From a virus, in IMG/VR virus record IMGVR_UViG_3300022226_000011, positions 1 to 42,567 of that record: a stretch of 42,567 nt of DNA. One strand, given 5' to 3'. This document shows positions 1 to 42,567 of this stretch, in pieces. Positions within the stretch are counted from its first letter, which is position 1, and every line of letters starts with the position of its first letter. The notes under the pieces were generated by a model. It saw only the letters and a list, made by a program, of their open reading frames with translations, did no database searches and had not been told where the DNA came from. A program made the translations under genes and the position numbers.

Positions 1-8
1 GCCCCGAG

Positions 9-1178
9 GTGAAAGAGCGTCTTATCGCTATTGCGAACGATTTCTTTGAGAGTTTGGAGCTTCCGGATGTTGAATTGAAAGACATTACCTTCACCGGTTC
101 TCTCGCTAATTTCACATGGTCACAGTTTTCTGATATTGATCTTCATTTGATCGTTGATTTCAACGAGATTGATAGCAATGAAGAGCTGGTCAAGAATTGG
201 TTGGACCAAGCTCGTGCAGTTTGGAACAAAAATCACGATATTGACATCGGCGGACACGAAGTCGAGATCTATGTTCAGAACCAGTCCGAACCTCATATCT
301 CTACTGGCGTGTATTCTATTAGTGGTGATGAGTGGCTAACCAAGCCAAACAAAGAAAAACCAACCGTCAGGTGGGAAGAGGTCCAAGAGAAGGCAGCTTC
401 CTTGATGAATGAGATTGACGAAGCTCAAGACATGTTTTCTTCTGGCAATGCAGACGGCGCCCTGGACTATGCTGAGCGCCTCAAGGAAAAGATCCGCAAA
501 TTCAGAAAGAGTGGTCTTGAAAGAGGTGGTGAGTTCTCTGTGGAAAACATTGCATTCAAAACTCTTCGTCGCAATGGCTACCTTGAGAAGCTTTCGAAAC
601 TGAAGGATGATGCTTACGACCAGAACATGTCCCTCCAAGAATCTCGCGAGTGGAGAAGATTTACTAATGAGTCGGCTGTTACGCCCGAACAAGTGCCTCA
701 AGGGTGGAAAATACTTATTCAAGACCTTAGTGATGGCAAATATGGTAAGGTTAATATTTTTCTTCAAGATGAAAACAAAGAACTTGTTGGGAAGATTTAT
801 TTGATCGACGATACGCGAATTCCGTGTCTTTCTGCTCTTCAAGTTCAGGTTTCTTCCGCCCCTAAGGGCTATGGACCCCTTTTGTATGACCTAGCGATGG
901 AACTTTCTGGGCACAAGGGTATTTATTCGGATCGTACTGCTGTTTCTGACTCCGCTCAGCGTGTTTGGGAATATTATGAGACACATCGGAGCGACGTAGA
1001 ATCACTACACCCTCTTGAGGTCGTAGATGCAACTGAGACGGAGTGCATTGAAGATATTATTCATCTTTTTGGCGAGGAATGGGAAGATGATCCACTTTCG
1101 AAGGTCTTCAAAAAGAAATCAGGTAAACTAGCGACTCTTGAGGCTCTCAAAGCCGCAAACAAGGTGGAGTTTATCTAG
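9..1178 (+). CDS. Nucleotidyltransferase with GNAT-like C-terminal domain
   Basis: The N-terminal part carries the Pol-beta-type nucleotidyltransferase signature: Gly-Ser at residues 30-31 followed by DIDLHL at about 42-47, whose two Asp would bind metal. Residues about 230-340 resemble a GNAT acetyltransferase core, with the loop APKGYGPLLYDLA in the place of the acetyl-CoA pyrophosphate loop. Substrates are unknown. The GTG at position 9 is the first usable start, but the frame is open to the window edge and no clear ribosome-binding site is visible, so the true start may lie outside. It begins a same-strand cluster of virion-type genes. Catalytic activity is inferred from motifs only. Confidence 0.6.
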   Translation: MKERLIAIANDFFESLELPDVELKDITFTGSLANFTWSQFSDIDLHLIVDFNEIDSNEELVKNWLDQARAVWNKNHDIDIGGHEVEIYVQNQSEPHISTGVYSISGDEWLTKPNKEKPTVRWEEVQEKAASLMNEIDEAQDMFSSGNADGALDYAERLKEKIRKFRKSGLERGGEFSVENIAFKTLRRNGYLEKLSKLKDDAYDQNMSLQESREWRRFTNESAVTPEQVPQGWKILIQDLSDGKYGKVNIFLQDENKELVGKIYLIDDTRIPCLSALQVQVSSAPKGYGPLLYDLAMELSGHKGIYSDRTAVSDSAQRVWEYYETHRSDVESLHPLEVVDATETECIEDIIHLFGEEWEDDPLSKVFKKKSGKLATLEALKAANKVEFI

Positions 1179-1198
1179 TTATCGCGAGAGGTATCAAT

Positions 1199-3775
1199 AT
1201 GGAACAATTATGGGAAAAGAAGTGGAGATCGTTCAGGCGAACTGAACCTCAATCAGAGCCTGAATACAGGCGCTCAATCCACAATAAGCCAATTCTGCGT
1301 AGAGAGGGAGAATCTCTTCTCCGCGAATTGACTGAAAATGAATACGATAGGGTTTCTCACATCGTTTCTAATGTCGACCCTGGGTATCTATCGTTTGATA
1401 ACATTTTTCAAGGAAAGAAGAGAGTCGTCGTCCCGTTTGTCGCTGGTCCAACCGGAGAACTAAACGATCTGATTACGTTCTTTGGGGGAAATGGCTATGA
1501 TGTTGATTGGCAAGATGGTCTAGTCAATAAGGAAGTTGAAACGCAACGTGGCAAGCAACTTCGTAAATCAAAAATTGGAAAAACCTTAGGAAAAGCAATC
1601 TCGCTTAAAAAGAAATTAGAGGAGGCTGATCTCGCCTGGAGATCGGGTCGCTGGGACAAAGAGAACCTCGCCAACGATAAGAGAAATGCCAGAGTAGACA
1701 AATTAAGAGAAGAGAATCCTGAAATGGATATTTTTGCTGCTCGCCGCGTGGCTGATATCCAACTCCAAGGCGACCCCGAGATTAAGGCGATTGCAGACAG
1801 ACAGGAAAAGCTTGCAAAGATTAGAGACCAACATTCGGAAAGAGTGTTTAAAGAGTTCCCTGTCAATTTACCTTCACTTCATGTTCTTGAGGGTATGTTG
1901 AAGTTTTGGAATGAACGTGGTGATTTCTATCGAAAGAACCCTGGTGCAGTCCAGGGCGAAGAAGGAAAATACTCTCTCGTTATCACTCGCGCGCCCATCG
2001 ATGTTCTTCGAATGAGTGATTTTGATGACATTACTTCGTGTCACAGTCCCCCAAATAGAGGAAGCCCCAGTGGTGGCGGATACTATCAGTGTGCCGTTGC
2101 AGAAGCCAACGGGCATGGACCTATCGCTTATGTCGTAGAAAATGCAGATGTTCCTGAGGATTTCGATTGGGAAGCAGACGAAGTGTTCAGAGATGAACAT
2201 CGCGATGTAGGTGGACCTACTCCTCTTTCTCGTGTTAGAGTTAGAAAGTTTGTTCATAACGAAGAAGAATATGAACTAGCGGTTCCAGAGAAGAGAACCT
2301 ATGGCAAGAAGTTCCCCAATCTTATTGGTGCTGTCGTTGATTTCTTCAGGAAATCACAAGCTCCAGTGATGGAAAACGACCCCCAGGATGTGGACGAGTT
2401 CACTCGTTACGGCGGCTCGTATGCAGACAACACAGACGGCTCCTTGTTTAATCAGCTTTTTGACGTTGATCATTTTCGCGGTGACACTGATCACGACGCC
2501 GATGATGAAGGTGCCGAAGAAGATTTCGAAGAAGAAAACCGTGAAGAGCAATACGAAGCAGAGTGCAGCGACTATGACAATCAGTACAATGATTACGAAC
2601 ATGCTTACGCCGGTTATGAAATCGAAGGTGAGGGCGATAACACCTATGTCCTGATGCATGGTGGAATAACTATTCAAATTGACGATACCGAAATGGTAGA
2701 TGTTCTCCCTGATTGGAGAGGGCAAAGCGAACTTTCAAGAAAAATTCAAAGTGAATTAAGTGTAAGTATAAATGATGAAGTTCAATTCGATGAGTACAGT
2801 GGCAAATTGAACGTCAGGCTAGATGCAGTTACACATGATGTTGAGCCGAACCCTGATGGTTACCGAGAATTTCTTCGTTACAATGTTAAAGAGCTTGACG
2901 ATAACTATATGGAAATCTTTCGGACCATAAGAATGGTCTTGGCGCAGGAAGGAATCCTTGAAAAGAGTGGATATGCCAGCTTGCGTCTCGATGCTGAAGA
3001 ACTTGAAGACATTGGAGATATGTTTAATCATTTTGATGTAGAGGTCAGCAATGATGGTGAAATTACTGTTGACTCTAAAGTGGAATCTCAGATTCCAGTT
3101 GATGCAACTTTCTTTGTTGAAAAAGAAGGAATCGGAATGGAAGATTTAGATCAGTATGACAATGGGCGAGTGCTCAAGCGCGGTGAAGCGCTTAAAAATT
3201 TCACTCGCTCTGTTAAAGCAGATGGGTTCCGACACGGTTTTTGGAAGGGAATCGTTAGCATGATTGAAGGCGCTGCAAAGCAAATGGATTTGCCAGGATT
3301 GGATGACGATGTTGAAGAAGAAGTTAGTATCAGAATGCCATTTGACACTTTTCAGATTGTTCCCATTGCATACCTTGAGAAAAAAGGAGACCAACTTTGG
3401 ACTGGAAAGATTAGTCTGGACATGATTCTTGAAGGAATAGAAGAGTCTGAGGATGTTGTTATTGCCCTTAGGCTCATTAAATACATTGATGAACACTATG
3501 ATCGAGTTGTCAAGTTTGCTCAACAGGAGTTCCAGAGGTTTGTCAAAAGTGTAAACGACACACTGGACGTTGTTTCGGGAATTATGGAAAAAGAAAGAAT
3601 GGTTGAAGAGATTTTGAAAGAAATCGAACCATACCAAAAGGAAATGCGACGCAAGCACCCCAAGTGGAAGAAGATGACCATTGGAATGGGCGGAAACAAA
3701 TCAACTGGTGGTGGACCTTTTACTGAAAAACCGTCAATGGAAAGGTCAAAGAGCGCTCCTCCAGCCGGGGAGTAA
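1199..3775 (+). CDS. Large conserved-type phage protein, unknown function
   Basis: An 858-aa protein starting at an ATG seven bases after a GAGAGG ribosome-binding site. The first 200 residues are charged and helical. A Cys/His cluster (SCHSP, then YYQCAVAEANGHG) lies near residues 280-305. A strongly acidic low-complexity stretch of Asp and Glu follows at about 430-475. The tail ends in a Gly-rich segment and RSKSAPPAGE, a kind of C-terminus I associate with phage structural-region proteins. No catalytic motif is recognised. Its place between a nucleotidyltransferase and a tail fibre suggests a virion or assembly role, which is inference. Confidence 0.7.
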   Translation: MEQLWEKKWRSFRRTEPQSEPEYRRSIHNKPILRREGESLLRELTENEYDRVSHIVSNVDPGYLSFDNIFQGKKRVVVPFVAGPTGELNDLITFFGGNGYDVDWQDGLVNKEVETQRGKQLRKSKIGKTLGKAISLKKKLEEADLAWRSGRWDKENLANDKRNARVDKLREENPEMDIFAARRVADIQLQGDPEIKAIADRQEKLAKIRDQHSERVFKEFPVNLPSLHVLEGMLKFWNERGDFYRKNPGAVQGEEGKYSLVITRAPIDVLRMSDFDDITSCHSPPNRGSPSGGGYYQCAVAEANGHGPIAYVVENADVPEDFDWEADEVFRDEHRDVGGPTPLSRVRVRKFVHNEEEYELAVPEKRTYGKKFPNLIGAVVDFFRKSQAPVMENDPQDVDEFTRYGGSYADNTDGSLFNQLFDVDHFRGDTDHDADDEGAEEDFEEENREEQYEAECSDYDNQYNDYEHAYAGYEIEGEGDNTYVLMHGGITIQIDDTEMVDVLPDWRGQSELSRKIQSELSVSINDEVQFDEYSGKLNVRLDAVTHDVEPNPDGYREFLRYNVKELDDNYMEIFRTIRMVLAQEGILEKSGYASLRLDAEELEDIGDMFNHFDVEVSNDGEITVDSKVESQIPVDATFFVEKEGIGMEDLDQYDNGRVLKRGEALKNFTRSVKADGFRHGFWKGIVSMIEGAAKQMDLPGLDDDVEEEVSIRMPFDTFQIVPIAYLEKKGDQLWTGKISLDMILEGIEESEDVVIALRLIKYIDEHYDRVVKFAQQEFQRFVKSVNDTLDVVSGIMEKERMVEEILKEIEPYQKEMRRKHPKWKKMTIGMGGNKSTGGGPFTEKPSMERSKSAPPAGE

Positions 3776-3778
3776 GCC

Positions 3779-5542
3779 ATGACACAAAGAATACCACAAT
3801 TAGGTTCAAAAGTTCAAATTTTTGAAGGGAAAGCTTCTGGAAGTGCCACAGGAGTTTTTCATATAGCTATTGATGAATCTGATCCAGGGATCTTGAAAAT
3901 TGGAAGAGGCTCAGACCCAAAAGGAATTACTGATAGATTCCTTCAAATAGACAACACCAATCAAAGAACCGTCTTCTATCGAGACCTTGATGTGCAAGGT
4001 TCTGATGTTCTGAACGTCAACGAACTAAATGGTCTTATTGTTAGTCAAATGATGGAGGGTCCTGGCTCTTCAATCGATAATGCAATTGGTAGGTTTTCTG
4101 GAACAGGCGGGCAAGCATTTCAAAATAGCAATGTTTTTGTAACTGATGGTGCTGGATTGGGCATAAATGTTACGGTTCCTTCTGGCGGAGTAACAAATAC
4201 ACTCCACATTATGGACGTTAACCAGTCGAACGCACACTATGATGCTATCGCAAACCTGATTGTTGAAAACAATGATGCAAGACTTCAGATTATCTCTGAG
4301 GATGCAGGCAATCAAGCTAGTACAATCTTTTTAACGAATGTTCCTGCTTCCGGAGATAATAAACATTGGTCTCTTCATGCTCAAGGCACAAGCCGTTCAG
4401 ATCGTTTCGATATTGCTTTTCAAAGAACAAGCACTGGACCGGTAACGCTTGATGGTACAACTTACTTAACCATTACGACAGATGGAAGGACTGGAATAGG
4501 AACAATAGCCCCTGACGGAACAAGCAAACTTCATCTTGCCAGCGGAAGTGCTGGTGTGGTCGTTGCCAATGGAAGCTCAGTTCTTGTTGTCGAGAGGAGT
4601 ACAACTGCCTATATCTCTATTCTCACTCCGGATGCCAACAATGGTGGTGTTTTATTTGGTACACCAACAAGCGCACAACACGGCGGGATTCTGTATTTCC
4701 CTTCTTTAAACGAAATGCAGTTTAGAACTGGTCAGAACAACACTCGTATGGTAATTGAGAACGATAATGTGGGAATTGGAGACACTGCTCCAGAAGTACG
4801 CCTAACTGTTCTTGATACAGATACTGGCATAACAAACAGTGATGGTATAGTTAAAGCTACGAATTCATCGGCAACTACGGGTAAAAATATTGCAGTTCTT
4901 CGTTTTTCGGGCGATTCTACACTTGGAACGACAGATTATATGATGCAGTATTACGATAGCGCTGGACTGGTGGGCTCAATTAATCAGGAAGTTGTCTACA
5001 ATCCGTTTACTGGCGGACACCTTGCTTCATTTCCTCTTAACGCCAAACATGGAGAAATAACGATTGTTGAGGGAACCTCTAGTCTTTCTCCTTTTACTGG
5101 AAGTCAATATGTATCTGGTAGTCCTGAAATCGCTGAAGGTATGGTTGTTTATTCTACTGGCAAAATGTGTTTCTCTTCTTCTATCTCTAATGCTCTTCCT
5201 GAGGTCAATATAACCTCAGCTAGTGCTGAAAAAAGGGTGTTTGGCGTATATGTTGGGTATTCTACTAGTGAATTTGCACATTGTTCTGGTTCTGAAATGT
5301 ATCTTTACAATGCGGTTGGTGAGGGTGGAATTCTTGCGACAGATCAAAGCGGAAACATTTCAGCAGGCGACCTTTTGATGTCTAGTGATCGATACGGTCA
5401 CGCAGTGAAGCAACCAGACGACATTATTCGAAGCTATACGATTGCAAAAGCTACAGAAGACATTGATTTCAGTCCTCTCCCTACTTCTTCGGCTTATGGA
5501 TTCAAATCGAAACTTATCGGGTGTACCTATCTTTGCGGATAA
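3779..5542 (+). CDS. Tail fibre / receptor-binding structural protein
   Basis: A 587-aa protein rich in Gly, Ser, Thr and Asn with beta-structure-like repeats, including several copies of a TDGRTGIGT / DNVGIGDTAPE pattern typical of trimeric phage fibre shafts. The last 120 residues (from about SASAEKRVFGVYVGY through GNISAGDLLMSSDRYGHAVKQ to IAKATEDI) resemble the C-terminal chaperone or autoproteolytic head seen on many phage fibres (peptidase_G2-like). The start ATG sits just after the previous stop with a GGGGAG site upstream. It probably contacts the host surface. The family is clear in style; exact domain boundaries are uncertain. Confidence 0.7.
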   Translation: MTQRIPQLGSKVQIFEGKASGSATGVFHIAIDESDPGILKIGRGSDPKGITDRFLQIDNTNQRTVFYRDLDVQGSDVLNVNELNGLIVSQMMEGPGSSIDNAIGRFSGTGGQAFQNSNVFVTDGAGLGINVTVPSGGVTNTLHIMDVNQSNAHYDAIANLIVENNDARLQIISEDAGNQASTIFLTNVPASGDNKHWSLHAQGTSRSDRFDIAFQRTSTGPVTLDGTTYLTITTDGRTGIGTIAPDGTSKLHLASGSAGVVVANGSSVLVVERSTTAYISILTPDANNGGVLFGTPTSAQHGGILYFPSLNEMQFRTGQNNTRMVIENDNVGIGDTAPEVRLTVLDTDTGITNSDGIVKATNSSATTGKNIAVLRFSGDSTLGTTDYMMQYYDSAGLVGSINQEVVYNPFTGGHLASFPLNAKHGEITIVEGTSSLSPFTGSQYVSGSPEIAEGMVVYSTGKMCFSSSISNALPEVNITSASAEKRVFGVYVGYSTSEFAHCSGSEMYLYNAVGEGGILATDQSGNISAGDLLMSSDRYGHAVKQPDDIIRSYTIAKATEDIDFSPLPTSSAYGFKSKLIGCTYLCG

Positions 5543-5563
5543 CTAGTTAATTCGGAGAGCCTT

Positions 5564-6124
5564 ATGAGAATTTTCAAATTTCTTTCAATAATTGTCCTAG
5601 TATTGGGGTTGTCTTCGTGTTCCGTTTTGATTAACGGTTCTCCTTGCGGAGAGGAATATGAGCCTATTCCTGGTTATCAAAATGCTGGACAAAAAATGGT
5701 CGGAATCTATTATGATGCTGATAAGACAGCAACAGCGATGGATATGTTTTATGAGAACTGGACTGATGATTTGGGAGATTATGAAGCAGCCGAGCGTGTT
5801 TTGTCGAACACTTGTGTTGAATGGGAGCCATATCCTTGGGTTCTAGAAAGTTTGGGAACCGATGAAGATGGCGTTCCAAGGCGTGCATCTGGTCTAACTG
5901 AATCTCGCAGAGACATTCGTGTTTGGATTGGTCCGGAATCGGATGAATTTGATAGAGCAATTTGGAGAACAGCCTTTTGGCACGAAATTGTTCACTTGAT
6001 GCTTTGGGATCTGTACAATGAACCAGATCCAGATCACGAAGAAGACGCTTATGTTGCTTGGGAACCAGAACACACACAAGTAATTCGCGACTGTAAAATA
6101 GAAGCACAACCTTTGGGGGTTTAG
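5564..6124 (+). CDS. Lipoprotein with HExxH zinc-metalloprotease motif
   Basis: A 186-aa protein. It starts with a hydrophobic signal peptide ending in the lipobox LSSC, so the mature protein should be lipid-anchored at Cys 19. Near residue 143 it has HEIVH, the zinc-binding and catalytic HExxH motif of metallopeptidases; the third ligand cannot be assigned by eye. It follows the tail fibre by 21 bases and is followed after 3 bases by the next gene, so it is in the same operon. It may be exported in the infected cell or be virion-associated. It is one of five HExxH proteins in the window. Confidence 0.6.
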   Translation: MRIFKFLSIIVLVLGLSSCSVLINGSPCGEEYEPIPGYQNAGQKMVGIYYDADKTATAMDMFYENWTDDLGDYEAAERVLSNTCVEWEPYPWVLESLGTDEDGVPRRASGLTESRRDIRVWIGPESDEFDRAIWRTAFWHEIVHLMLWDLYNEPDPDHEEDAYVAWEPEHTQVIRDCKIEAQPLGV

Positions 6125-6127
6125 ATA

Positions 6128-6760
6128 ATGAAAGAAAGGGCAAGAATTGATGAAACAAGACTCCTAATGGAGAACTGGAACGAACACATTGTTGAACAAG
6201 GCGGCGGTCTGGCTGGTCTAAATCGTGAAAAAGTGGCTCAGCTTCTTAGGCGTCTTCGGGGAGGTGATGAAGAAATCCCGGTTGGCGATGAGGATATTGT
6301 TGGCTCAGAAGATCTTCCTGGTGGAGATGGTCCAAACGATGCGCTTCCAGCTGACGGCGCGGATGATGACAATGTTGTTGACGATGTTGACATCATCGAT
6401 TCAGGAAAAGATTTATCAAGGGGCGACGTAATGGTTGTTTTAAACCAGCTTCGTAACACTGGTGGTCTTTCTTTTGAAGATTTGGGAAACGAAATTCTTA
6501 ATCAGGTCCGAGACGCCATCAAAAAGACCATCGACACATTGAGCGCAAGACGGGGAGTTCTTTCAAGAGACAAAGAGCAAGATAAAGAAAATATCGAAGA
6601 AGTTGGAGGAAGAATCCTTAAGCGCCTTGAGCTTGCTTTTGAGAAGTTGTTTGAACCACAAGGTCTCGTTAACTTGCAGGAAGTTCTCAAAGTGATCAAA
6701 AACGAAGAGCGTAAGCTTCTAAACGAAGGTAAGAAGCTCACTATTACGATTAGGGGATAA
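6128..6760 (+). CDS. Unknown acidic helical protein
   Basis: A 210-aa protein, not recognised. The N-terminal third is helical and ends in a run of Arg. The middle (about 50-95) is low-complexity Asp/Gly, probably disordered. The C-terminal half is charged and coiled-coil-like. It ends in LTITIRG, close to the ending LEIRIRG of the next gene, which otherwise looks unrelated. Spacing to both neighbours is 2-3 bases, consistent with translational coupling in the virion gene block. Confidence 0.65.
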   Translation: MKERARIDETRLLMENWNEHIVEQGGGLAGLNREKVAQLLRRLRGGDEEIPVGDEDIVGSEDLPGGDGPNDALPADGADDDNVVDDVDIIDSGKDLSRGDVMVVLNQLRNTGGLSFEDLGNEILNQVRDAIKKTIDTLSARRGVLSRDKEQDKENIEEVGGRILKRLELAFEKLFEPQGLVNLQEVLKVIKNEERKLLNEGKKLTITIRG

Positions 6761-6762
6761 AC

Positions 6763-7209
6763 ATGGGCGCCAACGACGTTGTTAAAAACTTATCCAATCA
6801 ATTCTATCCATATGCTCAACAGAGGATGGGATTTGATAAACCTGCGCGCATCAAATACATAGACGATCCACAAAATGCTGAAGATCCCTTGGGAAAGACG
6901 GCATACTATGATCCTGAAACAATGACGGTTTCTGTTTATGTTGTTGGAAGACACCCAAAAGACATTCTCCGCTCTTTGTCTCATGAACTTGTCCACCACA
7001 CGCAAAATTGCAGAGGCGAATTTGAAGGTGGATTGGTAGCGTCTGAAGGGTATGCCCAAAATGATGAGCACTTGAGAGGAATGGAAAGAGAAGCATATGA
7101 ACAGGGGAATCTGGTCTTCAGAGATTGGGAAGACGAGGTGAAAGCCAACAAAAACAAAAAAACTAAAGGCTTGAAACTAGAAATTAGAATCAGAGGTAAT
7201 AAAGAATGA
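6763..7209 (+). CDS. Small HExxH metalloprotein
   Basis: A 148-aa protein. Residues about 66-78 read ILRSLSHELVHHTQN and contain HELVH, the zinc-binding HExxH motif. The segment before it (KTAYYDPETMTVSVYVVG) resembles the beta strand that precedes the active-site helix in zincins. No signal peptide is visible. The C-terminus LKLEIRIRG followed by NKE resembles that of the gene before it. The stop overlaps the next start as ATGA. It may be a virion-packaged or prohead protease; that is inference. Confidence 0.6.
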   Translation: MGANDVVKNLSNQFYPYAQQRMGFDKPARIKYIDDPQNAEDPLGKTAYYDPETMTVSVYVVGRHPKDILRSLSHELVHHTQNCRGEFEGGLVASEGYAQNDEHLRGMEREAYEQGNLVFRDWEDEVKANKNKKTKGLKLEIRIRGNKE

Positions 7210-7346
7210 CTGGATTAGATAAAGTATTCGATATTCGTCGTATTAAGTTGAACAAACAGCTGATGGACAAATACGGATACAAAACAAAAGAGAAATCAAC
7301 CGAGGAACCTGAGAAAGAGGAACCCAAAAAGGAGAAAGAAGAATGA
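7206..7346 (+). CDS. Small Lys/Glu-rich protein, 46 aa
   Basis: A 46-residue reading frame joined by ATGA overlaps at both ends to its neighbours, which argues that it is real. It starts MTGLDKVFDIRRIKLNKQLM and ends in a charged tail of alternating Glu, Lys and Pro. It has no recognised domain. The charged tail and place in the virion block suggest a scaffold-like or linker role, without further support. Confidence 0.55.
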   Translation: MTGLDKVFDIRRIKLNKQLMDKYGYKTKEKSTEEPEKEEPKKEKEE

Positions 7347-7687
7347 CGTCACCAAAACAGCGTAGAAAGCGCCGAGTCTTGCTCAAGCACTACGAAGCCA
7401 ACATGAAGCCTGGAGCAGCTGTAAAGGAGGTCATTGACTCCTCAGCTGACGAAGCAGTAAAGGCTGCCGAAGAATTGGCTAAGAAAGAAGCTGCAAAAGC
7501 CAAGGCAGCTGCAACTCGCGCAGCAAACAAGAAAAAGAAAGAAGAAGAAGCTGCAAAGAAGGCAGCTGAGAAGGCTGCTGCCGACAAAGCAAAGAAAGCC
7601 GCCCAGGCAGCTGCGAAAGCTAAGACAGAAGCGGAGAAGCCCGCTGACGATTCTGTAGAGGCATCCAAAGCACCAACTGAGGAGTAA
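7343..7687 (+). CDS. Ala/Lys-rich histone-H1-like or coiled-coil protein
   Basis: A 114-aa protein made mostly of Ala, Lys and Glu from residue 35 to 95, in heptad-like repeats of AAKK and KAAAE type. Such composition is found in histone H1-like tails and in long single helices. It has no hydrophobic core and no motif. It overlaps the previous stop by ATGA. It could bind DNA in the capsid or act as an assembly rod. The composition also makes spurious similarity searches likely. Confidence 0.55.
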   Translation: MTSPKQRRKRRVLLKHYEANMKPGAAVKEVIDSSADEAVKAAEELAKKEAAKAKAAATRAANKKKKEEEAAKKAAEKAAADKAKKAAQAAAKAKTEAEKPADDSVEASKAPTEE

Positions 7688-7693
7688 GAGTTT

Positions 7694-8584
7694 GTGGGGT
7701 TCAAGAATGATGGTGATTTCACCATTACAAACTACCTGAATCTAACTGATCAACATTCTGGTTCGAGTGTTGAACAGGTTCCTTTTTCTGTTGGAAACTC
7801 TGGTCCGCACACTCTTCGCGGAAGAGACAAACCGTGTAATTCATTCTCTGGTTTTGAAATGAGTGGACCAGAACCTCCCCCACCTCAACCCACATCTTTC
7901 TGGTCGATGGATGATGTGGATTTGGTGGGTTCCGTCGTTCTGGATTTGGCGGGAGCTAATGACGGAATTTTGTCGGGCACTGTTACAACAGGAGCAGTTG
8001 GACAAATAGAAGAAGCGTTTATTTTTCCGACTGGTTCTTTGGGATACGTTACGTTTGGAGACGTTCTCGATCAGACAACTGGAAGTTTTTCTGTATCAGC
8101 TTGGTTTTCTTATGACGGGATCGGCTCTGGACAAAATTCGTCACTTGTCAATAAGGGGGGCTCCTCTGTGGGCACTCCTCCTAATGCAGGCTATTCTCTT
8201 CAGCTAAGCGAGCCAGCGAACAATATTAGGTTTGTTCTCGTCGATGCGACAACTACCGTTATTGCGGCTGCGCCTTCATTACCTTCAACTGGCGCATTTC
8301 ATCAAGCAGTGGGCGTTTGCGACCGAGAGAACGATGAAGTGCGTTTTTACCTCGATGGCGCGCTTCAAGAAATAACGGCAATCCCCGGCGGTTTTGGTTC
8401 TATAACCACCAATCTTCACTTTTCGTTAGCTGGACAAGATCTATCCCCAACGGCAACTCCTCCGCAAGGTTTTCTTACTGGAAGCCAGGATGAAACTGGT
8501 TATTGGGACGGCATAGCACTTTCAGATTCAGATGTTCTCAAGATTTATACATTGGGCACAAATGGTCAGAAACTAGTTAGTTAG
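7694..8584 (+). CDS. Adhesin with shared N-terminal adaptor and LamG-like domain
   Basis: A 296-aa protein starting at GTG. Residues 1-52 (FKNDGDFTITNYLNLT ... LRGRDKP) match the start of the following gene, so this is probably the attachment domain that plugs into the virion. After a proline-rich linker (about 56-65), residues about 70-295 look like a concanavalin/laminin-G fold: WSMDDVDLVGSVVLDLAGANDG, SFSVSAWFSYDG and the VRFYLDGALQE strand are typical of LamG_3 domains. It likely binds host surface glycans. The GTG start is supported by conservation of the same start in the next gene. Confidence 0.7.
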   Translation: MGFKNDGDFTITNYLNLTDQHSGSSVEQVPFSVGNSGPHTLRGRDKPCNSFSGFEMSGPEPPPPQPTSFWSMDDVDLVGSVVLDLAGANDGILSGTVTTGAVGQIEEAFIFPTGSLGYVTFGDVLDQTTGSFSVSAWFSYDGIGSGQNSSLVNKGGSSVGTPPNAGYSLQLSEPANNIRFVLVDATTTVIAAAPSLPSTGAFHQAVGVCDRENDEVRFYLDGALQEITAIPGGFGSITTNLHFSLAGQDLSPTATPPQGFLTGSQDETGYWDGIALSDSDVLKIYTLGTNGQKLVS

Positions 8585-8604
8585 TCCAAATAAGAGGTAA
8601 ATTC

Positions 8605-10410
8605 GTGGGACTCAAGAATAATAGCGACTTCACCATTACAAATTTTGAGGAATTGACGAACCAACATGTCGCCACTGTCCCTCAGGTTCCTTTTTCTTTG
8701 AACAGCCCTCCTCCTGCTCCTTTGCGAGGAAGAGACAAACCAGCTGGTTCTTGTAAGAGTAAGCCGGTTGGTAAAGTTCCTCCTCCTGCTTCCATTCCCG
8801 AACAGGGCAAATGGGTAGCTTCTGGGGTTTATACTTCACCGACAACTAATTTTGATCCTGACGGACCTAATCCAATCGCGCGAACGCGAGTCGGGACGTC
8901 AGACGCATTTATAGTTAAATTTGATGAAAACAATGAAATCGAATGGGTGACCACGATCGAAGGTACCACTGGCGGTAGCATATCTCGTGTGTCGTGTGAT
9001 GTCAACTCAAATGGCGAAGTGATTGGGCTATTTTATGGAATTCCACCCACCTCTGTATATGCTGTTAGGGGTCCAGACAACAATGTAACATCGTTTGAAT
9101 TTAATTCTCAAGGCAGCGAGTCATTTATTATTGGCGTGTTTGCATTAGATTCTGACGGATTTCCATTGTGGACCAGAACCATGGAATTGACAGGTCCGCC
9201 TACAAATGATAACATTCAACATGTTGGATTTGATATTCATTATTTTGCTGATGGAGCGAGCGCCTTTTTAAATGGATATACTCTTTTCAGCAGTAGTAAT
9301 GCAGAACCAGATTTTGATTTTGGAAATGGCTTGACTCACAGTGCTCCTTCTGGCGCTCCTTCAAGTACAACAATGTCTTGGCTTATGAAATTTGATCCCG
9401 ATACAGGTACGGGTTCTATTGCTTCTTGGGATGGAGATAAAAATCATGCTACATTTTTGGATGTTAGGAGTCTTCAAGCATCTAAACCAAATGCAGCTGG
9501 TGATTTCTTTTGTGGTGGCAGATACAGAATGTTTGCAAGCGCTTCAAACAACACCATAAACATTGATGAAGATGGTCCTAATGAGATTGTAATTCCGGGT
9601 GTTGATATGTGGAATTCCCAGAATTCTTATGGCGTTCTAAGAAATTCCAATCTTGAGCCTCAGTGGGCAACTGAAGGACATGGTTCACTGAACAATGCTT
9701 GGAGTGAGATCTCTCATGCTGTTTTGGACGTTGCTTCAAACGTTTTCACAACTGGGCAAGTAACAAACAATACTTCTCCTTTCACCTACGAAAGATACCC
9801 AACCAATTTAACTGCATCTTTGACTCCGACCGAAAATTCAATCAACTTGATTAAATGGGATTCAAGTGGTAACCACATTTGGAATAAGAGAGTAGATTAT
9901 AACAACAACGTTTCATCTATTACTCGCTTTGCTGGCGCTTGGCTGGGTATCTCTCCAAGTGAAGACTCGATTTACATGGGTCTTCATCATAATCAAGCAG
10001 TGTCTGCTAGCTGGACATTTGGACCGGGAGAGTCAGCCGAAGAAACTATAGGTTTTCCAGGGAACAACGGCATCGCCGCTGCCGGATTTAATTCAAACAA
10101 TGGGGAACTCAAGTGGGTGAAAAAAGCTCACACTAGTGCTGCAACTGCCACCGCTGTTCTCAACAGAGTTTGTGTGTTTAAAGATTCTGGAGAAATTTTG
10201 ATGGCTGGAAACATGAGAATACCCGGAGCCGAAACTATTAATTTTGGCGACGGAGTTGTTCTTACGGGAAGTGTTCCTGACGCAGACGACAACCAACCTA
10301 TCGTTTGGAGGCTACAAGATAACGGAGCAAGCGCGACAACTCTATCTGTTACTAGAGTGGCTGATGGCAACACGGGCAATGCAAATTGTTTTGATGCGAA
10401 GGTCTTCTAA
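8605..10410 (+). CDS. Adhesin with shared adaptor and beta-propeller-like repeats
   Basis: A 601-aa protein starting at GTG. The first 48 residues repeat the adaptor of the previous gene (LKNNSDFTITNFEELT, then VPFS and LRGRDKP). The rest contains at least five copies of a blade-like unit: an Ile/Leu-x-Lys-Phe/Trp-Asp segment followed within about ten residues by Trp, for example FIVKFDENNEIEW, LIKWDSSGNHIW and AAGFNSNNGELKW. This resembles SBBP/PQQ-type beta-propellers of secreted proteins. The two genes share the mount and differ in the receptor-binding head. The fold assignment is by pattern only. Confidence 0.65.
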   Translation: MGLKNNSDFTITNFEELTNQHVATVPQVPFSLNSPPPAPLRGRDKPAGSCKSKPVGKVPPPASIPEQGKWVASGVYTSPTTNFDPDGPNPIARTRVGTSDAFIVKFDENNEIEWVTTIEGTTGGSISRVSCDVNSNGEVIGLFYGIPPTSVYAVRGPDNNVTSFEFNSQGSESFIIGVFALDSDGFPLWTRTMELTGPPTNDNIQHVGFDIHYFADGASAFLNGYTLFSSSNAEPDFDFGNGLTHSAPSGAPSSTTMSWLMKFDPDTGTGSIASWDGDKNHATFLDVRSLQASKPNAAGDFFCGGRYRMFASASNNTINIDEDGPNEIVIPGVDMWNSQNSYGVLRNSNLEPQWATEGHGSLNNAWSEISHAVLDVASNVFTTGQVTNNTSPFTYERYPTNLTASLTPTENSINLIKWDSSGNHIWNKRVDYNNNVSSITRFAGAWLGISPSEDSIYMGLHHNQAVSASWTFGPGESAEETIGFPGNNGIAAAGFNSNNGELKWVKKAHTSAATATAVLNRVCVFKDSGEILMAGNMRIPGAETINFGDGVVLTGSVPDADDNQPIVWRLQDNGASATTLSVTRVADGNTGNANCFDAKVF

Positions 10411-10439
10411 AACAAACTACTTATTCCGAGGTGTAAGAT

Positions 10440-10721
10440 ATGACTGATTTCGACAAGATGACAAGAAAGTTTCTTTTGGGTGAAGGAAAACCCTCAGAGC
10501 CTGGTATGATGAGTCATCTCCAGGCTCTTGAAGAGACTCTCGGAATGCTACAACCTCGCTCAAAGAGCGATACAAGGCGTGTAGAAATTGCTCGTGAACA
10601 TCTGAGAGGAATGAAGCGACATTACAGGCGTGTCCAACAGGAAAATAGAAAATTGCAAGAAAAACTAGACCTTCTTGAGGAAGAAAAAGCAAATGCCAAG
10701 ATCGAAGAAGATTATAGCTGA
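10440..10721 (+). CDS. Small coiled-coil protein
   Basis: A 93-aa protein whose second half (HLRGMKRHYRRVQQENRKLQ and onward to the end) is a clear coiled coil with Leu at heptad positions. The start ATG follows a GAGG site. Its last 29 bases overlap the start of the next long gene. Function unknown; it may be a partner or chaperone of the 1400-aa protein with which it is translationally linked. Confidence 0.6.
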   Translation: MTDFDKMTRKFLLGEGKPSEPGMMSHLQALEETLGMLQPRSKSDTRRVEIAREHLRGMKRHYRRVQQENRKLQEKLDLLEEEKANAKIEEDYS

Positions 10722-13700
10722 AGCCGGTGGAGCAGCAACTGCTCTAATCGATAAAAAACTGAGCCAACATCCTGATAACGCTGGTCGAGATTTGCAATAC
10801 GGTAGAATCACGGATGAAGAGTTGGATTCCATCTTCCCAAAACAATTTGGAGTATTTCCTGGTGCGAATGATGACACCTACATCGGGAGAATGCTTTATG
10901 TGCTTGGGGAAAAGGGTCTAATCGACACCTCGTATACTCCAAGCTATTCATTAGGTTCTACTCGTCTTGCTGCGCTCAAACATTATGGACGCGGCTCTAT
11001 CGGTTTGGACAAATACGAAACAGATGATGTCATTGCAACCGCTAGCGGCAAGAAAACTGATTACGGAGACATGGACATCGACCTCGCGTTCGTAGCAGAC
11101 AAGCGAGAAATCGCTCAAGCCATTGAGGAGATTAACCCAGCAGTTTTCGCAGCTTCCCTTTCGAAAGAAGTAAATCTTGCTGTCAGGATTGGTGAGAAAG
11201 TAATTCAAATTGACCTAGTTGATGTTTCTGGAGGAAAGGACGCACAGAGCTTCCTTTGGAAGAGCAGTTTTGTCGATTTGGCTGATGGCATTAAAGGCGC
11301 TTTTTCTATCTTGTTACTTCGTTCAGTTGCAGCAGTGATGGAAATTGGACCCGAAGACACTCTTGACTCCATCGTTCAGTACGCGGAGGAGAATCCAGAG
11401 TCTGCATTTGCAAAAGATTTCAATAAAAAACTCAAACTAAATTATCATCCGGTCCACACTCGCTTTTCTCTTGGAGACAAAGGACTAAAACTCGTTGTGG
11501 ATATGGAAAAGCCTAGTAAAAAGGACCCAAACAAACTCACACAGGCGAAAATCGATTTTGACCCAACCGTTCGTCAGTCTTTTGAAAATCTTGACGACCT
11601 TGCAAAAATCGTATTACAGCACAGCGCCGCAGATGCATCAACAATCTATAGTGCATCCAAATTGGCTGAGTTCGTCAAGACTCATTTTTCTCGCGATCGA
11701 ATCGACCTTCTTTGGCAGTCGTTTGAGGCTGGCGTAGAGAAGAACCTTCGCAAGAAGATTGACCCTGAAGAATATGAAGTAGGCATGGCGTCCATTGGAA
11801 AGACTCTAGGCAAAGAATGGTCACCTACAGCATCCTCTCTGAACGAGGGTCGTGCAGCTATTGGACGTTTCGTAGGCAAAAACAAGTTCACCAATAAAAA
11901 TATGATGCTCCTTCTTCGCGCCTTGGTTAAAGAAACCGGGAACGAAGGGAATCCAAGATTCAGAATCGACATGGGAACCTCTCCTGTGGTCGACATGGTA
12001 GAGAAGATGGACTCTACCTTTGCGAACTTTGGCGTTGATGCGAATGGCGAATTTTTTATGGAATCAAGCAACAGTGGTCCGGTAACAAAAGACGTTGCTG
12101 AAGAAAGGTTTGGTTTCAATCCTGATTTGTACGAATCTTTTAAGTGGCTTTCGAATTCAGAAGCTTTCCAAACTTCAATGCAGAAGATTTTCAAGACAGT
12201 TGGACCTTTCAAATATGATGCAGAACTGTTTCCTATTCTTACTCACAAGGGAGATGCAGCTGGGAACGTCATTTTTGTTGGTACTCCATACTCTAAAGAT
12301 AAGATGGGTGAGTTCGGAGGCTTTGTTGTCTTCAAGACACAACTTTGGAACGATGATGAATTGAGTTGGTATCGACCCGGTCCTGAAGAGAACGTGACCA
12401 TGACCTCGCTCATCAAAAAGGCATCTTTTTCGGACAAGTGGGCAGGAGACTGGAGAGTCTACACCAACGAAGAAGACATGAAACACAACGTTAAGCTTGA
12501 TATTGAACTTGACCCAACGCTTGTTGAATACTTGGGTAATGATGAGAAATTTGTACAGGGTCTAGAGGCGGTTACTTCTCGGAAGAAAACTCCTGAAAAG
12601 GAGGAGTTATTGTTTTCGTTGAATCGCGTGCGGGAGGTTCTTCAAGACAAACTTAATACATACGCTGCTACTGCAAATTCTGTACTGGGAGATGATGACT
12701 CCTACATCGAAGGCGTGGTCCTTCGAATCAAAGAGGCTGGTGGCGACATTTTTGAAGTCAAGGGCACTTCACCCAAATTCGATGAGAAGAAAGACCAACT
12801 TTGGGCTGAGCGTGTCAACATCCTTAATCTTGAAAAACAACTTGAAAACAGAATGATGCTTGAGGTCTTGGAATTGAAGACCGCACACCCAGCCACACTC
12901 AACAAGGCAGTCAGGCAAGTGGCTGAAACCTTCAGCGCGCAAGCGGAAGGGGACGATGCCAAGGTTGAATTCATTAAAGAACTTCTACCTGTGATTAGTG
13001 ATAAAACAACAGGGTTCAACAAGGTTAAGCCAGCCGCTATTTCACTCCTTAACGAGATCCAAACTTCATTTGAGGCAATCCAAGCGAACTTTGAACAAAC
13101 TAAGGATGAATTGGACGTCGATTCGGTGCGGAAAACCTACGAATTCCTCACTGGAACTGGTGAAAAGATTGAAAAGTTCAAAACTGCAATTAAAACAGAC
13201 CTCGAAAGCATGTCTTTCTACGTCTATATGATTGGGTTGGTTATTGGACATAGAATTGATCGTTTTGTAACCTTCGGGAAGAGAGAAACTCCTAAAGACG
13301 ATGTCGAACATCCAAAACTCATTATTTGGAACGGCAGAGCACAACCTTGGCACAAGGGACATGACGCCATGGTTCAAAAAGGCAAATCACTGCTTGGTCA
13401 GTTGGGTGCTGAAGTTGTCTATATCATGATTGTGAAAGGGGGCAAGGCATCTGGAGACAAGTCGACTAATCCGCTCTCGGAAGAAGAACAGATTGAGTTA
13501 ATTTCTACGATTTACAGTAACGACTCACAAGTAGTGGTCCACCCTAAGGCTATTTCAAGCTCGTTCATAGGTGTTATCGCCAATGTGTTGTACAAAACTG
13601 GAAATCAAGTTGCTGGCTGGCTTGCGGGAGCCGATCGCATCAACGATTACCGCAAAATGTTGAAAAAATTTGATCCAAACAAGTGGGAGGGCGACCACAC

Positions 13701-14895
13701 CTACGTTCCGTTTGATGTAGACGAAACTGGAGAGTCAACCGTAGCCATGATCGAGACTCCGCGCGTTATGAGCGGCACAAAAGCTCGCGAATTGGCAAAT
13801 CAGGCTGAAGTTTCAGAGTGGATAGATGCTGTTGCGCCCGACAATATTGATGAAGCTGCTCAACAGGCATATGTCGAGGTTTATGAGAGACTCAGGAACC
13901 CTGAGCTTTCTGAAATTGTATTTGACACGATTAAAGAGATGTCATCAGCCGCTGGTGGTGCTGTCGGAGGGTATGCGGGCACAATGAAGGACCCAGATGC
14001 CGACGATGGCACTTTAATCAGAGAAGATGAGCTTGAAGAGGGTCTCCCAGGTTTTGTTGCAGCTGGTTCGGCAGCAGGCTCCAAAAGGGATGACGACAAA
14101 CTACTTAATCCAGAGGGAGAAGAAATGGATCGCGAAACATTCATGCAAGAAACGATGCTTCGGAAGTATATCCGTCGTGCAATTAGCATTGTTGAAGTAA
14201 AGAACGAAAAACAACGAATTTTGCAAGAAAACAGCGTCCGCAAATACGTTCGCAAGCTTATTCTTGAAGCTGAAGAGGATCACCCTCATGATTCGACAGG
14301 AATCAACGTTTTGGAAGATCTTTTGAAGAAAATCGTTCCTGTGTTTGAAAAAGACTACAAATCACTTACTACTGAGCCAGGACAGCGTCAGTCTTTCCGT
14401 GCTCACATCGTGAATGCTGTCCAAAACTCGCTAGCACCTTCTAGGGCTGAAATTAGTGCCAGCCCTGATCAACCTCCTGCTCCAGCAGTTGGCATGACCG
14501 AACAGGAAGACGAAATTGAGATGGATATCCCTACTGAAAGGGATCTTGATCCTAAGTTCATTGACATTGAGCCAGAAAAGAAGACAGAACCAGAAATACC
14601 TCCAGAAGAGAAGTTTGGAATCTCAGGTGAGGATGAAACTGGGCGCAATGTTGCTATGAAGAGTTGGGATCAGGTCGAAACAGCTGTAATTGATTCATTT
14701 AATGTTCTTTCCAACGCTCAGGATAGGGAATTGTTCTACGATTATCTAATCACCAACTTGAAACTCTATTTCGACAAGTTCGAAGAGGAGCTTTCAGCTG
14801 GCGTTCGGGAACCTGAGTCTGAGATTTACCAGCAACAACAGGCAGGTGGAGACGATTTAGGCGGTCAACCACCAGCACCTGAAATGAGTGTCTAA
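10693..14895 (+). CDS. 1400-aa multidomain nucleotidyltransferase-like protein
   Basis: I start this at the ATG at 10693, inside the preceding gene. Three regions suggest nucleotidyl transfer. Residues 123-133 (DYGDMDIDLAF) match a Pol-beta nucleotidyltransferase metal site. A central region has KYDA at 507-510, EGVV at 673-676 and EVKG at 688-691, spaced like motifs I, IV and V of the ligase/capping-enzyme fold, though motif I has Ala for Gly. Residues about 877-1035 look like an NMN-adenylyltransferase: GRAQPWHKGH (HIGH-type motif) and SGTKAR (ISSTxxR-like). The C-terminus has two copies of an RKYxR helix and a long acidic tail. The combination is unusual and its role unknown; it may be a virion protein. 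Confidence 0.6.
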   Translation: MPRSKKIIAEAGGAATALIDKKLSQHPDNAGRDLQYGRITDEELDSIFPKQFGVFPGANDDTYIGRMLYVLGEKGLIDTSYTPSYSLGSTRLAALKHYGRGSIGLDKYETDDVIATASGKKTDYGDMDIDLAFVADKREIAQAIEEINPAVFAASLSKEVNLAVRIGEKVIQIDLVDVSGGKDAQSFLWKSSFVDLADGIKGAFSILLLRSVAAVMEIGPEDTLDSIVQYAEENPESAFAKDFNKKLKLNYHPVHTRFSLGDKGLKLVVDMEKPSKKDPNKLTQAKIDFDPTVRQSFENLDDLAKIVLQHSAADASTIYSASKLAEFVKTHFSRDRIDLLWQSFEAGVEKNLRKKIDPEEYEVGMASIGKTLGKEWSPTASSLNEGRAAIGRFVGKNKFTNKNMMLLLRALVKETGNEGNPRFRIDMGTSPVVDMVEKMDSTFANFGVDANGEFFMESSNSGPVTKDVAEERFGFNPDLYESFKWLSNSEAFQTSMQKIFKTVGPFKYDAELFPILTHKGDAAGNVIFVGTPYSKDKMGEFGGFVVFKTQLWNDDELSWYRPGPEENVTMTSLIKKASFSDKWAGDWRVYTNEEDMKHNVKLDIELDPTLVEYLGNDEKFVQGLEAVTSRKKTPEKEELLFSLNRVREVLQDKLNTYAATANSVLGDDDSYIEGVVLRIKEAGGDIFEVKGTSPKFDEKKDQLWAERVNILNLEKQLENRMMLEVLELKTAHPATLNKAVRQVAETFSAQAEGDDAKVEFIKELLPVISDKTTGFNKVKPAAISLLNEIQTSFEAIQANFEQTKDELDVDSVRKTYEFLTGTGEKIEKFKTAIKTDLESMSFYVYMIGLVIGHRIDRFVTFGKRETPKDDVEHPKLIIWNGRAQPWHKGHDAMVQKGKSLLGQLGAEVVYIMIVKGGKASGDKSTNPLSEEEQIELISTIYSNDSQVVVHPKAISSSFIGVIANVLYKTGNQVAGWLAGADRINDYRKMLKKFDPNKWEGDHTYVPFDVDETGESTVAMIETPRVMSGTKARELANQAEVSEWIDAVAPDNIDEAAQQAYVEVYERLRNPELSEIVFDTIKEMSSAAGGAVGGYAGTMKDPDADDGTLIREDELEEGLPGFVAAGSAAGSKRDDDKLLNPEGEEMDRETFMQETMLRKYIRRAISIVEVKNEKQRILQENSVRKYVRKLILEAEEDHPHDSTGINVLEDLLKKIVPVFEKDYKSLTTEPGQRQSFRAHIVNAVQNSLAPSRAEISASPDQPPAPAVGMTEQEDEIEMDIPTERDLDPKFIDIEPEKKTEPEIPPEEKFGISGEDETGRNVAMKSWDQVETAVIDSFNVLSNAQDRELFYDYLITNLKLYFDKFEEELSAGVREPESEIYQQQQAGGDDLGGQPPAPEMSV

Positions 14896-14905
14896 TTTGT
14901 TCTTC

Positions 14906-14934
14906 TTGACAGATCGTGTTGAGTGTGGTAGATC
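14906..14934 (+). promoter_or_regulatory. Sigma70-like promoter
   Basis: TTGACA at 14906-14911 and TAGATC at 14929-14934 with a 17-base spacer, upstream of the gene at 15030. The -10 box is weak, but spacing and -35 match the other promoters of the window. Confidence 0.5.
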
Positions 14935-15008
14935 TGTTACTTGATCACAGACAAACAATTTGATCTATTGATCTACTAGAACTACTGATCTAGTGTAACA
15001 CTGATCTA
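14912..15008. promoter_or_regulatory. Cluster of GATC/GATCTA motifs
   Basis: Seven GATC sites occur within about 100 bases (14912, 14931, 14943, 14962, 14970, 14987, 15003); several are extended to TGATCTA. They lie between the end of the virion block and the gene at 15030. This could be a binding array for a regulator or a Dam-methylation-sensitive region. The density is seen directly; the function is inferred. Confidence 0.4.
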
Positions 15009-15029
15009 TATGTCAGTCAAGGAGTAACA

Positions 15030-15533
15030 GTGAGCATCAGAGATGATTATGAAGAAATCGGAGCATCAATTGGAAGACTCGTACAAGAAAAGCAAGCCGC
15101 TTACGGGGATTCGTTTAACAGGGCTTGCGAAATTCTACGTGTGCTATATCCTGAGGGCGTCACACCAGATAAGTATCGCGATTTCCTAGCCGTTACGAGA
15201 GTAATCGATAAGCTATTCAGGATCGCTACAGATAGAGACGCACTTGGTGAAAGCCCATGGCGCGACGTGATGGGGTATTCTCTCCTTTCTGTCGCACATC
15301 CGGAAGAAGAGACCACAAACAATATTGTACCACCTGTTCCTGTTGAATATGTGAATGTTTCTGTTGATTTGTCTCAAAAATTAACAACACCTGTTGACGA
15401 CAACGGATCGCCAGGGATTTCATCCGAAGTAGCTAAAAGGTTAGAGGAAAGCGGGCACTTAAAGCCTGCTGGCGTAACTGTAGAACAACAGACTATAGCT
15501 GACATGGTACCTGGAAATGGCTTGGACTCCTAA
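15030..15533 (+). CDS. Nucleotide-metabolism-associated phage protein (Nmad1/DUF1599-like)
   Basis: A 167-aa protein starting at GTG after a GGAG site. The N-terminal 95 residues contain AAYGDSFNRACEILR, YRDFLAVTRVIDKLFRIA and ESPWRDVMGYSLL. This pattern resembles the DUF1599 / 'nucleotide modification associated domain 1' group, which is MazG-like and helical with acidic residues for metal-nucleotide binding. The C-terminal 60 residues are low complexity. The assignment is from memory of the motif and is tentative. Confidence 0.5.
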   Translation: MSIRDDYEEIGASIGRLVQEKQAAYGDSFNRACEILRVLYPEGVTPDKYRDFLAVTRVIDKLFRIATDRDALGESPWRDVMGYSLLSVAHPEEETTNNIVPPVPVEYVNVSVDLSQKLTTPVDDNGSPGISSEVAKRLEESGHLKPAGVTVEQQTIADMVPGNGLDS

Positions 15534-15894
15534 ACGGAGAAGAAAAGGCAAGAACAAGCATTATTCAGTAGCGAAGCTGTTGAGGCGTCAGAAAAAAACT
15601 TCTCCTCAATTTGAAATAATGCTGAACGGTTTGTCTCTTGAAGAGGTAATCGCCTTGAAGTTAGAGCTTGCCGCTCAGGCTTCAGGGTCTCCTCTTTATG
15701 GCGTTCCTATTTGGAAGAATTTGATTACAATTGTGAGGGATGCTGTTATCAAATATGCTCTCTCTGCTACGCGCACCAAGAAAGAGGCAGCTAGGTTTTT
15801 GGGCATGGATGAAGCAGGGTTTTGGCGTAGGCAGAATTACTACCAGACTGAGAGTTACTTCTCAGAAGAAAAAAAAGATGAGAAAGATCTGTAG
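15517..15894 (+). CDS. Fis-type helix-turn-helix protein, possible regulator
   Basis: A 125-aa protein that starts 17 bases inside the previous gene, in another frame. The N-terminus is very basic (KRRRKGKNK). Near residues 75-105 the sequence VIKYALSATRTKKEAARFLG followed by MDEAGFWRR matches the C-terminal HTH of Fis/NtrC family proteins (helix, AArxLG turn, recognition helix). It is likely a DNA-binding regulator or recombination accessory factor. It is followed by a strong terminator after about 180 bases. Confidence 0.55.
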   Translation: MAWTPKRRRKGKNKHYSVAKLLRRQKKTSPQFEIMLNGLSLEEVIALKLELAAQASGSPLYGVPIWKNLITIVRDAVIKYALSATRTKKEAARFLGMDEAGFWRRQNYYQTESYFSEEKKDEKDL

Positions 15895-15970
15895 ATCGTC
15901 TCTTTTTCTGGTCCGTTTAAGTAGGAGAAGGCATACTTACCTTCAAGCGAGAGGAAACTCTAAAAAGAAA

Positions 15971-16072
15971 ATGAATAAAATGCAAGGTTTTTCTGGATTT
16001 AGCTCAACACAGGTCGTAGGATCGGTGGAAGGCATGAGTGCGATCATTGATGCCACCGGACTAGAAACATAA
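15971..16072 (+). CDS. Possible 33-aa peptide
   Basis: A short frame (MNKMQGFSGFSSTQVVGSVE ...) between the regulator and the terminator. The only Shine-Dalgarno-like stretch lies about 15 bases upstream, which is rather far. No similarity is recognised. Listed because it is the only coding candidate in this interval. Confidence 0.25.
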   Translation: MNKMQGFSGFSSTQVVGSVEGMSAIIDATGLET

Positions 16073-16073
16073 C

Positions 16074-16141
16074 CCCTTGAATTTTTTCGCTAAATGCGCT
16101 TACAACCGAAAATTCAAGGGACTCGACAAGAGTCCTTTTTT
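16074..16141 (+). terminator. Double hairpin with rho-independent terminator
   Basis: Two overlapping hairpins: a 12-bp stem 16074-16085 with 16109-16120, and a 6-bp stem GGACTC/GAGTCC (16119-16124 with 16130-16135) followed by six T. The second is a textbook intrinsic terminator ending the upstream block. Confidence 0.9.
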
Positions 16142-16172
16142 ATTGGGTACTTAGAGAAACGCCGAAACAGGC

Positions 16173-16201
16173 TTGACAGATCAAAATCGGGCTGCTATGA
16201 T
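16173..16201 (+). promoter_or_regulatory. Strong sigma70-like promoter for the RNA ligase
   Basis: TTGACA (16173-16178), 17-base spacer, TATGAT (16196-16201). It sits between the terminator and the RNA ligase gene, so the ligase and following tRNA array begin a new transcription unit. Confidence 0.8.
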
Positions 16202-16230
16202 GCCCAAATCGAATTTGAAAGGATGTGAAC

Positions 16231-17295
16231 ATGACACAGTTTATCGCGTTTCCAAAAATCAAGCAGTTCAAGGACGTCGTGCATAATGTTCGTCATAAGG
16301 CACGATTCCAGGGACTAAACGAAGAGACAGGCGAGCCGATTTATGATCATCTTGCTGCTCTTCCGAAGCTAGGGTTCCGAGGAACCGTCAAGCTTCACGG
16401 TACAAATGCTGCTGTTGTCCTCCATCCAAATGGAGAAATTGTAGCGCAGTCTCGAAAGAGAGTCTGTACCATTGAGAACGACAACGCTGGATTCGCAGTG
16501 TTCGTTCATGGAAGGATTGAAAAGTTCGAAAGGCTTTTCGCTGAGGTTTTCCTTTCTCTTGAGAGGAAGGGAGATAAAGTTGGAGACAATCCAGTTGCCA
16601 TTTATGGCGAGTGGTGCGGAAGCAACATCCAAGGCGGGGTCGGTCTAGCAGAACTTCCTTCGAAGAGATTTGTTGTCTTCGCTGTCCGAATTGGTGCAGA
16701 GGAAGATACCCGATGGGTGAACATGGAGGATTTCGATCGTCTGCCATCGGACCCGGATGCTGAGATTTACAACATTCTTGAATTCCCCGTGTGGGACAAG
16801 ATTGTAGATTTTGACCAGCCTGCTTTGGCTCGGAACGACATGGTGGACATTACTCTCGCTGTAGAGGAGGAATGTCCGGTTGCGAGAGCTTTTGGAGTAG
16901 AGAAGGGAACAGGAGAAGGTGTAGTTTGGCAGTGCGTTGAGCCAGGGTTTGAAGATTCAGGTTTCTGGTTCAAGGTTAAGGGAGAGAAACACAGTGTTTC
17001 TAAGGTGAAGACTCTGGCTCCGGTTGATCCGGAGAAGATGAAGAATGCTCAGGAGTTTGTTGATTCAACTGTCACTGAGAATCGTCTTGTTCAGGGAATT
17101 CAGACTCTTCAGGAAATGGGAGCAGAGCTTTCAATGAGGAGTACAGGTGTTTTCCTTAAGTGGGTGTTCGAGGACATTATGTCTGAGGAAAAAGATACCT
17201 TGACAGCTTCGTCTCTAGATGCTAAAACAGTTAGCAAGCCAATTTCCGAGAAAGCTCGAAAGTGGTTCTTTAAATATCTAGAGGAGAATCTATGA
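16231..17295 (+). CDS. RNA ligase, Rnl2-like
   Basis: A 354-aa ATP-dependent RNA ligase that joins 3'-OH to 5'-phosphate ends through an enzyme-AMP intermediate. Motif I KLHGTN is at 54-59 with K54 as the adenylylated lysine; motif IIIa IYGEWCG at 124-130; motif IV EGVVW at 229-233; motif V FKVKGE at 247-252. The last 100 residues would form the family-specific C-terminal domain. I choose the ATG at 16231, seven bases after GAAAGGA, over the GTG at 16225, which is too close. It is promoter-driven and lies directly before the tRNA/tmRNA array, which points to tRNA repair. Confidence 0.9.
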   Translation: MTQFIAFPKIKQFKDVVHNVRHKARFQGLNEETGEPIYDHLAALPKLGFRGTVKLHGTNAAVVLHPNGEIVAQSRKRVCTIENDNAGFAVFVHGRIEKFERLFAEVFLSLERKGDKVGDNPVAIYGEWCGSNIQGGVGLAELPSKRFVVFAVRIGAEEDTRWVNMEDFDRLPSDPDAEIYNILEFPVWDKIVDFDQPALARNDMVDITLAVEEECPVARAFGVEKGTGEGVVWQCVEPGFEDSGFWFKVKGEKHSVSKVKTLAPVDPEKMKNAQEFVDSTVTENRLVQGIQTLQEMGAELSMRSTGVFLKWVFEDIMSEEKDTLTASSLDAKTVSKPISEKARKWFFKYLEENL

Positions 17296-17459
17296 GACTG
17301 CAACCAATCTTCGGAGAGTTCCAGAGAGACGGTAAAAACAAAAATGGGTTGACCATGTTCAAGTGTTTGCACTGCGGACGAAGGTCATCATGGGCAAAGA
17401 AAGAACATGGTCACCCTGAAAAGGAAGAAGTACAAGAAGAAGAGATAGCAGAGGAGTGA
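17292..17459 (+). CDS. 55-aa protein with one CxxC
   Basis: Overlaps the ligase stop (ATGA). It has a single CLHC pair near residue 25 and an acidic Glu-rich tail. One CxxC alone would make half a zinc site, so it may dimerise around metal or bind redox-actively. It ends two bases before the first tRNA, whose processing would separate the messages. Function unknown. Confidence 0.5.
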   Translation: MRLQPIFGEFQRDGKNKNGLTMFKCLHCGRRSSWAKKEHGHPEKEEVQEEEIAEE

Positions 17460-17460
17460 T

Positions 17461-17539
17461 GCCCGTAAAGTGTTAAGTGGCTCGGCATACTGGTTTTGTA
17501 CTCCGGAGGAAATGGGTTCGAGACCCATCACGGGCTCCA
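17461..17539 (+). tRNA. tRNA-Thr(UGU)
   Basis: Acceptor GCCCGTA with CACGGGC (one A-C mismatch), D-arm with a 13-base loop, 17-base anticodon arm with loop TTTGTAC (anticodon UGU; stem mismatch T-T beside the loop), five-base variable region, perfect T-arm with TTCGAGA, T then encoded CCA. Confidence 0.75.
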
Positions 17540-17584
17540 GCTAGTAGTCTACATGGTTCCTACTTTAAAAAGAACCATAATCAT

Positions 17585-17975
17585 GGGGATGACCCGGTTT
17601 CGACAGGGCAAGGAGGACAATTCGCGCAAGGAAGCCAGCCAACGAATGCTTTGATCAGCGTTGGAAAATATAACTGCAAACGACAATGTCGAACAGTTCG
17701 CTCCTATTGCTCTAGCAGCGTAGAAAGCTGGGCGTCAACAGCCTGGGAACAGAAAGTTGGAAAACCGTTTGTTTTAGACCTCTGCTTAGATACGTTTATG
17801 CAAACAGCAGACTAGACACGACACTTTGAATGTCGACTGCTATATCAATTTATTGGCTTGCCAATATGATGTCTAACAACCAAAAGCTGTCAGTAGCTCA
17901 AACTGAATAACCTTGTAAGAATGTGAATTGTGTGATATGTTTTGGACGCGGGTTCGATTCCCGCCGTCTCCACCA
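17585..17975 (+). ncRNA. ssrA: tmRNA (transfer-messenger RNA), tag ANDNVEQFAPIALAA
   Basis: Acts with SmpB to rescue stalled ribosomes and tag the unfinished protein for proteolysis. The 5' end has the diagnostic GGGGATGACCCGGTTTCGAC; the 3' end has a T-arm with TTCGATT, the acceptor strand GTCTCC pairing with GGGGAT, and encoded CCA. The tag frame runs 17676-17723 from GCA to TAG and reads ANDNVEQFAPIALAA; the hydrophobic LAA end is the typical ClpXP/ClpAP degron. Length 391 nt, normal for one-piece tmRNA. tmRNA genes are uncommon in phages. A 7-bp hairpin (ATGGTTC/GAACCAT) separates it from tRNA-Thr. Confidence 0.93.
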
Positions 17976-18024
17976 GAGCGAAAGCCCGCCTACGTAGGCT
18001 TGACAGTCGGAGAGACGACACTTT

Positions 18025-18101
18025 GGGGAGAGAGTCCAGCTGGTGACGGCGCCTCTTTTACAAGGAGATTTCGCAGGGTTCGATTCCCTGTCTCCCCACC
18101 A
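18025..18101 (+). tRNA. tRNA-Val(UAC)
   Basis: Acceptor GGGGAGA/TCTCCCC perfect, D-stem GTC/GGC, anticodon loop TTTACAA (UAC) on a stem with one mismatch at its base, T-arm with TTCGATT, encoded ACCA. Confidence 0.85.
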
Positions 18102-18105
18102 GTAA

Positions 18106-18170
18106 GTACGCCGGGCGGGATTGACTATCGTCCAGCCCCAAGCCTAGTCAGCAGAAGGGTCCCGGTGTGC
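18106..18170 (+). ncRNA. Structured RNA element between tRNA-Val and the promoter
   Basis: A 10-bp outer helix (18106-18115 with 18161-18170, G-T pairs included) encloses a 6-bp helix TGACTA/TAGTCA (18122-18127 with 18145-18150). It contains no reading frame or tRNA. The stem is too long to be chance in 65 bases; the role is unknown. It could be a processing or stability element for the upstream transcript. Confidence 0.5.
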
Positions 18171-18205
18171 CGTTTTCATTGAAGAAAAAAACATCAGACA
18201 AAGGC

Positions 18206-18234
18206 TTGACAAGCACAAAATGATCTGATAGAAT
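18206..18234 (+). promoter_or_regulatory. Strong sigma70-like promoter for the structured RNA
   Basis: TTGACA (18206-18211), 17-base spacer, TAGAAT (18229-18234). No reading frame follows; the transcript would start near 18241 in the structured non-coding region. The segment AATGATCTGATAG also occurs around the -10 of the promoter at 35499. Confidence 0.75.
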
Positions 18235-18240
18235 GTCTAA

Positions 18241-19223
18241 ACCGAAAGGGAGAAAGAGAAATAATAGGAAATGGTTGTGAATGCGAATGGTGAGCAGATT
18301 CATTGTCAATGAATTGGGAGTGGGGTCAGTACCCATCACAATCGCCAACAGTTCTGTAAAGGAAAGCAGAACGAAGGAGAAGGGTCGCGACAGTTGCGAG
18401 TAAGGTGGATTAAGTTCTGAAGCCGAGAAAGCACTGCCTTCTTCAGGGACACATAACAACAGCCGCCACGAGGCGTGTCCTGGGTAACGCCAATGTTGTT
18501 GAAAACTGGTTATGGGCTAGTGGCGCAATTGGGAGCGCATCTGCTTTGCACGCAGGGGGTTGTGGGTTCGAGTCCCATCTGGTCCACCAGTGAAAAGGTA
18601 GATTCCTTCGGGTTTCTATTGAAGTAGTCGGCTGTGGAGTGCCGCAAGCCTCGAAAGAGGGTATACGTCTATCCCGAGTCCAGGGTGAAGGCGGGTTGAA
18701 AGACCAAATCTCCACACAACGGCAACTCAGTCCCTTAGCGGGGATAGCAACTGAGTGATTCCTTCGGGAGTCAGTCTCATTATGAGGCACACACCGTTGT
18801 AGTCCGTGCAGTTGGCGCTGCTAAGGAAGTTAGTGTGAATTGTGTCCCGCCAAGGCGCAATGATCGGCAAAGCTTGTGGTATTGTTCGTGGCTCGCAAGG
18901 TTACGGGCGAATACCCCTCAGATTACAAGTGTTAGGACAACCAACAATTTTGACTGTTGTAAGGTTAAGGTCTGAGAAAGTGTGATTCGTTGAGCTACAC
19001 CACGCGAGTGGGAGATCAGCAAACACTGGTCATGGATGAAGTGTCGTACAACACGAATTCCAAGAAGAATCACATGGATAAGAGGTTGCACAACCCTCAA
19101 CATAATTCCCTAGCAGGAAATGTGTGGTTAAAAGTTGCTAACTCTTTACACAGGAGTGGTTTCGTGGGCATTGGGTCCCTGATAGCAACACGATTCGGCT
19201 GGAGCCTTGCCGAGTTTCTTTAT
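18241..19223 (+). ncRNA. Large structured non-coding RNA region (ornate-RNA candidate)
   Basis: About 1 kb with no credible protein, driven by the promoter at 18206, with tRNA-Ala embedded at 18514. By hand I find helices 18273-18280/18336-18343 (8 bp), 18298-18304/18308-18314, 18351-18356/18367-18372, 18417-18422/18441-18446, 18633-18639/18710-18716, 18716-18722/18794-18800 enclosing three hairpins, 18917-18928 with 18957-18962 and 18971-18976, 18981-18988/19067-19074 (8 bp) and 19134-19140/19183-19189. Tetraloop hairpins: CCTC-GAAA-GAGG, GGTT-GAAA-GACC, CCAC-GCGA-GTGG and a cUUCGg loop at 18757-18772. GNRA/UUCG loops and nested long-range helices are typical of large ornate RNAs (GOLLD, ROOL) found next to phage tRNAs. 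Whether it is one of these or a new class cannot be told by eye. Confidence 0.6.
18514..18589 (+). tRNA. tRNA-Ala(UGC), copy 1
   Basis: Acceptor GGGCTAG/CTGGTCC, D-arm GCGC...GCGC, anticodon arm TCTGC-TTTGCAC-GCAGG (UGC), T-arm GTGGG-TTCGAGT-CCCAT, encoded ACCA. It lies inside the large structured RNA region. Confidence 0.9.
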
Positions 19224-19302
19224 GGGCTATGGGACTGCCTGGGGTGGTCACCTCGCTTGCACCGAGGATAGCAGCAGGGTTCGAGTCCCTGATGGTCCAC
19301 CA
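19224..19302 (+). tRNA. tRNA-Ala(UGC), copy 2
   Basis: Acceptor GGGCTAT/ATGGTCC, D-stem GAC/GTC with a long loop, anticodon arm CCTCG-CTTGCAC-CGAGG (UGC), T-arm with TTCGAGT, ACCA. Like copy 1 it is preceded by TTATGGGCTA; the two copies bracket the 3' part of the structured RNA. Confidence 0.9.
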
Positions 19303-19307
19303 AAGGT

Positions 19308-19456
19308 AGCGGCTGTGCCGCTCGTGTATCCCACGTAAAAGGTAGTCTTAATTCATGGGCGATATCCCATGGATGGCGATTGGACGCCGGATTTGATCCC
19401 TCATTCTAGACAGAGGAGGACAAGGCGTGACCTAGCCGTAAGGGAGAGTCCTTCGG
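19308..19456 (+). ncRNA. Hairpin-rich spacer between tRNA-Ala and tRNA-Val
   Basis: Hairpins AGCGGC-TGT-GCCGCT (19308-19322), CGTG/CACG, CATGGG/CCCATG (19354-19371), GGCG/CGCC and a UUCG hairpin just before tRNA-Val. A CCTTCGGG motif of the same kind occurs at 18604 and 18761. No reading frame. Probably part of the same structured precursor. Confidence 0.4.
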
Positions 19457-19461
19457 GATTT

Positions 19462-19538
19462 GGGATAGTAACTCAGTCAGGTAGAGTGTTACTGTGACAA
19501 GGTAGAAGCCACTGGTTCGAATCCAGTCTGTCCCACCA
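19462..19538 (+). tRNA. tRNA-Val(GAC)
   Basis: Acceptor GGGATAG/CTGTCCC, D-arm CTCAGTCAGGTAGAG, anticodon loop GTGACAA (GAC), T-arm ACTGG-TTCGAAT-CCAGT, encoded CCA. Confidence 0.9.
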
Positions 19539-19592
19539 GCGCGTCTATGGAATCCATGCCGGGGACGGTACCAGCGCGCACCATGACGCTTT

Positions 19593-19657
19593 AACGGATG
19601 CGTTAGCCTAAGGGAAGAAAATTGACTGGTCCCGCGTTTAGTTACAGTCAATCCGTT
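19593..19657 (+). ncRNA. Structured spacer element before tRNA-Ile
   Basis: TTGACTG/CAGTCAA (19622-19628 with 19645-19651) stacks directly on AACGGA/TCCGTT (19593-19598 with 19652-19657), giving 13 bp interrupted only by a 23-base bulge on the 5' side. No reading frame. The inner stem resembles that of the element at 18106. Confidence 0.45.
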
Positions 19658-19663
19658 ATTTAT

Positions 19664-19750
19664 GCGCCTGTATCCAAGTCAGGTCCAAAGGAACTCGCCT
19701 GATAAGCGAGCGCAATTGCTTCATAGGTTCAAATCCTATCGGGCGCACCA
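19664..19750 (+). tRNA. tRNA-Ile(GAU) with 12-nt variable region
   Basis: Acceptor GCGCCTG/CGGGCGC, D-stem TCC/GGA, anticodon arm CTCGC-CTGATAA-GCGAG (GAU), T-arm ATAGG-TTCAAAT-CCTAT, ACCA. The variable region is 12 bases (CGCAATTGCTTC) instead of the usual five for Ile. Confidence 0.85.
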
Positions 19751-19828
19751 GAGAGGTACCGGAAAACCTCGTAAAACACCGGATTTTCGAAGGAGAAGGA
19801 GAAGGAAATGGAAGACGATTTTACATAT

Positions 19829-19904
19829 GGGGAGGTAGCTGATGTGGTCTTAGCGCTCGGTTGAAGCCCTTGAGATGTCGGTTCGATTCCGACCTTCCCC
19901 ACCA
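19829..19904 (+). tRNA. tRNA-Phe(GAA), irregular anticodon stem
   Basis: Acceptor GGGGAGG/CTTCCCC, D-arm GCT...AGC, T-arm GTCGG-TTCGATT-CCGAC, ACCA. Read canonically the loop is TTGAAGC (GAA) on a poor stem; a better 5-bp stem CTCGG/TTGAG leaves a 9-base loop. A short 18-codon frame from 19808 runs into it and is not credited. Confidence 0.75.
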
Positions 19905-19910
19905 TTTTTT

Positions 19911-19992
19911 GTCTATAGTGAACGATGGACGTTCAGAGGTCTCATAAACCTCCGAGAAATCAGCACTGGTTCGATTCCAGTTATAGGCACCA
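19911..19992 (+). tRNA. tRNA with CAU anticodon (Met or Ile2), 12-nt variable region
   Basis: Acceptor GTCTATA/TATAGGC, 5-bp D-stem TGAAC/GTTCA, perfect anticodon arm GAGGT-CTCATAA-ACCTC, T-arm ACTGG-TTCGATT-CCAGT, ACCA. CAU could be elongator Met or, after lysidine modification, Ile2. The variable region is long. The next tRNA begins at the following base. Confidence 0.85.
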
Positions 19993-20087
19993 TGCGGGGT
20001 AGAGAAGCGGTTGGGTGCTAAAACACCCTTAACTCATTGGGCTCATAACCCGAAGAACGGAAGGTTCGAATCCTCCTCCCGCTACCA
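19993..20087 (+). tRNA. Initiator tRNA-fMet(CAU) with a hairpin in the D-loop
   Basis: Initiator marks are present: unpaired T1-T72, GCGGGG/TCCCGC, and three G-C pairs GGG-CTCATAA-CCC. The D-stem GAG/CTC closes a 28-base loop that contains an extra hairpin GGGTG-CTAAAA-CACCC, so the gene is 95 nt instead of 77. T-arm GAAGG-TTCGAAT-CCTCC has one mismatch; ACCA is encoded. Confidence 0.85.
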
Positions 20088-20132
20088 AAGAGACGAATGA
20101 CACGATGCACTCTATAAAAAGCGGTGTCTTAA

Positions 20133-20207
20133 TGCGGGTTGGTGTAGCGGCTAGCATGCTGGGTTCATGTCCCAGAGCCGGGGGTTCGAGTCCCTCATCC
20201 GCAACCA
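20133..20207 (+). tRNA. tRNA-Met(CAU), elongator type
   Basis: Acceptor TGCGGGT/ATCCGCA, D-stem GTG/CAT, perfect anticodon arm CTGGG-TTCATGT-CCCAG, T-arm with TTCGAGT, encoded ACCA. Third CAU tRNA in a row. Confidence 0.9.
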
Positions 20208-20215
20208 TTTTTGCC

Positions 20216-20244
20216 TTGACAAGCTGGTCTTGATGAGGTATGGT
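20216..20244 (+). promoter_or_regulatory. Sigma70-like promoter before tRNA-Glu
   Basis: TTGACA (20216-20221), 17-base spacer, TATGGT (20239-20244); transcription would begin just before tRNA-Glu at 20258. Confidence 0.7.
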
Positions 20245-20257
20245 CTAGTTAATATGT

Positions 20258-20334
20258 GGCGTGGTCGTCTAGCGATCTAGGACCCTTGGTTTTCACCCAA
20301 GATAACGTCGGTTTGAATCCGTCCCACGCTACCA
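20258..20334 (+). tRNA. tRNA-Glu(UUC)
   Basis: Acceptor GGCGTGG/CCACGCT (G1-U72), D-stem GTC/GAC, anticodon arm CTTGG-TTTTCAC-CCAAG (UUC), T-arm GTCGG-TTTGAAT-CCGTC, ACCA. Confidence 0.9.
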
Positions 20335-20351
20335 CTAACTGGAGAAAGAAA

Positions 20352-20618
20352 ATGGATGATTTGAGTATTTATCACCTCGAAAGAGGAATTCGCATGCAGA
20401 AGGTTGAGGCAGAAGCCAAGGAACTTCTGAAAGAATACGCAGAAGTGCTTGAAACTTCCAAGCCCGAAATCAAGAGTAATTTGAATGAATTCGCTCTTGA
20501 AGAGGCGGGAATTGAATTGACCAATGTCGTCATTTGGGACCAAGGAACCATCGACGTTGAGTTTGGAAAATTTGTAGGAGAAGATCCTTGTTCTATTTCT
20601 CGTTTCTTTTCCCTTTAA
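20352..20618 (+). CDS. Small acidic helical protein, 88 aa
   Basis: Starts at ATG after GGAGAAAG. The first 60 residues are helical and rich in Glu and Lys (MQKVEAEAKELLKEYAEVLE); the end is a short hydrophobic strand region. No family recognised. It is read from the same transcript as tRNA-Glu and lies between that tRNA and tRNA-Gln. Confidence 0.6.
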   Translation: MDDLSIYHLERGIRMQKVEAEAKELLKEYAEVLETSKPEIKSNLNEFALEEAGIELTNVVIWDQGTIDVEFGKFVGEDPCSISRFFSL

Positions 20619-20627
20619 GGAATAATC

Positions 20628-20711
20628 ATGTTTAGATGTCTTATAGAATACCCAGATGAGATTCAATCCCAGCAACCGCTGTGTGTTGCATTCTGTAGGG
20701 GTATGGTCTAA
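20628..20711 (+). CDS. Possible 27-aa peptide overlapping tRNA-Gln
   Basis: ATG after an AGGA site; 27 codons with three Cys (MFRCLIEYP ... CVAFCRGMV), ending 15 bases inside tRNA-Gln. The ribosome-binding site is plausible, but tRNA processing would cut the message. Listed with low confidence. Confidence 0.2.
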   Translation: MFRCLIEYPDEIQSQQPLCVAFCRGMV

Positions 20712-20772
20712 CTGGTAAGACACTTGACTTTGAATCAAGCCGATGGGGGTTCGAACCCCTCTACCCCCGCCA
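20697..20772 (+). tRNA. tRNA-Gln(UUG)
   Basis: Acceptor GGGGTA/TACCCC with an open A1-C72 pair and G73, both fitting Gln identity (weak first pair). D-stem GTCT/AGAC, anticodon arm CTTGA-CTTTGAA-TCAAG (UUG), T-arm with TTCGAAC, GCCA. Confidence 0.9.
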
Positions 20773-20776
20773 TTGT

Positions 20777-20853
20777 TGCCGATTAGCCAAGTGGACTAAG
20801 GCGGGAGACTCTGAATCTCTTATTCGTGGGTTCGAATCCCACATCGGCTGCCA
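20777..20853 (+). tRNA. tRNA-Gln(CUG)
   Basis: GCCGAT/ATCGGC with open T1-T72 and G73, D-stem GCC/GGC, anticodon arm GGAGA-CTCTGAA-TCTCT (CUG), T-arm GTGGG-TTCGAAT-CCCAC, GCCA. Confidence 0.9.
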
Positions 20854-20855
20854 AT

Positions 20856-21149
20856 ATGAACAACATTGCAAATCTAGAAGAATTTAGGAAAAGAATAGGT
20901 GAAACAAGTGAAGTTGAAGACGAAGAGGAAGTACGGACGCTCTCGGATGAGCAAATTGAGAGAATTCTCTACTCGACTATCGAAGGAAGAGAAGAAATGC
21001 CTTCGGAAGAAGAAATGGTTGCTGTTCTAGTGTGGGCTCACCACACGACAGTCAGAACAGGAATGTTGAATTTGATTTACGAAGGTGAGCTAAATGTCCG
21101 TTGGGACGAAGAGAATGAAGATTTGATTGTAACTGCGAGGGAAGAATAA
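20856..21149 (+). CDS. Acidic protein of unknown function, 97 aa
   Basis: First ATG is only two bases after the CCA of tRNA-Gln(CUG), so no Shine-Dalgarno is available outside the tRNA; translation may be leaderless after tRNA removal or start from the unprocessed RNA. The protein is Glu-rich (EVEDEEEVRTLSDEQIERIL) with a short hydrophobic middle and a beta hairpin-like end (LNVRWDEENEDLIVT). No family recognised. Confidence 0.55.
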   Translation: MNNIANLEEFRKRIGETSEVEDEEEVRTLSDEQIERILYSTIEGREEMPSEEEMVAVLVWAHHTTVRTGMLNLIYEGELNVRWDEENEDLIVTAREE

Positions 21150-21158
21150 AATAGGTAT

Positions 21159-21247
21159 GGTAGTTGTCCGGCATGGACGAGGACACCGGTTTGAACCCGG
21201 CTGCGGCTTAATCTCCGTCAAGAGTTCGATTCTCTTAGCTACCGCCA
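21159..21247 (+). tRNA. tRNA-Ser(UGA)
   Basis: Acceptor GGTAGTT/AGCTACC, D-stem GTCC/GGAC, anticodon loop TTTGAAC (UGA) on CCGG/CCGG, a class II variable arm with CGG/CCG pairing, T-arm AAGAG-TTCGATT-CTCTT, GCCA. Confidence 0.85.
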
Positions 21248-21250
21248 CAT

Positions 21251-21343
21251 GGACAGATGGCAGAGTCAGGCTTATCGCACTTCCCTGCTAAGGAAGCGTA
21301 CCTGTGATGGGTACCGAGGGTTCGAATCCCTCTCTGTCCGCCA
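21251..21343 (+). tRNA. tRNA-Ser(GCU)
   Basis: Acceptor GGACAGA/TCTGTCC perfect, anticodon arm CTTCC-CTGCTAA-GGAAG (GCU), variable arm GTACC/GGTAC, T-arm GAGGG-TTCGAAT-CCCTC, GCCA. Three bases after the previous tRNA. Confidence 0.92.
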
Positions 21344-21393
21344 CGTTAGCAACGACATAGCTCTGCAAGAGGTAAGCAGTCAAACCTCCGCAT

Positions 21394-21471
21394 GCGTCGT
21401 CGGTCTCAATGGTGGGACATCAGCCTTCCAAGTTGAATATCAGATGGGTTCGATTCCCATACGGCGCTCCA
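21394..21471 (+). tRNA. tRNA-Gly(UCC)
   Basis: Acceptor GCGTCGT/ACGGCGC, D-stem GTC/GAC, anticodon arm TCAGC-CTTCCAA-GTTGA (UCC), seven-base variable region, T-arm ATGGG-TTCGATT-CCCAT, TCCA. Confidence 0.88.
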
Positions 21472-21481
21472 ACAAACTCAC

Positions 21482-21547
21482 TGTACAGGTTGCAAACTGT
21501 ACAACGAGCCACCACTGGATCCTTAAGTTGTACAAATGACGTGGTGG
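21482..21547 (+). ncRNA. Two-hairpin structured spacer
   Basis: TGTACAG/CTGTACA (21482-21488 with 21497-21503) and CCACCAC/GTGGTGG (21509-21515 with 21541-21547), both 7 bp and perfect; a further TTGTACAA in the second loop could pair with the first stem. No reading frame. It precedes the anticodon-short tRNA-like gene. Confidence 0.45.
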
Positions 21548-21556
21548 GTTAGGAAA

Positions 21557-21624
21557 GTTGGCGTAGTTTAATGGTAAAACGCCCGCGAAGGTGGGAGATA
21601 TGGGTTCGACCCCCGTCGTCAATG
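21557..21624 (+). tRNA. tRNA-like gene, anticodon loop three bases short
   Basis: Acceptor GTTGGCG/CGTCAAT, D-arm GTTT-AATGGTA-AAAC, T-arm ATGGG-TTCGACC-CCCGT are all normal. The anticodon arm is CCCGC-GAAG-GTGGG, 14 bases instead of 17: a 5-bp stem closed by a tetraloop with no room for an anticodon. An alternative 3-bp stem with an 8-base loop would expose GAA but lacks U33. CCA is not encoded; a T run follows. It may be a decoy, a non-decoding RNA or a decayed gene. Confidence 0.55.
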
Positions 21625-21640
21625 GACCTTTCATTTTTTT

Positions 21641-21715
21641 GCGGCAGAGTGTCTATGGTTGACTACTTCCTTGCCAAGGAAGACTTTGCGGGTTCGAATC
21701 CCGTCTGCCGCTCCA
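21641..21715 (+). tRNA. tRNA-Gly(GCC)
   Basis: Acceptor GCGGCAG/CTGCCGC, D-stem GTC/GAC, anticodon arm CTTCC-TTGCCAA-GGAAG (GCC), T-arm GCGGG-TTCGAAT-CCCGT, TCCA. Confidence 0.92.
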
Positions 21716-21720
21716 GCGCA

Positions 21721-21773
21721 TGAGGCACAGTCCTGTGACAGTGAGATCAGGGACCTGACCCAGGGAGACCTCA
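21721..21773 (+). ncRNA. Compact multibranch RNA element
   Basis: Outer helix TGAGG/CCTCA (21721-21725 with 21769-21773) encloses hairpins CACAG/CTGTG (21726-21737) and TCAG/CTGA (21747-21758). It lies between tRNA-Gly and tRNA-Thr and has no frame. It resembles a small three-way junction; function unknown. Confidence 0.4.
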
Positions 21774-21783
21774 AGGGTATTTT

Positions 21784-21860
21784 GCCGATATAGCTCAGTC
21801 AGGCAGAGCACTTTCCTGGTACGAAAGATGTCATCGGTTCGAATCCGATTATCGGCTCCA
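21784..21860 (+). tRNA. tRNA-Thr(GGU)
   Basis: Acceptor GCCGATA/TATCGGC, D-arm GCTC-AGTCAGGCA-GAGC, anticodon arm CTTTC-CTGGTAC-GAAAG (GGU), T-arm ATCGG-TTCGAAT-CCGAT, TCCA. Fully canonical. Confidence 0.95.
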
Positions 21861-21913
21861 TTAAACAACAGAAAGAGATGTGCTATTGTGAAGTTCTTAA
21901 CCTGTGAGGGGAT

Positions 21914-22144
21914 ATGATTGAATCTGGCAACACGCAAGCTCAGTTCAACATGGTCAAAGAGGCTTTGTTGGATGCTCTTGTGAAAGAGAAAATGATGAAG
22001 CAAGAAGTTGCTGACGCTCTTAAAGAAAATTACGCAATTGTTTTGACCAAAAGAAGTTGGCTAGGAAAGTTTATAGACAAACTTGTTTTTGGAAACAACG
22101 ATAAAGACGAATTCAAAATTGTTGTGGTAAGAATCGTCAAGTGA
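21914..22144 (+). CDS. Unknown small protein, 76 aa
   Basis: Starts at ATG after GAGGGGAT. Helical first half (MVKEALLDALVKEKMMKQEV) and a short beta end (FKIVVVRIVK). No family recognised. Its stop overlaps the GTG start of the next gene (GTGA), so the two are co-translated. Confidence 0.6.
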   Translation: MIESGNTQAQFNMVKEALLDALVKEKMMKQEVADALKENYAIVLTKRSWLGKFIDKLVFGNNDKDEFKIVVVRIVK

Positions 22145-22485
22145 AAATACTTGTTTGCGGCGGTCGCAAATACGATGACCAAGAGCATGTTTCTCAGATC
22201 TTGGATATGATTCATGAAGATTACCCAATCACTTGTGTTGTACATGGAAACGCCACGGGCGCAGATTCCTTTGCACAAGCTTGGGCGATAGCAAGCGGCA
22301 TCAAAGAAAAACCCTATCCAGCTGATTGGGACAAGTGGAAGCACGCAGCAGGTTCCATCCGGAATGCTGAAATGTTGAGAGACAATCCAGACATCGAATT
22401 GGTCGTTGTATTTCCTGGCAACAGGGGGACCAACGACATGAGAAAGAAAGCAGAACGGGCTAAGATTCAAACTATCTGCCCATAA
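22141..22485 (+). CDS. SLOG-family (DUF2493, YspA-like) nucleotide-binding protein
   Basis: A 114-aa Rossmann-like protein: MKILVCGGRKYDD forms the first strand and Gly-rich loop, VVHGNATGADSFAQAWA the second phosphate-binding segment, followed by PADWDKWKHAAGSIRNAEML and FPGNRGTNDM. This order is diagnostic of the DUF2493/YspA branch of the SLOG superfamily, thought to bind nucleotide-derived ligands. The substrate is unknown. GTG start, overlapping the previous stop. With two deoxyribosyltransferase-like genes nearby it points to handling of modified nucleotides. Confidence 0.8.
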   Translation: MKILVCGGRKYDDQEHVSQILDMIHEDYPITCVVHGNATGADSFAQAWAIASGIKEKPYPADWDKWKHAAGSIRNAEMLRDNPDIELVVVFPGNRGTNDMRKKAERAKIQTICP

Positions 22486-22495
22486 AGGAGAAACA

Positions 22496-22729
22496 ATGGA
22501 AGAGACAGAAGTTCAGACTCCAGGCAAGCCTTGGAAGAACGCGGCGTATCGTGCCACTTTCGAAGAAGCTGACGCTATTCGAAATGAGCGGCTTCAAGAA
22601 GAGGGAACCCAAGCAAAGGTCAAGTGGATGCCTTCAATGAATCAGTTCGCCGTAAAAGTGCGGAGGGACCCAATCGTTGAAGCGACCGAGAAGCTAGTTA
22701 TGAAGAAGAACAAGAAGAGAAAGAAGTAA
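22496..22729 (+). CDS. Small basic protein, 77 aa
   Basis: Starts at ATG after AAAGGAGAAAC. It contains an amphipathic helix (FEEADAIRNERLQEE), a strand segment (VKWMPSMNQFAVKVRR) and ends in a Lys/Arg-rich tail (MKKNKKRKK). No family recognised. It abuts the next gene with no gap, so it is probably in one operon with the SLOG and patatin genes. Confidence 0.6.
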   Translation: MEETEVQTPGKPWKNAAYRATFEEADAIRNERLQEEGTQAKVKWMPSMNQFAVKVRRDPIVEATEKLVMKKNKKRKK

Positions 22730-23653
22730 ATGCCCAAAACCTACAAGCTTGTCCTATCCGGTTCTGGTACTCGCTACCCCTGCTTCATTGGCGCTATCAA
22801 GCGCCTCCTTGAGGAAGGAATCGAGATAGATGAAGTTTGTGGTACATCCGGTGGGGGTATTATCGCTGCTGGGTTAGGTTGGAAGTACGACAAGGAAAAC
22901 CCTCTCGACTCTATTGCTTTTCTCGAAAAGATGGCTTTGGATCTGATGCCTGGGTCTCTTTTGGATCCTCACTGGTTCGATTTCGCACTTTCATTCAGGT
23001 GGAGGAACCTTTTTCAGGGATATGGATTCAATCCGCTGAATTTGTTTAGGAAGAATAAGGAAGTATTTACCCTTGATCCGAAAAAGATGGTGCTTACGCG
23101 AAATACCAATGGCATTTTCAAGGGTGATAAGATACTTAAAGAACTGAGGAAGAATCTTCCGAAGGATCTAGAACTGAGAATTCCAGTCACGATTGTGACA
23201 TACAACAACAACTGGAAGAAAGCAACGTTCTGGAGGTTAGAGAAAGATGGTGATTTGTTGTCGACTCTTGTTCGAGCGACCCTTTCACTACCCATCATTT
23301 TTGATCCAGTTTTGATCGGAGATGATATTCACACAGATGGTGGGGCAACCGCAAATTTCCCACTTGACGTATTTGGCGAGGATGCAGACGTGATTGGATT
23401 GACATTCAGTGGAGTAAAAGCTACCAGGACTGAAATTGATGACAAGATCGATATTGCACAAGCCAACATTGATGGAATGATGCTAGCAACCATGAACGAA
23501 GATATTCGGGATGCAGGTAACCGCTCGCGCGTGTGTAGGATACGTACCAGACACGCGGGTCTTAATTTGAGGATGACTCAGAAAGAAGTAAAAGACCAAA
23601 TCAGAGAGGGTTATGACAGTGTATCTAAGTGGTTGGAAAAGCAGCAGTTCTAA
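22730..23653 (+). CDS. Patatin-like phospholipase
   Basis: A 307-aa lipid acyl hydrolase using a Ser-Asp dyad. GSGTRYP at 11-17 is the oxyanion-hole segment, GTSGGG at 38-43 carries the nucleophile S40, and DGG at 203-205 gives the catalytic Asp. Length and motif spacing fit bacterial patatins. No signal peptide, so it would act on the inner face of the membrane. In phages such enzymes could help lysis or membrane remodelling; this is inference. It follows the previous stop directly. Confidence 0.88.
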   Translation: MPKTYKLVLSGSGTRYPCFIGAIKRLLEEGIEIDEVCGTSGGGIIAAGLGWKYDKENPLDSIAFLEKMALDLMPGSLLDPHWFDFALSFRWRNLFQGYGFNPLNLFRKNKEVFTLDPKKMVLTRNTNGIFKGDKILKELRKNLPKDLELRIPVTIVTYNNNWKKATFWRLEKDGDLLSTLVRATLSLPIIFDPVLIGDDIHTDGGATANFPLDVFGEDADVIGLTFSGVKATRTEIDDKIDIAQANIDGMMLATMNEDIRDAGNRSRVCRIRTRHAGLNLRMTQKEVKDQIREGYDSVSKWLEKQQF

Positions 23654-23669
23654 GAACTACCATTCAGTC

Positions 23670-23698
23670 TTGACAGGAGCTAGGCGATCTGCTATGAT
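23670..23698 (+). promoter_or_regulatory. Strong sigma70-like promoter
   Basis: TTGACA (23670-23675), 17-base spacer, TATGAT (23693-23698), same boxes and spacing as the RNA ligase promoter. It would drive the tRNA at 23717 and the following small genes. Confidence 0.8.
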
Positions 23699-23716
23699 TG
23701 CTATATGACTTATTGC

Positions 23717-23789
23717 GTGCCGTAGTGTCTGGTGACCTAGGGAGCCTTATGAGTCCTGAAGGCGGGTTCAACTCCTGCACGGCATACCA
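23717..23789 (+). tRNA. tRNA, irregular; possibly Ile(UAU)
   Basis: Acceptor GTGCCGT/ACGGCAT, T-arm GCGGG-TTCAACT-CCTGC and ACCA are clear. The best canonical anticodon arm is GGAGC-CTTATGA-GTCCT (anticodon UAU) with one mismatch and two G-T pairs; an alternative stem TAGGG/TCCTG leaves an 11-base loop. The D-stem is weak. Identity is uncertain. Confidence 0.6.
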
Positions 23790-23803
23790 GAAAGGAAAAA
23801 AGA

Positions 23804-23992
23804 ATGACTGATTTGGAATCTTTGAAGAATATGCTCGATAGGGCTGAGATTGAATGGAAAGAGGAGAAGGTTGAAGACCAAAATGCTGAGCAATGCACAG
23901 AACTTTATGTTGAGCAAGGCTATGCTGGGTTCTACACATGTTTTGAGTTTGATAAATATGGAAAACTTGATGATGTAGGAGCTTACGAATGA
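23804..23992 (+). CDS. Small acidic protein, 62 aa
   Basis: ATG follows GAAAGGAAAA. The sequence (MLDRAEIEWKEEKVEDQNAE, then a beta-rich GYAGFYTCFEFDKYGKL) resembles small alpha-beta proteins that phages carry in host-takeover regions, but no family is recognised. Its stop overlaps the next start (ATGA). Confidence 0.6.
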   Translation: MTDLESLKNMLDRAEIEWKEEKVEDQNAEQCTELYVEQGYAGFYTCFEFDKYGKLDDVGAYE

Positions 23993-24237
23993 GCGCTCAA
24001 GATGTGAAAGCGAAGACAGACCGAAAATATTTGGTCCAATATTACAAGAAGCCAGAGTGGATTTTTAGTCCAATGGACAAAATTCAAGGAGGATTCAAGA
24101 GACCGGAAGATGCAAGAAAGGCGATGGAGAGTGTGATGGTTTTTCACAACGATTTCGCAGGACTGCATTATCGGTTGGTAGAGAGGACGACAATTATTCT
24201 TGACGAACCTCTTGACAAATTCGACAAGGGGTGGTAA
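23989..24237 (+). CDS. Unknown protein, 82 aa
   Basis: Coupled by ATGA to the previous gene. Mixed alpha-beta pattern with aromatic-rich start (YLVQYYKKPEWIF) and helix PEDARKAMESVMVFHND. No family recognised. It ends one base before the lipoprotein gene, completing a three-gene set behind the 23670 promoter. Confidence 0.55.
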   Translation: MSAQDVKAKTDRKYLVQYYKKPEWIFSPMDKIQGGFKRPEDARKAMESVMVFHNDFAGLHYRLVERTTIILDEPLDKFDKGW

Positions 24238-24238
24238 A

Positions 24239-24580
24239 ATGAAATGGGTTCTTGTTTTGGTAGCGATGTTGACCGTTGGTTGTTCGCTGCCCAGGCTGAT
24301 GTCTGAAGACATGCCAGTCAGTGACTCGAAAAAGCAGTGCATGGAGTTGGCAGAGCTAACGTGTGCAAAAGCAGAAACGTGTCACGATTTGTTTGACTGG
24401 AACGATTGTATGTTGAGTATGTATACAGCTGTTTGTATACATGTTGACGAAGTGGGACCCGGATACATGGATTGCTACAGAGCAATTAGTAGCATGGAGT
24501 GCGGAGGACAAGCCGATGAATCTTGTTCAAAAGCGTTCATCCAAAGGGTGAGTACAAAGGAGTTGGAAAATGAGTCATAG
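24239..24580 (+). CDS. Cysteine-rich lipoprotein, 113 aa
   Basis: I start at the ATG at 24239, which gives a clean signal peptide (MKWVLVLVAMLTVGC) with lipobox TVGC; upstream in-frame codons would bury it. After Cys 15 the mature part holds eight further Cys in CxxC-free spacing (QCMELAELTCAKAETCHD and later pairs), so it is probably disulfide-bonded in the periplasm or at the surface. Phage lipoproteins like this often block superinfection; that is inference. Confidence 0.6.
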   Translation: MKWVLVLVAMLTVGCSLPRLMSEDMPVSDSKKQCMELAELTCAKAETCHDLFDWNDCMLSMYTAVCIHVDEVGPGYMDCYRAISSMECGGQADESCSKAFIQRVSTKELENES

Positions 24581-24662
24581 AGCAAAGCACACGAAATCAC
24601 GCCGACGACGAAAGGTCGGTAGCAAGAAGCGACGCCTCAAAAAGAAGAAGCGTAAGCGGTAA
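24570..24662 (+). CDS. 30-aa Arg/Lys-rich peptide
   Basis: Starts inside the end of the lipoprotein gene after GGAGTTGG and ends in an overlap (TAATG) with the next frame. Twenty of its 30 residues are Arg, Lys or His (SHRAKHTKSRRRRKVG and a Lys/Arg tail), giving an extreme positive charge. It would bind nucleic acid, like protamine or the shortest ribosomal proteins. It is flanked by coupled genes, which supports real translation. Confidence 0.5.
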   Translation: MSHRAKHTKSRRRRKVGSKKRRLKKKKRKR

Positions 24663-24835
24663 TGATTTTTCATCTGATGGATGTGCAGATGGTAGTGGCG
24701 CAAATGGGACAGCAAGCTGCTATTTTTCCGGATTTTAGTCCGTTGGAAGCGTGGTTTTTGTTTAACTGCGTCCTACCATGTGCGAATTTGATTACTTGCT
24801 GGGGTCTGTGTGATCCGTTTGGTTTGTTTTCATAA
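24662..24835 (+). CDS. 57-aa hydrophobic Cys-containing protein
   Basis: Coupled to the basic peptide by TAATG. It is hydrophobic throughout, especially residues 21-57 (AIFPDFSPLEAWFLFNC, then LPCANLITCWGLC), with four Cys and many aromatics. It could be a single-span membrane peptide. No family recognised. The frame ends just upstream of tRNA-Arg(ACG). Confidence 0.4.
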   Translation: MIFHLMDVQMVVAQMGQQAAIFPDFSPLEAWFLFNCVLPCANLITCWGLCDPFGLFS

Positions 24836-24842
24836 TAGGTAT

Positions 24843-24922
24843 GCGCTTATATACCCTCTGGCTACGAACCAGTAGAAAGGTTAATTGGATACATGGGGGT
24901 TCGAGTCCCTTTGAGCGCGCCA
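24843..24922 (+). tRNA. tRNA-Arg(ACG) with rearranged arms
   Basis: Acceptor GCGCTTA/TGAGCGC, T-arm with TTCGAGT, GCCA. After the 5' acceptor only TATACCC(T) precedes the anticodon arm CTGG-CTACGAA-CCAG (ACG). The D-loop-like AGAAAGGTTAATT lies after it, followed by GGATA, which can pair with TATaCC. So the anticodon arm sits inside the D-stem. Same design as the two Arg tRNAs at 25598 and 25686. Confidence 0.6.
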
Positions 24923-24924
24923 AC

Positions 24925-24999
24925 TTGCTCTTAGCTGAGGTGAAATAGCGTCGGACTGTTAATCCGGAGACGTGGGTTAAACTCCCACAGAGTAAGCCA
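24925..24999 (+). tRNA. tRNA-Asn(GUU), copy 1
   Basis: Acceptor TTGCTCT/AGAGTAA, D-stem GCT/AGC, anticodon arm TCGGA-CTGTTAA-TCCGG (GUU), T-arm GTGGG-TTAAACT-CCCAC (T-loop lacks the usual C56), GCCA. Confidence 0.85.
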
Positions 25000-25000
25000 A

Positions 25001-25110
25001 GGGGGCGATAGTGTAACTGGTAAGCACGCTTGCCTGGACCCAGGAGCTAAACTGATAGGAACAGTCAGTTAGGTGCGAGAAGATTGCAGGTTCGAGTCCT
25101 GCCGCCCCCA
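25001..25110 (+). tRNA. tRNA with interrupted anticodon loop (intron-like)
   Basis: Acceptor GGGGGCG/CGCCCCC perfect, D-stem GTGT/GCAC, T-arm GCAGG-TTCGAGT-CCTGC. The strands CTTGC (25029-25033) and GCGAG (25075-25079) form the only good anticodon stem, leaving a 41-base loop with its own hairpin AACTGA/TCAGTT (25050-25055 with 25065-25070). No 17-base canonical arm can be formed. CCA is not encoded. The insert is about 34 bases, far too small for a group I intron. Identity unassigned (if the loop starts CTGGA, GGA). Confidence 0.5.
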
Positions 25111-25115
25111 CATAT

Positions 25116-25193
25116 CGATAAGAGGTGTGAAGCTATCGAGCCACCGAATTGCAACCTCGGTCAAAGCAGGTGAGAGTCCTGTCTTATCGTCCA
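25116..25193 (+). tRNA. tRNA-Cys(GCA), divergent
   Basis: Acceptor CGATAAG/CTTATCG perfect, T-stem GCAGG/CCTGT, TCCA. Read canonically the anticodon arm is CCGAA-TTGCAAC-CTCGG (GCA) with a mismatch beside the loop; a perfect ACCGA/TCGGT stem leaves nine loop bases. The T-loop TGAGAGT departs from the TTC consensus. Confidence 0.7.
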
Positions 25194-25210
25194 AATCAAA
25201 AGGAGATGTT

Positions 25211-25591
25211 TTGAAAATCTATCTAGCTGGTCCAATTTTTCAATCGACAGATGAAGAGGCGAAGGATTGGCGAGAATATGTGAAAGAATATTTGACTCAG
25301 GACAAGTGTTTTGATCCGATGGATAGAGACTATCGAGGCAAAGAAGATGAATCAGTTGAGGACATTGTTCGAGGTGACAAAGACGACATTATGTTTAGTG
25401 ACGTGGTGCTTGCGAATGTGAGCAAACCAAGTTCTGGAACAGCTATGGAGATTTACTTTGCTTGGGATTGGAACATTCCAGTGATTGCAGTTGTCAAAGG
25501 TAGAGTTTCACCGTGGATTAGATATCACTCAACCTATGTGGTCGAGACGGTGGAAGAAGCTCTTGAAAAGATTGAAGAGTTTCGAAAATAG
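25211..25591 (+). CDS. Nucleoside 2-deoxyribosyltransferase-like protein
   Basis: A 126-aa protein. I start at TTG 25211, six bases after AGGAG; upstream in-frame codons run into tRNA-Cys. It begins KIYLAGPIF (first strand and Gly loop), continues with DPMDRDYRG, and ends with SDVVLANVSKPSSGTAMEIYF, the motif in which Asp and Glu act in N-glycosidic bond transfer in this family. It would exchange or hydrolyse bases on deoxynucleosides. A longer paralogue lies at 34383. A role in making or clearing modified nucleotides is inferred. Confidence 0.75.
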   Translation: MKIYLAGPIFQSTDEEAKDWREYVKEYLTQDKCFDPMDRDYRGKEDESVEDIVRGDKDDIMFSDVVLANVSKPSSGTAMEIYFAWDWNIPVIAVVKGRVSPWIRYHSTYVVETVEEALEKIEEFRK

Positions 25592-25597
25592 GTTTAT

Positions 25598-25680
25598 GCG
25601 TCAGTAACCGAGGGGAGCTTCTAACTCCTTATCCGTAATCGGAGTTGCAAATGAGGGTTCGAATCCTTCCTGGCGCGCCA
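25598..25680 (+). tRNA. tRNA-Arg(UCU) with rearranged arms
   Basis: Acceptor GCGTCAG/CTGGCGC, then TAACCGAG, anticodon arm GGGAG-CTTCTAA-CTCCT (UCU), then 23 bases TATCC...GTAATCGGAGTTG..., T-arm GAGGG-TTCGAAT-CCTTC, GCCA. CCGA before the anticodon arm can pair with TCGG after it, so the D-stem brackets the anticodon arm. There is no D-arm in the usual place. Confidence 0.6.
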
Positions 25681-25685
25681 TTTAT

Positions 25686-25768
25686 GCGCACGTAACCGAG
25701 CCTGTCTTCGAAACAGGTAATCGTAATCGGAGTTGAAAATGGGAGTTCGAGTCTCTCGGTGCGCGCCA
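25686..25768 (+). tRNA. tRNA-Arg(UCG) with rearranged arms
   Basis: Acceptor GCGCACG/GGTGCGC (last pair G-G), TAACCGAG, perfect anticodon arm CCTGT-CTTCGAA-ACAGG (UCG), 23 bases containing GTAATCGGAGTTG, T-arm GGGAG-TTCGAGT-CTCTC, GCCA. Shares the TAACCGAG and GTAATCGGAGTTG blocks with the UCU gene although acceptor and anticodon stems differ, so the design is inherited, not accidental. Confidence 0.6.
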
Positions 25769-25771
25769 TTT

Positions 25772-25848
25772 GCCCCTGTAGTTCAGTTGGATAGAATAGT
25801 GGTTTCCTAAACCGAAGGTCGGGGGTTCGAGTCCCTCCAGGGGCGCCA
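25772..25848 (+). tRNA. tRNA-Arg(CCU), canonical
   Basis: Acceptor GCCCCTG/CAGGGGC, normal D-arm GTTCAGTTGGATAGAAT, anticodon loop TTCCTAA (CCU), T-arm GGGGG-TTCGAGT-CCCTC, GCCA. This neighbour shows that a normal Arg tRNA is also kept. Confidence 0.9.
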
Positions 25849-25857
25849 ATTTTTAGG

Positions 25858-25886
25858 TTGACAAAAAGAGTTCATTGTGTTAGAGT
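25858..25886 (+). promoter_or_regulatory. Sigma70-like promoter for the phosphoesterase-RtcB operon
   Basis: TTGACA (25858-25863), 17-base spacer, TAGAGT (25881-25886), followed by AAGAGGAAAAAAAG as ribosome-binding site for the gene at 25922. Confidence 0.75.
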
Positions 25887-25921
25887 CCTCTTAACAAAAA
25901 ACAAAAGAGGAAAAAAAGAAA

Positions 25922-26518
25922 ATGGATAAGATATATTTTACGTCCGATACGCATTTCGGGCATACAAACATTCTGAGGTTCGGCAAGGGTCGTCCCTTCG
26001 AAGATATTAACGAGCACGACGAGATGCTCATCAAAAACTGGAACGACAGGGTTGGACCAGGAGACAGGATTTACCACCTGGGGGATTTCTCGATGAGCAA
26101 CCCGGAAAGGATTCGCTCAATTCTTGAAAGACTGAATGGTCAGATTTTTATCATTCGTGGCAATCACGACAAAAATCTGAGGGGGGATAAAACCCTCAAC
26201 CATGTGATCTGGATTAAGGATTACTTCAAACTGAAGGTACCAGATGAGGGCACTGTGACGGGAAAGCAGGAAATCGTCCTGAGTCATTTTCCGTTCGAAG
26301 TGTGGGATAAGAGACATTATGGCTCTTGGCACCTACATGGACACTGTCACGGAAACCTGCCTAGCCCTGAGTGGCAGCCCAGGTTGGATGTGGGAGTTGA
26401 TAATTGCAACTTTGCACCCATTTCGTATGAAGAAGTGAAGAAGGTGATGAAGGCAAAGACATTTAAGCCTCTGGATCACCATTCAGACAAAAGGAAGGGA
26501 AAGAAAGATGTGTATTGA
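25922..26518 (+). CDS. Calcineurin-like metallophosphoesterase
   Basis: A 198-aa two-metal phosphoesterase. All five family motifs are visible in order: SDTHFGH (8-14), GDF, GNHD, LSHFPF and HGHCHG. No signal peptide. It overlaps the RtcB start by 11 bases, so the two are co-translated. Because RtcB needs defined RNA ends, a coupled phosphoesterase could open 2',3'-cyclic phosphates or trim ends; that partnership is inference. Single-domain phage enzymes of this type are common. Confidence 0.88.
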   Translation: MDKIYFTSDTHFGHTNILRFGKGRPFEDINEHDEMLIKNWNDRVGPGDRIYHLGDFSMSNPERIRSILERLNGQIFIIRGNHDKNLRGDKTLNHVIWIKDYFKLKVPDEGTVTGKQEIVLSHFPFEVWDKRHYGSWHLHGHCHGNLPSPEWQPRLDVGVDNCNFAPISYEEVKKVMKAKTFKPLDHHSDKRKGKKDVY

Positions 26519-27680
26519 TACTTTAAAAGGTAAGAACGTTGAGATTAAGTTGTGGTCGCCGGTTCATGATGTTGAATCGTCTGCTCTTGATCAGCTGAAG
26601 AACATTGCCGCCCTTCCGTGGGCGTTTCATCACGTCGCTGTAATGCCTGATGTACATTATGGCAAGGGTGCGACTGTTGGTTCGGTTATTGCAATGAAGG
26701 ACGCTGTTTCACCAGCTGCGGTTGGCGTTGATATCGGGTGTGGTATGGCTGCGGTCAAGACCAACCTGACTGCAAACGATCTTCCTGAAAACCTACGCAA
26801 GATTCGTCGAGAGATTGAAGCAAGCATTCCTGTTGGTTTCAACTCTCACGATGCTCCCGCACTTCTGAAGAGTCAGCGAACTGAGCTTTTTGTCAATGAA
26901 TTCTCGTCCCTTCACAAGGGAGTTCAGCGTTTGCAGGACAAGGCATTGAAGCAGGTTGGAACGCTTGGTGGAGGTAACCACTTTATTGAGTTGTGTCTCG
27001 ACACCGAGGGCAACGTATGGATGATGCTTCACTCTGGTTCGCGTAATATTGGGAAGTCTTTGGCAGACATTCACATCACCAAGGCAAAGGAGTTGGCTCA
27101 CAACCAGCACTTGCCAGACCGTGATTTGGCTGTCTTCTTGGCTGGAACTCCAGAAATGGAAGAATACAGGCGAGATTTGTATTGGGCACAGCGTTACGCG
27201 CTGCTGAACCGAAAGACAATGCTTCACATCTATCGTGGAATTATGAAGAAGTTCTTTCCACAGGTAACGTTCGAGGAAGCGATTCATTGTCACCACAATT
27301 ACGTTTCTGAGGAGACTCACTTTGGTGAGCACGTTTACGTAACTCGAAAGGGAGCAATCTCTGCCGGGGCTGGGACTCTGGGAATTATTCCGGGCTCCAT
27401 GGGAGCGAAGAGCTTTATTGTTGAGGGTCTTGGAAACCCAGAGTCATTTGAATCAGCGTCTCACGGTGCTGGACGAAAGATGTCTCGTGGAAAGGCGAAG
27501 AGAACATTCACTACGGATGATCTTGAGTCCCAAACTTCAGGAGTCGAGTGTCGAAAGGATCAGGCTGTTGTTGATGAGATTCCAGGTGCTTACAAAGACA
27601 TCGAACAAGTAATGGAGAATCAGAAGGATTTGGTCCGTGTCGTAGCGGAGATCAAGCAAGTTTTGTGCGTTAAAGGTTGA
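26508..27680 (+). CDS. rtcB: RNA-splicing ligase RtcB
   Basis: A 390-aa GTP- and Mn-dependent ligase that joins RNA 3'-phosphate (or 2',3'-cyclic phosphate) to 5'-OH ends, the ends left by anticodon nucleases and tRNA intron cleavage. Metal and catalytic residues are intact: DIGCGM with D75 and C78, GGGNHF with N157 and H158, HSGSRN with H175, HHNYV at 262-266, and ASHGAGR with H319, the residue that takes GMP. Length matches the family. It lies among the tRNA genes behind its own promoter, so tRNA repair or joining of rearranged tRNAs is the likely use. Confidence 0.95.
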   Translation: MCIDTLKGKNVEIKLWSPVHDVESSALDQLKNIAALPWAFHHVAVMPDVHYGKGATVGSVIAMKDAVSPAAVGVDIGCGMAAVKTNLTANDLPENLRKIRREIEASIPVGFNSHDAPALLKSQRTELFVNEFSSLHKGVQRLQDKALKQVGTLGGGNHFIELCLDTEGNVWMMLHSGSRNIGKSLADIHITKAKELAHNQHLPDRDLAVFLAGTPEMEEYRRDLYWAQRYALLNRKTMLHIYRGIMKKFFPQVTFEEAIHCHHNYVSEETHFGEHVYVTRKGAISAGAGTLGIIPGSMGAKSFIVEGLGNPESFESASHGAGRKMSRGKAKRTFTTDDLESQTSGVECRKDQAVVDEIPGAYKDIEQVMENQKDLVRVVAEIKQVLCVKG

Positions 27681-27723
27681 AACATCTTGACGCTTGAAGG
27701 GGTAACAAACTACTTACTGTGAC

Positions 27724-28179
27724 ATGAAAAAATGTTACAAATGTAAGCAAGAGTTGCCCCTTTCTGATTTTCCCAAGAACAGTGGTAAAAAAGATGGTCT
27801 AGGTACCGAGTGCAGACCATGTAGAAAAGTTTATCTAAAATCCTACTATGCCAAGAATCGCGAGAAGATGATTGAGCAGAACAGTAGACGAGGTAAGGAA
27901 AGACATCGAGAAGCCAGACAAAAAGTCATGCATCACTATTCCGGTGGTACGATGGTGTGCGGTTGCAAAGGGTGCGAAGAGTCACATGAAGAGTTTCTGA
28001 CTATCGAGCATATCAATGGTGGTGGAAATAAAGAACGAAAAGAATTCAAAGGCGCCAGAACCTTCTATGAATATCTTGTGAAAATGGATTACCCAGATGG
28101 TTTGATGGTGCTGTGCTACAACTGTAATTGTTCAAAAGGGGCTTTCGGATATTGCCCACACGAAAGGGAGAAAACATGA
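27724..28179 (+). CDS. HNH endonuclease with N-terminal zinc finger
   Basis: A 151-aa protein. Residues 4-40 form a zinc finger (CYKCKQELPLSDFPKN ... CRPC) typical of phage HNH proteins. The C-terminal half has the His-Me core: LTIEHINGGGNKERKEF with the catalytic His, then YPDGLMVLCYNCNCSKG with zinc Cys and the HNH Asn, then CPHE. It probably cuts DNA site-specifically, either as a homing endonuclease or in packaging. A fragment of another HNH protein lies at 32896. Confidence 0.85.
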   Translation: MKKCYKCKQELPLSDFPKNSGKKDGLGTECRPCRKVYLKSYYAKNREKMIEQNSRRGKERHREARQKVMHHYSGGTMVCGCKGCEESHEEFLTIEHINGGGNKERKEFKGARTFYEYLVKMDYPDGLMVLCYNCNCSKGAFGYCPHEREKT

Positions 28180-28643
28180 TTACTGAAAAACAGGCTAAGG
28201 AATTTTCTGAAGCCACGAAAGTCTATCAAGAGTTGAAGATTCCGATTGCTCAGAGAGCAACAGAAATCGCTCGTTCCGTATGCGATCTTTTGGTTTGGAA
28301 GAAGGAGAAAGTAATGGAGGATTCTGAAGCGTATGGTGATGTCCAAACCTATGAAGATGGGCTTGGAAACATTATTCAAGATGTATCAGTTGAGGGAGAG
28401 AACACGTTTGTTACTCATTGGTATGAAAATTGTATGGCATATTTGGATCCGTTGACTGTATCGTTTCCCTCTGAATATCTTTGGAATCAAGAAAAGTTTC
28501 ATCAAGAGATTGGTATTCCTCTCAAAGTGTTTGAAGATGAGTTTGACAAGAAACAAAAAGAAGAAGGAGCGCGGTATAAAAAAATTCAAGAGCAACGTGA
28601 TCGTGAGCAATACGAGAAATTGCAAAAGAAATTCGGTACTTAG
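28176..28643 (+). CDS. Unknown protein, 155 aa
   Basis: Start at ATG 28176 with AAAGGGAG just upstream; ATGA overlap with the HNH gene. Helical N-terminus (QAKEFSEATKVYQELKIPIA), a beta middle (GLGNIIQDVSVEGENTFVTHW), and a coiled C-terminus rich in Lys/Glu. No family recognised; it may be a small host-takeover protein. Confidence 0.6.
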   Translation: MITEKQAKEFSEATKVYQELKIPIAQRATEIARSVCDLLVWKKEKVMEDSEAYGDVQTYEDGLGNIIQDVSVEGENTFVTHWYENCMAYLDPLTVSFPSEYLWNQEKFHQEIGIPLKVFEDEFDKKQKEEGARYKKIQEQRDREQYEKLQKKFGT

Positions 28644-28662
28644 ACCCTACTACTTTTTGCAC

Positions 28663-28691
28663 TTGACAGCCTCCGTGCGACATGCTATTAT
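28663..28691 (+). promoter_or_regulatory. Promoter overlapped by an operator-like palindrome
   Basis: TTGACA (28663-28668), 17-base spacer, TATTAT (28686-28691). An exact 11-bp inverted repeat (28670-28680 and 28694-28704) starts right after the -35 and ends after the -10. Confidence 0.75.
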
Positions 28692-28704
28692 GATCGCACG
28701 GAGG
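28670..28704. promoter_or_regulatory. 11-bp inverted repeat, likely operator
   Basis: CCTCCGTGCGA and TCGCACGGAGG, perfect complements separated by 13 bases that include the -10 box. The right arm also supplies the GGAGG ribosome-binding site. As transcription would start near 28698, the full hairpin would not form in RNA, so a dimeric DNA-binding repressor is the better reading. Confidence 0.65.
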
Positions 28705-28710
28705 TTTCTT

Positions 28711-29253
28711 TTGATCACTGAAATGAATTTTAGCGAAGAAAATCCCTGTCCCACTGTAGAGTGGCACAAGGAATATGATGACGAAGAATATGAGGTAGCG
28801 ATGGAGAAGCTTTTGAGCTTTTGCGGGAGCGAGGGAATTACTGTAGAATCAGGTTATTCTGAGCGCAGTTTTTTTCAACCAGACGAAAACCTTTTGTTTA
28901 TTTCAAATAGGTTTGGTCCCAAGAAGATGTACTTCAAGCTCCTACACGAGATTGGGCATGCTCTTGTCTCACGCGATCTGAATCTTATTGGAGAGCAAGA
29001 TCCGATTGGATTCTTCCTCAACTATCCTGGCTATGTCGGAAAGAATGGCATGCCGCACAAGGTTGGAGGTAAAGCGAGGAAAGCAGATTACAGTCGGTAT
29101 ATGATTTCTTTGATTCATGAAGAGATGGATGCGTGGCGTAAGGGCATGGACATTGCATCTATGCTAGAGCTTCCTCTGGGACTGTATGAGTATTGGGAGC
29201 ACGCATCTGAGATGGTGGATCATTATATCCAGGTTTACTGCAAAGAAACTTGA
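28711..29253 (+). CDS. HExxH zinc peptidase (ImmA/IrrE-like)
   Basis: A 180-aa protein. Start chosen at TTG 28711, seven bases after GGAGG; an ATG in the same frame lies four codons later. Near residue 77 it has LLHEIGHAL, the zinc-binding HExxH with the GHAL extension common in ImmA/IrrE (DUF955) peptidases, which cleave repressors; a later Glu-rich segment (HEEMDAWRKG) could give the third ligand. Its promoter carries a palindromic operator, so self-linked regulation is possible. The family label is tentative. Confidence 0.6.
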   Translation: MITEMNFSEENPCPTVEWHKEYDDEEYEVAMEKLLSFCGSEGITVESGYSERSFFQPDENLLFISNRFGPKKMYFKLLHEIGHALVSRDLNLIGEQDPIGFFLNYPGYVGKNGMPHKVGGKARKADYSRYMISLIHEEMDAWRKGMDIASMLELPLGLYEYWEHASEMVDHYIQVYCKET

Positions 29254-29273
29254 GATTTTTCGAAGAAAGATGC

Positions 29274-29302
29274 TTGACAACAGGAACAAGAACTGCTAGT
29301 GT
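29274..29302 (+). promoter_or_regulatory. Sigma70-like promoter before a structured RNA
   Basis: TTGACA (29274-29279), 17-base spacer, TAGTGT (29297-29302). The first product would be the structured region at 29318-29418, followed by tRNA-Asn. Confidence 0.65.
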
Positions 29303-29317
29303 ACTAGTTAAGGAACA

Positions 29318-29418
29318 CCGGATGAGATTCCGGCTTGAGGATTGAAAGTGTTTAGTTCGACTTTACATAAACATAATACCAGCGGCTATAATTTGTGGTA
29401 TAGCTGCGCCCTCAAGCC
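29318..29418 (+). ncRNA. Three-way-junction structured RNA
   Basis: A 9-bp closing helix GGCTTGAGG/CCTCAAGCC (29332-29340 with 29410-29418), a 6-bp arm TGTTTA/TAAACA (29349-29354 with 29368-29373) whose loop contains TTCGACT, a T-loop-like motif, and a 9-bp arm GCGGCTATA/TATAGCTGC (29382-29390 with 29399-29407, one G-T). Another small hairpin CCGGA/TCCGG precedes it. Two direct ACTAGTTA copies (29303 and 29453) flank the region. No frame. Not a family I know. Confidence 0.6.
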
Positions 29419-29463
29419 TGATTTGGGTTAATCTCTCCACAATCCCCTTACAACTAGTTATAT

Positions 29464-29539
29464 TGCAGGAGATGCGTCCAGGTGACGCAGGGTGACTGTT
29501 AATCACTTGAGATTGGTTCGAGTCCAATTCTTGCAGCCA
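29464..29539 (+). tRNA. tRNA-Asn(GUU), copy 2
   Basis: Acceptor TGCAGGA/TCTTGCA, D-arm TGCGT-CCAGGTG-ACGCA, anticodon arm GGTGA-CTGTTAA-TCACT (GUU), T-arm ATTGG-TTCGAGT-CCAAT, GCCA. Sequence differs strongly from copy 1. Confidence 0.9.
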
Positions 29540-29551
29540 AAGAAAGAACAA

Positions 29552-29692
29552 ATGTTAGATTGGGTTTTGAGGAAGATTAGGAAGCGCGTAAATCCGAAAA
29601 GGATGTGCGATGAGTGTCTGAGGGAGTTTACTTGGCAGACAAAGTGTGGTAAGATGCTTTGTGAGCGCTGTAATCGGAGGCACTTGAAGTGA
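29552..29692 (+). CDS. 46-aa zinc-finger protein
   Basis: Very basic start (VLRKIRKRVNPKRM) followed by CDEC ... CGKMLCERC, a four-Cys zinc ribbon. ATG at 29552; the stop overlaps the GTG start of the deaminase gene (GTGA). It may bind nucleic acid. Too short for family assignment. Confidence 0.55.
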   Translation: MLDWVLRKIRKRVNPKRMCDECLREFTWQTKCGKMLCERCNRRHLK

Positions 29693-30105
29693 AACCAGCT
29701 TGGGATAAAATATGGATGGAGCTAGCGAAGACAATCGCGCAACGTTCAAATGATCCCAAGTTCAAAGTTGGAGCCGTGGTCGTCACGCAAGACAATGAGT
29801 CTGTACTGTCGATTGGTTACAACGGAGATGAGAAGGGTGGAGGAAACGTTCGAGATAGCATGGAGACGGGAGGCTCAGGCTTCATTCATGCTGAAATCAA
29901 TGCAGTTACGAAAATGAACTACGTTGATCCGAGACCGAGGAAGATTTATCTGACTCATTCTCCATGTCTCGTATGTGCTCGCTCTCTCATCAACGCAGGA
30001 ATTACAGAAGTAGTTTACGGAGAGGAATATAAATCAGATACAAGAGGGCTTGACATACTCCGCAAACGTGGTATACTGGTTCGAAGGAAGGTTTACTTGG
30101 ACTGA
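29689..30105 (+). CDS. dCMP deaminase (deoxycytidylate deaminase)
   Basis: A 138-aa zinc enzyme converting dCMP to dUMP for dTTP supply. The catalytic HAE is in GFIHAEINAV near residue 66, and the zinc Cys pair in SPCLVCARSLINAG near 94. The start region and the GYNGD segment are typical. Length matches phage deaminases. GTG start, translationally coupled to the zinc finger before it. Confidence 0.92.
   Translation: MKPAWDKIWMELAKTIAQRSNDPKFKVGAVVVTQDNESVLSIGYNGDEKGGGNVRDSMETGGSGFIHAEINAVTKMNYVDPRPRKIYLTHSPCLVCARSLINAGITEVVYGEEYKSDTRGLDILRKRGILVRRKVYLD
30050..30077 (+). promoter_or_regulatory. Internal promoter for the second phosphoesterase
   Basis: TTGACA (30050-30055), 16-base spacer, TATACT (30072-30077) inside the end of the deaminase gene, 30 bases before the next start. 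Confidence 0.55.
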
Positions 30106-30107
30106 TT

Positions 30108-30755
30108 ATGAAAGTAGTTTGCATTAGTGATACACACAATATGCTTCGGCATATGACGATTCCAGATGGAGACGTTCTTTTGCATGCGGGCGATTTTTCG
30201 ATGCAAGGAAGAGTTGCAGAAATCAACGAGTTCAATGACCAGATTGGTCGGTTGCCGCACAAACACAAGATTGTAATTGCTGGTAATCACGATATTGGAC
30301 TCGAAACGGACGCAGAACAGTCCAAAGCATTGTTGACCAATGCTACATATTTGGAGGATAGTGGAGTAGAGATAGAAGGAGTGAAGTTTTGGGGTTCTCC
30401 CTGGCAGCCACAGTTTTTTGATTGGGCATTCAATCTTGAGCGTGGAAAGCAGCTAAGGGAAAAGTGGGAAAAGATTCCCGAGGATACAGATGTACTTGTT
30501 ACTCATGGACCACCCAGAATGATTCTCGATCTAGCGCCCCGAGAAGGTTCGCTACCAGACGAAAACGTCGGCTGTGATGACCTGAGAAGGGAAGTTCTTG
30601 ACAGAATCAAACCAAAATATCACGTCTTCGGTCATATCCACGAAGGACACGGTTGGAAAGAAGTTGACGGAATCAGATTCATCAACGCATCAATTTTGGA
30701 CGGTAGATACCGAATTCGAAATAAACCAATCATTTTTGAGATTGAAAAGGATTAG
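30108..30755 (+). CDS. Metallophosphoesterase (MPPED/UPF0046-like)
   Basis: A 215-aa calcineurin-like phosphoesterase of a different branch from the gene at 25922: SDTHN (7-11), GDF at about 28, GNHDI near 60, VTHGPPRMILD, GHIHEGHG. The THGPP and GHIHEGHG forms are characteristic of the MPPED/UPF0046 group, which act as cyclic-nucleotide or related phosphodiesterases. No signal peptide. It follows the deaminase after two bases. Confidence 0.88.
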   Translation: MKVVCISDTHNMLRHMTIPDGDVLLHAGDFSMQGRVAEINEFNDQIGRLPHKHKIVIAGNHDIGLETDAEQSKALLTNATYLEDSGVEIEGVKFWGSPWQPQFFDWAFNLERGKQLREKWEKIPEDTDVLVTHGPPRMILDLAPREGSLPDENVGCDDLRREVLDRIKPKYHVFGHIHEGHGWKEVDGIRFINASILDGRYRIRNKPIIFEIEKD

Positions 30756-30826
30756 TAGGTAAAGAAATGAACAAGCTTAAACGCAAGGCATAGGGTTAGG
30801 ACGCTCCCGTTGAAAAGCGTCCCTGT

Positions 30827-30903
30827 GGGACCTTAGTATAACGGACAATTATACTCGGCTCTTAACCGATGAGATCTGGGTTCAAATCCCAGGGGTCCTA
30901 CCA
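30827..30903 (+). tRNA. tRNA-Lys(CUU)
   Basis: Acceptor GGGACCT/GGGTCCT, D-stem GTAT/ATAC, anticodon loop CTCTTAA (CUU) on TCGG/CCGA, T-arm CTGGG-TTCAAAT-CCCAG, ACCA. A 7-bp hairpin GGACGCT/AGCGTCC lies just upstream. Confidence 0.88.
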
Positions 30904-30907
30904 CTGT

Positions 30908-30983
30908 GGGTCGTTAGTATAACGAGCATTATACCTGCCTTTTAAGCACCGAGATCTGGGTTCGAATCCCAGGCGACCTACCA
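30908..30983 (+). tRNA. tRNA-Lys(UUU)
   Basis: Acceptor GGGTCGT/GCGACCT, D-stem GTAT/ATAC, loop CTTTTAA (UUU). The anticodon stem has only three pairs (TGC/GCA) and two C-C mismatches. T-arm CTGGG-TTCGAAT-CCCAG, ACCA. Clearly a paralogue of the CUU gene. Confidence 0.85.
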
Positions 30984-31301
30984 ATTTTGAGAGATTTGAC
31001 AATTTAGCTCGTGCTGCCGTCGACCAATATAGATCGCAGCTATTCCGTTCGGATAGGAGTCTCAGCTGAACTTGTGGACCGAGAGTGAAACAAGGAGAAA
31101 GACGAATTGACGTTTGAGGATCGATAGGAGAGGGGTAGCTCCCTCAAAAATGTTCCTCACGGTTAGTGAGCCCTGGAGAGTAGGAAAAGGCGTGAAGAGT
31201 AAGCGCTGAAGTACAAAATCCTAGCGTTACCCGACTCAGGTATCGCGAAGAGGTTTGGGGGGAAGTTCCTCACACGAGCACCTTTTTTACGCGGAGGGCA
31301 T
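30984..31301 (+). other. Non-coding stretch with hairpins and a 9-bp direct repeat
   Basis: 318 bases without a credible gene. Seen: GAGGGG/CTCCCTC (31130-31135 with 31140-31145), CTCAC/GTGAG (31156-31160 with 31166-31170), a bulged 8-bp helix around 31200-31235, and two copies of GTTCCTCAC at 31152 and 31265. A TTGACA at 30996 lacks a matching -10. It may be a structured leader of the gene at 31302. Confidence 0.35.
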
Positions 31302-31934
31302 ATGAGTGCCAGTTTGATTGGGTACATGATGGAAGAGTTAATCGAGGCAGGGATTGAGGTCCACCTCAAACCTGTTAAGAGAATCGAATCAGACGACGGC
31401 GGCTCGATATCGGGAGGCTTCAGCGATGAGGGAAAACATCTTGAAGTAGCTGCCAAACGCAAAGACTGGCTATTGGTTTTCGCACATGAATATTGCCACT
31501 TTAAGCAATGGCAAGACGGAATCTTTGATGATTTGGAGGTCATTGCTGCATATTCAGTGTTTACTCCCTGGCTTTTGAAAACGAGAGAGGTTCCGCCTGA
31601 GTTGCTTGAGACGTTCATTCGTAAGATGCAATGGCTTGAGCTAGAAAACGAAAAGCGGACTCTAAAGCTCTTGAAGAAATTCAAGGTAGATTTCGACGAA
31701 GAAGATTACATTAGGAAAACCAATGTGTATCTTCATTCATATGAGTTGTGTCGAAGGATTAGAAAATGGCACAAGACATCGTTGTACGATAATGACGATT
31801 TAGTCAATCTGGTATCAGGTGACGAATTGTTGACAGAAGACGAGTTTGGAGACCTTCCAGAGGAATTCGAAGCGCTCGCAATGGGAAGTTACTTTCCAGA
31901 AAATTCAGGTCCGGATGTGGACGAGGATGATTGA
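31302..31934 (+). CDS. HExxH metallopeptidase-like protein
   Basis: A 210-aa protein starting at ATG after GCGGAGGGC. Residues about 61-68 read FAHEYCHF: a zinc-binding HExxH helix, preceded by a strand (WLLVF) as in zincins. Further on, ENEKRTLKLLKKFKV and YLHSYELCRRIRKW are helical. The tail is acidic. No signal peptide. Substrate unknown. It is followed by tRNA-Tyr after 40 bases. Confidence 0.6.
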   Translation: MSASLIGYMMEELIEAGIEVHLKPVKRIESDDGGSISGGFSDEGKHLEVAAKRKDWLLVFAHEYCHFKQWQDGIFDDLEVIAAYSVFTPWLLKTREVPPELLETFIRKMQWLELENEKRTLKLLKKFKVDFDEEDYIRKTNVYLHSYELCRRIRKWHKTSLYDNDDLVNLVSGDELLTEDEFGDLPEEFEALAMGSYFPENSGPDVDEDD

Positions 31935-31974
31935 AATGGACGACTATTATTATTATCAGCATACCCATATTTGT

Positions 31975-32063
31975 GGGGAGACTGTGAAGATGGTGCATCA
32001 CCGCTGGCTGTAAACCAGTAGACGGTACGTCCGCTGGGGGTTCGACTCCCTCTCTCCTCACCA
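31975..32063 (+). tRNA. tRNA-Tyr(GUA)
   Basis: Acceptor GGGGAGA/TCTCCTC, D-stem GTG/CAC, anticodon arm GCTGG-CTGTAAA-CCAGT (GUA), class II variable arm GACG/CGTC, T-arm with TTCGACT, ACCA. Class II shape fits bacterial Tyr. Confidence 0.92.
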
Positions 32064-32067
32064 ACAC

Positions 32068-32155
32068 GGGATACTAGACCGTTATGGAGGCGGTGGAGCC
32101 TGTAACACTCCCGCTCGAAAGAGCCCACTAGGTTCGATTCCTAGGTGTCCCACCA
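32068..32155 (+). tRNA. Class II tRNA, probably Tyr(GUA) copy 2
   Basis: Acceptor GGGATAC/GTGTCCC, D-stem ACC/GGT, anticodon arm GGAGC-CTGTAAC-ACTCC (GUA, one mismatch), variable arm GCTC-GAAA-GAGC, T-arm CTAGG-TTCGATT-CCTAG, ACCA. A GGAG/CTCC stem with a 9-base loop is the alternative, so identity is less certain. Confidence 0.7.
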
Positions 32156-32160
32156 ATTAT

Positions 32161-32249
32161 GGTGTTTGATCCCGAAGTGGTCGAGGGGCTGGGCTGTGAA
32201 CCCGGTTGGCGTAATGCCTGAGCGAGTTCGAGTCTCGTCATTCACCCCA
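32161..32249 (+). tRNA. tRNA-His(GUG) with extra variable arm
   Basis: Extra G before position 1 faces C73, the His identity pair. Anticodon arm CTGGG-CTGTGAA-CCCGG (GUG), T-arm GCGAG-TTCGAGT-CTCGT, CCA. The acceptor has two T-T mismatches. The variable region is 16 bases with a GGC/GCC hairpin, not usual for His. Confidence 0.82.
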
Positions 32250-32279
32250 AATCAAAACATCCCTTGACAGGGAGGAAAA

Positions 32280-32495
32280 ATGCTGGTAGGATCAAGAGTA
32301 GTCGCACGGAGTCTTGACAAGGAGCCTGGAAGAGGTGGCAAGTGGTTCGTGCGAGAACAAGAGGGTATTGTAGAGCGTGATTTCCTGCTCGCCTTTTCGG
32401 AAGAAGGAAAGATACAAAATCTCTACAGGGTGGAATTCCCTGACGGCAAGTCAGGGAATTTCTGGACCAAGCAACTTGAGGTAATTGAAGAGTAG
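32280..32495 (+). CDS. Small SH3-like basic protein, 71 aa
   Basis: Starts at ATG after GGGAGG. The pattern VGSRVVARSLD ... EGIVERDFLLAF ... YRVEFPDGKSGNFWTKQLEVIE has the alternating strands and FPDG turn of small Tudor/SH3-like barrels. It may bind nucleic acid or peptides. A TTGACA/TAGGAT pair overlaps the start but would place the RNA start inside the gene. Confidence 0.55.
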   Translation: MLVGSRVVARSLDKEPGRGGKWFVREQEGIVERDFLLAFSEEGKIQNLYRVEFPDGKSGNFWTKQLEVIEE

Positions 32496-32654
32496 ATGGA
32501 AATCAGTTGTCCTCTTTGTAAAAAAGAATATGAAGTAGATTTCTGGATTGATGGAGATTGTGAGTGCGGCAATATGTACTTTTGGACAGATGAGTATGAT
32601 CCAGAGACTGGTGAAGAGTGGCAAGAAGTGCATTGGGAAAAGTACAAAAACTAA
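32496..32654 (+). CDS. 52-aa zinc-ribbon-like protein
   Basis: Follows the previous stop directly. It has CPLC near residue 5 and CEC near 22, which could bind one zinc, then an acidic aromatic segment (FWTDEYDPETGEEWQEVHW). Coupled to the next gene by TAATG. Function unknown. Confidence 0.5.
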   Translation: MEISCPLCKKEYEVDFWIDGDCECGNMYFWTDEYDPETGEEWQEVHWEKYKN

Positions 32655-32827
32655 TGTGGTACTGGTTGTCTAATGTCAAAATGACTGTTGCGGTTGAAAC
32701 TGACGAAGATGACAAGATAGTCGAAGCTGCCCCAATTGTGAGAAAATTCATAGGTCAACCTTTAGAGGATTTGGCGATGTGGATGAATAAGCAAGATGGA
32801 TTTAGGATTGAGGAAATGGGCAAGTAG
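32654..32827 (+). CDS. 57-aa protein overlapping tRNA-Leu
   Basis: Starts at the ATG of a TAATG overlap. Sequence MWYWLSNVKMTVAVETDEDD ... LEDLAMWMNKQDGFRIEEMGK, acidic with aromatic start; no family. Its last ten bases, including the stop, form the 5' acceptor strand of tRNA-Leu(CAA), so one RNA cannot serve both. Confidence 0.5.
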   Translation: MWYWLSNVKMTVAVETDEDDKIVEAAPIVRKFIGQPLEDLAMWMNKQDGFRIEEMGK

Positions 32828-32895
32828 AGAACTGGTATATCGGATTGATTCAAAATCAATTGTCTTTGTGGGTTCGAATCCCACCTTGCCCACCA
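32818..32895 (+). tRNA. tRNA-Leu(CAA) with short variable region
   Basis: Acceptor GGGCAAG/CTTGCCC, anticodon arm ATTGA-TTCAAAA-TCAAT (CAA), T-arm GTGGG-TTCGAAT-CCCAC, ACCA. The variable region is only TGTCTTT (7 bases); bacterial Leu tRNAs normally have a long class II arm. Confidence 0.82.
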
Positions 32896-32994
32896 AATGA
32901 TCATCGATTAGAAAATCTTCATTTGCTTTGTCCGAATTGTCACTCTCAAACAGAGACTTATACAGGGCGAAACAAAGGAAAATATACGGGCTAG
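32896..32994 (+). pseudogene. HNH endonuclease C-terminal remnant between two tRNA-Leu genes
   Basis: The frame reads NDHRLENLHLLCPNCHSQTE then TYTGRNKGKYTG and a stop. This is the conserved last part of HNH endonucleases (LCPNCHSQT with zinc Cys and catalytic-region His). There is no start or N-terminal half: it begins right after the CCA of tRNA-Leu(CAA) and stops inside tRNA-Leu(UAA). A decayed homing endonuclease between tandem tRNAs is the simplest reading. Confidence 0.65.
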
Positions 32995-33065
32995 TAGAGA
33001 ATTGGTATATCGGGCTGGCTTAAAACTAGCTGTCTTTGTGGGTTCGAGTCCCACCTAGCCTACCA
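32988..33065 (+). tRNA. tRNA-Leu(UAA) with short variable region
   Basis: Acceptor GGGCTAG/CTAGCCT, anticodon arm GCTGG-CTTAAAA-CTAGC (UAA), variable TGTCTTT, T-arm GTGGG-TTCGAGT-CCCAC, ACCA. Paralogue of the CAA gene, sharing D-arm and variable region. Confidence 0.82.
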
Positions 33066-33159
33066 GGGAAGCATGTCATCGGACAGTCTGAGGGTACCTT
33101 TAAGACCGAAAACCTAGAGTGCAAGCGGAAAATGATCGGCTCCTGGGATGACCCTTCCC
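33066..33159 (+). ncRNA. Structured leader of the secreted-protein gene
   Basis: GGGAAG/CTTCCC (33066-33071 with 33154-33159) stacks on GTCATC/GATGAC (33075-33080 with 33147-33152), closing a 66-base internal region with a CCG/CGG stem. It lies between tRNA-Leu(UAA) and the gene at 33181, so it could be a leader or a spacer RNA. Confidence 0.45.
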
Positions 33160-33180
33160 ATTTAATTCAATGAGGTAAGT

Positions 33181-33627
33181 GTGAAAAGTGTAAATTTCGT
33201 GGTAGCTATTCTAATCGTGTTTGCTTTCGTAGCATCAAACTGTTACTGTCAGTATGACCCGGTTGCTCCTCCGGACGAGCGAGACGCAGGGACACCATCG
33301 CAGGTTGAGCCAGGAGTAGTTTACACGGTTGTTCCTTGGGAGGAAGAAGATGATGACGCAGGTTCTTATGAAGATGGCGGATCAGAAGCTGATTCAGGTG
33401 TCGTTGCAGACGGCGGCAGTGATGATAGTGGGCTCGATGGCGGTGTCTATGTGGATTCTGGCAGCGAAATTGACGCTGGAGTTGATTTGGTTGACGCAGG
33501 GCTGGTAGAAGATTGTGTGACGATTTGTCATAAAGACAAGAAGACGAAGTGTCTTCCCGAACCAGCATTAAGCGCGCACCTAGAACATCACAGTGACGAC
33601 TATTTGGGTCCGTGCGACGAGGATTAA
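33181..33627 (+). CDS. Secreted Asp/Gly/Ser-rich protein with C-terminal Cys/His motif
   Basis: GTG start after GAGG. Residues 1-23 are a signal peptide (VVAILIVFAFVASNC). The middle is acidic low complexity (repeats of DAG, GGS, DSG). The end CVTICHKDKKTKCLPEPALS then HLEHHSDDYLGPC resembles a small Cys/His module (ICHK ... LSAHLxH ... DxLGPC) that I know from many bacterial secreted proteins. Composition differs from neighbours and suggests acquisition from a host with Asp/Ala-rich secretome, such as Myxococcota; that is inference. Confidence 0.6.
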   Translation: MKSVNFVVAILIVFAFVASNCYCQYDPVAPPDERDAGTPSQVEPGVVYTVVPWEEEDDDAGSYEDGGSEADSGVVADGGSDDSGLDGGVYVDSGSEIDAGVDLVDAGLVEDCVTICHKDKKTKCLPEPALSAHLEHHSDDYLGPCDED

Positions 33628-33641
33628 ACAAAGGAAGAAAG

Positions 33642-34148
33642 ATGCTTAATGAAGAGCTTATCGAAATGTCAGATTTTCTGAAGCTTGGAGAGGATTTGCG
33701 AAGAGACCCTGCTCTCTTAGCAGCAACAATCAAAGATTGTGAAGAGCAGGGGCGCGTGAGGGTAATTCTTGACCGAGAGTCTGAACAGCCCTACATGATT
33801 CGCTACTATCTCATGAACTTCCGACCATTTGGGCGCATTGTGATGCACAATGTCTTGTTGTCGGATATCGATGGTTTGCATGACCATCCGTGGGGTTTCC
33901 AAAACTACATCATTCGAGGTGGGTATTGGGAGACGAATCAAGAAGGTCGCTTTTGGCGCCCACAAGGGTTTAGTGCCGTTCGAGATGCCAAATACTTTCA
34001 TCGGCTTGAGGTAGATCCAGAGAAAGCTGGAGATGAAACATGGACATTGTTCATGATGGGTCCCAAGGAAAAAGATTGGGGTTTCTTGGACGAGGACGAA
34101 GAGTGGATTCAGTGGGAAGAATATCTCTCGCGTAGGAAAGCAGCATAG
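33642..34148 (+). CDS. Cupin-like protein
   Basis: A 168-aa protein, ATG after AAGGAAGAAAG. The core GLHDHPWGFQNYIIRGGYWE (near 77-96) matches cupin motif 1 with HDH as metal ligands, and the later DAKYFHRLEV ... TWTLFMMGP matches motif 2 with the last His. It could be a metal-dependent dioxygenase or sugar-binding protein. Its stop codon overlaps the first bases of tRNA-Trp. Confidence 0.75.
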   Translation: MLNEELIEMSDFLKLGEDLRRDPALLAATIKDCEEQGRVRVILDRESEQPYMIRYYLMNFRPFGRIVMHNVLLSDIDGLHDHPWGFQNYIIRGGYWETNQEGRFWRPQGFSAVRDAKYFHRLEVDPEKAGDETWTLFMMGPKEKDWGFLDEDEEWIQWEEYLSRRKAA

Positions 34149-34220
34149 GTTAGAGCGCAGGCTGTGTCGAGCGGTCTCCAAAACCGCGCCGTAAGGGTTC
34201 GAATCCCTTCTAGCCTGCCA
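34147..34220 (+). tRNA. tRNA-Trp(CCA), copy 1
   Basis: Acceptor AGGTTAG/CTAGCCT, perfect anticodon arm GCGGT-CTCCAAA-ACCGC (CCA), T-arm AAGGG-TTCGAAT-CCCTT, G73 as in Trp, GCCA. Begins at the second base of the cupin stop codon. Confidence 0.88.
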
Positions 34221-34225
34221 AGTGT

Positions 34226-34299
34226 ATCGGGATGGTGTAGTGGTAACACAGGAGCTTCCAAACCTCTTATCCGGAGTTCGATTCTTCGTCCCTTTGCCA
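34226..34299 (+). tRNA. tRNA, probably Trp(CCA) copy 2, degenerate acceptor
   Basis: Acceptor ATCGGGA/TCCCTTT has two mismatches. D-arm GTG-TAGTGGTAA-CAC normal, anticodon arm GGAGC-TTCCAAA-CCTCT (CCA) with a C-C mismatch beside the loop, T-arm CGGAG-TTCGATT-CTTCG, GCCA. It may be failing or be a variant. Confidence 0.65.
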
Positions 34300-34304
34300 A
34301 CATC

Positions 34305-34349
34305 AGTGATATTAGCGATTTAACATCTGTGTTTTCCGGTAATATCACT
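34305..34349. promoter_or_regulatory. 10-bp inverted repeat before the deoxyribosyltransferase gene
   Basis: AGTGATATTA (34305-34314) and TAATATCACT (34340-34349), exact complements with a 25-base spacer. No T run follows, so it is more likely an operator or RNA-stability hairpin than a terminator. Confidence 0.5.
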
Positions 34350-34382
34350 TCTATTGAACGTATCATAACCTAAGGAGGGTTT

Positions 34383-34859
34383 GTGTCTGAGAAGCTTGTT
34401 TATTTGGCAGGTCCCATTTCGGGGCTGAGCTACGAAGGTTGTACTGATTGGCGTGAATATGCAAAGAGAGTTCTTGCGCACGCTGGGTTCACAGGTTTGA
34501 ATCCGTTGAGAGCAAAGGATTACCTTAAGGATGAAGGTGCTGTCGCTGATTCATACGAGCAAGAAATGATTGAACATCCTCTTGCTCATGTCCTCAGTTG
34601 CAGTCGAGGAATCACGACACGCGATCGTTGGGATTGCACTCGGTGCGATGTTGTAATCGCAAATCTGATTGGTGCTGAGAAGGCTTCAATCGGGACAGCA
34701 ATTGAGATTGCGTGGGCTGATGCTGCACGGATCCCTGTAATTGTTGTTGAGGAAGAGGGCGGTGTTCACGATCATGCAATGATTCGAGAATGCACAGGGT
34801 TCAGGGTCAAGAGCCTTGAAGAGGCTCTCACAGTTGCGAAAGCTTTGTTGGTAGCATGA
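34383..34859 (+). CDS. Nucleoside 2-deoxyribosyltransferase-like protein, long paralogue
   Basis: A 158-aa protein starting at GTG after a near-perfect TAAGGAGGG site. LVYLAGPISG is the first strand and Gly loop; TDWREYAKRVL, CDVVIANLIG and SIGTAIEIAWA follow, the last carrying the catalytic-type Glu. It is homologous to the gene at 25211 but with a 30-residue insertion. Likely acts on nucleoside N-glycosidic bonds; substrate unknown. Overlaps the next gene by ATGA. Confidence 0.78.
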   Translation: MSEKLVYLAGPISGLSYEGCTDWREYAKRVLAHAGFTGLNPLRAKDYLKDEGAVADSYEQEMIEHPLAHVLSCSRGITTRDRWDCTRCDVVIANLIGAEKASIGTAIEIAWADAARIPVIVVEEEGGVHDHAMIRECTGFRVKSLEEALTVAKALLVA

Positions 34860-35083
34860 CCTGGGGCATGTGGGGTTCTGAAGAGCCGTGTAAACACCTC
34901 AAGAAGCTTAGGGAGTTTCTTGAAAAGAACGACATGACCGTCTGGTCGCAACACGGACAGCCAAATGGTTGGGTCAATGTTCATTGTACAGACTGTAGCA
35001 GAACATATGAAACAGTTCTTCAGGAACCTTGGTGTGACGAGTGTGAAGGTGGAGAGTGTGTTTGTAAGGTAGACGATGACTGA
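34856..35083 (+). CDS. 75-aa Cys-rich zinc protein
   Basis: Coupled by ATGA. Contains a CTDC pair near residue 45 and a CDECEGGECVC cluster near 60-70, with an early Cys at 12: enough ligands for one or two zinc ions. The helix CKHLKKLREFLEKND precedes. The end overlaps the next start by eight bases. Function unknown. Confidence 0.55.
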   Translation: MTWGMWGSEEPCKHLKKLREFLEKNDMTVWSQHGQPNGWVNVHCTDCSRTYETVLQEPWCDECEGGECVCKVDDD

Positions 35084-35336
35084 ATACAGTAGCGTTTTCA
35101 CTATTCACACAAAGAGTGGTCCCCTCCGAAGAGGGAGGCATACTTACAAGGGCAAGAAACCAGGAACACCATTCTGTACAATGACCCTTAAAAGTGCTCA
35201 GAAGATTGCCAGAGATGCTGGCGCAGTCCCTTGTGTGATTATCGAAACGAAGACAGGATACGACGAAGAGAAAGACATTCTGTATCATTATACGATTTCG
35301 CACAAGATTGAGGATGATTCTCAAGAAACTAGTTAG
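35076..35336 (+). CDS. Unknown protein, 86 aa
   Basis: Starts inside the previous gene. Basic N-terminal half (KSGPLRRGRHTYKGKKPG), then TLKSAQKIARDAGAVPCVII, then an acidic end. Resembles small alpha-beta phage proteins; no family recognised. Followed after three bases by the ferredoxin gene. Confidence 0.55.
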   Translation: MTEYSSVFTIHTKSGPLRRGRHTYKGKKPGTPFCTMTLKSAQKIARDAGAVPCVIIETKTGYDEEKDILYHYTISHKIEDDSQETS

Positions 35337-35339
35337 GGT

Positions 35340-35516
35340 ATGATTGTTTGCGTCTGTAACAACATAAACGAAAAAGAAGTAGAAAAAGCAGTAGAGGATA
35401 ATTGTGGTTCGTGTTTTGAAGTGTGGAATTATTACGAATGCAGGGCACAGTGCGGTAAGTGTGCCCAGATCATCCGAAAAAAGGTTCGAGAAAAGCACTT
35501 GACACTTGCAGAATGA
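35340..35516 (+). CDS. Bfd-like [2Fe-2S] ferredoxin
   Basis: A 58-aa protein matching bacterioferritin-associated ferredoxin: it begins MIVCVCNNINEKEVEKAVE and has CGKC near residue 42, giving the CxC(N) ... CxxC set that binds the [2Fe-2S] cluster; spacing of about 35 residues fits. Bfd reduces iron in bacterioferritin to release it. A phage copy could supply iron during infection. Its final codons overlap the promoter at 35499. Confidence 0.8.
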   Translation: MIVCVCNNINEKEVEKAVEDNCGSCFEVWNYYECRAQCGKCAQIIRKKVREKHLTLAE

Positions 35517-35527
35517 TCTGATAGGAT
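35499..35527 (+). promoter_or_regulatory. Strong sigma70-like promoter before the Pro/Leu tRNA cluster
   Basis: TTGACA (35499-35504), 17-base spacer, TAGGAT (35522-35527), overlapping the ferredoxin stop. It shares AATGATCTGATAG with the promoter at 18206. Confidence 0.75.
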
Positions 35528-35553
35528 CTACTTATAGGAAAGGAGGAGAAATC

Positions 35554-35616
35554 ATGCGTACAGAAAAGCTATTTGTTGAGCGACTGGAGAGTGGTCTCCT
35601 CCCAGAGCCCGTCTAG
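35554..35616 (+). CDS. 20-aa leader-type peptide
   Basis: ATG after a perfect AGGAGGAG site, encoding MRTEKLFVERLESGLLPEPV. It is the first frame behind the 35499 promoter and precedes tRNA-Pro. The strong ribosome site on so short a frame suggests a leader peptide or a coupling device. Confidence 0.4.
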   Translation: MRTEKLFVERLESGLLPEPV

Positions 35617-35660
35617 GGTTCACAATAAACAAATAAATAAAGAAAGAGTCATTCGTCTAA

Positions 35661-35737
35661 CTAGACGTAGGCTAGCGGAAAGAGTCACTCGTTTTGGAAA
35701 CGAGAGCACGTCGGTTCGATCCCGACCGTCTAGACCA
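35661..35737 (+). tRNA. tRNA-Pro(UGG), copy 1
   Basis: Acceptor CTAGACG/CGTCTAG, D-stem GGCT/AGTC, anticodon arm CTCGT-TTTGGAA-ACGAG (UGG), T-arm GTCGG-TTCGATC-CCGAC, ACCA. Confidence 0.92.
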
Positions 35738-35756
35738 CTAATTACGAATGACATAT

Positions 35757-35831
35757 CGGGGTGTGGCGCAGAGGCAGCGCGCTGGGTTTGGGACCTAGAG
35801 GTCGAGATTTCGAAATTCTCCACCCCGACCA
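35757..35831 (+). tRNA. tRNA-Pro(UGG), copy 2
   Basis: Acceptor CGGGGTG/CACCCCG, D-arm GCGC-AGAGGCA-GCGC, anticodon arm CTGGG-TTTGGGA-CCTAG (UGG), T-arm GAGAT-TTCGAAA-TTCTC, ACCA. G1... pairs normal; the T-stem has one mismatch. Confidence 0.9.
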
Positions 35832-35833
35832 TT

Positions 35834-35920
35834 ATGCTATGCGAGAGGCGCGGGTTCGAATCCCGTCAGGGCAACTGCTGCTCTGTAGTCTAGAAAAGGG
35901 ACAATGACGCTCGATAGTAT
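35834..35920 (+). tRNA. Circularly permuted tRNA-like gene (3' half before 5' half)
   Basis: Order seen: T-arm GCGGG-TTCGAAT-CCCGT (35850-35866), 3' acceptor strand CAGGGCA (35867-35873), linker ACTGC, 5' acceptor strand TGCTCTG (35879-35885), TA, D-stem GTC with a GG-containing loop and GAC. The two acceptor strands pair over all seven positions. The outer ends, where the anticodon arm belongs, form an 11-bp helix with one bulge (35834-35845 with 35910-35920). It fills exactly the gap between tRNA-Pro and tRNA-Leu. No anticodon loop or CCA is encoded; making a normal tRNA would need joining and recutting. Confidence 0.55.
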
Positions 35921-35922
35921 TT

Positions 35923-36009
35923 GCCCAGGTGGCGGAATTGGTAGACGCGCCGGATTTAGGCTCCGGTCCTCGAAAGAGGGTGTGGGTTCGAGTCCCACCT
36001 TGGGCACCA
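35923..36009 (+). tRNA. tRNA-Leu(UAG), class II
   Basis: Acceptor GCCCAGG/CTTGGGC, D-arm with GCG...CGC, anticodon arm CCGGA-TTTAGGC-TCCGG (UAG), variable arm CCTC-GAAA-GAGG, T-arm GTGGG-TTCGAGT-CCCAC, ACCA. Normal class II Leu, in contrast to the two short-arm Leu genes. Confidence 0.94.
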
Positions 36010-36015
36010 TTTTTT

Positions 36016-36126
36016 GTAAGGTGCATGGTGTTTCCCCGCGCGCAGGGACCTTGGGGTTCGATTCCCCACTAGTCTTCGGACTAGAAATGGAAAGGAATAA
36101 GTTAGGTTCGAGTCCTACGCCTTACA
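36016..36126 (+). tRNA. Composite tRNA-like locus with two T-arms
   Basis: Outer strands GTAAGGT (36016-36022) and GCCTTAC (36119-36125) pair as an acceptor, with T-arm TTAGG-TTCGAGT-CCTAC before the latter. Inside lies a second T-arm TGGGG-TTCGATT-CCCCA (36052-36068) directly followed by a hairpin CTAGTC-TTCG-GACTAG (36069-36084), like acceptor strands in permuted order. No normal anticodon arm is found and CCA is absent. It may be one tRNA inserted into another, or debris. Confidence 0.4.
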
Positions 36127-36133
36127 CTTATTT

Positions 36134-36222
36134 GGGGCTGTGGTGAAATTGGTAAACACGCCGGACTAAGAATCCGGTGGGCTTAACTGCCCTTGTGGGT
36201 TCGAGTCCCACCAGCCCCACCA
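36134..36222 (+). tRNA. tRNA-Leu(AAG), class II
   Basis: Acceptor GGGGCTG/CAGCCCC, D-stem GTG/CAC, anticodon arm CCGGA-CTAAGAA-TCCGG (AAG), variable arm GGGC/GCCC, T-arm GTGGG-TTCGAGT-CCCAC, ACCA. An A34 Leu anticodon is rare in bacteria; the stem is the same as in the UAG gene. Confidence 0.9.
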
Positions 36223-36364
36223 GAGACCGGAAGATGCAGGTTCGACTCCTGTCGCAGTTAAAGAGTGAAGTGCTGGCACATGGAACTCTACGCTTGAAAG
36301 AAATATGCCAGTATTTTGATTAATGCGTTCTGTGTAGCTCAATGGATAGAGCGCCGGTCAGTTT
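36223..36364 (+). tRNA. Second candidate permuted tRNA (split halves in reverse order)
   Basis: Upstream is a textbook 3' half: ACCGG (36226-36230), five-base variable AAGAT, T-arm GCAGG-TTCGACT-CCTGT, acceptor strand CGCAGTT (36253-36259). After 68 bases with hairpins (AGAGT/ACTCT, CTGGCA/TGCCAG) comes a textbook 5' half: TTCTGTG, TA, D-arm GCTC-AATGGATA-GAGC, G, CCGGT (36354-36358). CCGGTC pairs with GACCGG (6 bp) and five of seven acceptor positions pair. The 5' half runs directly into tRNA-Glu. Two independently decayed tRNAs are the alternative. Confidence 0.45.
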
Positions 36365-36440
36365 GACCTTATCGTCTAACCGGTTAGGACGTCAGATTCT
36401 CAATCTGGTAATCGGGGTTCGAGTCCCCGTAAGGTCACCA
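36365..36440 (+). tRNA. tRNA-Glu(CUC)
   Basis: Acceptor GACCTTA/TAAGGTC, D-stem GTC/GAC, anticodon arm TCAGA-TTCTCAA-TCTGG (CUC), T-arm CGGGG-TTCGAGT-CCCCG, ACCA. Last gene of the array. Confidence 0.92.
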
Positions 36441-36454
36441 AATCTACTTATTGT

Positions 36455-36838
36455 GTGGGAAAAACTTACGCACAATTGCTTAGCGAGCATCCTCAGTTCA
36501 GTTTTGAACCAGGGATGCTCGTTTTGTTTCACAACTCTTTGAAAGAAGTTCAAAAGTTACGCTTGAGAAGCTCTCAGGAAGCTCACTTGTGGAAGGTGGC
36601 AGACGCACGCATGGAACCCGTCCTCGACGACTACAGGACCGCTGCGGCGCTCCTAGAGGTGCTGGAGGGGTTGCTTGGGGACTACACTTTCGGTCTTGGC
36701 AAAGCAATCAGACATTGGAGAATTACAATACCAGTACACGGAGTATATGAAGAGGGCTGGTCGTTAGGAGAAGCCCTAGCGAAAACTCTTTTAAGACTGT
36801 GGGATGAAAAGAAACTAGGCGTCCCAAAGGTCTTTTAG
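36455..36838 (+). CDS. Unknown protein, 127 aa
   Basis: GTG start 14 bases after tRNA-Glu with no clear ribosome-binding site; an internal ATG at 36515 is the alternative. Sequence features: FEPGMLVLFHN, a helical middle with AALLEVLEGLLGDYTFG and a C-terminal helix. No family recognised. Its end overlaps the converging minus-strand protease by 24 bases. Confidence 0.5.
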   Translation: MGKTYAQLLSEHPQFSFEPGMLVLFHNSLKEVQKLRLRSSQEAHLWKVADARMEPVLDDYRTAAALLEVLEGLLGDYTFGLGKAIRHWRITIPVHGVYEEGWSLGEALAKTLLRLWDEKKLGVPKVF

Positions 36839-37489
36839 AAATTCTTGAATAGATTCCAGAGGCACCATCATTCCGATATTTTCTAGACTGACAAAAGCCA
36901 TAGAGGTGATGCCAATTACTTCCCATCTTGTATTGTACACAGGGGAGCCAGAACTACCGGGTCTTGTAGGAATAGTGTACATATCTAAATCGTATCCCAA
37001 TCTTGGATGGGTAACTCTTCCCGAATAGTACCCCTCGAAATGAAGGACCATGTTTTTGTCGTGGATTCCAAATGGAGCAGCAATGTTATACGCTTTGTCT
37101 CCTGGTTTTGGCATATGTTTTGCAATAGCACTCACCGGTTTGTCGATTCGATTCATAGACACCATGAGACACAGATCCGTTTCTTCCGAGACCTTGAGGA
37201 TCAAGACCCTGTGCTTATTGCTTTGGAGGTCCATCGCATATGATTGACTGTTCAGCGGCTCACAGACGTGTCCAGCTGTCAAAATAAACGTGTTGTCTTC
37301 TAAGTGATAAATAATCACGCCAGAAGCGGACCCAGTAGAAACTCCGTTCTTCTCGAAAACGAGCTTGACAAAGGAATCGCGTGGTGATATGGTAGTAGTT
37401 GGGATGTTTGATTGTGTTGTGGTGCAAGAGATTGGGTTCAAGAGCAACAGGAGCCCAATCATAACTGCAATAATTCGTAAAACTTTCAT
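36815..37489 (-). CDS. Trypsin-like serine protease lipoprotein
   Basis: The only minus-strand gene. I start at the codon at 37489, which opens a lipoprotein signal (VLRIIAVMIGLLLLLNPISC); a frame extension to 37528 would put 13 residues before it. The 224-aa product has the chymotrypsin-fold triad: TAGHV with H74, EETDLCL with D105, and RPGSSGSP with S180 in the GxSGxP site. It would act in the periplasm or on the cell surface. Opposite orientation and its own function mark it as a moron-type addition. Confidence 0.82.
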   Translation of the reverse strand: MKVLRIIAVMIGLLLLLNPISCTTTQSNIPTTTISPRDSFVKLVFEKNGVSTGSASGVIIYHLEDNTFILTAGHVCEPLNSQSYAMDLQSNKHRVLILKVSEETDLCLMVSMNRIDKPVSAIAKHMPKPGDKAYNIAAPFGIHDKNMVLHFEGYYSGRVTHPRLGYDLDMYTIPTRPGSSGSPVYNTRWEVIGITSMAFVSLENIGMMVPLESIQEFLKDLWDA

Positions 37490-37551
37490 ATAAGTAACTA
37501 TGGATGGAAAGCCGCAACAGTCACTCATCCCAACTTTCTTAAGGTAGGTAA

Positions 37552-38874
37552 ATGGCTAAACACACATATGTTCTAGATACCAGCGTGTATCTTACCAATG
37601 CGAAGGCAATCTACGAGTATGGTAACCACGACATCGTGATTCCAATGAAAGTGCTTGAAGAGATCGATAAGCATAAGAACAGGCAGGACGCGGTTGGTCA
37701 TCAAGCTCGTAGCACCATTAGGATTCTAGACGCTCTGAGGGAACGTGGAAGCCTACAGAAGGGTATTCGTATTGACAAGGGCAAGGGCATTGTTCGAGTG
37801 TCGTGCTCCGAAACAACATTGTTGCCTGCTGATCTGGATCCAAGAGTTCCAGATAACCGAATCATTTCTACTGCTTTGAAAGAAAAGCAGAATGCACCAA
37901 AATCTCGCAAGGTCATTTTGGTTACTCGCGATATCAACATGCGAGTGATCTGTGATTCTATTGGGTTCTCGTGTCAAACTTATGATCCGGAAAAGGCTGT
38001 CAGTGATGCTGACCAGCTGTACTCTGGATATTCTGAGGTTCTTGTTGATGAAGAATTCATTGACAGATTCTATAAAGAAAAGACCAGCACTTTGCCAGAG
38101 GGCACTGAAAAGGAGAATGGAATTCGTCAACCAAACGAGTTCATGATGCTTCGTGCGATCGGGAAGGAGAAGAAGACTGCTCTTGCTCGCTATTATGATG
38201 GCGGGAGCATCAAGAAGGTAAATGGCAAGGAAATGAGAGTTTCCGGAGTTAAATCGAGGAATCGTGAGCAAACTTTCGCCATGGAACTTTTGATGGACCC
38301 TGAAATCAAGGTCATCACTCTTGTTGGGAAGGCGGGTTCTGGTAAGACTCTGTGCGCGATTGCAGCGGGTCTACAACAAACTCTTGAAGAAGGGATCTAC
38401 AAGAGGTTGGTAGTTTCCCGCCCCATTCAGCCAATGGGTAAGGATATTGGATTCCTTCCGGGTGATGTGAATGAGAAAATGCTTCCCTGGTTGACTCCGA
38501 TTCAAGACAATCTTCAGTTCCTTTTGGGAAACGATAAGATGATGCTTGAAGAGTACATGACCAAGGGCATAATTGAAATCGAAGCTTTGACGTACATTCG
38601 AGGTCGCTCTATTTCTGATGCCTTCATTATCATCGACGAGGCTCAGAACTTGACAATGCACGAACTTAAGACTATCATTACTCGTGTGGGCGAACGAACC
38701 AAGATCGTTTTGACCGGCGATATTGAACAGATTGACAATGCGTTCATTAACGATGTAACAAATGGCTTGACGCATGCTGTGGAGAAATTCAAACACTCTC
38801 CGCTAGCTGGACACGTTACTCTTGTGAAGGGTGAGCGTTCAGACGTTGCAACTTTGGCAGCCAAGGTGCTGTGA
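37552..38874 (+). CDS. phoH: PIN-PhoH ATPase
   Basis: A 440-aa two-domain protein. Residues 1-150 are a PIN nuclease domain (YVLDTSVYL at 6-14, VLEEIDKHK near 43, later VTRDINMRV). Residues about 230-440 are the PhoH ATPase: Walker A GKAGSGKT near 259-266, VSRPIQPMGKDIGFLPG, Walker B FIIIDEAQN near 358-366, LTGDIEQID. This is the PhoH2/YlaK arrangement, shown elsewhere to couple RNA unwinding to RNA cleavage. Phages often carry PhoH; the PIN fusion suggests RNA turnover. Confidence 0.93.
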   Translation: MAKHTYVLDTSVYLTNAKAIYEYGNHDIVIPMKVLEEIDKHKNRQDAVGHQARSTIRILDALRERGSLQKGIRIDKGKGIVRVSCSETTLLPADLDPRVPDNRIISTALKEKQNAPKSRKVILVTRDINMRVICDSIGFSCQTYDPEKAVSDADQLYSGYSEVLVDEEFIDRFYKEKTSTLPEGTEKENGIRQPNEFMMLRAIGKEKKTALARYYDGGSIKKVNGKEMRVSGVKSRNREQTFAMELLMDPEIKVITLVGKAGSGKTLCAIAAGLQQTLEEGIYKRLVVSRPIQPMGKDIGFLPGDVNEKMLPWLTPIQDNLQFLLGNDKMMLEEYMTKGIIEIEALTYIRGRSISDAFIIIDEAQNLTMHELKTIITRVGERTKIVLTGDIEQIDNAFINDVTNGLTHAVEKFKHSPLAGHVTLVKGERSDVATLAAKVL

Positions 38875-38884
38875 GGAAAATAAC

Positions 38885-39241
38885 ATGACAGAAGAACAAG
38901 TAGCTCCCGAAGAAGTGATAGAAAAGACCCTAGCTCAGATTGAGCAGGAAGCCCAGGCGGCTCTAGAAGAGCCAGTTGTCCCAGACAACCCTCTCAAACA
39001 ACTCTTTGTGGAGTACGTAGGGAGCAAGTTCAAGCCTGAAGACGGGGCAGTGACAATTGAAATGTGTGTTGTTGCTCTTGCTAATGAATTCCCAGAGTTC
39101 CTGGCACCAGTGTGTGAACAGAATTTCATGCTCGGATATGTTCAATGTGAGAAGGACATGACAACGATGATTCAGCAGCAGAGGCAAGCTGCGTCTTTGG
39201 AAGAGGAAACAGACAAGGAAGGGGTTGATGACGTCGGGTGA
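38885..39241 (+). CDS. Acidic protein of unknown function, 118 aa
   Basis: I start at ATG 38885 after GAGGAAAATAAC; upstream codons overlap PhoH. Glu-rich N-terminus (MTEEQVAPEEVIEKTLAQIE), a middle alpha-beta part with two Cys (VTIEMCVVALANEFPEFLAP), and an acidic tail. The start MTEEQV recurs at the start of the glycosyltransferase gene (41051). No family recognised. Confidence 0.6.
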   Translation: MTEEQVAPEEVIEKTLAQIEQEAQAALEEPVVPDNPLKQLFVEYVGSKFKPEDGAVTIEMCVVALANEFPEFLAPVCEQNFMLGYVQCEKDMTTMIQQQRQAASLEEETDKEGVDDVG

Positions 39242-39908
39242 TGGAGTAAAGGCATATATTCGTCAGGTGGCAGGAGGCTTGCAGCAGAGTCTCTTGTTCC
39301 ATCGTATTGTTGTTTATCAACAGAATCCGCTCCCCGAGTCGATTGAAATAGAGGTGGTTCTTAGAAAAATTGAAGAAAAGATTCCTCAGTTTATGTTCGA
39401 TGACATTGATTCGATTTTCATTGGTCAGTTCGATTTTTTGAAAGAGAAAGAGGTGGATGCGGTTTATGAGAATGGAGCGATCTACCTTACGAACGAACAA
39501 GATGATGATGACGATTTTTTCTCAGACATCGTTCACGAGCTTGCTCATGCTGTAGAGGAAACGTATCCTTTGGACATCTACGGCGATAAGATCATCGAAG
39601 AGGAGTTTCTAGCTAAGCGGCGAAGTATGTCTGAGATTCTTCACGCTCATGGGTACGACAAGTACGACGCTGGAGCATTTGCAGAAACCGAATATTCGGT
39701 TGAGTTTGATACTTACTTATACCAAGAAGTGGGATATCCTATTCTTCACACTTTGCTACATGGGCTTTTTATTTCTCCTTACGGCGCTACATCGTTGAGA
39801 GAATATTTTGCCAATGCGTTTGAGGAGTTTTTCTCAGGTGACACGTATTACGTTAAATCTGTCTCTCCAGCGGTGTATAAGAAGATAATCGACCTTCAAG
39901 GTTACTAG
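39228..39908 (+). CDS. HExxH zincin with C-terminal YFANAFEEFF motif
   Basis: A 226-aa protein; ATG 39228 lies eight bases after AAGGA, preferred over TTG 39225. SDIVHELAHAVEET carries HELAH, the zinc site, near residue 103. Towards the end TSLREYFANAFEEFFSG gives the downstream Glu-containing helix found in lethal-factor-like and related zincins as third ligand. No signal peptide. Overlaps the previous gene by 14 bases. Catalysis is plausible; the substrate is unknown. Confidence 0.68.
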   Translation: MTSGDGVKAYIRQVAGGLQQSLLFHRIVVYQQNPLPESIEIEVVLRKIEEKIPQFMFDDIDSIFIGQFDFLKEKEVDAVYENGAIYLTNEQDDDDDFFSDIVHELAHAVEETYPLDIYGDKIIEEEFLAKRRSMSEILHAHGYDKYDAGAFAETEYSVEFDTYLYQEVGYPILHTLLHGLFISPYGATSLREYFANAFEEFFSGDTYYVKSVSPAVYKKIIDLQGY

Positions 39909-39925
39909 CAAGAGGAATTATCAAA

Positions 39926-40228
39926 ATGGAAAAGAACATCAAACTCAACAAGGATACTGTTACTGTGTCGCTTAAACTCCATCCTTGGAAGCCGGGCGAA
40001 CAAAAGGTCCGCTATTACGAGAACGTTGCTCGTGAGTGGGTTAAGGAAAAGCATCCCAAGGTTCAGCTTGGAAGAACGCTTAAACCGTGTGTGGTGAAGA
40101 ATCAGGGTCCTGTCAATGAGGGCGAGTGGATTTTCGAACTGATTCAGGCGAAGACTGCTCCAAAAAAGAAGACTGCTCCAAAAAAGAAAGAGGTAGTGAA
40201 TGCTGAAGGTTCTGACGGAACAAGTTGA
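39926..40228 (+). CDS. Small basic protein with KTAPKK repeat tail
   Basis: A 100-aa protein. The first 75 residues form an alpha-beta pattern (VTVSLKLHPWKPGEQKVRYY, helix NVAREWVKEKHP). The tail has two tandem KTAPKKK units, H1-like and probably nucleic-acid binding. Overlaps the nuclease gene by 29 bases. No family recognised. Confidence 0.6.
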   Translation: MEKNIKLNKDTVTVSLKLHPWKPGEQKVRYYENVAREWVKEKHPKVQLGRTLKPCVVKNQGPVNEGEWIFELIQAKTAPKKKTAPKKKEVVNAEGSDGTS

Positions 40229-41042
40229 GCAAGAAACTGGTAGATATTTGTCTTGGTCAGCGACCAAAGATTGGAAAACCTGCCCGTTTTACTATAAGTT
40301 GACAAAAGTTGATGAGATTGAAGGGTTCGAAGGCAACATTCATACTGCTTTCGGACATGGTGTACACTGGACCGTTGAGGAGGAACTCAACCCAGAACGC
40401 ACTGATTCGATCGATTTAAGTGACACTTTCACTGAAAAGTTCGCTAAGGCAATCGAAGAATTGCCAGAAGAAGAACAGAAAGAGATTGCCAAAACCCCAA
40501 GTCTTGAGAAGCTTTTTTGGGAGATGCAAATGCAGGGTCGTGAACTTGTTCACTATTTGAAACCTGCGCTCGATAAGTTTTTTGGCAAGTGGGAGCTTGT
40601 CGGAATTGAAGAGAAGTTTTATGAAAAATGTGATTTCTATGAGTTGAGAGATTTCTTTTTCAAGGGCTTTATCGACATTATCGTCAAGACAGAGGACGGT
40701 AAATATCACGTCATTGATTGGAAAACATGCAGCTGGGGTTGGGACGTGAAAAAGAAATCCGACCCCATGGTTACTTACCAGCTGACTGTTTACAAGTATT
40801 TCTTTTGCAAAAAGTATGGTCTGGATCCGAAGAATGTGGAAACGTATTTCGCGCTTTGTAAGCGGACAAACAAGACGGAGAACAGGGTTGAGATTTTTAG
40901 GGTTACCAGTGGACCCAAGAAAACTTCCAATGCACTTAACTTGCTGAAGCAGGCTGTGTACAATGTTGACCATGGCAACTACATGAAGAATCGCCTGAGT
41001 TGTAAGTATTGCAAATTTAAGCGTACCAAGCACTGCCCATAG
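40200..41042 (+). CDS. PD-(D/E)XK nuclease, RecB/Cas4-like
   Basis: A 280-aa exonuclease-type protein. LSWSATKDWKTCPFYYKL near residues 17-34 is the SxSxxxxFxxCP entry motif, FGHGVHWTVEE provides the motif with His, GFIDIIVK gives the catalytic Asp, and YHVIDWKTC the D-x-K lysine. The C-terminus CKYCKFKRTKHC, together with the first Cys, could hold an iron-sulfur cluster as in Cas4/AddB-type enzymes. Likely acts in phage recombination or host DNA degradation. Confidence 0.85.
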   Translation: MLKVLTEQVEQETGRYLSWSATKDWKTCPFYYKLTKVDEIEGFEGNIHTAFGHGVHWTVEEELNPERTDSIDLSDTFTEKFAKAIEELPEEEQKEIAKTPSLEKLFWEMQMQGRELVHYLKPALDKFFGKWELVGIEEKFYEKCDFYELRDFFFKGFIDIIVKTEDGKYHVIDWKTCSWGWDVKKKSDPMVTYQLTVYKYFFCKKYGLDPKNVETYFALCKRTNKTENRVEIFRVTSGPKKTSNALNLLKQAVYNVDHGNYMKNRLSCKYCKFKRTKHCP

Positions 41043-41050
41043 GACAAAAC

Positions 41051-42364
41051 ATGACAGAAGAACAAGTAACAGAAGCTGGTCCCAAAAAGATCAAGATTTT
41101 GACAATTGGGGACCACCCAATGTCTCCTTCGGGGGTTGGCACTCAGACTCGATACATGATTGAATATTTGCTTTCTACTGGCAAATATCAGTTCATTTCG
41201 GTGGGCGGGGCGGTGAAGCATCACGATTATCGTCCCCAGAAGACCGAACAGTGGGAAGAAGATTGGATTATGCTTCCTGTTGATGGGTACGGAAGCCAAG
41301 ACGTCATTCGATCTCTCCTCCAAAGCCAAAAGCCAGATGTATTGTGGTTTATGACTGATCCACGATTTTATGGTTGGTTGTGGGAGATTGAGGACGAGAT
41401 TCGTCCTTTTGTTCCTATGGTTTACTATCATGTGTGGGACAATTATCCATATCCAAAGTTCAACAAGCCGTACTATGATTCGAACGATACCATCGTTACG
41501 ATTTCAAAGTTGACCGACAATTGTGTTCGCAATGTGGCTCCTGATGTTGAGTGCATCCATTTGCCTCATGCAGTCGATACTGACGTTTTCAAGAAGTATT
41601 CCAATGAGGAAGTTGAGAGGTTCAGACTGAGTGCTTTTCCTAAAGAGGCGGATGGCTCTCCGTTTACGTTTTTCTGGAATAGTCGAAATGCTCGTCGAAA
41701 GCAGTCTGGTACGTTGATCTTTTGGTTCAATGAGTTTCTAGACAGAGTTGGTAGAGACAAAGCTCGATTGATTATGCATACCGATCCTAAGGATCGTCAC
41801 GGACAGGATCTTGAAGCAATCATTCGCGAGCTTGGAATGACAAATAGCGAAGTAATGTTTTCGCGAAACAAACTAAATCCTGTAGATTTGGCACACATGT
41901 ACAACATAGCAGACTGCACAATGTGTATTTCGGATGCCGAAGGGTTTGGTCTGTCTACACTAGAGTCTCTTTCGTGTGAGACGCCAATTATCGTTACTAT
42001 GACTGGAGGTCTTCAGGAGCAGGTAACTGATGGAGAGAATTGGTTCGGAGTTGGTATTGAACCTGCATCTAAATCAATTATTGGCTCCCAGGAAGTTCCT
42101 TACATTTACGAGGATCGCCTCAATAAAGAAGATGTCATCAATGCCATGGTCAAGCTTTACGAGATGGGAACTGAAGAGCGCGCAGCGCTTGGCAAAGCTG
42201 GACGTCAACATGCTCTCGACAATTACAACTTCAAGGTTATGATTGAAGGGTGGGATAAGATTTTCACCGACATTCACGAAAACAAGGGCTCTTGGGAGAC
42301 TCGCAAGAACTACAAGAAGTGGACGTTTGAGGAAGTGAGTGAAGGCGAGGCGGACAATGACTAA
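41051..42364 (+). CDS. Glycosyltransferase, GT4 family
   Basis: A 437-aa GT-B enzyme. N-terminal domain: ILTIGDHPMSPSGVGTQTR with the Gly-rich acceptor loop. C-terminal domain: FTFFWNSRNARRKQ, LIMHTDP, NKLNPVDLAHMYNIADC and the hallmark SDAEGFGLSTLESLSCETPII, whose two Glu (EGFGLSTLE) bind the nucleotide sugar. In phages such enzymes glycosylate DNA or surface proteins. Which acceptor is used cannot be told. The stop overlaps the next start (ATGA-like). Confidence 0.9.
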   Translation: MTEEQVTEAGPKKIKILTIGDHPMSPSGVGTQTRYMIEYLLSTGKYQFISVGGAVKHHDYRPQKTEQWEEDWIMLPVDGYGSQDVIRSLLQSQKPDVLWFMTDPRFYGWLWEIEDEIRPFVPMVYYHVWDNYPYPKFNKPYYDSNDTIVTISKLTDNCVRNVAPDVECIHLPHAVDTDVFKKYSNEEVERFRLSAFPKEADGSPFTFFWNSRNARRKQSGTLIFWFNEFLDRVGRDKARLIMHTDPKDRHGQDLEAIIRELGMTNSEVMFSRNKLNPVDLAHMYNIADCTMCISDAEGFGLSTLESLSCETPIIVTMTGGLQEQVTDGENWFGVGIEPASKSIIGSQEVPYIYEDRLNKEDVINAMVKLYEMGTEERAALGKAGRQHALDNYNFKVMIEGWDKIFTDIHENKGSWETRKNYKKWTFEEVSEGEADND

Positions 42365-42567
42365 AGCAAACAACGGATTCAGAGAAGTTAGTCCGGAAAC
42401 AATTGAGAAACTGATTAATGGACCGACTGAAGAGCAGTGCAAAGATTCGTTGTTTGGAGAAGGAAAACAGGGTGTGAAGCGCTCGTTTCAGTTCTTCGCT
42501 CTTTCTTTCATGTATTTTCTGACAGGTATTCTCTATATGATTAAGGGATTTCCTACGTATTTCAACA
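42357..42567 (+). CDS. Membrane protein, truncated by window end
   Basis: 70 residues are visible. After a charged start (MTKANNGFREVSPETIEKLI) comes a hydrophobic segment SFQFFALSFMYFLTGILYMI that should span the membrane. The frame is open at the window edge. It overlaps the glycosyltransferase by eight bases, so it may serve the same pathway. Confidence 0.55.
   Translation, partial: MTKANNGFREVSPETIEKLINGPTEEQCKDSLFGEGKQGVKRSFQFFALSFMYFLTGILYMIKGFPTYFN

What the first reader, a model, noticed from the sequence alone, without database searches (positions are those of the whole stretch)
35834..35920. Circularly permuted tRNA-like gene in a phage
T-arm and 3' acceptor strand come before the 5' acceptor strand and D-arm. 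The two acceptor strands match at all seven positions across a 5-base linker, and the outer ends pair over 11 bp at the place of the anticodon arm. Permuted tRNA genes are known from some red and green algae and a few archaea; I know of none in phages. The locus fits exactly between two ordinary tRNAs.
Basis: partly seen in the sequence, partly recalled or inferred. Interest (0 to 1): 0.85.

Follow-up and report, generated by a model that had tools for sequence, protein, structure and literature searches.

The report
Phage Y-RNA-like tRNA mimic
The odd 'inside-out tRNA' between two phage tRNA genes is real, but it is most likely not a tRNA gene that gets re-ligated: it looks like a stripped-down relative of bacterial Y RNAs, which copy the shape of a tRNA without an anticodon or amino-acid end and are already known from other phages.

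Summary
Window 35834-35920 holds, in this order, a T-arm, a closed 7-bp 'acceptor' hairpin with a 5-nt loop, UA, a D-like arm, and an 11-bp helix (one bulged G) joining the ends. It fills the gap between tRNA-Pro and tRNA-Leu. A descriptor of the core found 4 cases in 3.4 Mb of tRNA-masked viral DNA and none in 16.7 Mb of Markov sequence.

The reading 'permuted tRNA gene, unknown in phages' is not supported. The same order defines YrlA, the bacterial Y RNA. YrlA's Rfam model hits exactly this interval, its best hit in the record, but weakly (20.3 bits, cut-off 69). Phages with a Ro60 gene (Grungle, Sparky, Cashline, GMA2) carry the module close to that gene. A model built mainly from such cases ranks this locus and a second one (36227-36358) as the window's top two hits. 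Syntenic copies in two related phages show compensatory changes.

The array-embedded copies lack a normal anticodon loop and, in the window family, the Ro60-binding motif. No Ro60 gene was found, but the records are fragments. Best reading: Ro-independent, YrlA-like tRNA mimics in the tRNA array of a phage that also encodes RtcB and an RNA ligase.

The parts
35834..35845 (+). 5' strand of the 11-bp basal helix (AUGCUAU, bulged G at 35841, CGAG)
   Evidence: MFE fold; pair list
35850..35866 (+). T-arm: GCGGG-UUCGAAU-CCCGU
   Evidence: sequence
35867..35873 (+). 3' acceptor strand CAGGGCA
   Evidence: 7/7 pairing with 35879-35885
35874..35878 (+). 5-nt loop ACUGC closing the acceptor hairpin (no CCA)
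   Evidence: sequence; fold
35879..35885 (+). 5' acceptor strand UGCUCUG, followed by UA (tRNA positions 8-9)
35888..35902 (+). D-like arm GUCU-AGAAAAG-GGAC (weak: no GG inside this loop)
   Evidence: fold; R1 alignment
35910..35920 (+). 3' strand of the basal helix (CUCG, AUAGUAU)
36223..36364 (+). Second module (W3), between tRNA-Leu and tRNA-Glu: basal CCGGUC/GACCGG, T-arm, partial acceptor CGCAG/CUGUG, ~67-nt linker with its own hairpin, Arg-like D-arm
   Evidence: best R1 hit of the window, 36227-36358, 38.2 bits; homologue L171:8155-8299 with 3 double changes in the module and 1 in the linker hairpin
36010..36133 (+). Third, partial module (W2): T-arm plus CUAGUC-UUCG-GACUAG hairpin inside an ordinary-order tRNA shell (GUAAGGU/GCCUUAC and a second T-arm)
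   Evidence: R1 hit 36043-36098, 17.7 bits; sequence
35757..35831 (+). tRNA-Pro(UGG) with CCA; its 3' processing would set the 5' end of the element
35923..36009 (+). tRNA-Leu(UAG); RNase P cleavage here would set the 3' end of the element
26508..27680 (+). RtcB RNA ligase
   Evidence: phrog_1075, E = 4.9e-142
16225..17295 (+). ATP-type RNA ligase
   Evidence: phrog_548, E = 1.1e-67; PF09414, E = 2.8e-13

Best explanation
The locus encodes a small structured RNA that mimics the elbow and acceptor half of a tRNA, as bacterial Y RNAs (YrlA) do: T-arm, closed acceptor hairpin, D-arm, then a helix that joins the two ends where an anticodon arm would be. It is a reduced, YrlA-like element without a recognisable Ro60-binding motif, and one of two clear and one partial copy inside this phage's tRNA array. 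Shown: the fold, its rarity, conservation of the architecture with compensatory changes in related phages, and its identity in arm order with phage Y RNAs lying close to Ro60 genes. Inferred: it is cut out of the tRNA transcript by processing of the flanking tRNAs (3' end of tRNA-Pro, RNase P at tRNA-Leu); the terminal helix and closed acceptor keep it uncharged and stable; and it acts as a tRNA-shaped decoy or tether for a tRNA-handling protein (PNPase, modification enzymes, RtcB/ligase, or a host tRNA nuclease) during infection.
For: YrlA's Rfam model (T-arm, closed acceptor, D-arm, basal stem) hits 35834-35923 over its full length, the record's best YrlA hit (20.3 bits, E = 0.0019). Phages with Ro-like genes carry the module near that gene (Rfam YrlA 36-43 bits): Grungle, Sparky, Cashline, GMA2, the last at a tRNA array next to tmRNA. 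L186 has it beside a TROVE gene, L197 beside a DUF2828 gene. Model R1, built from six modules of Ro60/DUF2828 genomes plus L178, has W3 (38.2 bits) and W1 (35.1 bits) as the window's top two hits. Syntenic pair G001a/G002a (gap after an Ile-like tRNA and before Phe, both with 5-nt loops): 8 double compensatory changes; W3/G001b: 3, plus 1 in the linker hairpin. Own strands pair far better than swapped ones among 19 modules (acceptor 6.42 vs 3.13 of 7; partly selected for pairing). RtcB lies in the same records; rsr-yrlBA-rtcBA operons are known (PMC7790460).
Against: The YrlA score is far below the gathering cut-off (69), and adjacent ordinary tRNAs can score higher with YrlA (28 bits, G001) or R1 (49 bits), so scores alone prove little. 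No CGGUUA/CAACAUG-like pair, seen here in four Ro-phage Y RNAs, flanks the window-family modules; GMA2 and L186 also miss that exact pattern. No TROVE or DUF2828 gene was found in the window-family records, though these are fragments. This exact locus has no homologue in the two relatives, and its D-arm is weak. No expression data.
Confidence: 0.7

Rival explanations
1. A true circularly permuted tRNA gene: the ends are trimmed by processing of the neighbouring tRNAs and ligated by the phage's RNA ligase or RtcB to build the anticodon loop; RNase P and 3' processing then remove the loop between the halves and CCA is added.
For: Order of halves and pairing acceptor; RtcB and an ATP-type RNA ligase are encoded; several copies sit 2-4 nt after the CCA or discriminator of a tRNA; one relative (L170:8205-8272) has ACCA in the loop and L127:5932-6026 has TCCA.
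Against: No U33 in most copies (by hand about 6 of 16, from sequences); in this locus an 11-bp helix with UU|UU ends replaces the anticodon loop; no CCA here; no bulge-helix-bulge; phages with Ro60 have the same module as a Y RNA.
Confidence: 0.13
2. Recombination debris: the 3' end of one tRNA gene next to the 5' end of another after deletions in a fast-changing tRNA array, no function.
For: The array is highly variable and contains many odd tRNA genes; this exact copy is absent from the two relatives; weak D-arm.
Against: 7/7 acceptor pairing plus an 11-bp basal helix; 0 cases in 16.7 Mb of control; syntenic relatives of sister copies keep the fold through 8 and 3 double changes.
Confidence: 0.12
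3. A processing signal: the tRNA-like module only recruits RNase P or other tRNA-maturation enzymes to separate neighbouring tRNAs in the long transcript.
For: Several copies lie exactly between tRNAs; T-arm plus acceptor resembles a minimal RNase P substrate (general knowledge).
Against: Most neighbouring tRNAs in the array have no such spacer; phages with Ro60 have it outside arrays; a basal helix and D-arm would not be needed.
Confidence: 0.05

Closest known systems
YrlA, bacterial Y RNA (Rfam RF02553; Salmonella structure PDB 6CU1, PMC8394870)
   Same: T-arm, closed acceptor hairpin, UA, D-arm in that order; ends joined by a basal helix; linked to rtcB in bacterial RNA-repair operons.
   Different: Much lower model score (20 vs cut-off 69); no recognisable Ro60-binding motif or Ro60 gene in the record; embedded in a tRNA array, with further copies; weak D-arm.
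Phage Y RNAs near Ro-like genes (Grungle, Sparky, Cashline, GMA2; L278-L281)
   Same: The same module in phages; GMA2's copy also lies at a tRNA array, after tmRNA.
   Different: Those are close to the Ro gene; four of five modules carry CGGUUA/CAACAUG-like flanks, which the window copies lack.
Circularly permuted tRNA genes of algae and archaea (PMC3978253)
   Same: 3' half before 5' half, short intervening sequence, ends paired near the anticodon.
   Different: Those have a bulge-helix-bulge at the junction, a real anticodon and proven maturation; none of this is seen here.
Permuted (two-piece) tmRNA (RF04321)
   Same: Permuted tRNA-like domain.
   Different: No tag reading frame or pseudoknots seen; the phage has an ordinary one-piece tmRNA at 17585-17975.

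Membership tests
YrlA / bacterial Y RNA (RF02553) | tRNA-like module in the order T-arm, closed acceptor hairpin, D-arm | tested here: met
YrlA / bacterial Y RNA (RF02553) | score at or above Rfam gathering threshold (69 bits) | tested here: not met
   20.3 bits; phage Y RNAs close to Ro genes also score only 36-43
YrlA / bacterial Y RNA (RF02553) | long basal stem formed by both ends | tested here: met
   11 bp with one bulge; other array copies have only 5-6 bp
YrlA / bacterial Y RNA (RF02553) | Ro60-binding sequence in the basal stem | tested here: not met
   no CGGUUA/CAACAUG-like pair within 90 nt; the motif was inferred here from four Ro-phage modules, and GMA2 and L186 also miss it, so the test is soft
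YrlA / bacterial Y RNA (RF02553) | Ro60/Rsr (TROVE) gene nearby | tested here: inconclusive
   none in the window or two relatives, but all are fragments
YrlA / bacterial Y RNA (RF02553) | bound by Ro60 and PNPase, modified by TruB/Dus | not testable with these tools
   needs biochemistry
Circularly permuted tRNA gene | 3' half before 5' half with pairing acceptor strands | tested here: met
Circularly permuted tRNA gene | bulge-helix-bulge at the termini | tested here: not met
   continuous helix with one bulged G
Circularly permuted tRNA gene | 7-nt anticodon loop with U33 after joining the ends | tested here: not met
   UU|UU at the end of an 11-bp helix; sequence
Circularly permuted tRNA gene | joined, CCA-tailed, aminoacylated product | not testable with these tools
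   needs RNA from infected cells
Ordinary tRNA | called by ARAGORN or Rfam tRNA model | tested here: not met

The most novel reading that the evidence does not exclude
The array-embedded copies are true permuted tRNA genes whose ends are created by processing of the neighbouring tRNAs and sealed by the phage's own RNA ligases, so that part of the phage tRNA set exists only after ligation. Evidence against a normal anticodon loop makes this unlikely but does not exclude it.
Probability: 0.1. Interest if true: 0.85.

Novelty: new variant of a known kind. Interest (0 to 1): 0.5.

Why it matters
Y RNAs are known mainly as Ro60 partners. A group of short YrlA-like modules that sit in phage tRNA arrays, lack the usual Ro60 flanks, and occur in phages carrying RtcB would extend that family and suggest that the tRNA mimic itself is the working part. 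It gives a testable idea: the mimics act in phage-host conflict over tRNAs, for example as the nuclease inhibitor that Wolin and colleagues proposed for YrlA (PMC7790460). It also warns that tRNA finders overlook these RNAs, and that they can be mistaken for permuted tRNA genes.

Tried and rejected
(1) DNA search for relatives of this exact locus: distant blastn in phages found only tRNA pieces; a degenerate pattern found nothing in viral contigs.

(2) Loose permuted-tRNA scans gave many false hits, in part from adjacent ordinary tRNAs; masking ARAGORN genes and adding controls solved this.

(3) A bulge-helix-bulge or a fixed 5+2 anticodon split fitted one locus (L092:8582-8655) but not the set.

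(4) Nested genes (another tRNA inserted in the anticodon loop): no matching upstream or downstream halves by eye.

(5) YrlA and R1 scores as proof: rejected, because adjacent tRNAs score as high or higher.

(6) Association with RtcB: 8 of 139 RtcB loci have hits against 0 of 62 PhoH loci, but only 8 of the PhoH loci have 5 or more tRNAs, and two of the RtcB hits (L132, L140) are doubtful; not treated as significant.

(7) The VWA_2 search for hidden Ro60 proteins was uninformative, as it missed even the known TROVE gene.

Full report
Observation. The interval lies in a 42,567-bp virus record with 35 ARAGORN tRNAs and a tmRNA, RtcB and PhoH, and an RNA ligase. Between tRNA-Pro (35757-35831) and tRNA-Leu (35923-36009) are 91 nt: basal strand, T-arm GCGGG-UUCGAAU-CCCGU, CAGGGCA, ACUGC, UGCUCUG, UA, D-like arm, basal strand. 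The acceptor strands pair 7/7 (one G-U) and the outer ends pair 11 bp around one bulged G. The minimum-energy fold is this structure, though 7 of 200 shuffles fold as well.

More than chance. A descriptor (T-arm 5/5, hairpin 7/7 with a 4-8 nt loop, T8[A/C]9, D-stem) matches four places in 3.38 Mb of tRNA-masked viral DNA (this one, L174, L178, L186) and none in 16.7 Mb of Markov sequence. The descriptor was written after seeing this locus, but the other three hits and the empty control do not depend on it.

It is not alone. In the same window, 36223-36364 is a second module and 36010-36133 a third, partial one. Two related phages, G001 and G002 (PhoH 72-75% identical), have modules too. L170:8205-8272 and L172:2345-2414 both lie in the gap that follows an Ile-like tRNA and precedes tRNA-Phe, and both have 5-nt loops. 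L171:8155-8299 lies between Leu and Glu exactly like window 36223-36364; L171:8379-8503 is a third case. G001a versus G002a show 8 double compensatory changes (4 basal, 2 T-stem, 2 acceptor). The Leu-Glu pair shows 3, plus 1 in the linker hairpin. More distant RtcB-encoding phages carry more modules: L092 five, L127 two, and L174, L178, L186, L197, L119, L147 one each. Across 19 modules own strands pair far better than swapped strands in all four helices; because many modules were found by pairing, the syntenic pairs are the stronger evidence.

What it is. Rfam identified the class: YrlA (RF02553), the bacterial Y RNA, matches L186 (41.4 bits), L197 (37.6), L127 (35.3 and 33.6) and L178 (26.4). 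In the window record its best hit is exactly 35834-35923 over the full model, but with only 20.3 bits (E = 0.0019). YrlA is a tRNA mimic with T, D and acceptor arms and a basal stem that tethers Ro60/Rsr (PMC8394870). It is often encoded with rtcBA (PMC7790460) and was already reported from mycobacteriophages (PMC12282133, citing Chen et al. 2014; the original paper is not held here). To test this I took four phages with Ro-like genes found by tblastn: Grungle, Sparky, Cashline and GMA2. All four carry the permuted module near the Ro gene, with YrlA scores of 36-43 bits. GMA2's lies after the tmRNA at the head of a tRNA array. L186 has the module beside a TROVE gene and L197 beside a DUF2828 gene.

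Independent model. R1 was built from L186, L197, GMA2, Cashline (2), Sparky and L178. In the window its two best hits are 36227-36358 (38.2 bits) and 35841-35908 (35.1 bits). The caution is serious: the T-arm of one ordinary tRNA followed by the D-arm of the next reaches 49 bits and also fools YrlA. The window modules are not ordinary tRNAs, but the scores alone would not prove the case; order, pairing and context do.

Why not a permuted tRNA gene. Known permuted genes have a bulge-helix-bulge at the termini and a real anticodon (PMC3978253). Here the place of the anticodon loop is an 11-bp helix with UU ends. Among the other modules U33 follows the basal strand in only about 6 of 16 (counted by hand). 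The loop contains no CCA here. The idea stays possible for some relatives (ACCA in L170, TCCA in L127), so I leave it 10-13%.

Limits. The window-family modules lack the CGGUUA/CAACAUG-like pair found in four Ro-phage modules (GMA2 and L186 also lack the exact pattern). No TROVE or DUF2828 gene was seen in their partial records. I therefore do not file this as a YrlA member; I say it works like one. This exact copy has no homologue in the relatives, and no expression data exist.

Mechanism proposed. Step 1 (inferred): release from the tRNA transcript by processing of the flanking tRNAs. Step 2 (structure predicted and supported by sister-locus covariation): folding into a tRNA-like body closed at the acceptor and paired at the ends. 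Step 3 (inferred): binding of a tRNA-handling protein, as tether or decoy; Wolin and colleagues suggested YrlA might inhibit an anticodon nuclease (PMC7790460). The RtcB and RNA ligase encoded in the same record fit an RNA-repair setting but are not shown to act on it.

Noticed in passing
window 24840-24922, 25598-25677, 25680-25771: Three Arg-like tRNA genes (ACG, UCU, UCG anticodons), none called by ARAGORN (one by Rfam), without a normal D-arm and with an extra UCCGUAAUCGGAGUUG-type segment between anticodon arm and T-arm.
   Followed up: no
window 19993-20087: A tRNA-Met(CAU)-like gene missed by ARAGORN, with a hairpin-like insert (GGUGCUAAAACACC) in the D-loop.
   Followed up: no
window 36010-36133: An ordinary-order tRNA shell (acceptor pair and T-arm) that contains a Y-like module with a UUCG-closed hairpin.
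   Followed up: partly
window 35645-35756: A 9-bp stem (GUCAUUCGU/ACGAAUGAC) encloses the whole tRNA-Pro gene 35661-35737.
   Followed up: no
L281:5422-5478 (Gordonia phage GMA2): A pistol ribozyme (56.8 bits) inside a phage tRNA array.
   Followed up: no
L178:6830-7200: Repeated elements of about 80 nt (UUACUUC ... GCUCACC) flank the permuted module on both sides; possible Y RNA family or unknown structured RNA.
   Followed up: partly
L197 minus strand, reverse-complement 19160-19475: Units framed by UUCAGCA ... GUUAA hairpins, one holding the Y-like module and one a D-armless tRNA-Cys(GCA), upstream of a DUF2828 gene.
   Followed up: no
L092:3810-3935: A further imperfect permuted candidate in an array that already has several.
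   Followed up: no
window 17976-18024; L170 near 7265, 8091, 8800, 9940: A recurring spacer motif GGCUUGACA...GGAGAGAC between tRNAs of the two related phages.
   Followed up: no
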